This document shows positions 1 to 64,000 of a stretch of 64,000 bases of DNA, piece by piece. Each line of letters begins with the position of its first letter. Within the stretch, counting starts at the first letter, position 1. The notes under the pieces were generated by a model that worked only from the letters and a program-made list of their open reading frames with translations, was not told where the DNA came from and did no database searches. Origin of the DNA: Roseateles oligotrophus (GTDB taxonomy: Bacteria; Pseudomonadota; Gammaproteobacteria; Burkholderiales; Burkholderiaceae_C); the NCBI RefSeq assembly GCF_014204525.1, contig NZ_JACHLP010000001.1, forward strand, positions 124,001 through 188,000. The letters are read 5' to 3'. The position numbers were made by a program, and so were the translations under genes.

Positions 1-1447
1 GCAGGCGGTGCTGCACGGCGGTCGACAGCTCCTGGATATTCATCAGCACCGAGGCATCGCCGCTGACGCAAACCACCAAGGCCTGTGGGTGCGCGACCTG
101 GGCGCCGATGGCCGCCGGCAGGCCATAACCCATGGTTCCCGCGCCACCCGAGGTCAGCCAGCGCCGCGGCCGCTCGAAGCGCAGATGCTGGGCCGCCCAC
201 ATCTGGTGCTGGCCGACATCGGTGCTGACGATGGCATCGCGCGGGCCCAGCGCAGCCTGCAGCCGCCGCATCAGGCGCTGGGGCAAGACCTGACCCTCGC
301 TGGCGCGCTCATCCACCGCCAGCGAGTCCTCAGCCCGCCATCGGTCGATCTGCGCCCACCAGGCGCACAAATCCTGGCCACCGCGCCCCCGCAAGCGCAG
401 CCCCGCCTCCAGGGCCTGCAGCGAGGCCAGGCAATCGCCCACCAGGCCCACCTCGGCCCGCCTGACCTTGTGGATCTGACCGGCCGCCACATCCAGATGG
501 ATCACCCGCGCGCCGGGACTGAAGCGCTCCAGCCGGCCGGTGACGCGGTCATCGAAACGCGCGCCCACGCAGACGATCAGATCGGCATGATGCATGGCCA
601 GGTTCGCCTCCAGCGTGCCATGCATGCCCAGCATGCCGAGGAACAAAGGATCCGAGGCCGGGAAGGCGCCCAAGCCCATCAGCGTCAGCGTGCAGGGCGC
701 GTGCAAGGCCCGGGCCAGGCGGGCAAAGGCGGCGCAAGCGGCCTCGCCCGAATTGATCAGGCCACCGCCGCCGTAGAACACCGGGCGGCGCGCAGCCTGC
801 AGCAAATCCAAAGCCGCGGTGATCAGACCGGGCTCGGGTGCTGGCGGCAAGGGCAAAGGCGGTGGCAGCTTCTCAGCAGGCCCGCCCGGCAGCGCCTGCT
901 GCAAATCCTTGGGAAAGTCCAGCAAGACCGGGCCCGGCCGCCCCGAGCAGGCGCGTTGGAAGGCCTCGCTCACCAGGGCCTCGATGCTGGCCACCGAGCG
1001 GATCTGCGCATTCCAGCGCGTCACCGGCCGCGACAGGCCCAGGGCGTCGCACTCCTGAAACGCGTCCGTGCCGATGGCGGCGGTAGCCACCTGGCCGCTG
1101 ATGCACAGCAGCGGAATGGAGTCGCAGAAAGCATCCAGCAGGCCGGTCACGGTATTGCTCATGCCCGGGCCCGAGGTCACAAAGACCACGCCCACCCGTC
1201 CGGTGCTGCGGGCATAACCCTCGGCCGCATGGACCGCAGCCTGCTCGTGCCGCACCAGCACATGGCGCAGGCGCGGCTCGGCATGCAGAGCGTCGTACAG
1301 CGGCAGAACGGCCCCGCCGGGGTAGCCGAACACGGTATCCACACCCAGCTTGAGCAAGGCGGCGATCAAGCGCTGGGCGCCATTGCCACGGTGTTCAAGC
1401 GGCCCAGGGGCGATGTCGGAAGTTGATTCTTGGAAAGGCGTACTCAT
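1..1447 (-). CDS. Acetolactate synthase large (catalytic) subunit-like protein, 3' end cut off
   Basis: This is a ThDP-dependent enzyme expected to condense pyruvate with a second 2-oxoacid, the first common step of branched-chain amino acid synthesis. 482 codons are visible, and the last 90-120 lie outside the window. The PYR domain has [14 protein letters not shown] at residues 41-54 and the ThDP-activating glutamate in RHEQ (E68). Further on come the FAD-region motif FDDRVTG and the start of the ThDP-binding domain (GDAS in place of the usual GDGS). The ATG at 1447 is the only convincing start, but GGAGG sits almost against it. No regulatory small subunit is visible. It is divergent from an Lrp-type regulator. 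A catabolic ThDP enzyme remains possible, but FDDRVTG favours acetolactate synthase. Confidence 0.85.
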
Positions 1448-1544
1448 GCCTCCACTGTGCCCGGCATGAGGCGGCAAAGGTTACCGAATTTTCCAGTGCC
1501 AAACTAGAATTCAGAAAATCCTTCTGCCACTCTTGGGATTCGCA
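1448..1544. promoter_or_regulatory. Divergent promoter region between acetolactate synthase and Lrp-type gene
   Basis: This 97-base spacer is locally AT-rich and contains a GAATTTTC stretch near 1487 and AGAAAATCC near 1514. The two read as an imperfect inverted pair, the kind of A/T-rich half-sites that Lrp proteins bind. Binding by the neighbouring regulator is an inference from the divergent arrangement. Confidence 0.35.
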
Positions 1545-2012
1545 GTGAAACTGGACAAATTCGATCTAGCCATACTCAAGGCCTTGCAGCTGGACGCCCG
1601 CATCAGCCTGCAGGAACTCAGCACCCAGGTGGGCCTGACCAGCTCACCCTGCTGGACGCGCATCAAGCGCATGGAGGAAGACGGGGTGATCGAGGGTTAC
1701 TCGGTGAGGGTCAATGCCGCCAAGGTCGGCCTGGCCGACACGGTGATCGTGCAGGTCACGCTGGACAATCATTCGGACCAGGCCTTGTTCGAGTTCGGCC
1801 GCGCGCTGGAGCAGATCCCCGAGGTGCTGGAGGCCTTTCTGGTCTCGGGCGACTACGACTACTACGTGCGCATCGCCGTGGCCGACACCCGCGACTACGA
1901 GCGCCTGCTGCGCGAGCGGCTCTACAAAATCCCCGGCATACGGCACAGCAAGTCCAGCTTTGTGCTGCGCCAGCTCAAGCAAAGCCAGCTGCCGCTGCGC
2001 CTGCCCAATTAG
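1545..2012 (+). CDS. Lrp/AsnC-family transcriptional regulator
   Basis: A 155-residue feast/famine regulator. The N-terminal winged helix-turn-helix (about residues 5-50, LDKFDLAILKALQ and LTSSPCWTRIKRME) is followed by the RAM/effector-binding domain with GDYDYYVRIAVADTRDYE. A GTG at 1545 gives the usual MKLDKFDLAIL start; an in-frame TTG at 1533 would add four residues. It is divergent from the acetolactate synthase gene, so it probably senses an amino acid and controls that gene, as Lrp does for ilv genes elsewhere. The target is inferred, not seen. Its stop overlaps the convergent lysine-rich gene by 4 bp. Confidence 0.9.
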   Translation: MKLDKFDLAILKALQLDARISLQELSTQVGLTSSPCWTRIKRMEEDGVIEGYSVRVNAAKVGLADTVIVQVTLDNHSDQALFEFGRALEQIPEVLEAFLVSGDYDYYVRIAVADTRDYERLLRERLYKIPGIRHSKSSFVLRQLKQSQLPLRLPN

Positions 2013-2356
2013 TGAGGCTTGCCAGCCTTGGCGGCTTTGGCGCTCTTGCCGGACTTGGCCTTGCCGCTGGCCTTGGTCGTCTTGCCGGTCTTGCCGGACT
2101 TCTTCGCCGTGGCCTTTTTACCGGCGGTCTTCTTGCTGGCCGTGGCCTTCTTGGGTTTGGCCTTGGACTTGTTCTTGACCGTGGCCTGCTTTTTTTCCAC
2201 GGGAGCCTGGGCCGTCGCCGGGTCGATCGCGCGGCCGGCCACGGCCGGCGGCAGGGGCTGAGCCTGCTGCTGCGTCGCTTGCGGCGGCGGCAGTTGCTGA
2301 GCCAAAGCCAGGCTGCAGGCCAGGCTGGACAAGGTCAAGGCGAGGATTTTTTTCAT
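2009..2356 (-). CDS. Small secreted lysine/alanine-rich protein with a histone-H1-like tail
   Basis: A 115-residue protein in two parts. Residues 1-19 form a signal peptide ending ACSLALA before QQLPPP. The mature protein starts with a Gln/Pro-rich stretch, and from about residue 53 it is almost entirely Lys, Ala, Thr, Ser and Gly with KKATA, AGKKA and SGKSAK repeats, like the C-terminal tail of bacterial histone-H1-like proteins. No Cys, aromatic residues or fold motif are visible. The export signal makes a nucleoid role unlikely; a polycation at the cell surface or periplasm is possible. The function is unknown. It is convergent with the Lrp-type gene. Confidence 0.75.
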   Translation of the reverse strand: MKKILALTLSSLACSLALAQQLPPPQATQQQAQPLPPAVAGRAIDPATAQAPVEKKQATVKNKSKAKPKKATASKKTAGKKATAKKSGKTGKTTKASGKAKSGKSAKAAKAGKPH

Positions 2357-2405
2357 GGCGAGCGATAACTAAGAATTTCGATGGACAGCGATTCTAGGCC
2401 GACCC

Positions 2406-3251
2406 TCAGTTGAACTCGCCCTGCCGCAACCACTTGGTCGCCACCCATTTTTCGCCCTCGCGCACCGGCGCGCCGCCGTGCAAGGTCTGGGTGCGGGGAT
2501 GGGGGCTGTCGTAGCTAAAAAAGACGGCATTGCCCTTGAGCGCCGAGACCGCCAGATGGACGTCCGGGAAGGTGGTCGCGCCGCCCGCCTGCGGCGTATT
2601 GAGATACATCACCAGGGTGCCGACCCGTTGGCCGCCGCGCTCCAGAATCGCCGGCGTGGCGGAATGCTCGGGGTCGAAGTAGTCGTAATGCGGCTGGTAC
2701 TCGGCACCAGGGCGGTAGTGCAGGACTTGCAGGCCCTCACCATAAATCACCGGCCAGTTCAGCAGCTTGGCGATGCGTGTTTCGACCCGGCGCACGATCT
2801 CGCTCTCGCCGCGCGCGAAGAACATGCCGTCGCTGGTGCGCGCCGTGTTGACCTCGCTGCCGGCGGCAGAATCGGCCACCGTTTCGGAGCGGCTCAGGCG
2901 GCTGCGCGCCTGCGCCACCAGCTCATCGCACTCCGCCTCGCTGAGCAGGCCACCAAACACCAGCACCCGCGGCTGGGCCATGCTCAGCAAGACCTCGATG
3001 CCGTGGCCGTCGATCTCGATCCGGGTCTGGCCGCCGGACAGATCGGGCTCGGGCACGCTGCCGCTTGGGGCGATAGCGACCACCGGCGCCAGCACCTGGC
3101 CGCTTGTCACTTCCAACAAGGCCTGCTCGGCCACATCGGCCGCCCAGCCGCTGGCCCGCATGGCGGCCTTGAGTTGCTCGGGCGTGTAGCCCTCCTGCAA
3201 TTGCGCCGCGATCCAGCTGCGCACTTCGGCGGTGATCATTTGCACGGCCAT
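2406..3251 (-). CDS. 2OG-Fe(II) oxygenase, prolyl 4-hydroxylase-like
   Basis: A 281-residue protein. The C-terminal half (about 95-278) is a P4H-type double-stranded beta-helix with iron ligands H188 and D190 in PHYDYFD, distal H258 in TQTLHGG, and a 2-oxoglutarate-binding Lys at K268 in GEKWVATKW. The reaction would be 2OG- and O2-dependent hydroxylation of a prolyl or similar residue. Residues 1-50 look like a separate helical UBA-like domain (ITAEVRSWIAAQLQEGYTPEQL and a GWAADVAEQAL helix). A variable linker at about 51-72 joins the two. The substrate is unknown; bacterial P4H homologues modify EF-Tu or secreted peptides. It is codirectional with yaaA and 30 bp downstream of it. Confidence 0.85.
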   Translation of the reverse strand: MAVQMITAEVRSWIAAQLQEGYTPEQLKAAMRASGWAADVAEQALLEVTSGQVLAPVVAIAPSGSVPEPDLSGGQTRIEIDGHGIEVLLSMAQPRVLVFGGLLSEAECDELVAQARSRLSRSETVADSAAGSEVNTARTSDGMFFARGESEIVRRVETRIAKLLNWPVIYGEGLQVLHYRPGAEYQPHYDYFDPEHSATPAILERGGQRVGTLVMYLNTPQAGGATTFPDVHLAVSALKGNAVFFSYDSPHPRTQTLHGGAPVREGEKWVATKWLRQGEFN

Positions 3252-3281
3252 GGGGGTTTCCTTCTACTTGCTCGTGAGTGT

Positions 3282-4064
3282 TCAGGCCAGGCGGCGGCGG
3301 AACAGCAGGCGCTCCTGCGTAGAGAGCTCGGGCTCGAAGGCATAGCCCTCGAGATCAAAACCCTGCAGGCCGGCCGGTGTGTCTATGCGCTGGGTGATGG
3401 CGTAACGTGCCATCAGCCCGCGCGCGCGCTTGGCAAAAAAGCTGATGATTTTGTACTGGCCGTTCTTCCAGTCCTCGAACTGGCATTCGATCACCCGCGG
3501 CTTCAGGCTGCGCCTGTCCACCGCCTTGAAATACTCTTGCGAGGCCAGGTTGACGATCACCGGCACCTGGGCGGCGGCGGCCTGGGCATTGAGGTGCTGG
3601 GCCAGGCGATCGCCCCAGAAATGGTAGAGATTGCTGCCGCCGGCATTGGCCAGGCGGGTGCCCATTTCCAGGCGATAGGGCTGGACCAGATCCAGCGGCC
3701 GCAGCACGCCGTACAGGCCCGACAGAATCGCCAGATGCTGCTGGGCCCAAGCCAGTTGCTCCAGGCTCAAGGTCTTGGCCGACAGCCCGCCGTACACATC
3801 GCCATCGAAGGCAAAGGCCGCCGGCTTGCTATTGGCATGGTCGAAGCTAGGCACCCAGCTTTGATAGCGGGCCACATTGAGCCGGGAGAGGTCTTCAGAC
3901 AGATGCATCAAGGCCGCCACATCCTCGGGCGTCTTTTGCCTCAGGATCTGAATCAGCTCGCTGGACTGCGGGATGAATTGAGGCTGGCTCGCCAGGGCTT
4001 GCACCGGAGGCGGTGTGGGCGTTTCGTAATCCAGGGCCTTGGCAGGGGAGATCAGATAAAGCAT
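3282..4064 (-). CDS. yaaA: YaaA-family peroxide stress protein
   Basis: 260 residues, the usual family length, beginning MLYLISPAKALDYETP. In E. coli this family limits intracellular iron and DNA damage under H2O2 stress. Family motifs visible are LSGLYGVLRPLDL and YRLEMGTRL in the middle and VIECQFEDWKNG with SFFAKRARGLMARY near the C terminus. The ATG at 4064 is chosen because it matches the family start and has GGTGA upstream; an open frame continues to 4142 but the extension is not family-like. It is probably cotranscribed with the dioxygenase gene, possibly an oxidative-stress or iron theme. Confidence 0.92.
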   Translation of the reverse strand: MLYLISPAKALDYETPTPPPVQALASQPQFIPQSSELIQILRQKTPEDVAALMHLSEDLSRLNVARYQSWVPSFDHANSKPAAFAFDGDVYGGLSAKTLSLEQLAWAQQHLAILSGLYGVLRPLDLVQPYRLEMGTRLANAGGSNLYHFWGDRLAQHLNAQAAAAQVPVIVNLASQEYFKAVDRRSLKPRVIECQFEDWKNGQYKIISFFAKRARGLMARYAITQRIDTPAGLQGFDLEGYAFEPELSTQERLLFRRRLA

Positions 4065-4143
4065 GGCGTCATTTTCACCCGGTGGCTTGAGGGCGGGCCC
4101 GGGCCGGCCCGCTGCGCGTGCGCAGGCCATCAAGACCCGCATG

Positions 4144-4166
4144 AAAAAACCCGCCGCAGCGGGTTT
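4144..4166 (-). terminator. Rho-independent terminator after tolC
   Basis: On the minus strand a perfect 8-bp stem (AAACCCGC and GCGGGTTT) with a 4-base loop is followed by six T. It lies 33 bases after the tolC stop and so ends the efflux gene run. Confidence 0.9.
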
Positions 4167-4198
4167 CTGAAAAGCGCTGGCTAAACCAGCAACGGCGC

Positions 4199-5557
4199 TT
4201 ACTTGGCCAGCAAGGTGTTCACCGCGCTGATGTTCTCGGGCTTGAGCTGGCCCGAGGCCTGGCGCAACTTGAGGCTATTCACCAGCACGTCGTAACGCGC
4301 CTTGGCCAGATCGCGCTGGGTGGTGTAGAGCTGGGTCTGGGCATTCAAAACGTCCAGATTGACCCGCACACCGACCTTGTAACCCAGCTGCGTGGCGTCC
4401 AGGGCCAGCTTGGAGGAAGACTCGGCCGCCTCGTAGGCATTGACCTGGGCGCGCAGGGACTGCACGCCGAAGAAGGCGCGCTTGGTGCCCTCGGCCACGG
4501 CGCGGCGGGCGTAGTCCAGATCGTTGCGGGACTTTTCTTCCAGCGCCAGGGTTTCCTTCAAGCGGTTCTGGATCGCGCCGCCCGAATACAGCGGGTAGTT
4601 GATGGACAGGCCCAGATTGGCCACCTTGGCCGTGCCCGCGCCCGCCGCCAGATTGGCCGGGCCCGACAGGCTGTTGTGCTGGTTCTGCACATTCAGGCCG
4701 CCGGTCATATCGACCGTGATGCCGTCGGCCGCACGCGATTTGGCGGTCTCCAGCTGAGCCACTTCCAGGCCCAGCCTGGCCTTGCGGATCAGCGGATGCA
4801 TATCGTCGGCCTGGTTGACCCAGGGGTCCACATTGACCGGCATCACGGCCGGCAAGGCTACCGGTTGAGCCAGGGGTTTGGGGGCCACACCCACACGGCC
4901 CACCAATTGGTCCAGGGTCACGCCCTTGACGCGCAAATCGTTCTCGGCCCCCAGTTCGACGGCGGTGGCCAGGTCGAACTTGGCCTGCGCTTCACGGCTG
5001 TCGGTGATGGTGGCGGTGCCGACCTCGAAATTGCGCTTGGCCGAGGCCAGCTGCTCGGCGATCGCGGCCTTGGCGGCGCGGGTGGTCGTCAGCGTGTCCT
5101 GCGCGCCCAGCACATCGAAATAGGCTTGCGCCACGCGCACGATCAGGTCTTGCTCGGCCAGTTCCAGATCGGCCTGGGCCACGCTGAGGGCGCGCTGGGC
5201 TTGCTCGATGCTCAGGGAGTTGCCGCGGTTGTAGAGCGCGTACCTGCCGTTCACGCCGGCCTGCACGGTGGCGGAATTGATGTTGTTGCCCGAGGCAGGT
5301 TCGGTGCGCTGAGCGCTCACGCCGGTGCTCAGGCCCACGCTGGGGCGGGCCAGAGCGTCCGCCTGGGCGGCCTTGTACTGGGCCGAGTCCGCCAGGGAGC
5401 GCGCCGACAGATAGCTGGCATCAAAGCCGCGTGCCGCGTCGTACAAGTCCTGCAGGCTCTGGGCCTGGGCGCCGCCAGCAGCGCCAAAAGCCAGCACCAT
5501 GGCCAGGCCAAGGCGGGTCAGGGGTGAGCGCGATGGGTTTGCACGACGGTCTGACAT
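4199..5557 (-). CDS. tolC: TolC-family outer membrane efflux channel
   Basis: 452 residues from the ATG at 5557 (MSDRRANPSR), which has AAGG about 6 bases upstream. A signal peptide runs to about AAGGAQA before QSLQDLYDAA. Two OEP repeats follow, each with long periplasmic helices (QAQADLELAEQDLIVRVAQAY in the first, ARRAVAEGTKRAFFGVQSL in the second) and short strand segments such as LGYKVGVRVNLDVLNAQT. It forms the trimeric outer membrane duct for a tripartite pump. It closes a minus-strand run with an RND pump, its adaptor, PCMT and rhodanese genes, and is the obvious partner of that pump. In-frame upstream codons (ATGs at 5563 and 5575) are less well placed. Confidence 0.93.
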   Translation of the reverse strand: MSDRRANPSRSPLTRLGLAMVLAFGAAGGAQAQSLQDLYDAARGFDASYLSARSLADSAQYKAAQADALARPSVGLSTGVSAQRTEPASGNNINSATVQAGVNGRYALYNRGNSLSIEQAQRALSVAQADLELAEQDLIVRVAQAYFDVLGAQDTLTTTRAAKAAIAEQLASAKRNFEVGTATITDSREAQAKFDLATAVELGAENDLRVKGVTLDQLVGRVGVAPKPLAQPVALPAVMPVNVDPWVNQADDMHPLIRKARLGLEVAQLETAKSRAADGITVDMTGGLNVQNQHNSLSGPANLAAGAGTAKVANLGLSINYPLYSGGAIQNRLKETLALEEKSRNDLDYARRAVAEGTKRAFFGVQSLRAQVNAYEAAESSSKLALDATQLGYKVGVRVNLDVLNAQTQLYTTQRDLAKARYDVLVNSLKLRQASGQLKPENISAVNTLLAK

Positions 5558-5645
5558 GGGCATCCTTGTGAACATGATTTTTGGAAACTGTTGTAGGTCT
5601 TCAAACGCTTGGCGCAGGGCCCGAGGTGGCAGAACCCATCGGCCA

Positions 5646-5984
5646 TCAATAGCGCGGCACCGAGGGGTCCACATCCTGCGACCAGGCATCGATACCACCG
5701 GCGAGGTTATAGACGGAATCGAAGCCTTGCCGCCGCAGAAATGCGACGACTTGCAGACTTCGCACCCCGTGATGGCAATAACAGACGACGGGCTGCGCGG
5801 GATCCAGCTCCTCCCAGCCCTGTCCCAGCTGGCCCATGGGCATCAGGCGTTGGGGCAGGCCCGGCAAAGCGATGCGTGCCAGTGCCGCCTCCCAGGGCTC
5901 GCGCACATCCAACAGCAGCGGCCCGGCCTGGCCCTGCGTCAATTGGCTGCACAGGGCCTGCAGTTCAAGCGCGCTGATTTGCAT
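5646..5984 (-). CDS. Single-domain rhodanese-like sulfurtransferase
   Basis: 112 residues from the ATG at 5984. The rhodanese fold is marked by LLLDVREPWE at about 23-32, the catalytic Cys70 in CYCHHGVRS, and the C-terminal YNLAGGIDAWS. The active-site loop is of the CxxxxR type, so persulfide transfer is chemically possible; the acceptor is unknown. There is no signal peptide, so it is cytoplasmic. Genes of this kind lie between a PCMT-like gene and tolC in many betaproteobacteria, as here. Confidence 0.9.
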   Translation of the reverse strand: MQISALELQALCSQLTQGQAGPLLLDVREPWEAALARIALPGLPQRLMPMGQLGQGWEELDPAQPVVCYCHHGVRSLQVVAFLRRQGFDSVYNLAGGIDAWSQDVDPSVPRY

Positions 5985-6000
5985 CGCTGGGCCAAGCAGC

Positions 6001-6654
6001 TCAGAACTTGAAGGCGCTGGACTCGGCAAAGCCCTGCAGGCGCGGCGCCACCGTGTCAAACAGATGGCTTGTACGGAATTCCTTTTCGCTCACGCGGCTG
6101 ATCAGCTGGGCGCGCATGACCGGCTCCTCGCCCACGATGGCGGCCAGCCGGCCACCCACCTTGAGCTGGTTCAAGAGCTTGGCCGGCACCTCGGCCACCG
6201 AGCCCGACAGCAGGATGGCGTCGAAAGGCGCTTCGCCCGCCAGGCCCTGGCTGCCGTCCTGCGCCAGCACGTTCACATTGCGCACCCCGGCCCGCTTGAG
6301 ATTGTCGTTAGCCAAAGCCACCAGCTCGGGCTGGACTTCCAGGCTGAAGACCTTTTGCGCGCGATGGCCCAGCAAGGCGGCCATGAAACCGCTGCCCGCG
6401 CCAACCTCCAGCACCTTCTCGTGGCGGGCGATCTTCAGCTCCTGCAGCAGGCGGGCTTCCACCCGCGGCGCCAGCATCTGCTGGCCACCGGCCAGGGGCA
6501 CTTCGGTGTCGGTGAAGGCCAGGCCTTTGTAAGCAGCGGGCACAAAGTCCTCGCGCTTGACCACGGCCAGCAGCGCCAGCACACCCGCATCCAGCACGTC
6601 CCAGGGGCGGATCTGCTGTTCGATCATATTGAAGCGGGCTTGTTCGATATTCAT
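6001..6654 (-). CDS. Protein-L-isoaspartate O-methyltransferase family protein
   Basis: 217 residues, an AdoMet-dependent class I methyltransferase. The SAM-binding loop is VLEVGAGSGFMAALL (about 81-95) and the acidic end of strand 2 is SLEVQPELV. PCMT-type GGQQMLAPR occurs at 56-64. The catalytic role would be repair of isoaspartyl residues, but the second half is divergent from classical Pcm, so the substrate is uncertain. The start at 6654 is preferred (GAGGA upstream); a GTG one codon earlier is possible. It is 16 bp upstream of the rhodanese gene and 49 bp downstream of the RND gene. Confidence 0.85.
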   Translation of the reverse strand: MNIEQARFNMIEQQIRPWDVLDAGVLALLAVVKREDFVPAAYKGLAFTDTEVPLAGGQQMLAPRVEARLLQELKIARHEKVLEVGAGSGFMAALLGHRAQKVFSLEVQPELVALANDNLKRAGVRNVNVLAQDGSQGLAGEAPFDAILLSGSVAEVPAKLLNQLKVGGRLAAIVGEEPVMRAQLISRVSEKEFRTSHLFDTVAPRLQGFAESSAFKF

Positions 6655-6668
6655 CACTATTCCTCTGT

Positions 6669-6692
6669 GCTGCGGGGTTCGCTGCGGGGTTT
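6669..6692. repeat. Two tandem 12-bp units before the PCMT gene
   Basis: GCTGCGGGGTTC is followed directly by GCTGCGGGGTTT (11 of 12 identical) in the spacer between the RND stop and the PCMT start. It is a short tandem duplication of unknown role. Confidence 0.6.
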
Positions 6693-6703
6693 ATTCAACA
6701 GGT

Positions 6704-9700
6704 TCAAGATGGAATTCTAGGGCCTGCCCACCTGCGCTTGGCCCATTGGCCCAGATCGTCCAGATAGCAATAGATCACCGGCACCACCACCAGGGTCAGC
6801 AGGGAGGAGGTGATGACGCCGCCGATGACCGCCTGGCCCATGGGCGCGCGCTGCTCCGAACCCTCGCTCAGCGCAAAGGCCAGCGGCACCATGCCGAAGA
6901 CCATGGCCAGGGTCGTCATCAGAATCGGCCGCAGCCGCACCCTGGCCGCGTGCAGCAAGGCCTGCTCGCGGCCCATGGGCTCGGCATCCACACCATGGCC
7001 ATGCTCGCCCGCGCGCGAGCGGATGGCGAAGTCGATCAGCAAGATCGCGTTCTTGGTCACCAGGCCCATCAGCATCACGATGCCGATGATGCTGAACATA
7101 TTCAGCGTCGAGTTGAAGGCCAGCAGCGCCAGCACCACGCCGATCAGGGTCATGGGCAGGGAGCTCATCAGGGCCAGCGGCTGCAGAAAGCTCTTGAACT
7201 GGCTGGCCAGAATCATGTAAATGAACACCAGACCCAGGGCCAGCGCGCCCAGGGCGTAGCCGAAGGACTCGTTCATATTCTTGGTCGAGCCGCCAAAGCT
7301 GTAGCGGTAGCCGGGCGGGAAGGCGGTGTCGTCCAGGACCTTCTTGATATCGGCCGAGACCTCACCCGAGCTGCGCCCCAGGGCATTGCCGTCGATGGTG
7401 ATCTCGCGATTCAGGTCCCGCCGATTGATCTGGTTAGGCCCGGTAGAGGCCTGCACCTCGGCCACCTGGCTCAGGCGCACGACGCGGGCGGAGCCATCGG
7501 CGGCGGCCGCCACATTGATGGGCAGATTGCGCAGATCGCCGATGGCATCGCGGCTTTGCGGGTTCAGGCGCACGATGACGTCGTAGTTCTCGCCGTCCGG
7601 CGCGCGCCAATTGCCCACCGTCGTGCCGGCCACCAGGGTGCGCAGGCTGCTGGCCAGGGCGTTGACGTTCAGGCCCACATCGGCGGCGGCATCGCGCTTG
7701 ACCTCGATCGAGACCGTCGGCTTATCGGGTTTGAGCGTGCTGTCCAGATCGACCAGGCCGGGGATTTTCTGCAGCCGCGCCATCACCTGCCGGGAGATAC
7801 GCGCCAACTCGCCCAGGTCCGCGCCCTGGATGGAGAACTGCAAGCTCTTGCCCCCGCCCAGATCGGTCTGGCCAATATTGGTGACGGTGATGCCGGGCAC
7901 GGCGGCGAGCTTTTGCCGCATGGGCGTGGCCAGCTCGGCCACGCTGAGTTTTCTGTCCTTGCGGTCCTGCAGGCGCACATAGACCGCGCCATAAATCTTG
8001 CCGGCCGCGAAACCGCTATTGATGGTGGTGACGGTGTAGCGCACCTCGGGGAACTCGCGCAGCAGGCGGTCGATCTGCTGGGCCCGCGCCTCGGTCACCT
8101 CCAGGGCCGAGCCCACCGGGGTGTAGAAATTGATCTGCGTCTCGGACAGATCGGCCTTGGGCACAAACTCCTTGCCCACGCCGCCCAGCAGGGCGCAGCT
8201 GCTCAACAGTGTCGCCAGCGCAATGCTCAAGGTCGCGCCCTTATGCCGCAAGGACCAGCCCAGAATGCCTTGATAGCCATTCGACAGCCATTCGGTGAAG
8301 CGATCAAAAGCCCCGGTCACACGGCCCAAGGTCTTGTCATACAAGGTCACCGGCGGACCCTTGTGCACGCCATGTGCGGCCGGGTCATGCCAGACGCTGG
8401 ACAGCATCGGGTCCAGCGTGAAGCTGACAAACATGGAGATCAGCACCGCCGCCACGATGGTGATGCCGAACTCGTGGAAGAACTTGCCGACGATGCCGCC
8501 CATGAAGCCGATGGGCAGGAAGACCGCCACGATGGACAAGGTGGTGGCCAGCACGGCCAGGCCGATTTCCTCGGTGCCGTCCAGCGCCGCCTGGCGGGGC
8601 GAGGCCCCCATCTGCACATGACGCACGATGTTCTCGCGCACGACGATGGCATCGTCGATCAACAGGCCCACGCACAGGCTTAGCGCCATCATGGTGATGT
8701 TGTTGATGGTGAAGCCGAAGGCGTACATGAACAGAAAAGTGCCGATCAGGGCGATGGGCAGGGTCAGGCCGGTGATGACCGTCGAGCGCCAGGAGTTCAG
8801 GAACAGGAAGACGATCAGCACCGTCAGCGCCGCGCCCTCGAACAAGGTGCGCTGCACATTGGCCACCGACACGCGGATGGCGCGCGAGTTGTCGCGGTTG
8901 ACCTCGGTGCGTATGCCCTTGGGCGTCAGCGCGGCCGATTCCTTCAGCGCCGCCTGCAGGCCGTCGACCACGGCGATGGTGTTCTCGCCCTGGCTTTTCT
9001 GCACGCTCAGCAAGACGGTGCGCTGGCCGTTGTAAAGCGCCAGGCTTTCCACCTCCTGCGGGCCGTCCACCACATCGGCCACCTGCCATAACTTGATCTG
9101 TGCGCCGGCCTTGCGGGCGACCACGATGTCCTTGAAGTCCTCCGGGCGCTTCAGGCGGGCATTGATCTGCACCACCTGCTCTTTTTCCAGCGAGCGCAGA
9201 TTGCCCAGGGGCAGCTCCTGGTTCTCGCTCTTCACGGCCGCCAGCACCTGGTCCACGGTGATGCCCAAGGCCTCCATGGCCTGGGGGCGCAGCAGCAAGC
9301 GGATCTGCCGCTGCAGGCCGCCGACCACCGTCACCGAGCCCACGCCACGCACATTTTCCAGCCGCTTTTGCAGCACCTGCGTGGCCCAGGTAGTCAGCTC
9401 CTGGGTCGTGTGCTTGTTGTCTTCGGCCAGCACCGCCACATTGAAGATGGGCGCGCTCTGCGGGTCAAAGCGGGAGACGCGCGGCTCCTTCACCTCCTCG
9501 CGCAGCGTGGGCCGCATCAGGGCCACCTTCTCGCGCACGTCCTCGGCGGCCTTGCGGCCATCCACATCGAGGTTGAACTCGATGATGACGACCGACGTGC
9601 CTTCGTAGGAACGGGAGGTTAGCGCATTGATGCCGGCCACCGTGTTGACGGCCTGCTCGACCTTTTTGGTGACCTCGCTCTCGACGATCTCCGGCGAGGC

Positions 9701-9859
9701 GCCGGGGTAGTCCATCTGCACCACCACGGTGGGGAAGTCGACATTGGGGAATTGATCGACCGACAGACGCTGGTAGCTGAACAAGCCCAGCACCACAAAG
9801 GCCAGCATGACCATGACGGCCATGACGGGGTTCTGGATGGAGACGCGGGTGAACCACAT
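6704..9859 (-). CDS. RND-family multidrug efflux inner membrane transporter (HAE1 type)
   Basis: 1051 residues, full length for an AcrB/MdtB-type proton antiporter. The start [19 protein letters not shown] gives TM1. The N-terminal periplasmic half has [12 protein letters not shown]. The TM4 proton relay Asp pair lies in [13 protein letters not shown], and the TM10 Lys in [13 protein letters not shown]. The C-terminal half repeats the fold, with TM11-12 ending [10 protein letters not shown]. It would pump amphiphilic compounds from the periplasm or inner leaflet through TolC. It follows the adaptor gene by 12 bp, with the TetR gene upstream of both. The drug range cannot be read from the sequence. 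Confidence 0.95.
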
Positions 9860-9871
9860 GGCGGGCCGTCC

Positions 9872-11026
9872 TCAGCGTGCGGCGCTGGTCGCGGGGGACG
9901 GGCTGGCCAGCTTCACCGGCGTGCCCTCGGCGACCTGGCCGGCCGAGGCGGCCAGCAGCAGGGATCCCTCACCCAGACCGCTGTCCGCGCCCAGGCGCAG
10001 CTCGACGACGGCCTGGCCTTGCGCATCGCCGGTCTGCCCCGGTTCCACCGTCACGGCCTTCAGCCGGCCGGCCTGGATCAGCATCACATAGGGCTTGGCC
10101 TTGTCCTGGCGCAAGGCCGAAATGGGCAGCACCCAGGCCTCATGCTCGTCCAGCAAGAGCTTGCCGCGGGCAAACATGCCGTGGCGCAGGCCGGGCTGGC
10201 CGGCTATGGCCAGATAGACCAGCACCGCTCTCGAGCCCGCCTGGGCCATGGGATTGATGCGCGCCACCACGGCCGGCACGGCCTCGCCCAGGCCCTCGAT
10301 CTGCAAGCGCGCCTTGTCGCCCACCTTGACCCGGCCGGCGTACTCGGGCGCGATGGCGGCCTCCAGCTCCAATTTGCTGAGGTTGACGATCTCCAAGATT
10401 CGCGCGTCGATGGCGACCCGCTCGCCCTTTTGTGCCAGGCGCTGCGAGACCTGGCCGGCGATGGGCGCGATCAGCCGCGCATCGTTGCGCTGCTTGCGCG
10501 CCAGCTCCACGGCGGCCTGCGCTGCCAGCAAGGTGGCTTGTGCCCCGGCCTCGCTGGAGACGGCGGCGTCCATGGCCGTGGGCGAGATAAAGCCTTGCGC
10601 CACCATGGCGCGGTTATTGCCCAGGGTGCGCTGGGCGATCTCCAGCTGGGCACGGCTGGCCGCGGCGCTCTGCTCCGCCTGGCGCAGGCGCCAGTCCAGC
10701 TCGGTGGTTTCCAACTGGCCGAGCAACTGCCCCGCCCGCACGCTATCACCCTCGCGCACCGTCAGCGATGCCAGCTCGGCCGCCACCTTGGCCTTGATGA
10801 GCGCGCTGTCCACCGCCCGCACATTGCCGGAGATGTCCAGGCTGCTGTTGAAGCGCTGGCGCTTGAGCGTCAGCACGTCGATGGCCGCAAGCTCCAGGCT
10901 GGCGGCCTGGCTGGGCTTGGCCTGGGCTTGCGCCTGGGCCTGGCGGGCCTTCAGCAGCCGGCTGCCGCCCCAGCCCAGGCCCAGCAGCACGAGCAATACC
11001 AGGGCAATCTTCATCCAGGACTTCAT
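9872..11026 (-). CDS. RND efflux periplasmic adaptor (membrane fusion protein)
   Basis: 384 residues from the ATG at 11026. One TM or signal anchor at about 5-20 ([15 protein letters not shown]) is followed by the barrel-sandwich strand [12 protein letters not shown]-like region ([20 protein letters not shown]), a helical hairpin rich in Ala and Gln ([20 protein letters not shown]), the second lipoyl half ([12 protein letters not shown]) and a beta-barrel with [13 protein letters not shown]. It bridges the RND pump and TolC. An in-frame TTG at 11047 would add seven residues. No lipoprotein Cys is seen near the N terminus. Confidence 0.93.
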
Positions 11027-11095
11027 CGTTGACGAGCTTTCATTCAAAAAAGCACAAGCGCTTGAAACAAGAGCGGGGATGGGGATGGGGCCGCT

Positions 11096-11791
11096 TCAGC
11101 CGGGCGGCGGCTGCAACATCAGGCCACGCAGTATCAGGTCCAGCTGCACGGCCAGCACATCGGCGGCTTGCACCTCCATACAGGGCAGGCCGCAACTCCC
11201 CAGCGAATGCTCATGAAGAATCAGGTGCAGCATGGGGCCGATCAGCACGGTGATCATCTCCGGCACCGGGACGGGCCTGAACTCGCCCTGGCTGATACCG
11301 CGCTGCAAGAGCGCGCCGAGCACAGCGTCCGTGGGCACGATGACCTCATCCCGATAAAAGCTCGCCAACTCTGGGAAATTGCGAGCCTCTGACAACATGA
11401 TCTTGACAATGCCACCCATGCCTCCACGCCCCAACTCAAGGCACCAAGCCTCCATGACCTGACGCAGGAGCAGATCGCTAGGCCCCTCAAAATTGGCCAC
11501 GAATGCCGCCGTCTCGGCAATGTGAGCGGTCAAGTTCTCACGCACCACGGCCTTGAACAACTCTTGCTTGCTGGGGTAGTAGCGGTACAGCGTGCCTTTG
11601 GAGACGCCCGCGCGCAGGGCCACCTCCTCGCTGCGGGTGGCGGCAAAGCCGCGCTCCACAAACAAGGCCAGGGCCGCCTCCAGCAACTCCTGCGGGCGCG
11701 CCTCCTTGCGCCGCTGGCGCGGCCGCGGCGGGGTGTCGTCGGAAGGGGCTGGGGTGCTGGAAGGACTCAATTCGATGGGGCGGCTTGACAC
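11096..11791 (-). CDS. TetR-family repressor of the RND efflux genes
   Basis: 231 residues, starting with GTG at 11791. About 30 disordered, Pro-rich residues precede the helix-turn-helix (EEVALRAGVSKGTLYRYYPSKQEL, about 55-78). The rest is an all-helical ligand-binding domain. It lies directly upstream of the adaptor and pump genes on the same strand and has a perfect inverted repeat 11 bases before its start, so it is probably an autorepressor that also controls the pump. The TetR fold and position are seen; the inducer is unknown. Confidence 0.9.
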   Translation of the reverse strand: MSSRPIELSPSSTPAPSDDTPPRPRQRRKEARPQELLEAALALFVERGFAATRSEEVALRAGVSKGTLYRYYPSKQELFKAVVRENLTAHIAETAAFVANFEGPSDLLLRQVMEAWCLELGRGGMGGIVKIMLSEARNFPELASFYRDEVIVPTDAVLGALLQRGISQGEFRPVPVPEMITVLIGPMLHLILHEHSLGSCGLPCMEVQAADVLAVQLDLILRGLMLQPPPG

Positions 11792-11801
11792 CGTGGGAAG
11801 G

Positions 11802-11827
11802 CATTACTGACTGACTGGTCAGTAATG
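11802..11827. promoter_or_regulatory. Operator of the efflux TetR repressor
   Basis: Perfect inverted repeat: 10-bp arms CATTACTGAC and GTCAGTAATG around a 6-bp centre, 26 bp in all. It sits 11 bp upstream of the tetR start, where repressor binding would block the promoter. The inner TGACTGACTGGTCA resembles operators of other TetR regulators of efflux pumps. Binding is inferred from position and symmetry. Confidence 0.8.
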
Positions 11828-11949
11828 TATTCGGGCGGGCTCGACGGGGTCAACAACAGGGCGCGGGGAAGATCCGTCGCCAGCCCATTAAACAATATTT
11901 GCTATTCTTTAATCGACATGAAATACTAATCAAAACAAAGTAAAGCACT

Positions 11950-12684
11950 ATGCGAACCTCCAAATCCCAGCAAGCCAAGACCCACCGCCTGATCATTCAG
12001 ACGGCCGTGGACCTGATGACCCAGCAGGGCTTCGAGTCCAGCACCATGAAGCAGATCGCCCGCGAGGCCAAGCTGGGCGACGCCACCATCTACAAATACT
12101 TCCCCAGCAAGGAAAAGCTGGTGCTGGGCTATTTCGAGCTGGCCTATGAGGACGCCCTGGCGCAGTGGCGCCAGACCCCGCAAACCGGCTTCACGCTGCA
12201 AGAGCGCCTGCAACTGCTGCTGGACAGCCTGCTGGAGCGCCTGCTGGCCGACCGCGAGTTCGTCGCCCTGGCGCGCGACCTGCTGCGCCGCGCCCCCCTG
12301 CTGATGCTGGGCGAGGAGCTGCCGGGCAAGCGCGCCTTCAAGCATGAGGTGGAGGCCTTGCTGAGCCAGGCCGAGGAGGCCGGCGAGATCGCCCCCTGCC
12401 CCTTCAAACACGCCTTGGCCGGCCTGCTGGCCGACTACAGCTATGGCGTGATCGGCTTCTGGCTGCGCGACACGTCCGAGCATTTCGGCGACACCACCCA
12501 GTTGCTGGATCTGAGCCTCGCCGTGCTGGTGCTGGCCTTGCAGACCGGCATGGTCAACAAGCTGCTGGAGCTAGGCGGCTTCATGCTGCGCAGCCAGTTG
12601 CTGCGCCTCATGCAGCAAGACGGTACGGGCCTGCTGGACCTGCTCAAACTGGCCCGCCAAGGCCTGGGCGGAGGTCGGCCATGA
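11950..12684 (+). CDS. TetR-family regulator, first gene of the kinase operon
   Basis: 244 residues. The N-terminal helix-turn-helix is clear (MKQIAREAKLGDATIYKYFPSKEKL, about 34-58), followed by a long Leu-rich helical domain that is unusually hydrophobic at its C terminus (LDLSLAVLVLALQTGMVNKLLEL). Its TGA overlaps the next ATG (ATGA at 12681-12684), so translation is coupled to the DUF2867 gene. It probably regulates its own operon. The upstream 120 bases are AT-rich with ATTAAA and TTTAAT arms near 11890-11915 that could hold promoter and operator. Confidence 0.9.
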   Translation: MRTSKSQQAKTHRLIIQTAVDLMTQQGFESSTMKQIAREAKLGDATIYKYFPSKEKLVLGYFELAYEDALAQWRQTPQTGFTLQERLQLLLDSLLERLLADREFVALARDLLRRAPLLMLGEELPGKRAFKHEVEALLSQAEEAGEIAPCPFKHALAGLLADYSYGVIGFWLRDTSEHFGDTTQLLDLSLAVLVLALQTGMVNKLLELGGFMLRSQLLRLMQQDGTGLLDLLKLARQGLGGGRP

Positions 12685-13205
12685 TGAGCAAGCCCCTGCT
12701 CTGCCCCGTGCCACCACAAAGCCGCATCGCGGCTGAATTGCCCGGCGCCGACTTCCACGACTGCTACGAGCTGCCCGACCCCCAGCCCCAAGCCCCGGCC
12801 CTGCAAAACTGGCTGCAATTGATGGCCAGGACACCGGCCTGGATGGAATGGCTGATGCGCATGCGCAATCGCGCCGTCGGCCTGGTGGGGCTGAAGAATC
12901 TGGGCGGCCTGGGCGGCATAGACCTGAATCGCCCGCTGGACAGCTACCGCGTCGGTCAGACGGTCGGCATCTTCCAACTGCACTCGCTGAGTGAGGACGA
13001 AGTCGTCTGGCAGGACGACGACCGCCATCTGCGCGTGCAGGTCTCGCTCAGCAAGGGCTTGCGCGAGGGCCAGCCCGTGCTCAGGCTGGCCACCGTGGTC
13101 CATATCCACAATCGCCTGGGGCGGGTTTATATGGCCGTGGTCGGCCCGGCCCACCGCTGCATCGTGCCCTTGATGCTCGGGCAAGTGACGCGGCCACAGG
13201 CATGA
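12681..13205 (+). CDS. DUF2867-family protein
   Basis: 174 residues. It has DUF2867 features: PGADFHDCYELP near the N terminus, a RTPAWMEWLMRMRNRAVGLVGLK-like helix in the middle, DDRHLRVQVSL, and the C-terminal HNRLGRVYMAVV with HRCIV. No catalytic motif is known for the family, which also occurs fused to short-chain dehydrogenase domains. It starts within the stop of the TetR gene and ends within the start of the kinase gene, so it is made in the same proportion and probably acts with them. Confidence 0.8.
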   Translation: MMSKPLLCPVPPQSRIAAELPGADFHDCYELPDPQPQAPALQNWLQLMARTPAWMEWLMRMRNRAVGLVGLKNLGGLGGIDLNRPLDSYRVGQTVGIFQLHSLSEDEVVWQDDDRHLRVQVSLSKGLREGQPVLRLATVVHIHNRLGRVYMAVVGPAHRCIVPLMLGQVTRPQA

Positions 13206-14545
13206 GTACGGCACCCCGTCAAAGCCGGCTGGCCCGCGGCGGCGTCGCCGGCCTGGCCCTGGCCCGGGTCGGCCTGGCCAAGCTGGGCCATGGCGCCGCG
13301 CAACTGGCCCGCGACGAGGCCGGCCGCCAGCAAGCGCAAGCAGCGCACGAGGCCCAGTTGGGGCGCATCCTGTTCAGCGCACTCAACCAGCTCAAGGGCA
13401 CGGCCCTGAAAGCCTCCCAGCTCCTGAGCATGGAGTTGGGCCTGCTGCCCGAGAGCCTGCGCGGACAACTGGCCCAAGCCCATTACCAGGCCACCCCGCT
13501 GAACCGCGCCCATGTGATCAAGCTCTTGCGCCAGGAGTTCGGCCAGGGGCCGGAGCAGCTGTTTGCCGAGTTCCAGCCCCAGGCTTTTGCGGCCGCCAGC
13601 CTGGGCCAGGTGCACGAGGCCAGAGCCCACACGGGCGAGCGCCTGGCCGTCAAGCTGCAATACCCCGGCATGGCCGCCACCATCGCCAGCGATATGAGCT
13701 TGTTGCGCGGCCTGCTGCGTGGTCTGCAACAGGGCAGCTCTGTCCATCTGCCGGATCAGGCGCTCCTGGCGAACGTGCTGGCCGATATCGAAACCAAGCT
13801 GGCCGAGGAGCTGGACTACCGGCGCGAGGCCGCCGAGCTGGACTGGTTCGCGCAACAAGCGCTGCCGCCCGGGCTGATCGTGCCCAAGGTCTTTCCAGGC
13901 CTCAGCAGCGGCCGGGTGCTGAGCATGGAGATGCTGGAAGGCCTGCATCTGGAGGCCTGGCTGGCCCAGCAACCCAGCCAGGCCCAGCGCGACCACTTTG
14001 GCCAGCTTCTGCTAACGCAATTCATGCACGGCCTGCTAACCCTGCGCCGCCTACAGGCCGACCCCCATCCCGGCAACTTTCTCTTCATGCCCGAGGGGAG
14101 GCTGGGCCTGCTGGACTTTGGCCGCACCCTGGCCCTGGAGGACGAGTTGCTGGCCCTGATCCAAGCCAGCTGGGGCGCCCGCCTGGCCGGTGACGATGCA
14201 GCCCTGTTCGAGGCCTACCGCCACCACCAGCTGATCGCGCCAACGCTGAGCCGGCGCCGTTTCAGCAGCGAGCTGCTGCCGGCCCTAAGGCCCATGCTGG
14301 ACTGGCAGCTAGAGCCCTGGCGCCATGCGCACTTCGACTTCGGCCATTTCAAAGCCCTGCCCCGCATGGAGCCCGCCGCCCACCGCCAGGCCATGGCCAT
14401 GCTGCACCGGCTACCACCTGCCCTGCCCTTCTTCGACCGCGCCTATCTGGGCCTGCTGCAGCTGCTGCGCCGCCTGGGTGCCCGGCTGGAGATACCGCTT
14501 GAGTGGCTGATGAATTCCCCCACAAGCAAAGAGCTATCGATATGA
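13202..14545 (+). CDS. AarF/ABC1/UbiB-family atypical kinase
   Basis: 447 residues. Visible motifs of the ABC1 family, in order: KASQ at about 70-73, where the family has KxGQ (Gly replaced by Ser); the Ala-rich loop AAASLGQVH at 130-138; the VAIK-type Lys151 in LAVKLQYP; EELDYRREAAE at about 200; HPGNFLF; and the LLDFG metal-binding motif near 300. Relatives support ubiquinone synthesis or lipid-linked functions in membranes. This copy is not in a ubi cluster and lacks the two C-terminal TM helices of UbiB, so it is likely a paralogue with another substrate. It is coupled by ATGA overlaps on both sides. Confidence 0.88.
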   Translation: MSTAPRQSRLARGGVAGLALARVGLAKLGHGAAQLARDEAGRQQAQAAHEAQLGRILFSALNQLKGTALKASQLLSMELGLLPESLRGQLAQAHYQATPLNRAHVIKLLRQEFGQGPEQLFAEFQPQAFAAASLGQVHEARAHTGERLAVKLQYPGMAATIASDMSLLRGLLRGLQQGSSVHLPDQALLANVLADIETKLAEELDYRREAAELDWFAQQALPPGLIVPKVFPGLSSGRVLSMEMLEGLHLEAWLAQQPSQAQRDHFGQLLLTQFMHGLLTLRRLQADPHPGNFLFMPEGRLGLLDFGRTLALEDELLALIQASWGARLAGDDAALFEAYRHHQLIAPTLSRRRFSSELLPALRPMLDWQLEPWRHAHFDFGHFKALPRMEPAAHRQAMAMLHRLPPALPFFDRAYLGLLQLLRRLGARLEIPLEWLMNSPTSKELSI

Positions 14546-14904
14546 GGACCCATTCTTCCCGTGCCTGGATCGGCCACTGGCTGCTGGCCGTGGCCCTGCT
14601 GCATACGCTGGCCAGCGCGCTCTGGTTCGGCCCCACCCTGCAAGCCATGTGGCAGCAAGGCCTGTTCAACACCGTGGGCGCCGACGCGCTGCGCGGCGCG
14701 GTCAGCTGGTTTGTGCTGTTTGGCGTCTTGCTGGCCCTGCTGGCCATGGCCATCACGCCGCTGGAGCGGGCCGGCCAGGCGCCGGCGCTGCGCCGGCTCG
14801 GCTGGGGCACTATGGCGCTGACGGCCTTGGGCCTGCTCTTGATGCCGCTGTCGGGCTTCTGGCTTGCTTTGCCAGCCGCACTGGCCTTGCTGCGCAAGCG
14901 CTGA
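14542..14904 (+). CDS. Small four-helix membrane protein, DUF6463-like
   Basis: 120 residues from the ATG at 14542, which overlaps the kinase stop (ATGA). Four hydrophobic segments: WIGHWLLAVALLHTLASAL, AVSWFVLFGVLLALLAMAI, LGWGTMALTALGLLLM and SGFWLALPAALALL. A short basic tail (RKR) follows. The pattern matches the DUF6463 membrane family by eye. It could anchor the kinase and DUF2867 protein at the inner membrane; that is an inference from coupling. Confidence 0.7.
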   Translation: MRTHSSRAWIGHWLLAVALLHTLASALWFGPTLQAMWQQGLFNTVGADALRGAVSWFVLFGVLLALLAMAITPLERAGQAPALRRLGWGTMALTALGLLLMPLSGFWLALPAALALLRKR

Positions 14905-14966
14905 CCTGAGGCGGACCGACTTGTGGGGCGGCTATCATGCCGCACCCTCGAAACTGGAGTCGCGCG

Positions 14967-15791
14967 TTGGATACCCTGTTGTTGATCAAGGCCGCCATCA
15001 TGGGCGTCGTCGAAGGCCTGACCGAATTTTTACCCATTTCTTCGACGGGGCATCTGATCCTCACCGGGGCCTTGCTGGGTTTTGACGACGCCAAAAGCAA
15101 GGTCTTCGACATCGCCATCCAGACCGGCGCCATCTTTGCCGTCATCCTGGTCTACTGGCAGCGCCTGCGCGAGGTGGCCGGCGGCCTGGGCTCGGACCAG
15201 CGTGCCCGCCGCTTCGTCACCAATGTGGCCATAGGCTTCTTCCCGGCGGTGATCCTGGGCCTGCTGTTTGGCAAGGCCATCAAGGCCCATCTCTTCACCC
15301 CCACCGTGGTGGCCAGCACCTTCATCATCGGCGGCTTCATCATCCTGTGGGCCGAGAAGCGCCAGAACACCGTGGTGCGGGTCGAGAACGTGGACGATAT
15401 GACGCCGCTGGATGCGCTGAAGGTCGGCGTTCTGCAATGCCTGGCCATGGTGCCCGGCACCAGCCGCTCGGGCGCCACCATCATCGGCGGCATGCTGATC
15501 GGCCTGTCGCGCAAGGCGGCCACCGATTTCTCCTTCTTCCTGGCCATCCCCACCCTGATCGGCGCCGGCCTCTACAGCCTCTACAAGGAGCGCGCCCTGC
15601 TGAGCACGGCCGACATCCCCATGTTCGGCGTCGGCCTGCTGTTCTCCTTCATCAGCGCCTGGATCTGTGTGCGCTGGCTCTTGCGCTACATCTCCTCGCA
15701 CAGCTTCGTGCCCTTCGCCTACTACCGCATCGCCTTTGGCATCGTGGTGCTGGCCACGGCCTGGAGCGGCTTGGTGGTGTGGGCCGACTGA
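14967..15791 (+). CDS. uppP: Undecaprenyl-diphosphatase UppP (BacA)
   Basis: 274 residues from a TTG start at 14967 with GGAG 7 bases upstream; an ATG at 14937 would add ten residues not typical of the family. The enzyme dephosphorylates undecaprenyl pyrophosphate for recycling the cell-wall lipid carrier. Family motifs are [15 protein letters not shown] near the N terminus and [10 protein letters not shown] in the middle. Multiple TM helices are present ([34 protein letters not shown]). Confidence 0.95.
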
Positions 15792-15860
15792 GCCCAGGCT
15801 GGCCCGCCAGTTCCTGCTTTTGCGCGGGGCCACTCGCCTCGTGCAAATCCCTGTGCGCCC

Positions 15861-15876
15861 GGCGGACAAGTCCGCC
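15861..15876. other. Short perfect hairpin between uppP and map
   Basis: GGCGGAC, AA, GTCCGCC, 16 bases upstream of the map start. There is no T-tract, so it is not an obvious terminator. A TAAAAT hexamer follows at about 15880. Confidence 0.4.
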
Positions 15877-15891
15877 CACTAAAATCCCGCT

Positions 15892-16704
15892 ATGACGATC
15901 ACCCTCAAAACCGGCGCCGACATCGCGGCCCTGCGCATCGCCGGGCGCCTGGCCTCCGAAGTGCTGGACATGCTGACCCCCTACGTCCGCCCCGGCATCA
16001 CCACCGAAGCCCTGGACAAGCTGGCCCACGACTACATCGTCGATGTGCAGCAAGCCATCCCCGCGCCGCTGAACTACACGCCGCCGGGCTATATCCCCTA
16101 CCCCAAGTCCATCTGCACCTCGGTCAATGATGTGATCTGCCACGGCATCCCCGATGGCCGGGCGCTGAAGAATGGCGACATCGTCAATATCGACGTCACC
16201 GTCATCAAGGACGGCTGGCACGGCGACACCAGCCGCATGTTTGTCGTGGGCGAGGGCTCCATCGCCGCCAAGCGCCTGTGCGCCTTCACCTATGAGGCGA
16301 TGTGGAAGGGCATCGCCAAGGTCAAGCCCGGCGCCTATCTGGGCGATATCGGCCACGCCATCCAGACCTTTGCCGAGAACGCCGGCTTCAGCGTCGTGCG
16401 CGAGTTCTGCGGCCACGGCATCGGCCAGGTCTTCCACGAGGAACCGCAGGTGCTGCACTACGGCCGCCCCGGCACCCTGGTGCAGTTGCAGCCCGGCATG
16501 GTCTTCACCATCGAGCCCATGATCAACGCCGGCCGGCGCGAGATGCGCGAGCATGGCGACGGCTGGACCATCAAAACCAAGGACCGCTCCCTCTCGGCCC
16601 AGTGGGAACATACCCTGGTGGTGACCGAGACCGGCTACGAGGTCTTCACGCTGTCGGAAGGCAGCCCCGCCCTGCCCGCCTTCATCAGCGCCAGCAAGAC
16701 CTGA
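15892..16704 (+). CDS. map: Methionine aminopeptidase, type I
   Basis: 270 residues. It removes the initiator Met from nascent proteins. The pita-bread fold metal ligands are in [19 protein letters not shown] (two Asp), [15 protein letters not shown] (His), FTIEPM (Glu) and the C-terminal QWEHT (Glu). Type I without a zinc-finger extension. It is followed by glnD after 5 bases, a common betaproteobacterial order. Confidence 0.97.
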
Positions 16705-16709
16705 GCTCG

Positions 16710-19343
16710 ATGGCCAAGTCCGCCGGCCTTGCGCCCGACTCCCGCCCAGCGCCGGCCAGCGTGGCCGAGATGCGCCAGGCCTTCAAGGCCGGCAAGCAGG
16801 CCTTGATCGAAGAGTTCAGGAACGCCAAGCCCACCGTGACCGCCGCCGCCGGCCTGCTGCGCCGTCTGGCCCGCCATGTGGACGCCAGCCTCAAGACCTT
16901 GTGGGCCCAGGCCCAGCTGCCCGCCGGCGCCAGCCTGCTGGCGGTGGGCGGCTATGGCCGCGGCGAACTCTTCCCCTATTCGGATATCGATGTGCTGCTG
17001 CTCTTGCCCGATGGCGTGGAGGCGCATCGGGACGGCGCCGCCAAGGCCGGCATCGAGCACTTCATCACCGCCTGCTGGGACATCGGCCTGGAGGTCGGCT
17101 CCTCGGTACGCACACTGGACGAATGCCTGACGGAGGCCGCCGCCGATGTGACGGTGCAGACCTCGCTGCTGGAGTCGCGTCTGCTGGCCGGCTCGCGCGG
17201 CCTGCACGCCCGGCTGGAGCAAAGCCTGCACCAGGCCATGGACGCCAGCGCCTTCTTGCGCGCCAAGACCCTGGAGGCGCAGCAGCGCCACACCAAGTAC
17301 GACGAGACACCCTACTCGCTGGAGCCCAATTGCAAGGAAAGCCCCGGTGGCCTGCGCGATCTGCAGCTGTTGATCTGGATCGCCCGCGCGGCCGGCCTGG
17401 GGCAAACCTGGCACGAGCTGGCCACCAAGGGTTTGATCACCCCGTTTGAGAGCCGCCAGCTGCAGCGCAACGAAGGCCTGCTCAAGCTGATACGCGCCCG
17501 CCTGCACACGGTGGCGGGCCGGCGCGAGGACCGCCTGGTGTTCGATCTGCAAACCGCCGTGGCCGAAAGCTTTGGCTATGCCAGCAGCCGTGCCCAGCGC
17601 GCCTCCGAGCTGCTGATGCGGCGCTATTACTGGGCGGCCAAGGCGGTCAGCCAGCTCAACCAGATCCTGCTGCTGAATCTGGAAGAGCATATCCACGGCT
17701 CGCAACAAAGCTTGATGCGCCCCATCCCCGGCCATGAGCAGCAGTTCCTGGACCGCGCCGGCATGCTGGAGGTCGCCGACGACGAGCTCTATCGGCGCGA
17801 GCCCCACGCCATTCTGCGCACCTTTCTGGTCTACCAACAGACACCCGGCATCAAGGGCTTGTCGGCCCGCACGCTGCGCGCGCTCTACAACGCCCGCGAG
17901 CTGATGGACAGCGCCTTCCGCCGCGACCCGGTGAACCGCGCCACCTTTATGCAGATCCTGCGCCAGCCGCAGGGCCAGACCCATGCTTTCCGGCTGATGA
18001 ACCAGACCTCGGTGCTGGGCCGTTACCTGTGGGTATTCCGCCGCATCGTCGGCCAGATGCAGCACGACCTCTTCCACGTCTACACGGTGGATCAGCACAT
18101 CCTGATGGTGCTGCGCAATGTGCGCCGTTTCTTCATCCCCGAGCACGCCCACGAGTACAGCTTCTGCTCCCAGCTGGCCGCGCAATGGGACCGGCCCGAG
18201 CTGCTTTACATCGCCGCCCTCTTCCACGATGTGGCCAAGGGGCGGGGCGGTGACCACTCCGATCTGGGCGCCGTCGAGGTCAAACGTTTCTGCCGCGAGC
18301 ACGGCCTGGCAAGACCCGACACCGAGCTGGTCGGCTTTCTGGTGCAACAGCACCTGACCCTCTCGCGCGTGGCGCAGAAGGAGGACTTGTCCGACCCCGA
18401 GGTCATCGCCGGCTTTGCCGCCAAGATGCGGGACGAGCGCCATCTGACCGGCCTCTACCTGCTCACCGTGGCCGATATCCGCGGCACCAGCCCCAAGGTC
18501 TGGAATGCCTGGAAGGGCAAGCTGCTGGAGGACCTCTACCGCGTCACCCTGCGCGCCCTGGGCGGCGCCAAGCCCAATCTGGACGCCGAAATCGAGGCCC
18601 GCAAGAACGAGGCCCGCCAGGCCCTGGCCCTGCACAGCATGTTGCCCGACACCGAGGCGCCGCTGTGGCAGACCCTGGAGCTCAGCTACTTCGCCCGCCA
18701 CGAGGCCGGCGAACTAGCCTGGCATGCGCGCGCCCTGTGGCGATATGTGGACGCGGCCACCCCCATCGTGCGCGCCCGCCCCTCGCCGGTGGGTGAGGGC
18801 CTGCAGGTGCTGGTCTATTCGCCCGACCGGCCCGACCTCTTCGCCCGCATGTGCGCTTATTTCGACAGCGCCGGCTTCAACATCCTGGACGCCAAGGTCC
18901 ACACCACCCGCAAGGGTTTTGCGCTGGACACCTTCCAGGTCATCAGCCCCGACTCCGATCAAAACCACCGCGACCTGGTCTCCCTGGTGGAGACCAAGCT
19001 GAGCCAGGCCTTGCTGGCCGAGGGCCCCTTGCCCGAACCGCGCCGCGGCCGGCTGTCGCGCCGGGTCAAGAGCTTTCCCTACACCCCGCGCATCGCACTG
19101 CGGCCGGACGAGCGGGCCCAGCGCTGGCTCTTGAGCATCAGCACCACCGACCGCGCCGGCCTGCTCTACGCCATCGCCCGCGTGCTGGCCCGGCACCGCA
19201 TCAATCTGCAGTTAGCAAAAATCTCCACCCTGGGCGAGCGGGTGGAAGACACCTTTCTGGTCGACGGCGCGGCCCTGCAACAGAACAAGACCCAGCTGCA
19301 GATCGAGAGCGAATTGCTCGACGCCGTGGCCCTGCCCCAATGA
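16710..19343 (+). CDS. glnD: Bifunctional PII uridylyltransferase/uridylyl-removing enzyme
   Basis: 877 residues from the ATG at 16710 ([10 protein letters not shown]). It uridylylates PII under nitrogen limitation and reverses this when glutamine is high. The nucleotidyltransferase motif [17 protein letters not shown] is at about 78-94. The HD phosphohydrolase motif [12 protein letters not shown] is near 505, and two ACT domains begin at about 690 and 803 ([20 protein letters not shown] and [20 protein letters not shown]). All parts are intact. Its TGA overlaps the mnmH start (ATGA). The ammonium transporter at the right end and the large glutamate dehydrogenase are related in nitrogen metabolism. 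Confidence 0.97.
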
Positions 19344-20440
19344 ATAGCGCCCCCCGCTCCACCATCATCCCGGCCCCCGAGGCCCTGGCCACCCTGGCCG
19401 ATTTCAGCGCCATCATCGATGTGCGCAGCCCCGCCGAGTTTGCCGAGGACCACATCCCCGGCGCGCTGAACTGGCCGGTGCTGGATGACGAAGAGCGCCG
19501 CATCGTCGGCACGCTCTACAAAGACTCGCCCTTCGAGGCCCGCAAGCTGGGTGCGGCCCTGGTGGCGCGCAATATCGCCCGGCAGCTCGACACGCACGGC
19601 GCCGGCCTGCCGCGCCACTGGCGACCCCTGGTTTACTGCTGGCGCGGCGGCCAGCGCTCGGGCGCCATGCACTGGTTTCTGGGCCAGATCGGTTTCAAAT
19701 CGCGCCAGCTGGCCGGTGGCTACAAGGCCTACCGGGCCGAGGTGCGTGGCGCACTGGAGGCCCTGCCCGCGGGCCTCCAGCTGCAAGTGCTGTGCGGCCG
19801 CACCGGCAGCGGCAAGACCCGGCTCCTGCAGGCCCTGCGTGCGCAGGGCGGCCAGGTGCTGGATCTGGAGGCCCTGGCCGCCCACCGCGGCTCGGTGCTG
19901 GGCGCCCTGCCCGGGCAGGCCCAGCCCAGCCAGAAGGCCTTTGACAGCCGGCTTTGGCAAAGCCTGCGCGCCCTGGACCCCAGCCAGCCGATTTTTGTGG
20001 AAAGCGAGAGCCGCAAGATTGGCCAGTTACGTCTGCCCGAAGCCCTGCACCAGGCCATGCGCAACAGCCCGCACTGCTGCTGGGTGGAGATGCCCGAGGC
20101 CGCCCGGGTGCAGCTGCTGCTGGAGGACTACGGCCATTTCAGCCAGCAGGTCGAGAGCTTTTGCGGCCTGATCGACGGCCTGCTGGCGCTGCGCGGGCGG
20201 CAGAAGATCGCCGCCTGGCAGGCCCTGGCCCGCGCCGGCGATTTCGCCACCGTCTTCACCGAGCTGATGCGTGAGCATTACGACCCGGGCTACGAGAAAT
20301 CGCTCAGCGGCCACTACCCGAATTTGGCCCAGGCCCGCCGCATCGAGCTGGCCGATGGCGGCCAGGCGGCCCTGGCCGCCGCGGCGGCGGAACTGCTCAA
20401 TAATCCAGCGTCAAATCCCGGAGTTTCGCCTCCGGCTTGA
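19340..20440 (+). CDS. mnmH: tRNA 2-selenouridine synthase
   Basis: 366 residues from the ATG at 19340. An N-terminal rhodanese domain ([20 protein letters not shown], catalytic Cys in [11 protein letters not shown]) and a C-terminal P-loop domain (GRTGSGKT) together identify SelU/MnmH. It converts 2-thiouridine at the wobble position of Lys, Glu and Gln tRNAs via geranylated intermediates to 2-selenouridine, using selenophosphate. No selD or selA is in the window. It starts inside the glnD stop codon, so expression is coupled. Confidence 0.95.
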
Positions 20441-20478
20441 TGTCGCTCAAGTCCACGGGCTTGTGCGGCTGGCACCAT

Positions 20479-20712
20479 CCTAGATTCAGTAGTTGAGCGA
20501 GCCCGAGGGGCTGGCGAGGCGGGTCGCTGGCAAGGCGCGCCGACGAAGCGGGCTCCTGCCCACGAGGAGAAGCAACGCCGCCAGCGGCCCGAAGCGCCAG
20601 ACCAGCGAGTTCGCAGCGTTCATCATCGGAGTGGTGAACAAAAATTTGGCACTAAGGTGTTGAACCAACAGGACTATCAAGGAAGGGCAAGCGGTCAACT
20701 GCTGAATCTAGG
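20479..20712. repeat. 234-bp inverted-repeat element, copy 1
   Basis: The ends are inverted repeats: CCTAGATTCAGTAGTTGA on the left, and TCAACTGCTGAATCTAGG on the right (17 of 18 paired). A second copy at 48564-48797 is the same length. About the first 105 bases and the last 22 align without gaps; the middle is diverged. The conserved part holds a GGGC-TCCT-GCCC hairpin. The middle holds a further hairpin (GTTCATCA and TGGTGAAC). It fills the spacer between mnmH and the DUF2189 gene. Open frames on it lack normal starts. It is MITE-like or a structured intergenic repeat. Confidence 0.75.
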
Positions 20713-20729
20713 ATCGCCCCCACCACATC

Positions 20730-21512
20730 ATGCCCATGCTCGAAACCGAAAAAGCCCTTGCGCAGTCCCGCCAGTTCGGGGTCAAGCCCATTCCCCTGCT
20801 GCGGCCCCTGGGCTGGCTGGCGCGGGGCTGGCAAGACCTGCTGCGCTGCCCCGGCGCCTCGCTGGCCCATGGCCTGCTGATGGCCCTCGTCGGCGCCCTG
20901 ATTCTGTGGCTGGCACGCGACCGCTTCTGGCTGCTGGCCGGCGCCTTCAGCGGCTTCCTGCTGGTGGCCCCCATCCTGGCCACCGGGCTTTACGTCATCA
21001 GCCGCGACATCGAGATGGGCCGCCAGCCCAGCTTGGGCTCGGTGCTGCGGGCCTGGCGGCCCCGCGATGGCCGCCTGGTCGTGTTCGGCGTGCTGCTGGC
21101 CTTTGCCGGCACCGGCTGGGTGATGACCTCGGCCTCGCTGATCACCGCGCTGGCGCCCCAGCCCATCCACAGCCCCAGCGATTTTGTGCAGCATGTGCTG
21201 CTCAACGAGAACTCCCATCTGTTTGAGATCTGGCTGGGCCTGGGCGCGCTGCTGGCCGCACCCATGTTTGCCTCCACCATGATCGCCGTGCCGCTCTTGC
21301 TGGACAGCCAGATCGGCATCCTGGGCGCCGTGTTCACCAGCTGGCGTGTGGTGATGGAATACCCGGCGCCGGTGGCGCTATGGGCGGCGCTGATCATGCT
21401 GCTGACCTTGCTGGGCATGGGCACGGCGATGTTGGGCCTGATCGTGATCCTGCCCTGGCTGGGCCATGCCAGCTGGCATGCCTACCGTGATCTGGTCAGG
21501 AAAGCCGAGTAG
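20730..21512 (+). CDS. DUF2189-family integral membrane protein
   Basis: 260 residues with about six TM helices: LAHGLLMALVGALILWLA, FWLLAGAFSGFLLVAPILATGLYVIS, LVVFGVLLAFAGTGWVM, IWLGLGALLAAPMFASTMIAVPLL, VALWAALIMLLTLLGMG and AMLGLIVILPWLG. RDIEMGRQPSLGSVL follows TM2. The family is annotated only as a putative membrane protein. An ATG at 20736 is an alternative start; no good ribosome-binding site precedes either. It is followed after 5 bases by a DUF2788 gene. Confidence 0.85.
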   Translation: MPMLETEKALAQSRQFGVKPIPLLRPLGWLARGWQDLLRCPGASLAHGLLMALVGALILWLARDRFWLLAGAFSGFLLVAPILATGLYVISRDIEMGRQPSLGSVLRAWRPRDGRLVVFGVLLAFAGTGWVMTSASLITALAPQPIHSPSDFVQHVLLNENSHLFEIWLGLGALLAAPMFASTMIAVPLLLDSQIGILGAVFTSWRVVMEYPAPVALWAALIMLLTLLGMGTAMLGLIVILPWLGHASWHAYRDLVRKAE

Positions 21513-21517
21513 TCCCT

Positions 21518-21727
21518 ATGTTTGGATACACCGAGCAGCAAATCGCCCAATTCGGGCTGACCTGGGGCGTTGGCGCCTTCATGGTCTATATGATTTTCAT
21601 CATCCTGCAGCTGGCCCGCGAGTCCAAGGCCGGCCGCTTCGGCACCTTTGTGCTGCTGCTGGCCCTGGGCTTTGGCATGATTGGCTTCATCGCCAAGGGC
21701 CTCATCAAGTGGTGGATGAATGGTTAA
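21518..21727 (+). CDS. DUF2788-family small membrane protein
   Basis: 69 residues with the family pattern EQIAQFGLTWGVGAF, a first TM helix (FMVYMIFIILQLA), the ESKAGRFGTFVLLLALGFGMIGF second TM helix, and a short basic-aromatic tail. The function is unknown. It overlaps the next gene by 8 bp, so it is likely cotranslated with the YitT-like protein. Confidence 0.85.
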   Translation: MFGYTEQQIAQFGLTWGVGAFMVYMIFIILQLARESKAGRFGTFVLLLALGFGMIGFIAKGLIKWWMNG

Positions 21728-22346
21728 GAGCCTGGGCGCCGTCAGCCGCAGCTTCAGGCATAGCAATTTCGAAGACGTCCAGGCCCTGATCACCGGCACC
21801 TTGTTCGTCGCCCTGGGCGTGGCCTTGTTCAAGCAGGCCGGCATGCTGACCGGTGGCACGGTGGGCATCGCCTTTCTGATCCACTACGCCAGCGGCTTGC
21901 CCTTCGGCGCCCTGTTCTTCGGCATCAACCTGCCCTTCTACTGGCTGGCCTATCGGCGCATGGGCCTGCCCTTCATGCTGAAAACCATGCTGGCGGTCGG
22001 CCTGATGTCCGTCCTGTCGGAGCTGCTGCCGCGCTGGATTCAGTTCAGCGCCCTCAATAGCTGGTTCGCCGCCATCGCCGGCGGTCTGCTGATCGGTGCG
22101 GGCATGCTGATCCTGTTCCGCCACCGGGCCTCGCTAGGCGGGCTCAATGTGCTGGTGCTCTATCTGCAGGAGAAAAAAGGCTGGCGCGCCGGCTATGTGC
22201 AGGCCGCGCTGGACGGCCTGATCCTGCTGGCCTCGCTGGCCTTTGTGGCGCCGGACCGGGTGGCCCTGTCCCTGCTGGGCATGGCGGCCATCAACGCGGC
22301 CCTGGTGGTCAACCACAGGCCGGGGCGGTATACGGCGGTGTCTTAA
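21720..22346 (+). CDS. YitT-family membrane protein
   Basis: 208 residues with five or six TM helices and the family signatures GTLFVALGVALFKQAGMLTGGTVGIAFL, PFYWLAYRRMG and a Gly-rich GLLIGAGMLILFRHRASLGGLNVL. Members are poorly characterised inner-membrane proteins. The stop TAA is followed at once by a long hairpin (22347-22461). It is convergent with the S9 peptidase. Confidence 0.85.
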   Translation: MVKSLGAVSRSFRHSNFEDVQALITGTLFVALGVALFKQAGMLTGGTVGIAFLIHYASGLPFGALFFGINLPFYWLAYRRMGLPFMLKTMLAVGLMSVLSELLPRWIQFSALNSWFAAIAGGLLIGAGMLILFRHRASLGGLNVLVLYLQEKKGWRAGYVQAALDGLILLASLAFVAPDRVALSLLGMAAINAALVVNHRPGRYTAVS

Positions 22347-22461
22347 GGACTCATACGGTTTTGCATTCAAGCGCAGAACAAGGCGGCTTGCCGCTGACTG
22401 TGCTGTAGCACGGCAAGGCAAGCCAACACGGTTATGCGGTTGAAGGCGAAACCGTCTCAGT
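22347..22461. repeat. Long imperfect hairpin between convergent stop codons
   Basis: GGACTCATACGGTTTTGC right after the yitT stop pairs with the reverse complement of GCGAAACCGTCTCAGTCC at the other end. The arms continue inward for about 45 bases with several mismatches, including TTCAA, CGCA and GGCTTGCC matches. The right end includes the TGA stop of the S9 peptidase (GGACTGAGACGG on the minus strand). It could act as a bidirectional terminator or be a mobile palindromic unit. Confidence 0.65.
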
Positions 22462-24631
22462 CCGTCAGGCCCCATTGCTGCAGCATGAAGGCATAGACCT
22501 TGGCCCGCTCCTTCATGCCGTCAAAGCGCCCGGACGCGCCGCCATGGCCGGCCGTCATATTGATGTCGAACAGCAGGGGTACCTCCGGGTTGCTCTTGAG
22601 CGTGCGCAGCTTGGCCACGTATTTGGCCGCCTCCCAGTAGGGCACCTGGCTGTCGTTCAAGCCGGTGCGGGCCAGGATGGCCGGGTAGGCACCGGGCTTG
22701 AGATTGTCGTAAGGGCTGTAGGCCCGCATCCAGCGGTATTGCTCGGCGATCTTGGGGTTGCCCCACTCGATGAACTCCTCGGTGGTCAGCGGCAGGCTTT
22801 CGTCCAGCATGGTATTGATCACGTCCACAAACGGCACCTCGGCCACCACGGCCTTGTAGAGATCGGGGCGCAGATTCGTCACCGCCCCCATCAAGAGCCC
22901 ACCGGCGCTGCCGCCGCTGATGATGAGCTGGGCCGGCTCGGTAAAGCCCTGGGCCACCAAGGCCTCGCTGGCGGCGATGAAGTCGGTGAAGGTATTCATC
23001 TTCTTGGCCAGCTTGCCCTCCAGATACCAGCGCCGCCCCAGATCACCGCCGCCACGCACATGGGCGACGGCGATGATCACGCCGCGCTCCAGCAAGGACA
23101 GGCCCGGCAATGAAAAGCGCGGGTCGGAGGAGCTGCCGTAACTGCCATAACCCTGCAACAGCAGGGGCTGCGGGCCCTGGCGGCGCAGCGGCTTGGCCCA
23201 GACCAGGGAGACCGGCACCTGGGTGCCGTCCGCCGCCTGCGCCCAGATGCGGCGGGTCTCATAACGGCCGGCCTCATAGCCGCCCTGCACCGGCTGGCGC
23301 TTGAGCAGGCTGAGCTTGCGGCTGGCAAAGCCGTAGTCGTAGACCGAGACCGGCGTGGTCATGGACTGATAGCTCAGGCGCAGGCTGGGGCTGTCGTACT
23401 CCCGATTGAGGCCGCGGTTGCTGGTGGCGGTGTAGACCGCTTGTTCAAACGGGATGTCTTGCGGTTTGAAGCGCGCATGTTCATAAACCCGCAGCTTGAC
23501 CGAACCCTGCTCGCGCAGCTGCACGGCCAGATGGGTCTTGAACATGGTGATGCTCTCCAGCATGGCCTCATCGCGATGCGCCAGCAGCTCCTGGGCCGCG
23601 GCCAGTTGCCGGGGCTGCAGAGGCAGGCGCCGGAGATCCGGCAGGGGCAGACGCGCCAAGCGGAAATTGGGGCCGCGGTCATTGCTGAGCAGATAAAGCT
23701 GGCCCTCGCGATGCTCGACCGCATACTCCAGGCCCGGCTTGCGCGCCAGCAGCAGCGCCCAGTCGCCCAGGGGCTGGCGGCTGGGCAGGAGCCTGACCTC
23801 GCTGGCGTCCTTGGAACGGCTGATCAGGCTAAGGAAACGCCCGTCGGCCGTGTTCGACAGCTCCAGGTTGTAGAGCGGGTCCTTGTCTTCATAAACAAGA
23901 ACGTCGGGCGCGCTGCCGTCCAGGGCATGGCGCCACAGGCGGTCGCGCCGCTTGGCCGCGTTGCTGGTGATGTAGAAAAGATAGCGGCCGTCGGCCGACC
24001 ACTGCAGCGAGGCCACTTGCTGCGCCCGCCAGCCCAGGTCCTGAGCGCTGGCCAGATCGCGGATCTTCAGCTCGAAGTCGCGCGCGCCGGAGTCGTCGGT
24101 CGTGTAGGCCAGGCGCTTGCCGTCCGGGCTGACCATCATGCCGCCCAGGGCCATGAATTTGCGGCCCCGGGCCAGCTCGTTCATGTCCAGCAAGACCTGC
24201 TCGGCGGCAGCGGCATCAAAGCTGCGCGCAGGCCCCTGGGCCGGCCGGCGGATGAAGACCGGGTACTGCGCGCCCTCGACGGTACGGCTGGAATACCACC
24301 AAGCCCCCTCGCGCACCGGCACGGCCTCGTCCTTTTGCTGGACGCGGCCCAGCATCTCCTGGTAGAGCCGCTCCTGCAGGCCGGCCAGGGGCTGGAACCA
24401 GGCGGCGGTATAGGCGCTCTCGGCATTCAGATGCGCCATCACCTCGGGCCGCTCCTTCTCGCGCAGCCAGAAGAAGTCGTCGATACGGGTATCGCCATGG
24501 ATGCTGACGTCCTTGGGCCGGCGCTCGGCCATGGGCGGCTGGGCCAGCAGGGCCGTCGCCTGCGCCAGCAGCAGCGCAAGGAACAGCGGGGCGAGCAGGC
24601 GACGGCCTGCGAACTTGGCTAGCAATATCAA
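22457..24631 (-). CDS. S9 family prolyl oligopeptidase / oligopeptidase B-like, exported
   Basis: 724 residues. An N-terminal signal peptide (LLAPLFLALLLAQATALLA) makes it periplasmic, unlike classical cytosolic PtrB. A seven-bladed propeller region follows (DDFFWLREKERPEVMAHLNAE start). The C-terminal alpha/beta hydrolase domain has nucleophile Ser near 571 in GGSAGGLLMG, Asp in GLNDSQVPYWE, and His in GHGGASGR. It probably cleaves short peptides after Pro or basic residues; specificity is not certain. The start is a TTG at 24631 preceded by GGGAG. It is 56 bp downstream of the arylformamidase-like gene. Confidence 0.88.
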   Translation of the reverse strand: MILLAKFAGRRLLAPLFLALLLAQATALLAQPPMAERRPKDVSIHGDTRIDDFFWLREKERPEVMAHLNAESAYTAAWFQPLAGLQERLYQEMLGRVQQKDEAVPVREGAWWYSSRTVEGAQYPVFIRRPAQGPARSFDAAAAEQVLLDMNELARGRKFMALGGMMVSPDGKRLAYTTDDSGARDFELKIRDLASAQDLGWRAQQVASLQWSADGRYLFYITSNAAKRRDRLWRHALDGSAPDVLVYEDKDPLYNLELSNTADGRFLSLISRSKDASEVRLLPSRQPLGDWALLLARKPGLEYAVEHREGQLYLLSNDRGPNFRLARLPLPDLRRLPLQPRQLAAAQELLAHRDEAMLESITMFKTHLAVQLREQGSVKLRVYEHARFKPQDIPFEQAVYTATSNRGLNREYDSPSLRLSYQSMTTPVSVYDYGFASRKLSLLKRQPVQGGYEAGRYETRRIWAQAADGTQVPVSLVWAKPLRRQGPQPLLLQGYGSYGSSSDPRFSLPGLSLLERGVIIAVAHVRGGGDLGRRWYLEGKLAKKMNTFTDFIAASEALVAQGFTEPAQLIISGGSAGGLLMGAVTNLRPDLYKAVVAEVPFVDVINTMLDESLPLTTEEFIEWGNPKIAEQYRWMRAYSPYDNLKPGAYPAILARTGLNDSQVPYWEAAKYVAKLRTLKSNPEVPLLFDINMTAGHGGASGRFDGMKERAKVYAFMLQQWGLTD

Positions 24632-24687
24632 TTTCTCTCCCTCGCATGACCATGAGCGGTCAAAACATAATTCTCAATTCAAGCGCA

Positions 24688-25557
24688 TCACAGCAGCGGG
24701 CTGTACCAGCGCAAGTCCAGCAGCTTGCGCGCCAGCAGATGCAGGCGGCCCGCCGGGTCGGCCAGATTGTGCAGGATGTCAAAGTGGTTGCAGCCCGGTA
24801 CTTCCTCGCAGATGGGCACGGCACGCGCCCCCCAGGCCTGGCGCAGCAGCCGGTTCTGGCGCTTGAATTCCTCGCTCTCCAAGCCGCCCACCACGGTGTA
24901 GACGGGTGCCAGCGGCGCCGGGAAATGCACCGGGCTCAGGCGCCGCACGGCCTGGGCATCGAGTTGCAGATCCGCCTGCAGAAACGGCGTCTGCCGGATC
25001 GGCGCCAGATCATGCAGGCCGGAGATGCTGAGCACCCCTTTGATCAGCTGGCGCGGCAGGTCGGCGCCGACGGCCTTCCAATCGCAGCAGGCCAGCATGC
25101 TGGCCAGATGGCCGCCGGCCGAGTGGCCCAGCAGGATGATTCGATTCGGGTCGCCGCCATACTCGGCCACATTTCGCCACAGCCAGGCCAGGGCCTGGGT
25201 GAGTTGCAAGGGGATGCGGTCCAGGCCGACCGCGGGGCAGAGGCCGTAATTGGGCAGGGCCACCAGCGCCCCTTCTTCGGTGAAGCCGCTGGCCAGAAAG
25301 GACAGGTCCGATTTGTCCAGCGAGCGCCACCAGCCGCCGTGCAGCACGACCAGCACCGGCGCCGCGGAGGCCTCGGTGGGGAACAGGTCCAGACGCTCGC
25401 TGGCGGCCTCGCCATAAGCCAGATCGAGCAGGCAGGGCGAGTACTGCCGCACAAAGCGGGAGGTGCTGGCCCAGCGGTCCAGCAGGACGGCGCTGTCGGC
25501 CACGCGGGCACGGTTGTTGTACTGGGCGTCAAACCAGGCGGGCGAGCGAGCTGACAT
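24688..25557 (-). CDS. Alpha/beta hydrolase, arylformamidase (kynurenine formamidase)-like
   Basis: 289 residues. The oxyanion motif HGGWW at 73-77 and nucleophile S146 in GHSAGGH are typical of the KynB/AFMID-type alpha/beta hydrolases that hydrolyse N-formylkynurenine. The late Asp and His are probably in GGLESEEFK and NHFDIL. GGAGGA precedes the ATG at 25557. No other kynurenine pathway gene is nearby, so a general esterase is possible. Confidence 0.8.
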   Translation of the reverse strand: MSARSPAWFDAQYNNRARVADSAVLLDRWASTSRFVRQYSPCLLDLAYGEAASERLDLFPTEASAAPVLVVLHGGWWRSLDKSDLSFLASGFTEEGALVALPNYGLCPAVGLDRIPLQLTQALAWLWRNVAEYGGDPNRIILLGHSAGGHLASMLACCDWKAVGADLPRQLIKGVLSISGLHDLAPIRQTPFLQADLQLDAQAVRRLSPVHFPAPLAPVYTVVGGLESEEFKRQNRLLRQAWGARAVPICEEVPGCNHFDILHNLADPAGRLHLLARKLLDLRWYSPLL

Positions 25558-25577
25558 GGGCAGTCCTCCAGGGCTGG

Positions 25578-25607
25578 AAAAGAAATCGGCGCATGGGCGC
25601 CGATTTC
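25578..25607 (-). terminator. Rho-independent terminator of the glycerol operon
   Basis: On the minus strand an 11-bp perfect stem (GAAATCGGCGC and GCGCCGATTTC) with a 4-base loop runs into TTTCTTTT. It lies about 200 bases after glpV and before the next minus-strand gene. Confidence 0.85.
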
Positions 25608-25663
25608 ACCAAATTTCCAAGCCGCTGAGTCAGCGGATTAGCCCGGCCAGGTTCGGGCACGCC

Positions 25664-25806
25664 TCAGAGGCTGAGAACTTTTGTAGCGAGCGGTCGTCAG
25701 GCTAGGCGGACGGAGCACAGGAACCGGAACGTACTCCCTGTACGTGAGGATTCCGAGCACCGCCCAACGACGCTTGGCGGCCGCGCAGTAAAAAGTTCTC
25801 ATCCTC

Positions 25807-25809
<3 letters not shown>
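25664..25809 (-). mobile_element. 140-bp stop-codon-linked inverted-repeat element, copy 1 (after glpV)
   Basis: The core is 25667-25806 (140 bp), with ends GAGGATGAGAACTTTT and AAAAGTTCTCAGCCTC on the minus strand. TGA flanks both ends in the same direction; the first is the glpV stop codon. An inner hairpin (CGTAC-TCCCT-GTACG, within GGAA...TTCC) marks the centre. It is the same size as, and nearly identical to, copies at 27643-27788 and 37659-37804. It looks like a MITE with a 3-bp TGA target duplication. Confidence 0.85.
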
Positions 25810-27552
<1,743 letters not shown>

Positions 27553-27642
27553 GCTTGTCTCCATCTTGCGTGTTGTCAGCCCCCGGACCGGGATTCAATA
27601 GACACGGCCCCGGGGACGCGGGCCGAATCCTTGGCTACGGAA

Positions 27643-27788
27643 TCAGAGGGTGAGAACTTTTGTCGCGAGCGGTCGTCAGGCTAGGCGGACGGAGCGCAGG
27701 AACCGGAACGTACTCCCTGTACGTGAGGATTCCGAGCACCGCCCAACGACGCATGGCGACCGCGCAGTAAAAAGTTCTCACCCTCTCA
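27643..27788 (-). mobile_element. 140-bp stop-codon-linked inverted-repeat element, copy 2 (between glpU and glpV)
   Basis: The core is 27646-27785, 140 bp, with ends GAGGGTGAGAACTTTT and AAAAGTTCTCACCCTC. TGA flanks both sides on the minus strand; the first is the glpU stop codon. It has the same orientation as copy 1, so glpV sits between two direct copies about 1.98 kb apart. It differs from copy 3 at only a few positions. Confidence 0.9.
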
Positions 27789-28094
27789 GCCTTTTTTCAA
27801 GATCAGCCCCAGCACGGCCATGGACAGCACAAAGCTGATCCACACCGTGGGCTCGCTCTCCAGCGAAAACCATTCCATGGCCTTGGCCGACAGGCCCACA
27901 AAGGCCAGATTGATATAGGCCGCCGCCAGCAGGCCCACAAAGAGCCGGTCGCCGCGCGTGGTCTTCATCGGCAGCCAGCCTTTGCGCAGCAGCGTCGGTG
28001 ACTTGATCTCCCAGATCGTCATGCCTACCAGCATCAGCGCGATGCAGCAGAAAAACACGGCGACGGGGGTGGTCCAGACCATCCAGTCAAACAT
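27786..28094 (-). CDS. glpU: DUF2160 small membrane protein of the glycerol ABC importer
   Basis: 102 residues with three TM helices (VAVFFCCIALMLVGMTIW, DRLFVGLLAAAYINLAFVGL, PTVWISFVLSMAVLGLIL). DUF2160 proteins accompany GlpSTPQV-type glycerol ABC systems, where the gene is called glpU; its exact role is not settled. It is separated from glpQ by a 315-bp palindromic spacer and from glpV by an element copy, unlike the tight spacing upstream. The stop TGA doubles as the element flank. Confidence 0.85.
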   Translation of the reverse strand: MFDWMVWTTPVAVFFCCIALMLVGMTIWEIKSPTLLRKGWLPMKTTRGDRLFVGLLAAAYINLAFVGLSAKAMEWFSLESEPTVWISFVLSMAVLGLILKKG

Positions 28095-28409
28095 TTGCTG
28101 GCTCCTTCAAATTTGCTGAAGAGCGGGTGGCGATCAAGTCGACTGGGTGCTCTGCACCGCTCATGTCCTCCGTCGGCTTCGCCTCCTCCCCCTTTACTTC
28201 GCTATGCAGAACACCCAGCCGACCTGATCGAGCAACAGCGGCTTTGCATTGGTTCGACGAAGACGCCCGAACGCCAAGCGGCTTGGGGCCTTGCTGAAGC
28301 GAAGTCAAGGAGGAGGCGGCGCCAGCCGCCGGGGGACATGAGCGGAAGCAATGCCCTAAGTCGCTTGGCCAGCGCAAGCTACCCCTTCCAATGCGAATGC
28401 GAAGTTCCA
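28095..28409. repeat. 315-bp palindromic spacer between glpQ and glpU
   Basis: Two inverted repeats interleave. The first pair, 28131-28155 with 28206-28230, matches at 22 of 25. The second pair is 28157-28202 with 28299-28345 (CCGCTCATGTCC...GACTTCGC type arms, about 85 percent). A pair-one hairpin encloses one arm of pair two, so both cannot form as simple stems. No credible gene is present; open frames across it have no family features. It is likely a dispersed repeat or composite of two. Confidence 0.65.
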
Positions 28410-29225
28410 TCACACCCGCCCCATCGCGAAGCCCTTGGCGATGTAGTGGCGCACAAACCAGATGACGATGGCGCCCGGCACAATGGTCAGGGTGCCGGCC
28501 GCGGCCAGGGTGGCCCAGTCCATGCCGGAGGCGCTGACGGTGCGGGTCATGATGGCGACGATGGGCTTGGCATTGACGCTGGTCAGCGTGCGCGCCAGCA
28601 GCAGCTCCACCCAGGAAAACATAAAGCAGAAAAAAGCGGCCACGCCGACCCCGGCCTTGATCAGAGGCAGGAAGATGGTGGCGAAAAAGCGCGGGAAGGA
28701 ATAACCGTCGATATAAGCGGTTTCATCGATCTCGCGCGGGATGCCGCTCATGAATCCCTCCAAAATCCACACCGCCAGCGGCACGTTGAAGAGCAGATGC
28801 GCCATAGCCACGGCGATATGCGTGTCCATCAGGCCCAGCGTGGTGTAGAGCTGGAAGAAGGGCAGCAGGAAGACGGCCGGCGGCGTCATGCGATTGGTCA
28901 GCAGCCAGAAGAACACATGCTTGTCGCCCAGAAAGCTGTAGCGGCTGAAGGCATAGGCGGCCGGCAGGGCTACGCTGACGGAGATCAGCGTGTTGATGCC
29001 CACATAGAGCAGGCTGTTGAGATAGCCCGAGTACCAGGACTCATCGGTGAAGATGGTCCTGTAGCTGGCCAGGGAGAAATGCTGGGGGAAGAAGCTGAAG
29101 CTGGACAGGATCTCCTCATTCGTCTTGAAGCTCATATTGACCATCCAGTAGATGGGCAGCAGGGCAAAGACCAGATAGGCGATCAGGAATAGCGTACGTT
29201 TCTTGAAGCGGCTGTCCTCATGCAT
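28410..29225 (-). CDS. glpQ: Glycerol ABC transporter permease (MalG-like)
   Basis: 271 residues with six TM helices from TLFLIAYLVFALLPIYWMV to GTLTIVPGAIVIWFV. The cytoplasmic coupling motif of binding-protein-dependent permeases is EGFMSGIPREIDETAYIDG, with the EAA-loop Gly conserved. It forms the inner-membrane channel with GlpP. It overlaps glpP by 8 bp. Confidence 0.92.
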   Translation of the reverse strand: MHEDSRFKKRTLFLIAYLVFALLPIYWMVNMSFKTNEEILSSFSFFPQHFSLASYRTIFTDESWYSGYLNSLLYVGINTLISVSVALPAAYAFSRYSFLGDKHVFFWLLTNRMTPPAVFLLPFFQLYTTLGLMDTHIAVAMAHLLFNVPLAVWILEGFMSGIPREIDETAYIDGYSFPRFFATIFLPLIKAGVGVAAFFCFMFSWVELLLARTLTSVNAKPIVAIMTRTVSASGMDWATLAAAGTLTIVPGAIVIWFVRHYIAKGFAMGRV

Positions 29226-30102
29226 GGCTCGCGCCCTCCTGCTCGGTCTGGCCCAGCGCCTGCATCCAGCTGTAGAGGATGAAGCACAGCAAAAGGATGA
29301 TCAAAAAATAGATCAGCGAGAAGGCCGCCGCCGGCCCCAGATCGAACTGGCCGACCGCCTTCTGCGTCAGGTATTGCGACAAGAAAGTGGTGGCATTGCC
29401 GGGCCCGCCACCGGTCAGCACAAAGGGCTCGGTATAGATCATGAAGCTGTCCATGAAGCGCAGGAGCACCGCAATCATCAGCACGCCGCGCATCTTGGGC
29501 AGTTGGATATAGCGGAACACGGCGAACTTGCTGGCCCCGTCTATGCGTGCAGCCTGGTAGTAAGCATCGGGGATGGAGCGCAGACCCGCATAGCCCAGCA
29601 AGGCCACCAAGGGCGTCCAGTGCCAGACATCCATCACCAGCACGGTGAGCCAGGCGTCCAGGGGATTGCCGGTGTAGTTGTAGTCCACACCCAGGGCCTT
29701 GAGCCCGGCGCCCAGCAGGCCGATATCGCTGCGGCCGAAGATCTGCCAGATCGTGCCCACCACATTCCAGGGGATCAGCAGCGAGAGCGACACCAGCACC
29801 AGGGTGGCCGACGACTTCCAGCCCTGGGCCGGCATGGACAGGGCCAGCGCCACCCCCAGCGGCAGCTCCACCAGCAGCACCGCAAGCGAAAAGCCCAGCT
29901 GCCGCCACAGGGCCGCATGCAGCTCTTCGTCCCGCATCACGGCGGCAAACCACTCGGTACCGACGAACACGCGGCGCTCGGGCGAGATGATGTCCTGCAC
30001 CGAGTAATTGACCACGGTCATCAAGGGCAGGATGGCCGAGAAGGCCACGCAGATGAAGACCGGCAGGACCAGGAACCAGGCTTTTTGATTGACGGGCTTC
30101 AT
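29218..30102 (-). CDS. glpP: Glycerol ABC transporter permease (MalF-like)
   Basis: 294 residues with six TM helices (WFLVLPVFICVAFSAILPLM first). The EAA loop is GLRSIPDAYYQAARIDGASKF, the site that docks on the ATPases. It pairs with GlpQ. The start ATG overlaps the glpT stop (ATGA). Confidence 0.92.
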   Translation of the reverse strand: MKPVNQKAWFLVLPVFICVAFSAILPLMTVVNYSVQDIISPERRVFVGTEWFAAVMRDEELHAALWRQLGFSLAVLLVELPLGVALALSMPAQGWKSSATLVLVSLSLLIPWNVVGTIWQIFGRSDIGLLGAGLKALGVDYNYTGNPLDAWLTVLVMDVWHWTPLVALLGYAGLRSIPDAYYQAARIDGASKFAVFRYIQLPKMRGVLMIAVLLRFMDSFMIYTEPFVLTGGGPGNATTFLSQYLTQKAVGQFDLGPAAAFSLIYFLIILLLCFILYSWMQALGQTEQEGASHA

Positions 30103-31219
30103 GCCAGCACCTCCGGGGCTGTGATGAGCTGCTCATCGGCGCCATAAAAACATGTGTGCTCGCCCAGCAGTTGCAGCCAAACCCGATCGCCCGCGACCGG
30201 CGGCCTGGCCTGGGGCTGCAGGCGCACGCGCAGGGTCTGGCCCGCCAGCTGGGTCGTGATCAGCCAATACGTGCCCACGTCCTGCACCTTGCTGACCTGC
30301 ACCTCCACGCAGCCGGGCTGCTGCGCCGGCCGCAGCTGCACATACTCGGGCCGCACGCCCAGGGTGAACTCGGCCAGCTGAGCCAGGCGCGCCAGCATCG
30401 CCGCGCCGAGCGCACTGCCGGCCAGGCTCAGGCGCTGGCCGCCCAGAATCAGGTCCTGGCCCTGCAGACGCGCGGGCAAAAAGTTCATGCCGGGCGAGCC
30501 GATGAAATGGCCCACAAACATATGCTGGGGCCGTTCGAACAGCGCGTCCGCCGCCCCCATCTGCACCGCGCGGCCCCGACTCATCACCACGATCTGGTCG
30601 GCGAAGGTCAGCGCCTCTACCTGATCATGGGTGACGTAGATCAGGGTCAGGCCAAGCTCGTGGTGGATCTGCTTGAGCTTGCGCCGCAGCTGCCATTTCA
30701 GATGCGGGTCTATGACCGTCAGCGGCTCGTCGAACAGCACGGCCGACACATCCTCCCGCACCAGGCCGCGGCCCAGCGAGATCTTCTGCTTGGCATCGGC
30801 CGTCAGGCCGGCGGCGCGCTGGTCCAGCTGGGCGCTCAGCTCCAGCATCTCGGCGATGCGCCCTACCCGCTGCTGGATGCGGGCCGCGGCCAGGCCGCGG
30901 TTCTTCAAGGGAAAGGCCAGGTTCTCCGCCACCGTCATGGTGTCGTAGATGACCGGGAACTGGAATACCTGGGCGATATTGCGCGCCTGCGGCGAGAGCC
31001 GGGTCACGTCGCGGCCGTCGAAGCTCACCGTGCCCTGGGAGGGCTGGACCAGGCCCGACATGATGTTGAGCATGGTGGTCTTGCCGCAGCCCGAGGGGCC
31101 CAGCAAGGCATAGGCGCCGCCGTCCTCGAAGGCCATCTTCAGCGGCAGCAGCGCATAATCGCTGTCCTGCTGGGGATTGGCCTTGTAAGCGTGGGCCAGA
31201 TCGAGTGTGATGCCAGCCA

Positions 31220-31220
<1 letters not shown>
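30099..31220 (-). CDS. glpT: Glycerol ABC transporter ATPase with degenerate signature motif
   Basis: 373 residues, MalK/UgpC type. Walker A GPSGCGKT at 41-48, Q-loop in VFQFPV, Walker B VLFDEP (D164, E165) and H-loop His198 in YVTHDQ are all intact. The signature is not LSGGQ but LTADA (139-143), followed by KQKISLGRGL. The C-terminal OB/TOBE region has LGVRPEYVQL. Paired with GlpS, its own Walker site would face the normal GlpS signature. It overlaps glpS by one base and glpP by four. Confidence 0.92.
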
Positions 31221-32314
<1,094 letters not shown>

Positions 32315-32326
32315 CGAAATTCCTTG

Positions 32327-33919
32327 TCAGGTTTGATCTGCGAACCAGGCGCTCACCCGCGCCCGCTGGGCCGCGTCGTAATGCAGGCCCAGCTTGGAGC
32401 GGCGCCACAGCACGTCCTCGGCCGACAGCGCCCACTCCTCGCGCTGCAGATAGCGCAGCTCGATCTCGTACAAGCCGGGCGCCACCTCGGCCCCCAGATC
32501 GGCGATCGTCGCCGCCGCGCCCAGCACCCGCGAGATGCGCGCGCCATAGGCTCTGGAGAGGCGCCGCGCCAGCGGCTCGGGCAGATAGGCATAGCGTTTT
32601 TGCACCGCCTGCACCAGGCGCTCGAAATCGGTATCGGGGCGCTGCGGCCGGCCTATCCAGGCGCTCAGCTCGCCACCGGGCAGATAGGCTTTCTCGGTCC
32701 AGGCCGGGCGGGCCGGCTGGCCCAGCATCTCGCCCAGCAGATCGGCCGCATCCTCGGCCAGCTTGCGGAAGGTGGTGATCTTGCCGCCCCACACGCTCAG
32801 CAAGGGCGCGCCCTGGGTATTGCTCTCCAGCGAATAGTCGCGGGTCACGGCCGAAGCGTCGCCGGAGGCATCGTCCAGCAGCGGGCGCACGCCGGCATAG
32901 CTCCAGACCACATCCTCGCGCTCGACCGGTTTCTCGAAATAACGGCTGGCCTGCTCGCACAGATAGGCCACCTCCTGCGCATCGATCTCGGCCTTGGCCC
33001 CGCCCGCGATGGCCGCCTGCGGCAGTTCCACATCGGTGGTGCCGATCAAGGTGTAGTCACGCTCGTAGGGGATGGCGAAGATGATGCGCTTGTCGGGGTT
33101 CTGGAAGATATAGGCGTGGTCGTGCTCGAAGCAGCGCTTGACGATGATGTGGCTGCCCTTGACCAGGCGCAGGCTCTTGGTCGCCAGGGTCTCGCCGCGG
33201 GCGGCCTCAGTGCATTCGCGCAAAAAAGACTCCGCCCAGGGCCCGGCCGCATTCACCAGGGCACGGGCGCGCACGATACGCTCACCCGCCGGGGTCTGGA
33301 TATGGGCCGTCCAGCCCTGGGCATCACGCTTGACGCGGGTGCAGGGGCTGCGGGTCAGGATCTCCGCCCCTTTTGCCTGGGCGTCCAGGGCATTCAGCAG
33401 GACCAGGCGAGCGTCATCCACCCAGCCGTCGGAATAGACAAAGCCGCGCTCATACCTGGCCTTGAGCGGCGCGCCCAGGGGCGAGCGGCGCAGCTGCACG
33501 CTGCTGGAGCCCGGCAAGACCTCGCGGCGGGCCAGATGGTCGTACAAAAATATGCCCATGCGTATCATCCAGGCCGGGCGCATGGCCGCGTCGTGCGGCA
33601 TCACAAAGCGCAGCGGCCACATGATGTGGGGGGCGCTCTTGAGCAGCAGCTCGCGCTCCTGCAAGGCCTTGCGGACCAGGGAGAACTCGTAATACTCCAG
33701 ATAGCGCAGGCCGCCGTGGATCAGCTTGGTCGAGGACGAGGAGGTGTGCGAGGCCAGATCATCCCGCTCGCACAGCAAGACCTTCCAGCCCCGCCCGGCC
33801 AGATCACGCGCGATGCCCGCGCCATTGATGCCACCGCCGACGACGAGCACGTCCAGCCAATCGCCCTGATCTGAATTTCGCTCCGCCGTCACGGCAGCGG
33901 GCTTTTCCCTGGCATTCAC
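32327..33919 (-). CDS. glpD: Glycerol-3-phosphate dehydrogenase, FAD-dependent
   Basis: 530 residues. The N-terminal Rossmann fold is LVVGGGINGAGIARDLAGRG, followed by the FAD-loop SSSSTKLIHGGLRYLEYYEF. A DAAERVL-type C-terminal helical domain is present. It oxidises glycerol-3-phosphate to dihydroxyacetone phosphate and passes electrons to quinone at the inner membrane. A GTG start at 33919 with GGAGA is chosen; an ATG 4 bases on is out of frame. It is the first gene of the minus-strand operon and divergent from glpR, glpK. Confidence 0.95.
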   Translation of the reverse strand: MNAREKPAAVTAERNSDQGDWLDVLVVGGGINGAGIARDLAGRGWKVLLCERDDLASHTSSSSTKLIHGGLRYLEYYEFSLVRKALQERELLLKSAPHIMWPLRFVMPHDAAMRPAWMIRMGIFLYDHLARREVLPGSSSVQLRRSPLGAPLKARYERGFVYSDGWVDDARLVLLNALDAQAKGAEILTRSPCTRVKRDAQGWTAHIQTPAGERIVRARALVNAAGPWAESFLRECTEAARGETLATKSLRLVKGSHIIVKRCFEHDHAYIFQNPDKRIIFAIPYERDYTLIGTTDVELPQAAIAGGAKAEIDAQEVAYLCEQASRYFEKPVEREDVVWSYAGVRPLLDDASGDASAVTRDYSLESNTQGAPLLSVWGGKITTFRKLAEDAADLLGEMLGQPARPAWTEKAYLPGGELSAWIGRPQRPDTDFERLVQAVQKRYAYLPEPLARRLSRAYGARISRVLGAAATIADLGAEVAPGLYEIELRYLQREEWALSAEDVLWRRSKLGLHYDAAQRARVSAWFADQT

Positions 33920-34112
33920 AAACAGTCTCCAAGATCGAAAGATTCGTTATTCTGTCTTTCTTTTTCGTTTTTAACGCGTTTCCGTGCGAATCAACACAGG
34001 GTTAACCAGATTTCTCATTCGATTTGATTCCAATTAGGCTGGGACACGACGCGAATTGGCGCGTTTCAGGCTCATCCGAAGCACCTGCGAGCCGCCCTCT
34101 ACACTTGGCACC
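33920..34112. promoter_or_regulatory. Divergent glpD/glpR promoter region with GlpR-like sites
   Basis: This 193-base AT-rich spacer contains CGAAAGATTCG (palindrome CGAA-AGA-TTCG) at about 33935-33945, then a pyrimidine run with TTTCTTTTTCGTTTTTAACG. The TTCG and CGAA half-sites resemble DeoR/GlpR-type operators. Promoters for glpD (minus) and glpR (plus) are expected here. Exact -35 and -10 boxes cannot be placed with confidence. Confidence 0.5.
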
Positions 34113-34877
34113 ATGGTTCCCAATCTCCGTCAAACAGAGCTGCTCGCCGAAGTGCGCGCGCGCGGCTCGATCAGCGTCGAAGCCCTGGCCGAAAAATTCG
34201 GCGTCACCCTGCAAACGGTGCGCCGCGATGTGCAGCGCATGGCCGAGGCCGGCCTGGTCGCCCGCTTCCACGGCGGCGTGCGCGTCCCCGCCAGCACCAC
34301 CGAAAACATCGCCTACCGCCAACGCCAGGCCTTGCACGCCGAGGGCAAGGCACGCATCGCCCGCGCCATCGCCCAGCGCATCCCGGCCGGCTGCTCGCTG
34401 ATCCTGAATCTGGGCACGACCACCGAGGCCGTGGCCCGCGAACTGCTCAAGCACCAGGGCCTGCGCGTCATCACCAACAATCTGAATGTGGCCATGATCC
34501 TGGCCGACAACCCGGACTGCGAGCTGGTGATGGTGGGCGGCGTGGTGCGCTCGCGCGACCGCGGCGTCATCGGCGAGGCGGCGGTGGACTTCATCCGCCA
34601 GTTCAAGGTCGACATCGGCCTGGTCGGCATCTCCGGCATCGAGGAAGACGGCTCGCTGCGCGACTTCGACTACCGCGAGGTGATGGTGGCCCGCACCATC
34701 ATCGAACACTCGCGCGAGGTCTGGGTCGCCAGCGACCACAGCAAATTCAAACGCCCCGCCATGGCCGAGGTGGCTCGCCTGGCCCAGATCGACGCCTTGT
34801 TCACCGACGCCCAGCCGCCCGAGCCCTTCCCCAGCCTGATGCGGGACGCGGGCGTGGAGCTGGTGGTGGCGGACTGA
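34113..34877 (+). CDS. glpR: DeoR-family repressor GlpR
   Basis: 254 residues from the ATG at 34113 (MVPNLRQTELLAEVRARGSI). The DeoR helix-turn-helix is SVEALAEKFGVTLQTVRRDVQRMAEAG. The sugar-phosphate sensor domain has NLGTTTEAVARELL, the DIGLVGISGIEEDGSLRDFD loop and a C-terminal FKRPAMAEVA. It presumably senses glycerol-3-phosphate and controls the divergent glpD-glpSTPQUV operon and glpK 32 bp downstream. Confidence 0.92.
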   Translation: MVPNLRQTELLAEVRARGSISVEALAEKFGVTLQTVRRDVQRMAEAGLVARFHGGVRVPASTTENIAYRQRQALHAEGKARIARAIAQRIPAGCSLILNLGTTTEAVARELLKHQGLRVITNNLNVAMILADNPDCELVMVGGVVRSRDRGVIGEAAVDFIRQFKVDIGLVGISGIEEDGSLRDFDYREVMVARTIIEHSREVWVASDHSKFKRPAMAEVARLAQIDALFTDAQPPEPFPSLMRDAGVELVVAD

Positions 34878-34909
34878 CACCAGCAAGCTAACGAAAATTA
34901 CCGACGGCC

Positions 34910-36403
<1,494 letters not shown>

Positions 36404-36412
36404 ATCAGCGGA

Positions 36413-36679
36413 TCAACGGTAGAAGGCTTCGACCCGGCCCTTGAGCTTGAGCATCAGGGGCTGACCCTTGCGGTCCACGGTCTTGCCGGCGCGGAACTTG
36501 ATCCAGCCTTCGCTGATGCAGTATTCCTCGACGTCGGAGCGCTCCTTGTCGTTGAAACGGATGCCGATCTCGTGCTCGAACACGGCCGCATCATGGTGCG
36601 GGCTGCGCGGATCGACCGACAGATGGTCGGGAATGGGCGGACGGGAATCGCTTGGGGTGGAGGCTTGGTTTTCGCTCAT
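36413..36679 (-). CDS. DUF3297-family protein
   Basis: 88 residues with the family pattern PIPDHLSVDPRSPHHDAAVF, GIRFNDKERSDVEEYCISEG and the C-terminal KTVDRKGQPLMLKLKGRVEAFY. A small soluble protein of unknown function, convergent with glpK (9 bp apart). Confidence 0.88.
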   Translation of the reverse strand: MSENQASTPSDSRPPIPDHLSVDPRSPHHDAAVFEHEIGIRFNDKERSDVEEYCISEGWIKFRAGKTVDRKGQPLMLKLKGRVEAFYR

Positions 36680-36810
36680 AGTTCTGGCTTCTCTGTTCGT
36701 TCTGCCTGGCTGCTTGGCGCAGGCGCTTTGAATTGCAGCGCCGATTTTCGCGGATTTGCGAGCCCAGCCGGCCGGCCAGGCAAAACTCTGTTTGAAAAGC
36801 CGCCAGGGCC

Positions 36811-36846
36811 AGGAGTCTGTCGGGCTTGGGTCGCCGACAGACTCCT
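36811..36846. other. Perfect 13-bp hairpin before the DGPF gene
   Basis: AGGAGTCTGTCGG and CCGACAGACTCCT flank a 10-base loop. It sits 40 bp before the DGPF/YCII start. It has no T-tract. The TGTCGG half could be part of an ECF-type -35 site or the whole may be a repeat or operator. The rest of the 206-base gap shows no gene. Confidence 0.6.
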
Positions 36847-36885
36847 AAACTAGGCGCAGACCCAAAACCAGACAGAGGGGAGATC

Positions 36886-37260
36886 ATGTCCTACGCCTTG
36901 CTGATCATCGAAGACCCGGCCCAACGCAGTGAGCGCAGCCGCGCCGAGGGTGAAGCCTTGTACGCCCAGATGGCGGCCTTTGGCGCCGCCCTGCATGACA
37001 AGCGGCAGTTGAAGGCCGCCGAGTCGCTGGGCTCGCACCAGGGCGCCCAGCGCGTGCGCAGCGGCCCGCAGGGCCGTATGCAAATCACCGACGGCCCTTT
37101 TGCCGAGGCCAAGGAAATGATTGGCGGCTTTTTCCTGCTGCAAAACGTCAGCCACGCCGAAGCCCTGGAGATCGCCCAACGCTGCCCGGCCGCCCAATGG
37201 GCCACGGTGGAACTGCGCCGCCTGGCCCCCTGCTTTGACGGCAGCGAGGGCCAGGCCTGA
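36886..37260 (+). CDS. DGPF/YCII-domain protein
   Basis: 124 residues from the ATG at 36886 (MSYALLIIED), with AGAGGGGAG upstream. It carries ITDGPFAEAKEMIGGFF at about 72-88, the DGPF motif of the YCII-related family. Such genes lie next to ECF42-type sigma factors in many bacteria and can be their targets. The function of the domain is not established. The ECF42-type gene lies 1 kb downstream on the same strand, separated by DUF4287 and VOC genes. Confidence 0.88.
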   Translation: MSYALLIIEDPAQRSERSRAEGEALYAQMAAFGAALHDKRQLKAAESLGSHQGAQRVRSGPQGRMQITDGPFAEAKEMIGGFFLLQNVSHAEALEIAQRCPAAQWATVELRRLAPCFDGSEGQA

Positions 37261-37430
37261 GAAAGGGTATTCCTACCCAAAGCCGGGTTTCCGGTCGAAA
37301 TCGCTCCACCTGCTTCGTCGTTCCTCATGAAGCGCGGGAGGATTGTTTGACTCACCCGCTTGCAGACCCTGCGGCCCAGCCGCAGCCTTGCTTCATTCCA
37401 CCGCAGCGCCTGTTCGGAGCCCTCATCACC

Positions 37431-37661
37431 ATGTCTTTCCAAGCCTATCTCGACACCATTCAAAGCAAGACCGGCAAAAGCCCGGCGGACTTCAAGGCCC
37501 TGGCCAAGGCCAAGGGCTGGATGACGGGGCCGACCCTCAGCGCCGAGATCAAAGCCACCCAGATCGTCGACTGGATCAAGCAGGACTTTGCCCTGGGCCA
37601 TGGTCACGCCATGGCGATTTACGCCCTGCTCAAGGGGCTCAAGAAGGAAGGTCAGGCCTGA
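37431..37661 (+). CDS. DUF4287-family protein
   Basis: 76 residues from the ATG at 37431: MSFQAYLDTIQSKTGKSPAD, KGWMTGPTLSAEIKATQIVDW, and GHGHAMAIYALLKGL. It matches the DUF4287 pattern of a small all-helical protein. An in-frame TTG at 37347 has a strong GGAGGA before it and would add 28 residues that are not family-like; either start is possible. The stop TGA is the first flank of element copy 3. Confidence 0.8.
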   Translation: MSFQAYLDTIQSKTGKSPADFKALAKAKGWMTGPTLSAEIKATQIVDWIKQDFALGHGHAMAIYALLKGLKKEGQA

Positions 37662-37804
37662 GAGGGTGAGAACTTTTTACTGCGCGGCCGCCATGCGTCG
37701 TTGGACGGTGCTCGGAATCCTCACGTACAGGGAGTACGTTCCGGTTCCTGCGCTCCGTCCGCCTAGCCTGACGACCGCTCGCTACAAAAGTTCTCACCCT
37801 CTGA
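37659..37804 (+). mobile_element. 140-bp stop-codon-linked inverted-repeat element, copy 3 (after DUF4287 gene)
   Basis: The core is 37662-37801, 140 bp, in the opposite chromosomal direction to copies 1 and 2 but in the same direction relative to its gene. It begins in the TGA stop of the DUF4287 gene and is followed by a second TGA. Ends are GAGGGTGAGAACTTTT and AAAAGTTCTCACCCTC. It lies between DUF4287 and the VOC-ECF pair. Confidence 0.9.
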
Positions 37805-37809
37805 GCGCT

Positions 37810-37832
37810 TGTCGGCCCGCAGGCGCCGCGAC
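37810..37832 (+). promoter_or_regulatory. Possible ECF42-type promoter before the VOC-sigma pair
   Basis: TGTCGG at 37810-37815 and CGAC at 37829-37832, 13 bases apart, 32 bp before the VOC start. ECF42 promoters in Streptomyces have a TGTCGA-like -35; the spacing here is shorter than usual, so this is tentative. Confidence 0.25.
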
Positions 37833-37863
37833 CACCACCCCATAGCCACAGAAAGAACCCAGC

Positions 37864-38274
37864 ATGCTTCGCCAAATTTTCGTCAACCTGCCCATCAAGA
37901 ATATGGCGCGCTCACGGGCCTTTTTCCAAGCCCTGGGCCTGCACTTCAACCCGCAGTTCAGCAACGAGCAAGGTGCCTGCCTGCAGATCGCCGACAACAT
38001 CTACGCCATGCTGCTGGTGGAGCCTTTTTTCCAGAGCTTCACCAAGCTGCCCATCTCGGATGCCCACAAAAGCACCCAGCTGCTGATCGCCCTGAGTTGC
38101 GACAGCCGGGCCGAGGTCGACGAGCTGGTACGCAAGGCCCTGGGCGCGGGCGGCACGACGCCAAACGAGCCGCGCGATATGGGCTTTATGTACCAGCACG
38201 GTTTCGCCGATCCGGACGGCCACCAGTGGGAGGTGTTCTGGATGGACGAGAAGGCCGCCCCGGCCCAGGTTTGA
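37864..38274 (+). CDS. VOC-family (glyoxalase/bleomycin resistance fold) protein
   Basis: 136 residues: LRQIFVNLPIKNMARSRAFFQALGL start, AMLLVEPFFQSF middle, and a C-terminal GFADPDGHQWEVFWMDE where the metal-ligand Glu is expected. A metal-dependent lyase or binding protein; the substrate is unknown. Its TGA overlaps the TTG start of the sigma factor (TTGA at 38271-38274). Confidence 0.88.
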   Translation: MLRQIFVNLPIKNMARSRAFFQALGLHFNPQFSNEQGACLQIADNIYAMLLVEPFFQSFTKLPISDAHKSTQLLIALSCDSRAEVDELVRKALGAGGTTPNEPRDMGFMYQHGFADPDGHQWEVFWMDEKAAPAQV

Positions 38275-39563
38275 GCGCCTTGCCCGCCGATCTGTACCAG
38301 GCCATTGCCACCCTCTGGCGGCAGGAATCGCCCAAGCTGGTGGCCACCCTCAGCCGCCTGCTGCGCGACCTGGACCTGGCCGAGGACCTTGCCCAGGAGG
38401 CCTTGCTGGCCGCCCTGGAGCATTGGCCCTCGCAAGGCCTGCCCGACAAGCCCGGCGCCTGGCTGATGAGCACGGCCAAGAACCGCGCTTTCGACCAGCT
38501 GCGCCACCGCAAGATGGCGCAGCTGCGCCAGGAAGAACTGGCTCAGGACCTATTGGCACTGGAGCAGCATAGGGCGCCCGATTTTCTGGAGGCGCTGGAC
38601 CGCGCGCGCCAGGACGAGGTGGGTGACGATATGCTGCGCCTGATCTTCGTCGCCTGCCATCCCGAGCTGGCAGCCGAGAGCCGGGTGGCGTTAACGCTCA
38701 AACTGCTGGGCGGCCTGACGACGCAGGAGATCGCCCGCGCCTACCTGCTGCCCGAGGCCACCATGGCCCAACGCATCGTGCGCGCCAAGCGCCGCATCAA
38801 GGAGGCCGAGCTGCCCTTCGACTTGCCACGCGGCCCGGCTTTGCAGCAGCGCCTGGCCTCGGTGCTGGAGGTGATCTACCTGATCTTCAACGAAGGCTAT
38901 GCCGCCAGCAGCGGCGCCGACTCGACCCGCCCCGCGCTATGCCGGGAGGCCTTGCGCCTGGGCCGCCTGCTGAGCCAAATCCAGCCCCAGTCCGCCGAGG
39001 CCCAGGGCCTGCTGGCCTTGATGGCCTTGCAAGCCTCGCGGCTGCCGGCACGCAGCGATGCGCAGGGCCGCCCGGTGCTGCTGGAAGCACAAGATCGCAG
39101 CCTGTGGGACCAGGGCCTGATCGAGCAAGGCCTGCGGGCGCTGGCACTGGCGGCGCAGCGCGAGGCCGAGCTGGGCCCTTACGGACTGCAGGCCGCCATC
39201 GCCGCCTGCCACGCCCGCGCGCCCAGCACGGATCAGACCGATTGGGCCAGAGTCGATGCGCTCTACCTGGCACTCTACCGCCTGCGCCCCTCGCCCGTCA
39301 TCGCCCTCAACCGGGTGGTCGCCCACGCCATGCACCAGGGCCCGGCCGCGGGCCTGCAGCTGCTGGCGCCCCTGCTGCAAGACCCCGCCCTGCAAAACTA
39401 CCCCTGGCTGCCCGCCGTGCAGGGCGATTTGCTGGAGAAGCTGGGGCAGGCCGAACAGGCCGGCCGGGCTTTTGAAACCGCCGCCGCCCTGAGCGGCAAT
39501 GCGCAGGACCGCCTGCAGATGCTGACGCGGGCGCAGAGGCTGAAGGCGCAGACCGGCGCTTGA
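38271..39563 (+). CDS. ECF42-type RNA polymerase sigma factor with C-terminal repeat extension
   Basis: 430 residues from the TTG at 38271; a TTG at 38280 is an alternative. Sigma region 2 is DLAEDLAQEALLAALEHWP with GAWLMSTAKNRAFDQLRHRK; region 4 is LGGLTTQEIARAYLLPEATMAQRI. The remaining 230 residues form a helical, TPR-like extension (VLEVIYLIFNEGYAASSG, and YPWLPAVQGDLLEKLGQAEQAGRAFE). Length, extension and a nearby DGPF gene match group ECF42. There is no anti-sigma gene; the extension probably regulates activity. Confidence 0.85.
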   Translation: MSALPADLYQAIATLWRQESPKLVATLSRLLRDLDLAEDLAQEALLAALEHWPSQGLPDKPGAWLMSTAKNRAFDQLRHRKMAQLRQEELAQDLLALEQHRAPDFLEALDRARQDEVGDDMLRLIFVACHPELAAESRVALTLKLLGGLTTQEIARAYLLPEATMAQRIVRAKRRIKEAELPFDLPRGPALQQRLASVLEVIYLIFNEGYAASSGADSTRPALCREALRLGRLLSQIQPQSAEAQGLLALMALQASRLPARSDAQGRPVLLEAQDRSLWDQGLIEQGLRALALAAQREAELGPYGLQAAIAACHARAPSTDQTDWARVDALYLALYRLRPSPVIALNRVVAHAMHQGPAAGLQLLAPLLQDPALQNYPWLPAVQGDLLEKLGQAEQAGRAFETAAALSGNAQDRLQMLTRAQRLKAQTGA

Positions 39564-39582
39564 TCGGGCACCGGAGGCAGCG

Positions 39583-39623
39583 AAAAAGGAAAAGCCCGCA
39601 AAGTCTCTCGACCTTGCGGGCTT
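39583..39623 (-). terminator. Rho-independent terminator of the tRNA-Val cluster
   Basis: AAGCCCGCAA and TTGCGGGCTT pair perfectly around a 12-base loop. On the minus strand the stem runs into TTTTCCTTTTT. It lies 5 bp after the last tRNA gene and also ends any reading from the sigma gene side only weakly. Confidence 0.85.
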
Positions 39624-39627
39624 GTTC

Positions 39628-39702
39628 TGGTGGGCGGTGCAGGGTTCGAACCTGCGACCCCTGCCGTGTGAAGGCAGTGCTCTACCGCTGAGCTAACCGC
39701 CC
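39628..39702 (-). tRNA. tRNA-Val (anticodon CAC), copy 3 of transcription order
   Basis: 75 nt with encoded CCA. Acceptor GGGCGGT pairs with ACCGCCC; anticodon stem CTGCC/GGCAG with loop TTCACAC gives anticodon CAC (codon GUG); T-arm GCAGGTTCGAACCTGC. It differs from the other two copies by one base in the D arm (GCGG instead of GTGG). Confidence 0.97.
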
Positions 39703-39782
39703 GGTATCGGGTACCGGGTTTGATAAAACCTCGTGATGCCTGGGCCCGATGCGATTGCCGGGCTCATCATCATCAAAACAAC

Positions 39783-39857
39783 TGGTGGGCGGTGCAGGGT
39801 TCGAACCTGCGACCCCTGCCGTGTGAAGGCAGTGCTCTACCACTGAGCTAACCGCCC
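39783..39857 (-). tRNA. tRNA-Val (anticodon CAC), middle copy
   Basis: 75 nt, CCA encoded, same cloverleaf as its neighbours: acceptor GGGCGGT, anticodon loop TTCACAC, T-loop TTCGAAC. Spacers of 80 and 91 bases on its two sides hold no other RNA gene. Confidence 0.97.
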
Positions 39858-39948
39858 GGTTGATCGTGCCGGGAATTTTCAAACTTCTGACCGCAGCCTG
39901 GCTGAAGATGGCGCTCGATACGATTGCCGAGTTCATCGTCAAAAAGAC

Positions 39949-40023
39949 TGGTGGGCGGTGCAGGGTTCGAACCTGCGACCCCTGCCGTGTGAAGGCAGTG
40001 CTCTACCACTGAGCTAACCGCCC
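39949..40023 (-). tRNA. tRNA-Val (anticodon CAC), first copy
   Basis: 75 nt, CCA encoded, identical to the middle copy. It is nearest the predicted promoter, so transcription runs from here through three tandem copies to the terminator at 39583. Confidence 0.97.
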
Positions 40024-40081
40024 GGTCTGGTCACATTTGCTCAATCTGCTTTCGCAAATCTCGCTAACCGGGAAGCCCACG

Positions 40082-40112
40082 ATTATGCCATGCTTTTCCT
40101 GGGCCAAAGCAA
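40082..40112 (-). promoter_or_regulatory. Candidate sigma-70 promoter of the tRNA-Val cluster
   Basis: On the minus strand: TTGCTT (-35), 19 bases, then CATAAT (-10) preceded by TGG, an extended -10. It would start transcription about 50 bases before the first tRNA. The spacing is longer than optimal. Confidence 0.45.
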
Positions 40113-40116
40113 AACC

Positions 40117-40839
40117 TCATGCGGAAATTTGCTCGGGCGCCTTCCAAATGCGCTTGCCGCCGCTGGCCTTGTCCAGTTCCAGCAGCACTTTCTCATGCGC
40201 GGCCAGTTCGTCCGCGCTGGCCTGGGGCACGGGCAGATCGAAGCCGCGCAGGTCCAGGGCCGCGACGCGAAATTCGTTCGAGTCCGAGCCGGCCTCGCCG
40301 GCATCGTCCATCACCAGGGAGTCCTGGCCCCGGGTCAGGCGGATATAGACCTCGGCCAATAACTCGGCATCCAGCAAGGCGCCGTGCAGCTTGCGGTTGG
40401 AGTTGTCCACCTCCAGGCGGCGACACAAGGCGTCCAGGGAATTGGCCTTGCCGGGGAACATATCGCGCGCCATCAGCAAGGTGTCGCGCACGCTGCCCAC
40501 CACATCGGTGATGGGCGGCTTGCGCAAGCGCTTCAGCTCGGCATTGACGAAGCCGATGTCGAAGGGCGCGTTGTGAATGACCAGCTCGGCACCGGCCAGA
40601 AAGCCCAGCAACTGCTCGGCGATCTGGGCGAACAGCGGCTTGTCCGACAGAAAAGCCTCGGTCAGGCCGTGCACCCGCAGCGCATCCTCGTGGCTGGCGC
40701 GCTGGGGGTTGATGTAGAGGTGCAGATTGTTGCCAGTCAGCTGGCGGTTGATCATCTCGACGCAGCCGATTTCGATGATGCGGTCGCCGCCCTCGGCCTG
40801 CAGGCCGGTGGTTTCGGTGTCGAAGAAGATTTGGCGCAT
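40117..40839 (-). CDS. dnaQ: DNA polymerase III epsilon subunit (3'-5' exonuclease)
   Basis: 240 residues. Exo I motif FFDTETTG near the N terminus (catalytic Asp, Glu), Exo II NAPFDIGFVN, Exo III with HGALLDAELLAEVY. Proofreading subunit of the replicase. The C-terminal tail after about 185 is where the alpha subunit binds. It is 3 bp downstream of lgt, same strand. Confidence 0.96.
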   Translation of the reverse strand: MRQIFFDTETTGLQAEGGDRIIEIGCVEMINRQLTGNNLHLYINPQRASHEDALRVHGLTEAFLSDKPLFAQIAEQLLGFLAGAELVIHNAPFDIGFVNAELKRLRKPPITDVVGSVRDTLLMARDMFPGKANSLDALCRRLEVDNSNRKLHGALLDAELLAEVYIRLTRGQDSLVMDDAGEAGSDSNEFRVAALDLRGFDLPVPQASADELAAHEKVLLELDKASGGKRIWKAPEQISA

Positions 40840-40842
40840 AAC

Positions 40843-41643
40843 TCAGTTTTTCTTGGTCTTGCCGGCGTACAGCCAGATCGCAACGCCGGCCGCGATCATG
40901 GGCAGGGACAGCCATTGTCCCTGACTCAGATCGAAGGCCCGCAGGCCCAGGAAGTCATCGGGCTGGCGGAAGAACTCGGTGACGAAGCGCTGCGCGCCAT
41001 AGCCGATCAGAAACAGGCCCGACACCTGGCCGGTGGCGCGCGGACTGCGCGCGTAAAACCACATCAGCAGGCCCAGGAACACGCCCTCGCCCAGGAACTG
41101 ATAAATCGGCGAAGGATGGCGCGGATCGGCCGTGCCCGATTGCGGGAACACCATGGCCCAGGGCAGGCTGGGCTCGGCCACCCGGCCCCACAGCTCGCCG
41201 TTGATGAAGTTGCCCACCCGGCCGGCCGCCAGGCCGGTGGGCACGCAGGGGGCGATCAGATCGGTGACCTCAAAGAAGCGCCGGCCGCGCAATTTGGCGA
41301 ACACCGCCATGGCCACGATCACGCCCAGCAGGCCACCATGGAAAGCCATGCCGCCCTTCCAGACCGCCAGCACCTCGCCCAGATTGTGGAGGTAGTAGTC
41401 GGGCTTGTAGAACAGGCAATAGCCCAGGCGCCCGCCCAGCACCACGCCCAAGACGCCGAAGAACAGCAGATCGTCCACATCCCTCGAACTCCAGCCACCG
41501 GCGGCCCATTGCGGCTGGCGCACACGCTTGTTGGCCAGCCACAGAAACATGCCGAAGGCGGCCAGATAGGTCAGGCCATACCAGTGGATGGCGAAGGGGC
41601 CGAGTTGAATGGCGACGGGGTCGAACTGGGGATGAACCCACAT
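40843..41643 (-). CDS. lgt: Phosphatidylglycerol-prolipoprotein diacylglyceryl transferase
   Basis: 266 residues, seven TM helices. The Lgt signature [19 protein letters not shown] is in the middle, with [11 protein letters not shown] near the N terminus (the HGG-like motif region with [11 protein letters not shown]). It adds diacylglycerol to the lipobox Cys of prolipoproteins in the inner membrane. Confidence 0.97.
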
Positions 41644-41720
41644 GATGGCTGGTCCTGTGCTGCGAGGAATAAGGCCGGCATCATAGCCAGCCCCCTCCGC
41701 CCCCAGCGCCGGGAGCGGGT

Positions 41721-42737
41721 TCAGCCGAGTTCAGCCAGCTTTTTCTTCGCGTCTTCCAGATTGCGCGGATTGGGGTGCTTGGCGCTGCTGACAAAACGCT
41801 GCAGCGCCAGCCTGGCCTGGGGCTTGTCGCCCTTGGCCAGCAGGGCCAGGCCCAGACGGTGGTCCACCGGCAGCTTGTCGGCACCGTCGAGTTTGCGGGC
41901 CAGCTCCAGATTCTGGATGGCCTCGTCCGCCTGCCCCATCTCGGTCAGCACCCGGCCGGCACCGTAAAAGCCGGCCGCCCAGCCGGGGTAGTCGCGCTGC
42001 ATCTGCTCAAACACACGCTTGGCATTGGGCAGTTGCTTGAGGCTGAAGTACTGGCTGCCCAGCGCAAACCAGGCCTCGCGCAAGGCGCTCTGCAGCCCCA
42101 AGTCGGCACCGGGCCGCACGCTGGCCAGTTCGCGCTCCGTCTCGGCCGGCTTGTCCTCCTGGCCGGCAATGCTGGCACGCAGCAGCTTGGCATGTTCGGG
42201 TTGCCTGGCCTGGGCCGCGGCGGCCAACTCGCGCGCCTTGCTCACGCTGCCACCGGCCACACCGGGCGCCATCAGGTAGAACTGCAGCAAGGCCTCGCGG
42301 GCCTCGAACAGCAGGGGATCCAACTCCACGGCGCGTTGCAACTGGGTCTTGATGCTGCCCGACAAGCGGATCGCCGTCATCATGCCGCCCCGCATCGCCT
42401 GCATGCCTTGCAAAGAACCCAGGGCATAGGCGCAGGCGGCCGAATCGGGCTTGCGCTCCACACAGGCTTGCACGGGCTGGAGGGCGGCCTCCAAGCGCTT
42501 GGTTTCGCCGTTATCCATGGCCACCAGGGCCAGGGCCACGGCCGCCTGCTCGTCATCGGCCTGGGCGGCCTGCCGGGCCGTGGCGGCACGCTCCAGCTCG
42601 GCCAGCTTGCCGCTATCGGCCCAGGCCTGCCATTGCGCGTCCTTGAACAGCTGTGCCTGCGCTGACACTGCGGCTACAGCCAGCAAACCAGGCAAGCAAA
42701 TTTTGATGCTTCTTGTCAGTCCACATGCTTCTACCAT
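41721..42737 (-). CDS. Exported helical-repeat (TPR-like) protein, paralogue A
   Basis: 338 residues from the ATG at 42737 (GGAGG 8 bases upstream). A signal peptide ends AAVSAQA before QLFKDAQWQ. The body is Ala/Leu-rich helical repeats; TPR-like units include [20 protein letters not shown]-type and [23 protein letters not shown]. It shares order and motifs ([29 protein letters not shown]) with the gene at 43931-44932. It probably acts as a periplasmic scaffold. No catalytic residues are seen. Confidence 0.8.
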
Positions 42738-42881
42738 CTGATGGCCTCCGGTTGAAGTCATTAGAACGAAGCCGGAGACCGCCAGTTGGCCGGGTATTCA
42801 CCAGGAGGGGCTTGTGCACTGTCCTACGAAAACTGTCGTCGCAAGCAGAGCAATAGCGATTAATTGGAAGGCTACGAACAA

Positions 42882-43397
42882 ATGAACCCTACAACCCAAA
42901 CCGTCTCCTTGCGCGAAATCAGCGCCGAAACGGTGCGCGCGGTGACCCGGCTGTCGGTGGCCGAGGATCAACAAGGGTTTGTCGCGCCCAATGCGGTGTC
43001 GCTGGCCCAAGCACTGTTTGCACCCGAAGCCTGGTATCGCGCCATCTATCTCGGCGAGGAACTGGCGGGATTCGTCATGCTGGAGGACGAGTCCCTGCGA
43101 TCGCCGCCACCGCTGCGGCCCGAGGTCAGCGTCTGGCGCTTCATGGTGGACGCCAAGTTCCAGGGCCGTGGCGTCGGGCGGGCCGGCTTGCTGCGGGTCA
43201 TCGAGCATGTCCGCGACAAGGGTTTGTTCACCCGCCTGCAGCTCTCCTACGTGCCCGGCCCGGGCTGCCCCGAGCCCTTCTACCTCTCGCTTGGTTTCCG
43301 GCACACCGGCCGGATCGACGGGAACGAGGTGGTACTGGAATTGCCGCTGGCCGAGGCCGCGGCGCAATCACAGCCAGGCCAGCGAACCGCCATCTAG
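42882..43397 (+). CDS. GNAT acetyltransferase, spermidine/spermine type
   Basis: 171 residues from the ATG at 42882. Signatures are LREISAETVRAVTRLSVAED, QGFVAPNAVSLAQAL, acetyl-CoA-binding QGRGVGRAGLL, and a C-terminal FYLSLGFRHTGRIDGNEVV. The pattern follows BltD/SSAT-like polyamine acetyltransferases, but the acceptor is uncertain. It lies between the two TPR-like genes, divergent from the first. Confidence 0.85.
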   Translation: MNPTTQTVSLREISAETVRAVTRLSVAEDQQGFVAPNAVSLAQALFAPEAWYRAIYLGEELAGFVMLEDESLRSPPPLRPEVSVWRFMVDAKFQGRGVGRAGLLRVIEHVRDKGLFTRLQLSYVPGPGCPEPFYLSLGFRHTGRIDGNEVVLELPLAEAAAQSQPGQRTAI

Positions 43398-43433
43398 TGA
43401 CGTCAATTTAAGACGTTATGTATCATCCGCCGC

Positions 43434-43934
43434 ATGCCGATAACACCCTTCCACTTTGGTCTCGGTGCCGCGCTGCATGGCGCGGCGCCAAAGACCGTCA
43501 GCTTTCTTTCATTCTGTGCGGCAAATGTCTTGATCGACCTCGAGGTTCTGTACAAGCTGATGCAGCGCCAGCACCCCCTGCACGCCTTCTTCCATACCTA
43601 TATCGGCGCCACCCTCGTCATGATCGCAACGATCTGTCTTTTCATGGGAATGCGCTGGTTTGCAGCCCGGTTCTGGCTGCCCGACCTGCTGTCTTGGCGC
43701 TCACTGGCCATCAAGCCCGTTGCGCTTGGCGCCGGCCTTGGCGCCTACACCCACATCGTGTTGGACAGCATCATGCACACGGACATTCGCCCATTCGCCC
43801 CCTTCAGCGAGGCGAACGGATTGCATGGCCTCATCTCGCTGACCGGGCTGCACCTGCTTTGCATGGGCCTGGGGCTTTTCGGCCTGGCCGCGCTGAGCTT
43901 GCGACGCCTTCGCGCCAAGGGCGACAAGACCTAA
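43434..43934 (+). CDS. Membrane-bound hydrolase-like protein (YdjM/DUF457-type)
   Basis: 166 residues, starting MPITPFHFGLGAALHG. Four TM helices are visible (FLSFCAANVLIDLEV, ATLVMIATICLFMGM, AIKPVALGAGLGAYTHIVLD, LHLLCMGLGLFGLAAL). His residues recur (HFG, HPLHAFFHTY, HIVLDSIMHTD), as in YdjM-like predicted metal hydrolases. The start of the gene is visibly more AT-rich than its neighbours, which may reflect transfer. It ends 4 bp inside the convergent TPR-like gene. Confidence 0.75.
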   Translation: MPITPFHFGLGAALHGAAPKTVSFLSFCAANVLIDLEVLYKLMQRQHPLHAFFHTYIGATLVMIATICLFMGMRWFAARFWLPDLLSWRSLAIKPVALGAGLGAYTHIVLDSIMHTDIRPFAPFSEANGLHGLISLTGLHLLCMGLGLFGLAALSLRRLRAKGDKT

Positions 43935-44932
43935 GCCAAGGCGGCCAGGCTCTTGCGTGCGTCCTTCACATGGCCGGGCTCGGCCCGCTTGCTGGCCAGA
44001 TAGCGCTGATAAGCCTGCCGCGCCGCGTCCACCTGGCCCACGGCCGCGAAGGCGTCGCCCAGGCGGTGGTCTATGGGCAGGCCGCCGGCGCCGGCCAGCT
44101 TGCTGGCTTTCTCGAACAGCGGGATGGCCTCGGCCGGGCGCTCCAGCTCCTGGGCCAGTCTGGCCAGGTAGTAATAGGGCGCGGCCTGGCCAGGCTGGTC
44201 CTTCTGCAACTGTTCGTACATGCGCTTGACGCGCTCGAACTGCTGGCTCTTGATCCAGTGGCGGCCCAGCTCGCCGTAGGCATTGCGCACATCTTCGGCC
44301 AGGGCCGCGTCCTCGCCGACGCGCACGGCCATCAGCTCGCGCTCGGCCTCATCCCATTGTTCCTCACGGGCCAGGATCAGCGAGCGCAGCAGGCGTGCCT
44401 GCTCGGGCGCCTTGCCGCGGATGGCGGACTCCAGCTCACGCGCCTTGGCCACGCTGCCGCCCAGGAACTCGGGGATCAGCAGATAGATCTGCGCCAGCTT
44501 GCTGCGCGCCTCGTACAAATCGGGGTCCAGGCCTAAGGCCGTGCCCAGGCTGGCGCGCACCTTGCCCACCAGGCCAATGGCCTTGAGCTTGCTGCTGATC
44601 AAGACCTGCTGGCCCATCACCCGCGCCAGGGCCAGATGGCAGACGGCCTCACGCGGCGCCAGGTCCACGCATTGCTGCGCCGTGCTCAGCGCCTCGTCCA
44701 GGGCCCGCCCGTCATAAGCGCCGGTGGCGGCAATCGCCTTCGCGGCCAGGGCCTGGGCGTCCTTGGGTGCCTGGCTCAGGCGCTGCTGGGCGGCCTGGGC
44801 CAGGGCGTCGAATTTCTCGGCCTCCAGCAATTGCTGCAGCTGCGGCTCTTTGAACACGGCCGCCTGGGCTGGCACAAGGCCGAGCAGCAGAGCGGCGGAA
44901 AAAACAAGGGCTGTCGTTCGCAAGTGAATCAC
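43931..44932 (-). CDS. Exported helical-repeat (TPR-like) protein, paralogue B
   Basis: 333 residues; GTG start at 44932. A signal peptide ends LVPAQA before AVFKEPQ. Helical repeats run throughout, and it has the same tail arrangement as paralogue A (LPIDHRLGDAFAAVGQVDAARQAYQRYL). GGSVAKARELESA and PEQARLLRSL match A's [13 protein letters not shown] and [10 protein letters not shown]. The function is unknown. The two genes look like an old duplication now split by the GNAT and hydrolase-like genes. Confidence 0.8.
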   Translation of the reverse strand: MIHLRTTALVFSAALLLGLVPAQAAVFKEPQLQQLLEAEKFDALAQAAQQRLSQAPKDAQALAAKAIAATGAYDGRALDEALSTAQQCVDLAPREAVCHLALARVMGQQVLISSKLKAIGLVGKVRASLGTALGLDPDLYEARSKLAQIYLLIPEFLGGSVAKARELESAIRGKAPEQARLLRSLILAREEQWDEAERELMAVRVGEDAALAEDVRNAYGELGRHWIKSQQFERVKRMYEQLQKDQPGQAAPYYYLARLAQELERPAEAIPLFEKASKLAGAGGLPIDHRLGDAFAAVGQVDAARQAYQRYLASKRAEPGHVKDARKSLAALA

Positions 44933-44970
44933 CAGACGCTAGTGGCTGAAGGATGGCGGCGCGCCGATTA

Positions 44971-45861
44971 TCAGCCGGAGATACGGCTGGCAATATGTTC
45001 AACAAAACGCCGCACCGTGGGCGCCGCGTCCTGCGGCCAGATCAGGCTGGTTTCGCAGCTAGGCGGCCCGCCCAGGACCGGCTTGTAGCTGACCCCCACG
45101 CGGACCAAGGCCTGCACGCTGGCGGGCACCCAGGCCGCCCCCATGCCGGCCGAAACCAGATTGACGATGGTCTGCATCTGTATGGCCTCCTGCTCGATGC
45201 GGGGGCTGGCGCCCTGGGCCTGGTAAAAGCCCAGCACGGCGTCGAAGAGCGAGGGCGCGATGGCGCGCGGGAAAATCACCAGCGGCAGCGGCAAGACCTG
45301 CTCCGCACGCAGGCTGGCCTGCTTGGCCAGTGCCAGCTCGCTGCTGAGGGCCAGCACCATGGGCTCGCTGGCGATGCGCAGGCGCTCGAAGCCGGGCGGG
45401 CAGGCGCCGGGCGCATGGATGATGAAGCCCAGATCCAGCTCGCCGCTGGCGAAGTCGGGCAGTTGCACGTCCAGCGTCGCCTCGCGCAAGCTCAGGGCGA
45501 TGGCGGGAAAGCGCTCGCGGAATTCGCGCAGCCAGCGCGGCAGCTCGCCATAACCCACGGTGGAGACAAAACCCAGGCGCAGGCGGCCGCTCTCGCCCTT
45601 GGCGGCGGCCTGCACCAGCGCCGGCAAGCCCTGGGCCTGGGCCAGCATCTGCCGGGCCTGGGGCAGCAAGGCCTCACCGGCCGGGCTCAGGGCCACCGAG
45701 CGGCTGCTGCGCTCGAACAGGCTGACGCCCAAGGCCACCTCCAGCTTTTGAATCGCCTGGGTCAGCGGTGGCTGGGTCATGTGCAGGCGCGCGGCGGCGC
45801 GGCCAAAGTGCAGCTCCTCGGCCAAGGCGAGGAACTGGCGCAGGGATCTCAGCTCAATCAT
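44971..45861 (-). CDS. LysR-family regulator, probably of ilvD
   Basis: 296 residues from the ATG at 45861. The helix-turn-helix is [37 protein letters not shown]; the effector domain has [18 protein letters not shown] and a second lobe. LTTRs usually control the divergent gene, here ilvD, and a symmetric site lies between them. The ligand is unknown. Confidence 0.92.
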
Positions 45862-45898
45862 GCGAGGCCATTCATATCCAAAACAAATCAATCACACG

Positions 45899-45913
45899 CA
45901 AATAATATATTTG
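45899..45913. promoter_or_regulatory. Candidate LysR box between lysR and ilvD
   Basis: CAAATAATATATTTG, perfect 6-bp arms around ATA, fits the T-N11-A type of LTTR site. It lies in a 112-bp AT-rich divergent spacer, 38 bp before the LysR start and 61 bp before ilvD. Confidence 0.6.
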
Positions 45914-45973
45914 AATCGAAGTCTTGCCGAGCAGATACTGGCGGCAGCTTTCCGCCAACCAGGACCCCAGCCC

Positions 45974-47659
45974 ATGAGCCAGACCCCCGCCAACCGCCGC
46001 TCCAAAAACATCACCGAGGGCGTGGCCCGCGCGCCCAACCGCTCCATGTATTACGGCATGGGCTATCAGGAGACCGACTTCGGCAAGCCCATGATTGGCG
46101 TTGCCAACGGCCACTCCACCATCACGCCCTGCAACTCCGGCCTGCAAAAGCTGGCGGATGCCGCCGTCATCGGCCTGAAGGCGGCCGGCGCCAATGCCCA
46201 GCTCTTCGGCACACCGACGATTTCCGACGGCATGGCCATGGGCACCGAGGGCATGAAGTACAGCCTGGTCTCGCGCGAGGTGATTGCCGACTGCGTGGAA
46301 ACCTGTGTGGGCGGCCAGTGGCTGGACGGCGTGATGGTCATCGGCGGCTGCGACAAGAATATGCCCGGCGGCATGATGGGCATGTTGCGCGCCAATGTGC
46401 CGGCCATCTACATCTACGGCGGCACCATCAAGCCCGGCCATTACAAGGGGCAAGACCTCAACATCGTCAGCGTCTTCGAGGCCGTGGGCCAGTTTTCGGC
46501 CGGCAAGATGAGTGAGGAAGACTTCTGCCAGATCGAGAAGCGCGCCATCCCCGGCAGCGGCTCCTGCGGCGGCATGTACACGGCCAACACCATGAGTTCG
46601 GCCTTCGAGGCGCTGGGCATGAGCCTGCCCTATTCCTCATCGATGTCTAACGTCGAGGATGAGGTGGTCGAGAACACCCAGCGCGCCGCCGAATACCTGG
46701 TGGCCGCCGTCAAGGCCGACCTGAAGCCGCGCGACATCGTCACCAAGAAGGCAATCGAAAACGCCGTCGCCGTCATCATGGCCACGGGCGGCTCCACCAA
46801 TGCCGTCTTGCACTTCCTGGCCATCGCCCATGCGGCCGAGGTGGACTGGACGATTGACGACTTCGAGCGCATGCGCAAGAAGATCCCCGTGCTCTGCGAC
46901 CTGAAGCCCAGCGGCCGCTTCCTGGCCGTGGACCTGCACAAGGCCGGCGGCATCCCGGCGGTGATGAAGGTGTTGTTGAAGGCCGGCCTGCTGCATGGCG
47001 ACTGCATCACCATCACCGGCAAGACCGTGGCCGAGAACCTGGCCGAGGTGCCCGAGCTGAGCGCCGAGCAAGAGGTGATACGCGATGTCAGCCAGCCCAT
47101 CTACGCCCAGGGCCATCTGGCGATTCTGAAGGGCAATCTCAGCCCCGAGGGCTGCGTGGCCAAGATCACCGGCCTGAAGAACCCCGTCATCAGCGGCCCG
47201 GCCCGCGTGTTTGAAGACGAGCAAACGGCCCTGGCCGCCATCCTGGCCGGCAAGATCCAGGCCGGTGACGTCATGGTATTGCGTTACTTGGGCCCCAAGG
47301 GCGGCCCCGGCATGCCCGAGATGCTGGCCCCCACCGGCGCCCTGATCGGCCAGGGCCTGGGCGAGACGGTGGGCCTGATCACCGACGGTCGCTTCTCCGG
47401 CGGCACCTGGGGCATGGTGGTCGGCCATGTGGCGCCCGAGGCCTTCGAGGGCGGCCTGATCGCCCTGGTGCAGGAAGGCGACCGCATCACCATCGACGCC
47501 CACCAGCTGCTGCTGGAGCTGCACGTGAGCGAGGACGAAATCGCCCGGCGCCGCAGCGCCTGGGTACGCCCCGCCCCGCGCTACACCCGCGGCGTGCTGG
47601 CCAAGTTCGCCAAGAACGCCTCCAGCGCCAGCAGCGGTGCGGTGCTGGACCTGAGCTAA
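45974..47659 (+). CDS. ilvD: Dihydroxy-acid dehydratase
   Basis: 561 residues from the ATG at 45974. It dehydrates dihydroxy-acids in the valine and isoleucine route, using a [2Fe-2S]-type cluster with Cys53 (TPCNSG), Cys126 ([10 protein letters not shown]) and Cys198 ([14 protein letters not shown]). C-terminal [14 protein letters not shown] is present. It is divergent from lysR, and the acetolactate synthase of the same pathway is at the left end of the window. It overlaps the next convergent gene by 4 bp. Confidence 0.97.
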
Positions 47660-48552
47660 AACCCCTCACCCCGCAGATGGGCCGCCACCGCCTGGGCCAC
47701 CGCCGCGTCGCCCAAGATGCGGCGGTGGCCCAGGCCTTGTACCGCCAGCAGGCGAGCGTCCGGCAAGGCCGCAGCAAAGGCCTGGGCATGGGCGAAAGGC
47801 GCGGCGCGGTCTTGTTCATCGTGCACCAGCAGCGTGGCCTGGGGCAGGCGCGGGCCTAGCCAGGCGGGCTCAAAAGTCTCCAGCGTCGTGGCACCCAGGC
47901 GCTCCAGCCGCTGCTGAATCTGCGTCATGCTTTTGCGCCCAAGCCCAAAGCTCTGAGCAAACCAGCCCAGCACCTGGCGCGGCGGCGCCGAGCAGGCGAT
48001 CAAGGCCAGCCGGGCCGTCGGCAAGCCGCGTGCCACCGCATGGCTGACGGCCACCGCCCCCAGCGAATGGGCCACGATGCCGTGCAAGGGCCCGAAACGC
48101 TGGGCCGCCGCGTGCAAGGCCTGCACAAACTGCGGCATATGCGTTTGCCAACCCTGGCTGTGGCCATGGGCCGGCATGTCCAGCAAGATGGGGGCAAAGC
48201 CCTGGGCCCACAGCCGCTCGGCCAAGGGCCGCATCTGCTGGGCGCTGCCGGCCCAGCCATGGACCAGCAAGACCCGGGGCCGGCTGGCCGCGGCGGCCTC
48301 ATGCTCGCGATGCCGCCAGCTGCACAGGCGCAAGCCCATCAGCTCCCAGGGCTCGGCCACCCAGGGCGCGGCCACCTGGGGGCTAACCGTTTTCTTGAAG
48401 GGCATGGGCGTGCTGAACAGCGCAAAAGCCAGGCGCGAGGCAAGACCTGGCCCCAGCGCCTGGGCCGCCCGCATCAGCGCTCGCAGCAGGCGCTGGCTGG
48501 CACCTGCGGCGAAAAACAAGCTGGCTGGATTCGGAGGGTTGGGATGACTCAT
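47656..48552 (-). CDS. Alpha/beta hydrolase
   Basis: 298 residues. HGWAGS at the oxyanion position, [10 protein letters not shown], and nucleophile motif AHSLGA (Ser in [12 protein letters not shown]). A C-terminal His is present in GLGHRRIL. Lipase or esterase-type; the substrate is unknown. It is convergent with ilvD. Confidence 0.88.
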
Positions 48553-48563
48553 GGCCGCTCTAA

Positions 48564-48797
48564 CCTAGATTCGGCAGTTGGACGCGCCCGAAGGGCTCGC
48601 CAGGCGGTGCGCGGGCAAGGCGCGCCGAAGAAGTGGGCTCCTGCCCACGAGGAGAAGCAACGCAGCCAGCGTGCCGTCTGGCGAGACAGGCGGGCGTGTA
48701 GCGCTGTCACCCAAATGGTGACGTCTGTTAACGAGCGGGATGATCGTAGGCATCGATGTTTCCAGGTCAGAGCGAGCGGTCAACTGCCGAATCTAGG
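48564..48797. repeat. 234-bp inverted-repeat element, copy 2
   Basis: CCTAGATTCGGCAGTTG on the left end pairs perfectly with CAACTGCCGAATCTAGG on the right. It is the same length as copy 1 at 20479-20712. It shares about 105 bases of the left part and the right 22 bases, with a diverged middle holding the hairpin GTCACC-CAAAT-GGTGAC where copy 1 has a different hairpin. The 41-residue gene's stop TAA is one base beyond its right end. Confidence 0.75.
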
Positions 48798-48798
48798 T

Positions 48799-48924
48799 TT
48801 AACCCAGAAAGAAGTCGCGATTGCTGCGGGGAATGGACTGCCATAGACGGCGCAGGCCACGGTAAGCGCGCAGCAGGCCCAGCAAGCCCAGCAGCAGGCC
48901 CAGGGGAATCAGCATCAAGACCAT
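48799..48924 (-). CDS. 41-residue single-span membrane peptide
   Basis: MVLMLIPLGLLLGLLGLLRA is a hydrophobic helix, followed by a basic amphipathic part (YRGLRRLWQSIPRSNRDFF). The start at 48924 has a strong GGAGGT at ideal spacing. A perfect 18-bp palindrome (TTCGCACG-AC-CGTGCGAA) lies 27 bp upstream and recurs before the adjacent TetR gene. It is likely regulated by it. The function is unknown; a toxin-like or regulatory membrane peptide is possible. Confidence 0.65.
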   Translation of the reverse strand: MVLMLIPLGLLLGLLGLLRAYRGLRRLWQSIPRSNRDFFLG

Positions 48925-48950
48925 CACACACCTCCACTTCCACTCAAAAT

Positions 48951-48968
48951 TTCGCACGACCGTGCGAA
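48951..48968. promoter_or_regulatory. Perfect palindromic operator before the 41-residue gene
   Basis: TTCGCACGACCGTGCGAA, fully palindromic except for the central AC. The same core GCACGACCGTGC is present at 49613-49630 before the TetR gene, which points to one repressor binding both. Confidence 0.75.
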
Positions 48969-49000
48969 GATAATTCAAAAAAAGGGGCAAGCCCCGGCGA

Positions 49001-49603
49001 CTAAAAAATATAGGGCGCCAAGATGCGCTGATAGGCCAGCAGGCCGCGCCTCTCGGTCTCGGGGTTGCGGATGAAGCGCGCCTCCAGCACCAGGGCGGTG
49101 AACAGGCCGTCCAGCTCGAAAGCCAGTTGATCGATGTCCCGGTCGGCGCGCAGATGGCCCGCCTCCACCGCCTGCATCAGGCAGCGCTTGAGCGCCTGGC
49201 GCCAGCGGGTCAGGCCGTCCAGCAGCAAATCGCGCAGTGGGCCGTCCCTGTCGTCAAACTCGAAGGCACCCGCCGTGTAGAGGCAGTTACCGCGTGAGCC
49301 CGATCGGGTGGCACGCGCCAGCCAGGCCTTGATCAAGGCGTCCAGGCGCGGCAGGCCGCGCGGTTGCAGCAAGGCCGGGGCCATGATGTCCTCCTGAAAA
49401 CGCCGGTCGAACTCGGCCAGCACGGCACGCTGCAAGGCCTCGCGCGAACCGATGCGTGAAAACACCCCGCTCTTGGACAGATTCAAACGCTTGGCCACCT
49501 CGCCGATGCTGAGGCTCTCCAGCCCGTCCAGCGCGGCCATCTCCAGCGCCGTCTCGACGATGGCGGCCTGGGTGGATTCACTGCGTTCTGTCTTGGCTTG
49601 CAT
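49001..49603 (-). CDS. TetR-family regulator with two matching operators
   Basis: 200 residues. Helix-turn-helix: IGEVAKRLNLSKSGVFSRIGSREAL. The ligand domain has GNCLYTAGAFEFDDRDGPLRD, as seen in AcrR-like members. Operators lie 10 bp before its own start and before the peptide gene 27 bp further on. The divergent acyltransferase could share the first. Confidence 0.92.
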   Translation of the reverse strand: MQAKTERSESTQAAIVETALEMAALDGLESLSIGEVAKRLNLSKSGVFSRIGSREALQRAVLAEFDRRFQEDIMAPALLQPRGLPRLDALIKAWLARATRSGSRGNCLYTAGAFEFDDRDGPLRDLLLDGLTRWRQALKRCLMQAVEAGHLRADRDIDQLAFELDGLFTALVLEARFIRNPETERRGLLAYQRILAPYIF

Positions 49604-49612
49604 GGCGCGAAT

Positions 49613-49630
49613 TTAGCACGACCGTGCGAA
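49613..49630. promoter_or_regulatory. Near-perfect operator before the tetR gene
   Basis: TTAGCACGACCGTGCGAA, arms GCACG and CGTGC plus flanking AA/TT with one mismatch. It is in the spacer between tetR (minus) and the acyltransferase gene (plus). Confidence 0.75.
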
Positions 49631-49706
49631 TACTTGCAAGCCAGAAATTTTTCCGTGACGAATGGCATGATGCGCCGCCCGCGCGCTTCTTTCTCTTGCC
49701 CAGCCC

Positions 49707-50900
49707 ATGAATGTTTTTCGTCAAGCCAGCTCCCCACACCCCCGCCTGCAAGGCCTGGACACGCTGCGGGCCCTGGCCATCCTGCTGGTCTTCGCCACCC
49801 ACTACCAGGACTTCGTCAGCGGCCAACCCACTTTTGGCTGGGCCAGCACACTGGGCCGGGTCGGCGTGGACCTGTTCTTCGTGCTGAGCGGCTATCTGAT
49901 CGCCAACCAGATCTTTGCCGGCATGCAGCGAGATCAGGTCTTGTCACTGCGAAACTTTTACGCCCGCCGCTTTCTGCGCACCCTGCCGGTGTTCTATCTG
50001 GTGCTGGCGGCCTATTTTCTGTTCCCGACCTATATGGGTGGCAAGACGCCGCCCGATCTCTGGCGCTTTCTCACCTTTACCCAGAACTGGCAGTTGCAGC
50101 CGGGCACGGCCTTCTCGCATGCCTGGTCGCTGTGCGTGGAGGAGCAGTTCTATCTCGTGCTGCCGGCCGTGGTGCTGCTGGCCCAATTCAGCGCTCGCTG
50201 GCTCAAATCCATCGCCTGGGCCTGGCTGCTGCTGTTCGGCCTGGTGGGCCTGGCCATCCGGCTGAGGGCCGGCCTGTGGGCCGAACACGGCCTGGAGGTA
50301 GACGGTTACACCCGCGGCTACTACCCCCATATCTACTACGCCACCCTGGCCCGCGCCGATGGCCTGCTGCCCGGCGTGGCCATCGCCTTGCTGAAGAACT
50401 TCCACCCCAGCGCCTGGGCGGCCGTGCAGAGGCGGGGTCAAGTCTTGCTGCTGGGCGGCCTGCTGGCTTGCGGCCTCACGGCCTGGGGCTTGCTCAATTT
50501 CTACTACGTCGAAGGTTATGGCTATGGCCGGGCCATGACGGTCTACGGCTACAGCCTGGTGTCCTGGAGCTTCGGGCTCTTGCTGCTGACCGGGCTTTGC
50601 CCCACATCCAGCCTGGCACGCTGGCGGCTGCCGGGTGCGGCCTCGCTGGCCCTGTGGTCTTATTCCATCTACCTGACGCACAAGGCCGTGATGTTCGCCC
50701 TGCCCAAGTTTTGGCTGCTGGACAGGCAATCGGGCACGACCTTGCTGGCCATCGCCCTGGCCTGCCTGGCGCTAGGCTGGCTGCTCTACCGCCTGGTGGA
50801 GCTGCCCTTGATGAACTGGCGTGACGGGCGGGTGCCCAGCAGCTTCAAAGCAACTGAAACGGCAGCGCCGCTCCCAACTCACTCGCCCAGGCCGGCGTAA
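49707..50900 (+). CDS. Acyltransferase 3 (OafA/YrhL-like) membrane O-acyltransferase
   Basis: 397 residues, about ten TM helices. N-terminal [21 protein letters not shown] with conserved R21 and H32, and [16 protein letters not shown] in the middle. Acyl transfer to sugars of lipid-linked or surface polysaccharides. It overlaps the convergent YebC gene by 22 bp. Confidence 0.9.
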
Positions 50901-51580
50901 ATCTCCTGCACATCGTCGTGGGCGTCGATGGCGGCCAGAAAGGCTTCGACCTCTTCCAGCTCGGCCGGGCCCAAGCTCAGCGGCGTCTTGGGCCGGTAAC
51001 CCAGCTTGGCCGAGTGCACGGTAAAACCGAAGTTAGGCAGGGCGCGCGACACCAGGTCCAGATCGCTGGGCGCGGTCAGGAACAAGGCCTCGCCCTCCTC
51101 CGCCGCCTGCACGTCTTGCGCGCCGGCCTCGATGGCGGCTTCCTCGGCGTCCACGCCGGGGCGGCTGGGCGCGGCCTCGATCAGGCCCAGGTGGTCAAAC
51201 TCCCAGGCCACCGAGCCGGCCGTGCCCAGATGGCCTTTGCGGAACAGCACGCGGATCTCGGAAAAGGTGCGGTTGACGTTGTCGGTCAGGCATTCGACGA
51301 TCACCGGCACGCGGTGCGGGGCATAGCCCTCGTAGGCCACCAGATCGAAATGCACCGGGTCGCCCAGCAGGCCGGCGCCCTTCTTGACCGCACGCTCCAG
51401 GGTTTCGCGCGGCATGGAGACCTTGCGCGCCGCCTCCATCACCATGCGCAGGCGCGGGTTCATATCGGGGTCGGCGCCGTTGCGGGCCGCCACCATCAAC
51501 TCCTTGCTGAGTTTGCCGAACAAGCGCCCGCGGGCATTGGCCGCCAGATCCTTGTGTTTTGCTTTCCACTGTGCGCCCAT
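50879..51580 (-). CDS. YebC/PmpR-family protein
   Basis: 233 residues from the ATG at 51580 (AGGAGC upstream); an open frame continues to 51748 but lacks family features. Start [20 protein letters not shown], then [25 protein letters not shown], and [22 protein letters not shown]. Members act as DNA-binding regulators or as factors that relieve ribosome stalling on proline stretches. This copy is not next to ruvC. Confidence 0.93.
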
Positions 51581-51735
51581 GCTGGCTGCTCCTGATATTG
51601 GGGATGCCGCATTGTCCACCGCCGGCCGGGGCGGGCCGAGCAGCGACCGGGCGCGGCCGACCCCACTCAGGTAAAAACCGCAACAAGCGGCCCCCAAGCT
51701 TGAGGCACACTCCCACTCACAAGGAGACACAAGCG

Positions 51736-54700
51736 ATGACTGATCCACAAGAACTGCTTCAACGCGAACGTATTGACGCCGTCCTGGCGCTGGCCCGCCA
51801 ACACCAGAGCGCGGCCCATTTCAAACCCATGATTGAGAGCTTCGGCCGCGAGTACTTCGCCCGGCTGGACCCCGAGGATCTGCTGGCCCGCACGCCCGAA
51901 GACTTGCTGGGCGCCCTGCTCTCCCATCTGCAATTCGGCGCCAAGCGCGCACCCGGCCAGACCCTGGTGCGGGCCCTGAACCCGGCGGTGGCCGAGAACG
52001 GCTGGGCCTCGCGCCATTCGGTGATCGACATCGTCAATGACGATATGCCCTTCCTGGTCGACACCACGACCATGGAGATCAACCGCCACGGTCTGACCCT
52101 GCACCTGATCATCCACCCCATCTTCGCCGTCGAGCGCGATGCGCAAGGCCAGTTGCTGGCCATACGGCCGCGTGGCGAGGCGGGCAATGCCCCCGAGCTC
52201 AAGCGCGAGTCCTGGATGCATATCGAGGTGGACCGCATGGTGGACGCCCAGCAGCGCGCCGATCTGGTCGCCGGCCTTGAGCGGGTGTTGGCCGATGTGC
52301 GCCTGGCCGTGCAGGACTGGCCGGCCATGGTCAGCCAATTGCGCGGCGCCATCGCCGAGCTGGAGCAGGCGCCCGCCAGCCTGCCCAAGGAACAGTTGCA
52401 GGAGAACCGCGCCTTCCTGGAATGGCTGGCCGAGGACCACATCACCCTGCTGGGCTACCGCCGCCACGATCTGGTCAGTGAGAACGGCCAGGACGCCCTG
52501 CGCCTGGTCAGCGGCAGCGGCCTGGGGCTGTTGCGGGAGAGCGCCGAAGAAAAGCTCTCCAGCAGCTTCGCCGCCCTGCCCGCCAATGCCCGGGCCATGG
52601 CGCGTGCGCCCCTGCCCATGATTCTGATCACCAAGGCCAATACCCGCTCCACCGTGCACCGGCCCGGCTATACCGACTACGTCGGCATCAAGCGTTACAA
52701 CGCCGCCGGCGAGGTGGTCGGCGAGCACCGCTTCATCGGCCTGTTCACCTCCACCGCCTACAGCGCGCGGGTGTCGGAAACCCCGCTGCTGCGCGGCCGT
52801 ACCCGCGCCATCACCGAGCGCGCCGGCCTGCCGCCGGGCGGCCATCTGGCCAAGGCCTTGCAGCACATCCTCGAGACCTATCCGCGCGACGATCTGTTCC
52901 AGATCTCCGACGACGAGCTGTATGAAACCGCCCTGGGCATCCTGGCCCTGGGCGAGCGCCAGCGCCTGCGGCTGTTCGTCTGCCGCGACCCCTTCGATCG
53001 CTTCGTCTCCTGCCTGGTCTACGTGCCGCGCGAGGCCTATTCGACCGATTTGCGCATCAAGTTCCAGGCCATCCTGATGTCGGTCTTCAAGGGCAGCAGC
53101 GCCGAGTTCGATGTGCAGCTGAGCGACGCCGTGCTGGCCCGCATCCACTTCACCGTGCGCACCACGCCGGGTCAGATGCCCAGCTACGACCGCAAGGAGG
53201 TGGAAGCCAGGCTGGCCGCCGCCGCGCGCCGCTGGGACGATGATTTGCGCGACGCCTTGATCGACGCCGAGGGCGAGGCCCGCGGCTTGGCCCTGTTCAA
53301 GCGCTGGGCGGCCGGCTTCCCGCTGGGCTACCGCGAGCGCGTCAGCGCCCGTGCCGCCGTGCCCGATGTCGTCAAGATCGCCGGCCTCTCGGCCGAGAAC
53401 CCGCTGGCCCTGGCCCTGTACCGCCCGCTGGGCGCGCAGCCGGGCGAGCTGGGCTTCAAGGTCTACCACCGCGGCGCGGCCGTCGTGCTGTCCGACAGCC
53501 TGCCCATGCTGGAGCATATGGGCGTGCGCGTGCTGGGCGAGTACAACCATCGCGTCAGCGAGAACAGCGGCAGCGAGGCCGGCGAGGCCGCGCAGATCTC
53601 CCTGCACGACTTCCAGCTGCAAGCCGTGGTGTCCGACGAGATCGAAGCCGAGGCCCTGGCCCGCCTGTTCGAGGACGCCTTTGCCCGCGTCTTCAAGGGC
53701 GAGGTGGAGAACGACGACTTCAACCGCCTGGTCCTGCGCGCCGGTCTGGCCAGCGACGAGATCGTGGTGCTGCGCGCCTATGCCAAATACCTGCGGCAGA
53801 TCGGCTTTGCGCTCTCGCAAGCCACCATCGAGGCCACGCTGGCCACACACCCCCGCATCGCCCGCATGCTGGTCAGCCTGTTCAAGCTGCGCTTTGACCC
53901 GCAGGCCCAGGACGAGGCCGGTGCCGAGGCCCAGGTCAATGGCATCGAGAAAGCATTGGAGAAGGTCAGCAATCTGCAGGACGACCGCGTGCTGCGCCAG
54001 TTGCTGGCCCTGATCCTGGCCACTTTACGCAGCAATTTCTGGCGCACCGGCGTCGGCCACACGGGGGCAGCCGGGCCGCGCCGCAGTTTCCTGAGCTTCA
54101 AGTTCGACTCGGCCAAGATCCCCGGCCTGCCCCAGCCGCGCCCGCTGTACGAGATTTTTGTCTACTCGCCCCGCTTCGAGGGCATCCATCTGCGCGGCGG
54201 CAAGGTGGCGCGCGGCGGCCTGCGCTGGTCGGACCGGCCGGAAGACTTCCGCACCGAGGTGCTGGGCCTGGTCAAGGCCCAGATGGTCAAGAACACCGTC
54301 ATCGTGCCGGTGGGCAGCAAGGGCGGCTTTGTGCTGAAGAAGGCGCCGCCCGCCAGCGACCGTGAGGCCTATCTGAAGGAAGGCGTGGCCTGCTATCAGG
54401 ACTATCTGCGCGCCCTGCTCGATCTGACCGACAACCTGGCCGGGGGCCAGGTCTTGCCCCCGCCTCTGGTGGTGCGCAAGGACGCCGACGACCCCTACCT
54501 GGTGGTGGCCGCCGACAAGGGCACGGCCACCTTCTCCGACTACGCCAACGCCGTCAGCGCCGAGTACGGCCACTGGCTGGGCGATGCCTTCGCCTCCGGC
54601 GGCAGCGTGGGTTATGACCACAAGGCCATGGGCATCACGGCGCGCGGCGCCTGGGAAAGCGTCAAGCGCCATTTCCGCGAGCTGGGTGTGGACACGCAGA

Positions 54701-56577
54701 CGACGGACTTCACGGTGGTCGGCGTGGGCGATATGTCGGGCGATGTGTTCGGCAACGGCATGCTGCTGTCCCGCCACATCCGCCTGCTGGCGGCCTTTGA
54801 CCACCGCCACATCTTCATCGACCCCAACCCCGATGCGGCCACCTCCTTCGCCGAGCGCGAGCGCCTGTTCAAGCTGCCGCGTTCGGCCTGGACGGACTAC
54901 GAGGCCCAGCTGATCTCCGAAGGCGGCGGCGTCTGGGCACGCTCGGAGAAGTCCATTCCCATCTCACCCCAGGCCCAGGCGGCATTGGGCATCACGGCGG
55001 ATCGCCTGGCGCCGAATGATCTGCTCAGCGCCATCCTCAAGGCCCCGGTGGACCTGCTCTACAACGGCGGCATCGGCACCTATATCAAGGCCGCCAGCGA
55101 GGTGCATGCCGAGGTGGGCGACCGCGCCAACGACGGCCTGCGCATCAACGGCGCCGAGCTGCGCTGCAAGGTGGTGGGCGAAGGCGGCAATCTGGGCGCC
55201 ACCCAGCGCGGCCGCGTCGAGGCGGCGCTGGCTGGTGTGCGCCTGAACACCGATGCCATCGACAACTCCGCCGGCGTGGACACCTCGGACCACGAGGTCA
55301 ATATCAAGATCCTGCTGGGCCTGGCCATGGGCGACGGCGAGATGACGCTGAAGCAGCGCAATACCTTGCTGCCCAAGATGACCGATGAGGTCGCCGCCCT
55401 GGTCTTGCGCGACAACTACTTCCAGACCCAGGCCCTGTCCATCGCCGGCCGCCAGGGCGTGGCCTTGCTGGACGCCCAGGCCCGCTTCATCCGCTTCCTG
55501 GAGCGCAAAGGCCAACTCAACCGCGCCATCGAGTTCCTGCCCAGCGACGAGCAGATCGCCGAGCGCAAGGCCCGCGGCGTCGGCCTCACCTCACCGGAGC
55601 TGGCCGTGCTGCTGGCTTATAGCAAGATGTGGTTGTCGGACGAGCTGATGGCCAGCGACTTGCCGGAAGACGGCTGGATTGGCACGGCGGTGGAGCGTTA
55701 CTTCCCGGCCCAGCTGCGCGAGAAATACGCCGGCTACATCCCCCGTCATCCGCTCAAGCGCGAAATCATCGTCACCCATGTGCTCAACAGCATGCTCAAC
55801 CGGGTGGGCTCCACCTTTGTGCACCGCCTGAGCGAATCCACCGGCGCCAAACCCGCGCAGATCGTGCGCGCCTACCTGGCCACCCGCGAGGTGTTCGGCT
55901 TTGTGCCGCTGTGGCTGCAGATCGAGGCCCTGGACAACAAGGTCCCCGACGCCGTGCAGGCCGAGATGATCGAGGAGCTGGGCCGGCTGGGCAGCCATGC
56001 CACCACCTGGTTCCTGCGCTCGCGCCGCCTGGCCGAGCCCATGGAACAGGTATTCGCCCGCTTCACCCCGGCCGTGGCGGTGCTGCGTCAGCGCCTGGAG
56101 ACCATGGCCGAAGGTTCGGCCCGCGCCGAGGCCTGGGTGGCGGCCGGCGTGCCCGCGGAGCTGGCCCAGGCCGTGCTGCGAGCCGAGAGCCTGTTCGCCG
56201 CGCTGGACATCGCCGAGATCGCCGATGCCAGCCAGCGCCCGCTGGACGAGGTGGCCGATGTGCACGCCAGCCTGGGCCAGCGCCTGGGTCTGGCCGGCCT
56301 GCGCCAGCAGATCGACGCCCTGACGCCCGGCAGCTACTGGCAGACCCAGGCCAAGATGGCCCTGGGCGACGACTTGGCCGGCCTGCAGCGCGCCATCGCC
56401 AGCGATGTGCTGAGCCATATCAGCGGCGAGGCCAGCGACAAGCTGCAGGCCTGGGAGCAGCGCAACAGCGACGCCCTGGAGCGAGCCCAGCGCCTGCTAG
56501 GCGAGCTGAGCGAGGCCAAGGGTGTGGATCTGGCCATGCTCTCGGTCGCCTTGCGGGAGTTGCGCAACCTGGCTTGA
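51736..56577 (+). CDS. gdhB: NAD-specific glutamate dehydrogenase, 180-kDa type
   Basis: 1613 residues from the ATG at 51736 (AAGGAGA upstream). It oxidises glutamate to 2-oxoglutarate with NAD. N-terminal ACT-like/regulatory half; central catalytic core with [29 protein letters not shown] (substrate-binding Lys), and NAD domain [17 protein letters not shown]-terminal helical extension. Complete by family length. Confidence 0.96.
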
Positions 56578-56580
56578 GCG

Positions 56581-56664
56581 CCCACCGGGCTCTTGAATGC
56601 GCGGCAGACCAGGAGACTGCCGGCAGGATCACCGAGGCCGCAGCGCGGCCCCGGTGGGTTTCTC
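56581..56664. terminator. Possible bidirectional terminator after gdhB
   Basis: CCCACCGGG (56581-56589) pairs with CCCGGTGGG (56650-56658), followed by TTTCTC. A smaller hairpin (GGCCGC-AGC-GCGGCC) lies inside. The long loop makes it weak. It lies between two convergent genes. Confidence 0.4.
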
Positions 56665-56670
56665 AAGCCA

Positions 56671-57339
56671 TCAAGCCGGACGGCGGCGTGCCGCCGCACC
56701 CGCCCCAACCAAGGCCAGCGCAACCAGGGCCAACGAGGCCGGCTCGGGCACCTGGGTCGCGGGGCCGTAGGTATAGGTGATCTTGGCGCCGCAAGCCGCG
56801 TCCGTCGCCTGACTGGCCTCGATATTGCCGCCGCCGCCGCTGACGGCAATGCCGCTCACCGAGGTGCAACTCACATTGAACGCACCGCCGCCGGCACGGC
56901 TGAAGTCGGCCCACATGCTGTTCAGCTGCAGGTCGAACATGGCCGCTTTCTCGGCGTACAGATTGTCGAAAACGCGGGTCTCGCTCGACTGCAGCACGAT
57001 GTTGTTCACCGTGGCAGACATGGACAAGGGATTGCTGGCGGCAAACAAGAGGTTCAGGGCACCCAGATCGCTGGCGAAGTACAGGTCCACCGTGCCCTTG
57101 GCGATCGGCGACTGTTGCTGAGCCGCGTTATTCGTCAAGGTGATGGAGCTGAGCATCTTGCCGTTGATGCTCAGGGCGATGCCACTGAGCACGCCCAGGT
57201 TGGTGTCGAAGAAGCCCAGCTGGCCGGATTGATGGATTTCGGTCGTTGCCAGCGAATTGGAAAACTGGTAGCTGACGGTGTCAGCCTGGGCGGCACCTGC
57301 GGCCGCGAGGGCCAGAACGAGGGTTGACAGCTTTTTCAT
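56671..57339 (-). CDS. PEP-CTERM sorting-signal protein 1 (choice-of-anchor E-like)
   Basis: 222 residues from the ATG at 57339 (AAGGAG). A signal peptide ends AAAGAAQA. A beta-rich body with FFDTNLGVLSGIALSINGKM, NVSCTSVSGIAVSGGGGNI and ACGAKITYTY. C-terminal VPEPASLALVALALVGAGA and RRRPA, a PEP-CTERM signal processed by exosortase. It is a surface or matrix protein. A sigma-54 promoter precedes it. Confidence 0.92.
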   Translation of the reverse strand: MKKLSTLVLALAAAGAAQADTVSYQFSNSLATTEIHQSGQLGFFDTNLGVLSGIALSINGKMLSSITLTNNAAQQQSPIAKGTVDLYFASDLGALNLLFAASNPLSMSATVNNIVLQSSETRVFDNLYAEKAAMFDLQLNSMWADFSRAGGGAFNVSCTSVSGIAVSGGGGNIEASQATDAACGAKITYTYGPATQVPEPASLALVALALVGAGAAARRRPA

Positions 57340-57394
57340 ATAAGCACTCCTTGAATGTTTTTTTACACTGCCGGGATACCGGCGAGACGGAGTT

Positions 57395-57410
57395 AGCAAT
57401 ACGCATGCCA
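57395..57410 (-). promoter_or_regulatory. Sigma-54 promoter of PEP-CTERM gene 1
   Basis: TGGCATGCGTATTGCT on the minus strand matches TGGCAYG-N4-TTGCW with GG and GC at -24 and -12 spacing. The start codon is 56 bp away. A CTTGT-TTT-ACAAG palindrome at 57434-57446 lies upstream and could bind an enhancer protein. Confidence 0.8.
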
Positions 57411-57685
57411 CCTAATGAATTTAGTTTTAAGTACTTGTTTTACAAGGATTTTTTAAGAGCAACAAATATCAAAGAGTATTAATCGTAAAAATTTTCGACA
57501 GAACAAAAGGCGAAAATCATCAGCAAATTCAAAGAATAATTTATTTGCCGTGAAAATTACCTAGATTGATAGTTTATTAAAAATAAATACCATCAAGATA
57601 ATATAAAACTTATTCACAAATAAAATAGGGCACGCCGACCAGCCCACACCGGCCTCGCGCCGGCAGTCTTGGCATCGAAGCGGCG
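57411..57685. other. AT-rich gene-free region upstream of PEP-CTERM gene 1
   Basis: The DNA here is far more AT-rich than the rest of the window. It holds CTTGTTTTACAAG (57434-57446) and TTTATT-AAA-AATAAA near 57570-57590, both palindromic. No gene or RNA was recognised. It is probably the enhancer and upstream control zone. Confidence 0.6.
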
Positions 57686-57712
57686 AAAAAAAACCCGGCA
57701 AGCCGGGTTTTT
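57686..57712 (-). terminator. Rho-independent terminator of PEP-CTERM gene 2
   Basis: AACCCGGC and GCCGGGTT stem with AA loop; on the minus strand it ends in eight T. It lies about 28 bp after the stop of the gene at 57741. Confidence 0.9.
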
Positions 57713-57740
57713 CGATGCCGAGGCCGAATGGCCTCTGGGC

Positions 57741-58418
57741 TCAAGCCTTGCGGCGACGGGTGCCGATGCCGGCGCCCACCAGGGCCAGGCCCAGCAGGGC
57801 CAAGCTGGCCGGCTCCGACACGGGGGTCGGGGGAGTCGGGTTGCTGGCGTAGGTGTAGACGATCTCGGCGCCGCAGGCCGCGCGGGTCTGTTGGCTGGAG
57901 CCGATATTGCCGCCGCCGCCAATAACGCTAACGCCGCTCATCGAGGTGCAACCGATATTGAAATTGCCGCCACCAGCGCGGCTGAAATCGGCCCAGAGTC
58001 CGTTCAACTGCGTGGTGTAGTGGACGCCTTGGGCATCGCTCAAGGGCCCGAAGGTCGCGCTAGCACCCGAAGCCAGGGTCTGAAAGCCCGTGCTCGAACT
58101 CATGGCCAGCGTCTTGCCGGAGAGCAAGGCATTCAAGCTGCCCAGGCTGCTGCTGAAGAGCAGATCGACCGTGCCGGTCGCCTTGGTGGTCTGGGCTTGG
58201 GCAGCGTTATTGATCAGGCTGATGGAGGTCACCATTTGGCCATTCAACAGCAGATCGATGCCGGTCAGGTTGCCCAGGCTCGAATCAAACAAGCCCAGGG
58301 AACCGGATTGGTTGATTTCGGTCGTGGCCAGCGAATTGGCAAAGTTGTAGCTCACGGTACCGGCTTGGGCTCCCAGGGCAGCCAGCGAAATGAGCATGGA
58401 AATAGTCAGTTTCTTCAT
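57741..58418 (-). CDS. PEP-CTERM-like protein 2 with SEP variant
   Basis: 225 residues from the ATG at 58418. A signal peptide ends LAALGAQA. It parallels protein 1: TVSYNFANSLATTEINQSG, FDSSLGNLTGIDLLLNG, NIGCTSMSGVSVIGGGGNI and ACGAEIVYTYA. C-terminal VSEPASLALLGLALVGAG then RRRKA; the usual PEP triad is SEP. Exosortase processing is likely but less certain. Confidence 0.9.
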   Translation of the reverse strand: MKKLTISMLISLAALGAQAGTVSYNFANSLATTEINQSGSLGLFDSSLGNLTGIDLLLNGQMVTSISLINNAAQAQTTKATGTVDLLFSSSLGSLNALLSGKTLAMSSSTGFQTLASGASATFGPLSDAQGVHYTTQLNGLWADFSRAGGGNFNIGCTSMSGVSVIGGGGNIGSSQQTRAACGAEIVYTYASNPTPPTPVSEPASLALLGLALVGAGIGTRRRKA

Positions 58419-58474
58419 CGGATTCTTCCTCAAGATATTTTCATAGGACGGCCAAGCCGCCGGGCGACACAGAA

Positions 58475-58490
58475 AGCAATATGCATGCCC
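58475..58490 (-). promoter_or_regulatory. Sigma-54 promoter of PEP-CTERM gene 2
   Basis: GGGCATGCATATTGCT on the minus strand; same core as the box before gene 1 with only the first base and one spacer base different. The start codon is 57 bp away, almost the same distance as for gene 1. Confidence 0.8.
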
Positions 58491-58721
58491 AAGAAAAAGT
58501 GAAACATAACCCGTTGATTGCATTGACAAAAACAAGGCCGCCTCCGAGGTCGATACTTGACATGTAAAGAATTCCGACACCTATTGCAATTCACGGGGCT
58601 ATGCACCAGAAATTCAGAAAAAGCAAGCGCATTAAGCCAGGCTCGGAATCTGGCAAGATCGGGCGCGGCCAGGCTGTAGCCAGCGCCTCCAGACTTTTTT
58701 GCGCCACCCGAGGATGCGAAT
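58491..58721. other. Gene-free spacer between PEP-CTERM gene 2 and DUF3422 gene
   Basis: 231 bases. The left half is AT-rich with a TTGACA at about 58556; the right half is GC-rich. No RNA or gene recognised. It carries the upstream control of gene 2 and the promoter of the DUF3422 gene. Confidence 0.5.
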
Positions 58722-60077
58722 ATGAGCCCCCTGCCTCCATGCCATGCCCTGCCCGCCGACGACCTGCTGCGCGTGCAACTGCATAACGAAGTCCATGCCC
58801 GCCCCGCGGCCCGCATCCGCCTGCCGGCCCTGGTGGTCTGCGTGGCCGTGCTCAACGAAGGTGTGGGCCGGGCGGACGAGCTGACCCATCTACGCCGCTT
58901 GCCGGGCCACGCTGGCCTGCAACTGGCCGATCTGCAAGACAATTTCTTGCGCCTGCGCGGCCAGGAGCACACCCTCAAATGGGAGCGCCACAGCGAATTC
59001 ACCCGCTACACCCTGGTCCAGACCCTGCCGACTCGGGTAACGCTGGACGGCAGCCCGCGGGCCGCACAGGAGATAGCGGAGGAGGAGTTGCTGTCCGGCC
59101 TTTTGCTGGACCGGCAATGGCTGAGCCAGATCCCGGGCCGCACGGTGGCGGCCATCAAGCTCATCATGCTGGAGCAGTCCATCGCCGACACCCAGCAAGC
59201 CCTGACCCTGGCCTCGCGCTGGTTTGGCGGGCGCACGGTGGTGGCCTCCCTGCTGGGCCATGGCCATTCCCTGGTGGTGACCGATTTCCGCCTGCGCCAG
59301 ACGGGCTTCGAGCACATGCTGGTGATGGCCCCGCCGGGCACCTCGGCCACCCGGGTGGGCCGCCTGTCGCAGCGCCTGCTGGAGCTGGAGATCTACCGCC
59401 TGATGGCCTTGCGCGGCCTGCCCGTGGCCAAGTCCCTGGCGCCCCAGCTGGCCGCGGCCGAGGCCAGCCTGGCCGAGCTGACGCAGAAGCTGGAGGCCAA
59501 GTCCAGCTCGGAGGCGGCGCTGCTGGACACGCTGATCCACCTCGCCGCCGGGGTGGAGCGCGCCACGGCCCAGCATGCCTATCGTTTCTCCGCCACCCAG
59601 GCTTATGACAGCCTGGTCAGGCAGCGCCTGACGGAGCTGCGCGAGAAGCCCATCCCTGGCACCCAGACCCTGGGCGAGTTCATGCAGCGCCGACTCTCAC
59701 CCGCCATCGCCACCGTAGCCGCCACCGCCCAACGCCTGGGCTCGCTGTCACAGCGCATCGAGCGCAGCAGCGGGCTTTTGCGCACCCGGGTGGACATCGC
59801 GGCCGAGGCCCAGAACCAGTTGCTGCTGGCCAAGCTGACACGCGGCCAGGAATTGCAGCTGAGCCTGCAGACCACGGTGGAAGGCCTGTCCATCGCGGCC
59901 ATCAGCTACTACGTCATCAGCCTGCTGCTCTATGCCGCCAAGGCCGCAAAGACCGCCGGCTTGCCCATCAACCCGGAGCTGGCCGTGGGCCTGGCCATTC
60001 CGGTGGTGCTGTTCAGCGTCTGGAAGGCCACCCAGCGGGTGCATGCCAAGCTGCACGGGAGCCCGCCGACACCTTGA
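58722..60077 (+). CDS. DUF3422-family membrane-anchored protein
   Basis: 451 residues. N-terminal [19 protein letters not shown] is the family mark. A long helical middle region follows, then two C-terminal TM helices ([18 protein letters not shown] and [17 protein letters not shown]). The function is unknown. Confidence 0.9.
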
Positions 60078-60153
60078 GGGGAAAAGCCTTGGGATGGCCA
60101 GGGCGCATACAAGAGGCCGATACTGGGGCTTCAACAAAGCACCGGAGGCCTTG

Positions 60154-62901
60154 ATGACACAGCACGCTTCTTCGCATGCATTTGCCCACCCATTTGCCCA
60201 CACCTACGCCCACTTCACGACCCCCTCGCAGCGCAGTGGCGCCTTCTACTCCCTGCCCGAGTTGGCCAAGCAATTCCCCTCGGTGGCGCGCTTGCCGCTC
60301 TCGCTGCGAGTGGTGCTGGAGTCGGTGCTGCGTAACTGCGATGGCAAGCGGGTCACGGCCGAGCATGTGACCCAGTTGGCCAACTGGGCACCGCAGGCCG
60401 AGCGCAGTGAGGAGATCCCCTTTCTCGTCGCCCGCGTGGTGCTGCAGGACTTCACCGGCGTGCCCCTGCTGGCCGATCTGGCCGCCATGCGCAATGTGGC
60501 GGCCGCCGCAGGCAAGGACGCCAAGGCCATCGAACCTCTGGTGCCGGTGGACCTGGTGGTCGACCACTCGGTGATGATCGATTACTTCGGCAGCAAAAAG
60601 GCCCTGGACCTGAATATGCAGCTGGAGTTCCAGCGCAACCGCGAGCGCTACGAGTTCATGAAATGGGGCATGCAGGCCTTTGACACCTTCAGCGTCGTGC
60701 CGCCGGGCTTTGGCATCGTGCACCAGGTCAATCTGGAGTTTCTGGCGCGCGGCGTGCACAAGACGGGCAAGAAATCAACACAAGGCGCCAAGCTCTACTA
60801 CCCCGACAGCCTGGTCGGCACCGACAGCCACACCACCATGATCAACGGCATCGGCGTGGTCGGCTGGGGCGTGGGCGGCATCGAGGCCGAGGCCGGCATG
60901 CTGGGCCAGCCGGTCTATTTCCTGACGCCCGATGTCGTCGGCTTCGAGTTGAAGGGCCGGCTGCGCGAGGGCGTCACCGCCACCGATCTGGTGCTGACCG
61001 TCACCGAGATATTGCGGCGCGAGAAGGTGGTGGGCAAATTCGTCGAGTTTTACGGCGCGGGCACGGCCAGCCTGAGCGTGCCGGACCGCGCCACCATCGC
61101 CAATATGGCACCCGAGTACGGCGCGACGATGGGCTTCTTCCCGGTGGACGAGAAGACCATCGCGTACTTCAAGGGCAGCGGCCGCAGCAAGGCCGAGATC
61201 GAGGCCTTCGAGGCCTATTTCCGCGCCCAGGGCATGTTCGGCGTGCCGCTGGCCGGGCAGATCGATTATTCCCAGGTACTGACGCTGGACCTGAGCACCG
61301 TGGCGCCCTCGCTGGCCGGCCCCAAGCGCCCGCAGGACCGCATCGAGATCACGCATCTCTCCAGCCGCTTTGCCGAACTGTTCAGCGCCGGGCCGGCCGC
61401 GGGCGGCTTCAATCAGCCCGCCGCCAAGCTGCATGCCCGCATCAAGCTGGAAGACGGCACAGCCATCGGCAACGGCGATGTGCTGATCGCCGCCATCACC
61501 TCCTGCACCAACACCTCCAACCCCAGCGTCATGCTGGCCGCCGGCCTGCTCGCCAAAAAGGCGGTGGAAGCCGGACTCAAGGTGGCGCCGCATATCAAGA
61601 CCTCGCTGGCGCCGGGCTCGCGCATCGTCACCGAATACCTGGAGCGCGCCGGCCTGCTGCCCTATCTGGACAAGCTGGGTTTCAATGTGGCGGCCTATGG
61701 CTGCACCACCTGCATCGGCAATGCCGGCGACCTGCGGCCCGAGATCAACGCCGCCATCACCGGCCAGGACCTGGTCTGTGCCGCCGTGCTCTCGGGCAAC
61801 CGCAATTTCGAGGCCCGCATCCACCCCAATCTGAAGGCCAATTTCCTCGCCTCGCCGCCCCTGGTCCTGGCCTATGCCCTGGCCGGCAATGTGATGGTGG
61901 ACTTGATGACCCAGCCCGTCGGCCTGGGGAAAAAGGGACGCGAAGTCTTTCTGGGCGATATCTGGCCCAGCAGCGATGAGATCGAGGCGCTGATGAAGTA
62001 CGCCATGAATGGCAAGGCCTTCAAAGCCAATTACGAGCGGGTTGCCGCCAAGCCCGGCAAGCTGTGGCAGAAGATCGAAGGCGTCAGCGGAGATGTCTAC
62101 AACTGGCCGCCCAGCAGCTATATCGCTTGCCCGCCTTTTTTCGAGGGCTTCACCCAGCTGCCGCAATACACCCCAGCGGGCGTCAAGGCGGCCCGCATCA
62201 TGGCCTTGTTTGGCGACTCCATCACCACCGACCACATCTCGCCCGCGGGCTCCATCAAGCCCAGCTCGCCCGCCGGCCTGTATCTGCAGGCCTTGGGGCT
62301 CAAGGCCGCCGACTTCAATAGTTATGGCTCACGCCGAGGCAATCACGAGGTGATGATGCGCGGCACTTTTGCCAATGTGCGCATCAAAAATCTGATGCTG
62401 CCTGCCGGACCGGATGGCAGCCGCATCGAGGGCGGCCTGACCCTGCGCCAGCCCAGTGGCGAACAGCAAAGCATTTACGACGCGGCCATGGCCTATATCG
62501 CCGAGGGCAGGCCCACGGTGATCTTTGCCGGCGAGGAATACGGCACCGGCTCCAGCCGCGACTGGGCCGCCAAAGGCACCCAGCTCCTGGGCATCAAGGC
62601 CGTGGTGGCGCGCAGCTTCGAGCGCATACACCGCAGCAATCTGGTGGGCATGGGCGTGCTGCCTCTGCAGTTCAAGGGCGAGGACAGCTGGCAAAGCCTG
62701 GGGCTCAGGGGCGATGAGCTGATCGACATCGTCATCGACGGCGACTTGGCCCCGCAGCGCGAGGCGCAACTGCTGATCCAGCGCGCCGATGGCAGCCACC
62801 AAAGCCTGGCCCTGATCCTGCGCATCGACACCCCCATCGAGGTGGACTATTACCGCCACGGCGGCATCCTGCCCTTTGTGCTGAGGCAGTTACTGGCCTA
62901 G
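60154..62901 (+). CDS. acnA: Aconitate hydratase, AcnA type
   Basis: 915 residues from the ATG at 60154 (CCGGAGG). [4Fe-4S] ligands Cys451 ([10 protein letters not shown]), Cys517 and Cys520 ([11 protein letters not shown]). [14 protein letters not shown] and a C-terminal swivel domain with [16 protein letters not shown]. The first 24 residues carry six His ([17 protein letters not shown]), unusual for the family. It interconverts citrate and isocitrate. It overlaps the convergent ribE by 12 bp. Confidence 0.96.
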
Positions 62902-63594
62902 CTTTGGCGGCTCCGCCAGCGCGTCCAGGCTCTGGCCCGAGGCCGCCAGCAGCTGCTCCAGCGCCGGCAGCAGAGGGCCCAGGCGCTCGTCCAGGGCCTC
63001 GCGCACGGTGTCCACGAAGACCTGGGTCTGGCGCTCGATCTCGATGTTCAGGGCCGCACCCTCGGCCTTGCCGCCAAAAGTGGTGGCGCGCAAGGTCTCG
63101 GGGATCAGCCAGACCTCGAACCAGCCGGCCTTGCGGTCGGCCTCGGCAACGGTCAGGCTGGCGCCGTTGATGGCGATATAGCCCTTGGCGAAGATATAGC
63201 GCATCCAGGGCTGGGGCACCTGGATGCGCAGCACATGGTTGTTCTCGGGCCGGCGGATGCCGGCCAGCGTCGCCATGAAGTCCACATGGCCGGACAAGGG
63301 GTGGCCGCCGATCTCGGCGCCATCGCGGGCAGCCCGTTCCACATTGATGGCGCTGCCCACCTGCAAATCGGCCAAAGTGGTCAGGCCCAGGCTTTGCTGC
63401 ATCACATCGAACTCGGCATGCTGCGCGTCGTGGAGGCGGGTGACGGTCAGGCAGACGCCGTCGCAGGCCACGCTGGCACCGATCTCCAGGCCCTCGCAAA
63501 AGCGCTCGGGAAAGCGCAGCAACAGGCTGCGCAGGCCGGGTCTGTCGGTGATGGTCGCCACCTGGGCGACGCCTTGAACAATACCTGTGAACAT
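62890..63594 (-). CDS. ribE: Riboflavin synthase, alpha subunit
   Basis: 234 residues from the ATG at 63594 ([12 protein letters not shown]). Two lumazine-binding repeats, 1-97 and 98-195 ([13 protein letters not shown] and [12 protein letters not shown]). [12 protein letters not shown] lies near the active site. It dismutates two 6,7-dimethyl-8-ribityllumazines. It stands alone, away from other rib genes. Confidence 0.95.
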
Positions 63595-63628
63595 GGGGCG
63601 GCAAAGACGGGAAAAAGAGGGGCCGAGC

Positions 63629-64000
63629 TTACCAGCTGACCTCGCGGTCGGGCGTGGCGCCAATCTTGTGCAGGGACAGGTCGGCGCCCTCGAATTCCTG
63701 CTCCTGGCTCAGGCGCAGCCCGCTCAGCTTCTTGATCACACCGTAGACCAGCAAGCCTCCGCCAAAGGCCCAGGCCAGGCCCAGCAGCGTGCCCAGTAAC
63801 TGCGAGGCCAGGCTGACCCCACCCAAGCCGCCCAGGGCCTGGCTGCCGAAGATGCCGGCCGCGATGCCACCCCAGGCCCCGCACAAGCCGTGCAAAGGCC
63901 AGACGCCCAGCACATCGTCGATCTTCCAGCGGTTCTGCGTCAGGGTGAACATCTTGACGAAGATAAAGCCCGCCACACCGCCCACCACCAGAGCGCCGTA
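63629..64000 (-). CDS. Ammonium transporter (Amt), C-terminal part, start beyond window
   Basis: 124 codons. Late TM helices with DDVLGVWPLHGLCGAWGGIAAGIFG (pore His region) and LGTLLGLAWAFGGGLLVYGVIKK; then a cytoplasmic tail LRLSQEQEFEGADLSLHKIG. AmtB-type channel for NH4+/NH3, often regulated by PII. Confidence 0.9.
   Translation of the reverse strand, partial: YGALVVGGVAGFIFVKMFTLTQNRWKIDDVLGVWPLHGLCGAWGGIAAGIFGSQALGGLGGVSLASQLLGTLLGLAWAFGGGLLVYGVIKKLSGLRLSQEQEFEGADLSLHKIGATPDREVSW

Follow-up and report, generated by a model that had tools for sequence, protein, structure and literature searches.

The 64,000-nucleotide stretch of the genome of Roseateles oligotrophus that is analysed here (the window) contains three copies of a 140-bp palindrome, designated A, B and C. 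Each copy consists of two 16-bp arms on either side of a 108-nt core, with direct TGA triplets outside (Table 1). Copies A and B, both on the minus strand, follow two adjacent genes, one copy per gene. The three copies are 96–98% identical in pairwise comparisons. A sequence-only reading of the window had reported three 140-bp inverted repeats, and their limits are confirmed exactly; it is also true of all three that TGA is present on both sides, that the first TGA is the stop codon of a gene, and that the same end of the element, TTTTTACTGCGC, faces this gene. The element is predicted to fold into a long single hairpin (-78.9 kcal/mol, z -6.6, 0 of 200 shuffles), and its opposite strand is also able to fold. 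Other repeats are present in the window: a 147-nt repeat, whose two copies at 20472–20618 and 48557–48703 share 79% identity, has an inverted-repeat partner near 20692–20727, and a 106-nt repeat is present three times in direct orientation at 39627–40053 (81–88% identity to the first copy).

Table 1. Features of the three palindromic elements and of the genes they follow (window positions).
Feature	Position	Strand	Remark
Copy A, element	25667–25806	minus (sense)	between direct TGA 25664–25666 and 25807–25809
Copy A, far duplicated TGA	25664–25666	minus	direct repeat of 25807–25809
Copy A, far arm	25667–25682	none	GAGGCTGAGAACTTTT
Copy A, 108-nt core	25683–25790	minus (sense)	TACTGCGC..GCTCGCTAC; homologues with other arms exist
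Copy A, gene-side arm	25791–25806	none	
Copy A, gene-side TGA	25807–25809	minus	stop codon of the SBP_bac_1 gene
Solute-binding protein gene	25807–27564	minus	Pfam SBP_bac_1; called glpV in the sequence-only reading
Copy B, element	27646–27785	minus (sense)	between direct TGA 27643–27645 and 27786–27788
Copy B, far duplicated TGA	27643–27645	minus	
Copy B, far arm	27646–27661	none	GAGGGTGAGAACTTTT
Copy B, 108-nt core	27662–27769	minus (sense)	
Copy B, gene-side arm	27770–27785	none	
Copy B, gene-side TGA	27786–27788	minus	stop codon of the DUF2160 gene
DUF2160 membrane protein gene	27786–28094	minus	Pfam match; called glpU in the sequence-only reading
DUF4287 gene	37347–37661	plus	Pfam match; stop TGA 37659–37661 is the gene-side duplicated triplet of copy C
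Copy C, element	37662–37801	plus (sense)	between direct TGA 37659–37661 and 37802–37804
Copy C, gene-side arm	37662–37677	none	
Copy C, 108-nt core	37678–37785	plus (sense)	locus L004; 3' half and tail match Rfam RF02228 (sX9)
Copy C, far arm	37786–37801	none	
Copy C, far duplicated TGA	37802–37804	plus	

The genome that contains the window (5.34 Mb in 30 contigs) has 23 copies, 21 of which are full length; the 33 BLAST matches correspond to these 21, to one copy that is split by an insertion (two matches), to one that is cut by a contig end, and to nine reverse-strand self matches of the palindrome. The 16-bp arms are complementary or nearly so in all 21 full copies. When the copies are oriented so that their TTTTTACTGCGC end lies at the left, the flanks are TGA/TGA in 15 of the 21, the other six being TAA/TGA, TGA/AGG, TGA/AGA, TGA/TGC, ACT/TGG and CGT/TGA. 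The stop codon of the sense frame abuts the arm directly in 16 of the 21 (one of these stops is TAA, and another, at locus L012, ends a frame with a weak coding score of 6.4); in the remaining five it overlaps the arm by 2 nt (two copies), lies within the arm (one copy), or is located 6 and 17 nt further upstream (two copies). In the copies flanked by ACT and CGT the stop is made of a T and the first GA of the arm, and these flanks look like the result of the loss of a GA pair.

Of the 21 full copies, 20 have a coding stop in the sense orientation at most 30 nt from the core, the exception being L005 (36 nt). The stops were called with a codon-usage score trained on 30 long open reading frames of the window, not from annotation, and this scoring labels L005 as antisense on the basis of a weak frame. 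The genome-wide count and the table of flanks extend what had been read from three copies: the copies are not mostly away from stops, and most have TGA on both sides. Ten of the 20 sense copies lie between convergent genes. At C1:964228–964444 of the same genome (L022/L024), and at L117, L145 and L146, the core is broken by a short palindrome with GTCCTCAGGACT or a close variant, which is a second repeat landing in the core. The sequence at C1:575046–575156 (L351) is diverged but still matches the core weakly (41 bits), and the end of the stretch before it resembles that of a tRNA gene.

The places where relatives lack the element inform on how it inserts. Seventeen of the loci could be traced to 40 orthologous places in five relatives, and 39 of these have no core within the stretch. 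The closest relative, genome G006, contributes 18 of the 40 places; a single stop closes the gene at the same position in 14 of the 17 loci, and this stop is TGA at eight loci (L002, L004, L007, L008, L009, L010 in two places, L017 and L018) and TAA (L003, L013, L016, L021) or TAG (L001, L014) at six, while it could not be read clearly at L006, L015 and L020. The far flank is in exact register, and one triplet shorter than in the element-bearing genome, at L001, L003, L009, L010 (one place) and L017; at the other loci the spacer has insertions and deletions or cannot be aligned.

The sequence-only reading had proposed a 3-bp duplication of TGA. The duplication and the empty sites with a single stop are indeed observed; the restriction to TGA is not, since the duplicated triplet is of the type TNA. 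Among the genus copies whose left flank is T-N-A, the same triplet is found on the right in 31 of 56, as TGA in 29 cases, TAA in one (L096) and TCA in one (L032). In Xanthomonas, where the same core lies between the arms GAGCAGCTAACAAAAC and GTTTTGTTAGCCGCTC, TNA is present on both sides in 40 of 50 copies, and the two triplets are equal in 35 of these 40 (24 TAA, 11 TTA), against 20.8 expected if they were independent; this set consists of the 50 distinct copies kept from 75 loci after edges, poor core starts and other arms were dropped. These matched TAA/TAA and TTA/TTA pairs are the clearest evidence that the triplet is a true target duplication and not a TGA that belongs to the element, and we consider that the data give good support to a target duplication of 3 bp, of the type TNA.

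The sense orientation behind stop codons is also seen outside this genome. A sense stop lies at most 30 nt from the core in 74 of 82 other copies of the genus and in 29 of 36 copies of genome G016, in both cases among the matches listed, and in 35 of 40 copies from other genera of the family (best-scoring matches). The sampled total amounts to 158 sense copies at stops out of 179, with three antisense copies (L055, L139 and L347) and one ambiguous one (L210), the rest being L005 and 16 copies at no stop; these orientation counts are samples from which repeated sequences and rows with more than two mismatches at either end of the core were dropped. The modal distance from stop to core is 19 nt. 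Genome G016 gives 46 BLAST matches; two of its loci, L343 and L345, contain two cores in one stretch, the second of which is broken, and the cores of L345 are about 160 nt apart, which recalls the tandem arrays of the BRE repeats discussed below.

Among 11 loci from other families, four (L364, L366, L368, L371) have a sense stop at most 21 nt from the core as printed, three (L363, L365, L367) have one within 30 nt once the minus-strand matches are turned, L372 has an antisense stop, and L369, L370 and L373 have none that near. Since only 13 of the 50 Xanthomonas copies are at stops (nine sense, four antisense), the strong stop rule belongs to the copies of Burkholderiales, and is not a family-wide property of the insertion chemistry.

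Many copies of the genus match in the core alone; their arms vary from locus to locus and yet remain largely complementary within a copy. At 37 loci of the family, 9.3 of 14 positions of the cognate arms pair, compared to 5.5 in shuffled combinations (best of 1000: 6.3), and the values for 81 loci of the genus are 11.0 and 7.7 (best 8.6). Behind groES, fadB and the binding-protein gene, the stop and the last codons of the gene form part of the left arm, and the right arm tracks this coding end, as judged from the comparison of cognate and non-cognate pairs (10.4 versus 8.6 for groES, 9.8 versus 7.4 for fadB, 9.2 versus 6.6 for the binding protein); the tracking is marginal at ybaB (5.5 versus 4.9) and fails at mreB (5.5 versus 6.25). 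The template-switch correction of quasi-palindromes could yield the same covariation of the arms without selection. In the core, double compensatory changes are found in 17 of the 38 consensus pairs (24 sequences), for example in the apical stem, where GTAC/GTAC becomes GACC/GGTC. The variable pairs, when read on the sense strand, include 35 G-U and 79 A-C, one almost invariant T-G pair aside; as a strand test for a sense RNA, this result is ambiguous to unfavourable.

The core is found behind the same genes in different organisms: behind groES in seven genomes, one of which is within the genus, behind ybaB in four, behind a periplasmic binding protein gene in five, behind fadB in three genomes outside the genus and in copies within it, and behind mreB in one genome outside the genus and three inside. 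In forming these groups the protein ends were aligned by eye, and one member per group was checked by Pfam. On an annotated Comamonas plasmid, the core begins 6 nt after a fadB-type stop, with a thiolase gene beyond. In six genomes that share the gene downstream of fadB, the mean identity is 0.88 for the coding end, 0.89 for the core, 0.93 for the far arm, 0.72 for the spacer and 0.92 for the next gene. When near-identical genomes are left out, the four less similar ones give 0.89 for the core versus 0.80 for the spacer; over eight genomes the spacer is at 0.55–0.59, two of these genomes carrying another downstream gene, which inflates the contrast. Taken alone, the conservation of the core would be moderate evidence for function. 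It is the covariation of arms and core, the conservation at fadB and the recurrence of the same genes in several genera which, together, argue for a function at the shared-gene sites.

Regarding its distribution, a covariance model detects the core in 38 of 100 genomes of the family (two of them from the genus of R. oligotrophus) and in 30 of 185 genomes of the class, that of R. oligotrophus included; it occurs in Polaromonas and Rhodoferax. The central 60 nt are found in Enterobacterales between xylA and xylB and in a P2-like Yersinia phage, in both cases antisense to the surrounding genes, and in 35 of 5426 E. coli genomes. The sites of this central hairpin include gpM/gpL of the Yersinia phage (L357), xylA/xylB on a Yersinia plasmid (L358) and, in two E. 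coli, qseE/qseG (L360) and ucpA/cysP (L361). A second set of arms, CAGGCTGTTGAAAAAC or close variants, surrounds the same core at five loci of other genera of the family (L210–L213 and L220); four of these have CTAG on one side or both, and L211 and L212 are away from stops.

The element has several traits of a MITE: it is short and non-coding, has 23 copies in one genome and terminal inverted repeats, and its target duplication is accompanied by clean empty sites. The IS1031/ISL2 type of the IS5 family (ISfinder/TnPedia) has GAG ends and duplicates TNA. The element resembles the MITEs of this family in being a short, non-coding, multicopy sequence with inverted repeats that start with GAG and a 3-bp TNA duplication; it differs from them in that we found here no IS5-type parent with these ends. 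To our knowledge, neither a conserved core nor placement at stop codons is a general trait of MITEs. A scan of the R. oligotrophus genome for GAGNNTGAGAACTTT (at most one mismatch) returned 46 places, three of which are outside known copies with one mismatch each, and no autonomous element with these ends. PF13340 matches in one of 18 genomes of the genus. The sequence-only reading had suggested looking for a transposase with matching ends: none was found to act on them in the R. oligotrophus genome, at 30 Y1-transposase loci of the genus or in X. hortorum.

In X. hortorum (G117), L302 and L303 are pairs of ends with related arms, 1.6–1.7 kb apart, with a DDE_Tnp_1 gene between the ends of L302 and an IS110-type gene between those of L303; neither establishes a transposase with matching ends. 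Judged by eye, these genes would be insertions into a MITE relative of about 450 bp, like L304; alternatively, L302 and L303 may be composite elements. Related terminal repeats, GAGCGGCTAACAAAAC, surround other interiors at L304, L306–L309, L311 and L313 of the same genome, in elements of about 52 to 528 bp.

Why the copies are located at stop codons can be explained in several ways. One is that the transposase prefers C-TGA-G, that insertions into genes are lost, and that stops are simply the commonest sites which remain, the element being useless to the host. The flanks of 56 genus copies do conform to this consensus (C in 45, TGA in 51, G in 41). Once the copies are removed from the window, the C-TGA-G sites are divided between stops (10), other non-coding DNA (6) and coding sequence (95), the corresponding numbers for plain TGA being 41, 153 and 1412, so that 10 of the 16 non-coding C-TGA-G sites, or 62%, are stop codons. 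A preference for C-TGA-G combined with the loss of coding copies thus already predicts about 62%, and most of the effect can be explained without deliberate targeting of stops. The target choice proposed in the sequence-only reading is only a part of the explanation. The observed 20 of 21 is above 62% (P about 7e-4; 5e-13 against the plain-TGA background), and the 123 of 139 copies of the R. oligotrophus genome, the rest of the genus and G016 are more clearly so (P 6e-12), for a background that consists of 16 sites and copies that are related and not independent. This explanation also leaves the excess of sense over antisense copies unaccounted for, unless the transposase is polar, as well as the fact that, in several genera, the core follows groES, fadB and other genes whose stop is TAA, TAG or TGA, and is bordered there by other arms; we find it rather unlikely. 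The sense orientation and the placement behind the same genes with non-TGA stops and other arms likewise point to retention for a function and not solely to a strategy of silent insertion, which had been suggested because duplicating TGA would leave the protein unchanged.

Another possibility is a strand-specific insertion into the single-stranded DNA behind terminating ribosomes (IS200/IS605-like or linked to R-loops), in which the left TGA would be the target and the right TGA would be encoded by the element, hence a fixed sense orientation at stops. The constant orientation and the modal spacing of 19 nt agree with this, and so does L003, which has TAA on the left and TGA on the right, while G006 has TAA at this place. 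On the contrary, the flanks TAA/TAA of L096, TCA/TCA of L032 and TAA/TAA and TTA/TTA in Xanthomonas are true duplications, the left flanks in Xanthomonas show no significant bias (25 TAA versus 13 TTA, P 0.07), and 30 Y1-transposase loci of the genus are without the element, so that we consider this route improbable. REPs depend on RAYT, and the element could likewise be a REP-type palindrome that owes its mobility to a RAYT/Y1 transposase; read on its minus strand, the core does start with GTAG. However, Y1 transposases are present in all 18 genomes of the genus and the element lies beside none of 30 loci taken from the 66 matches listed, where the best blastn matches are 13–23 nt long (E 0.4), and neither the length of 140 bp nor the target duplication fits. 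As no RAYT is flanked by the core at these 30 loci, we rejected this origin as highly improbable. Readings of the element as attC-like or as a bacterial SECIS were dropped on the basis of the motifs of such elements; TAA stops are also used, and the genes are unrelated.

The core overlaps with an annotated RNA family. Five loci score 54.2 (L004), 44.3 (L034), 43.7, 41.2 and 34.5 bits with the Rfam model of sX9 (RF02228), whose gathering threshold is 44. The central hairpin and the 3' half (GUAC-loop-GUAC to GCUCGCUAC) are the same, and at the loci inspected the match has the same orientation as the gene upstream. The difference is that Rfam describes a 76-nt sRNA, while here the sequence belongs to a 140-bp repeat that is located behind stops and has a target duplication. 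In the Xanthomonas loci too, the sX9-type core lies within a palindromic MITE, and the Rfam model covers about half of it. In the part of the source available, sX9 figures in a list of the 20 bacterial sRNAs annotated most often, and its entry for expression is blank (PMC9029176).

The element is probably also related to BRE, the Beta-proteobacterial repeat element of about 90 bp described in Bordetella and Comamonadaceae (Hot et al. 2011, PMC3110155), with which it was compared by description only. According to the accessible part of that description, there are 29 BRE in Polaromonas sp. JS666 and others in Rhodoferax, Acidovorax and Delftia, one locus is transcribed, the repeats have features of mobility and form tandem arrays, and some copies overlap the ends of open reading frames by a few bases; the same part mentions neither a stop-codon rule nor an orientation rule nor a target duplication (PMC3110155).

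REP/BIME of E. coli, ERIC and the NEMIS of Neisseria resemble the element as intergenic palindromic repeats, no sequence relation being shown. A REP near a stop codon can regulate translation. For the ERIC sequences of yersiniae, regulation of adjacent genes through RNA hairpins is reported (PMC2267715, seen in part), and ERIC-type repeats duplicate TA (PMC2759123, in part). RU-2 and RU-3, considered as relatives in Enterobacterales, were set aside since their sequences, as given in the accessible part of PMC2759123, are unlike the core by eye. We found no report of the stop-codon rule in the accessible literature on sX9, MITE, BRE, BoxC and YPAL, in which subscription journals are thinly covered, and no paper in the literature on REP with trans-translation.

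We lean towards the view that the element is a MITE whose core has been retained by Burkholderiales as a structured 3'-UTR element. It would be a non-autonomous, MITE-type palindrome in which 16-bp arms, variable between lineages and largely complementary within a copy, surround a conserved hairpin core of 108 nt. A transposase supplied in trans would cut at the GAG ends and duplicate TNA, with a preference for C-TGA-G in this organism, and the copies inserted into coding DNA would be lost. The sense copies that abut a stop would be kept because a long stem-loop close to the site of termination is useful to the mRNA, the likeliest use being to shield the upstream message from 3' exonucleases, or to set processing and termination; about half of the copies in the R. 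oligotrophus genome appear to lie between two genes of the same orientation. At groES, fadB and the binding-protein gene, some older copies have a basal stem that itself takes in the stop and the last codons.

A wider proposal, which we regard as possible rather than probable, is that a mobile element became a transferable mRNA tail. One core, with different sets of arms in the different lineages of Gammaproteobacteria (in the sense of GTDB), would have been added in sense behind stop codons; in the old copies, the basal stem that contains the stop and the last codons would be opened by the terminating ribosome, which would couple termination to the fate of the mRNA. In this proposal sX9, probably BRE, and the intergenic hairpins of Enterobacterales would form one family.

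As regards the biology of these bacteria, sX9, a frequently annotated and unexplained "sRNA", is now joined to a mobile palindrome, and a placement rule can be given for the sX9-type core: in sense, directly behind a stop codon. If the core acts on the mRNA, transposition would have repeatedly supplied housekeeping genes with a ready-made 3' regulatory module, and the genomes with many copies, such as those of R. oligotrophus and G016, would offer natural before-and-after pairs in which its effect may be measured.
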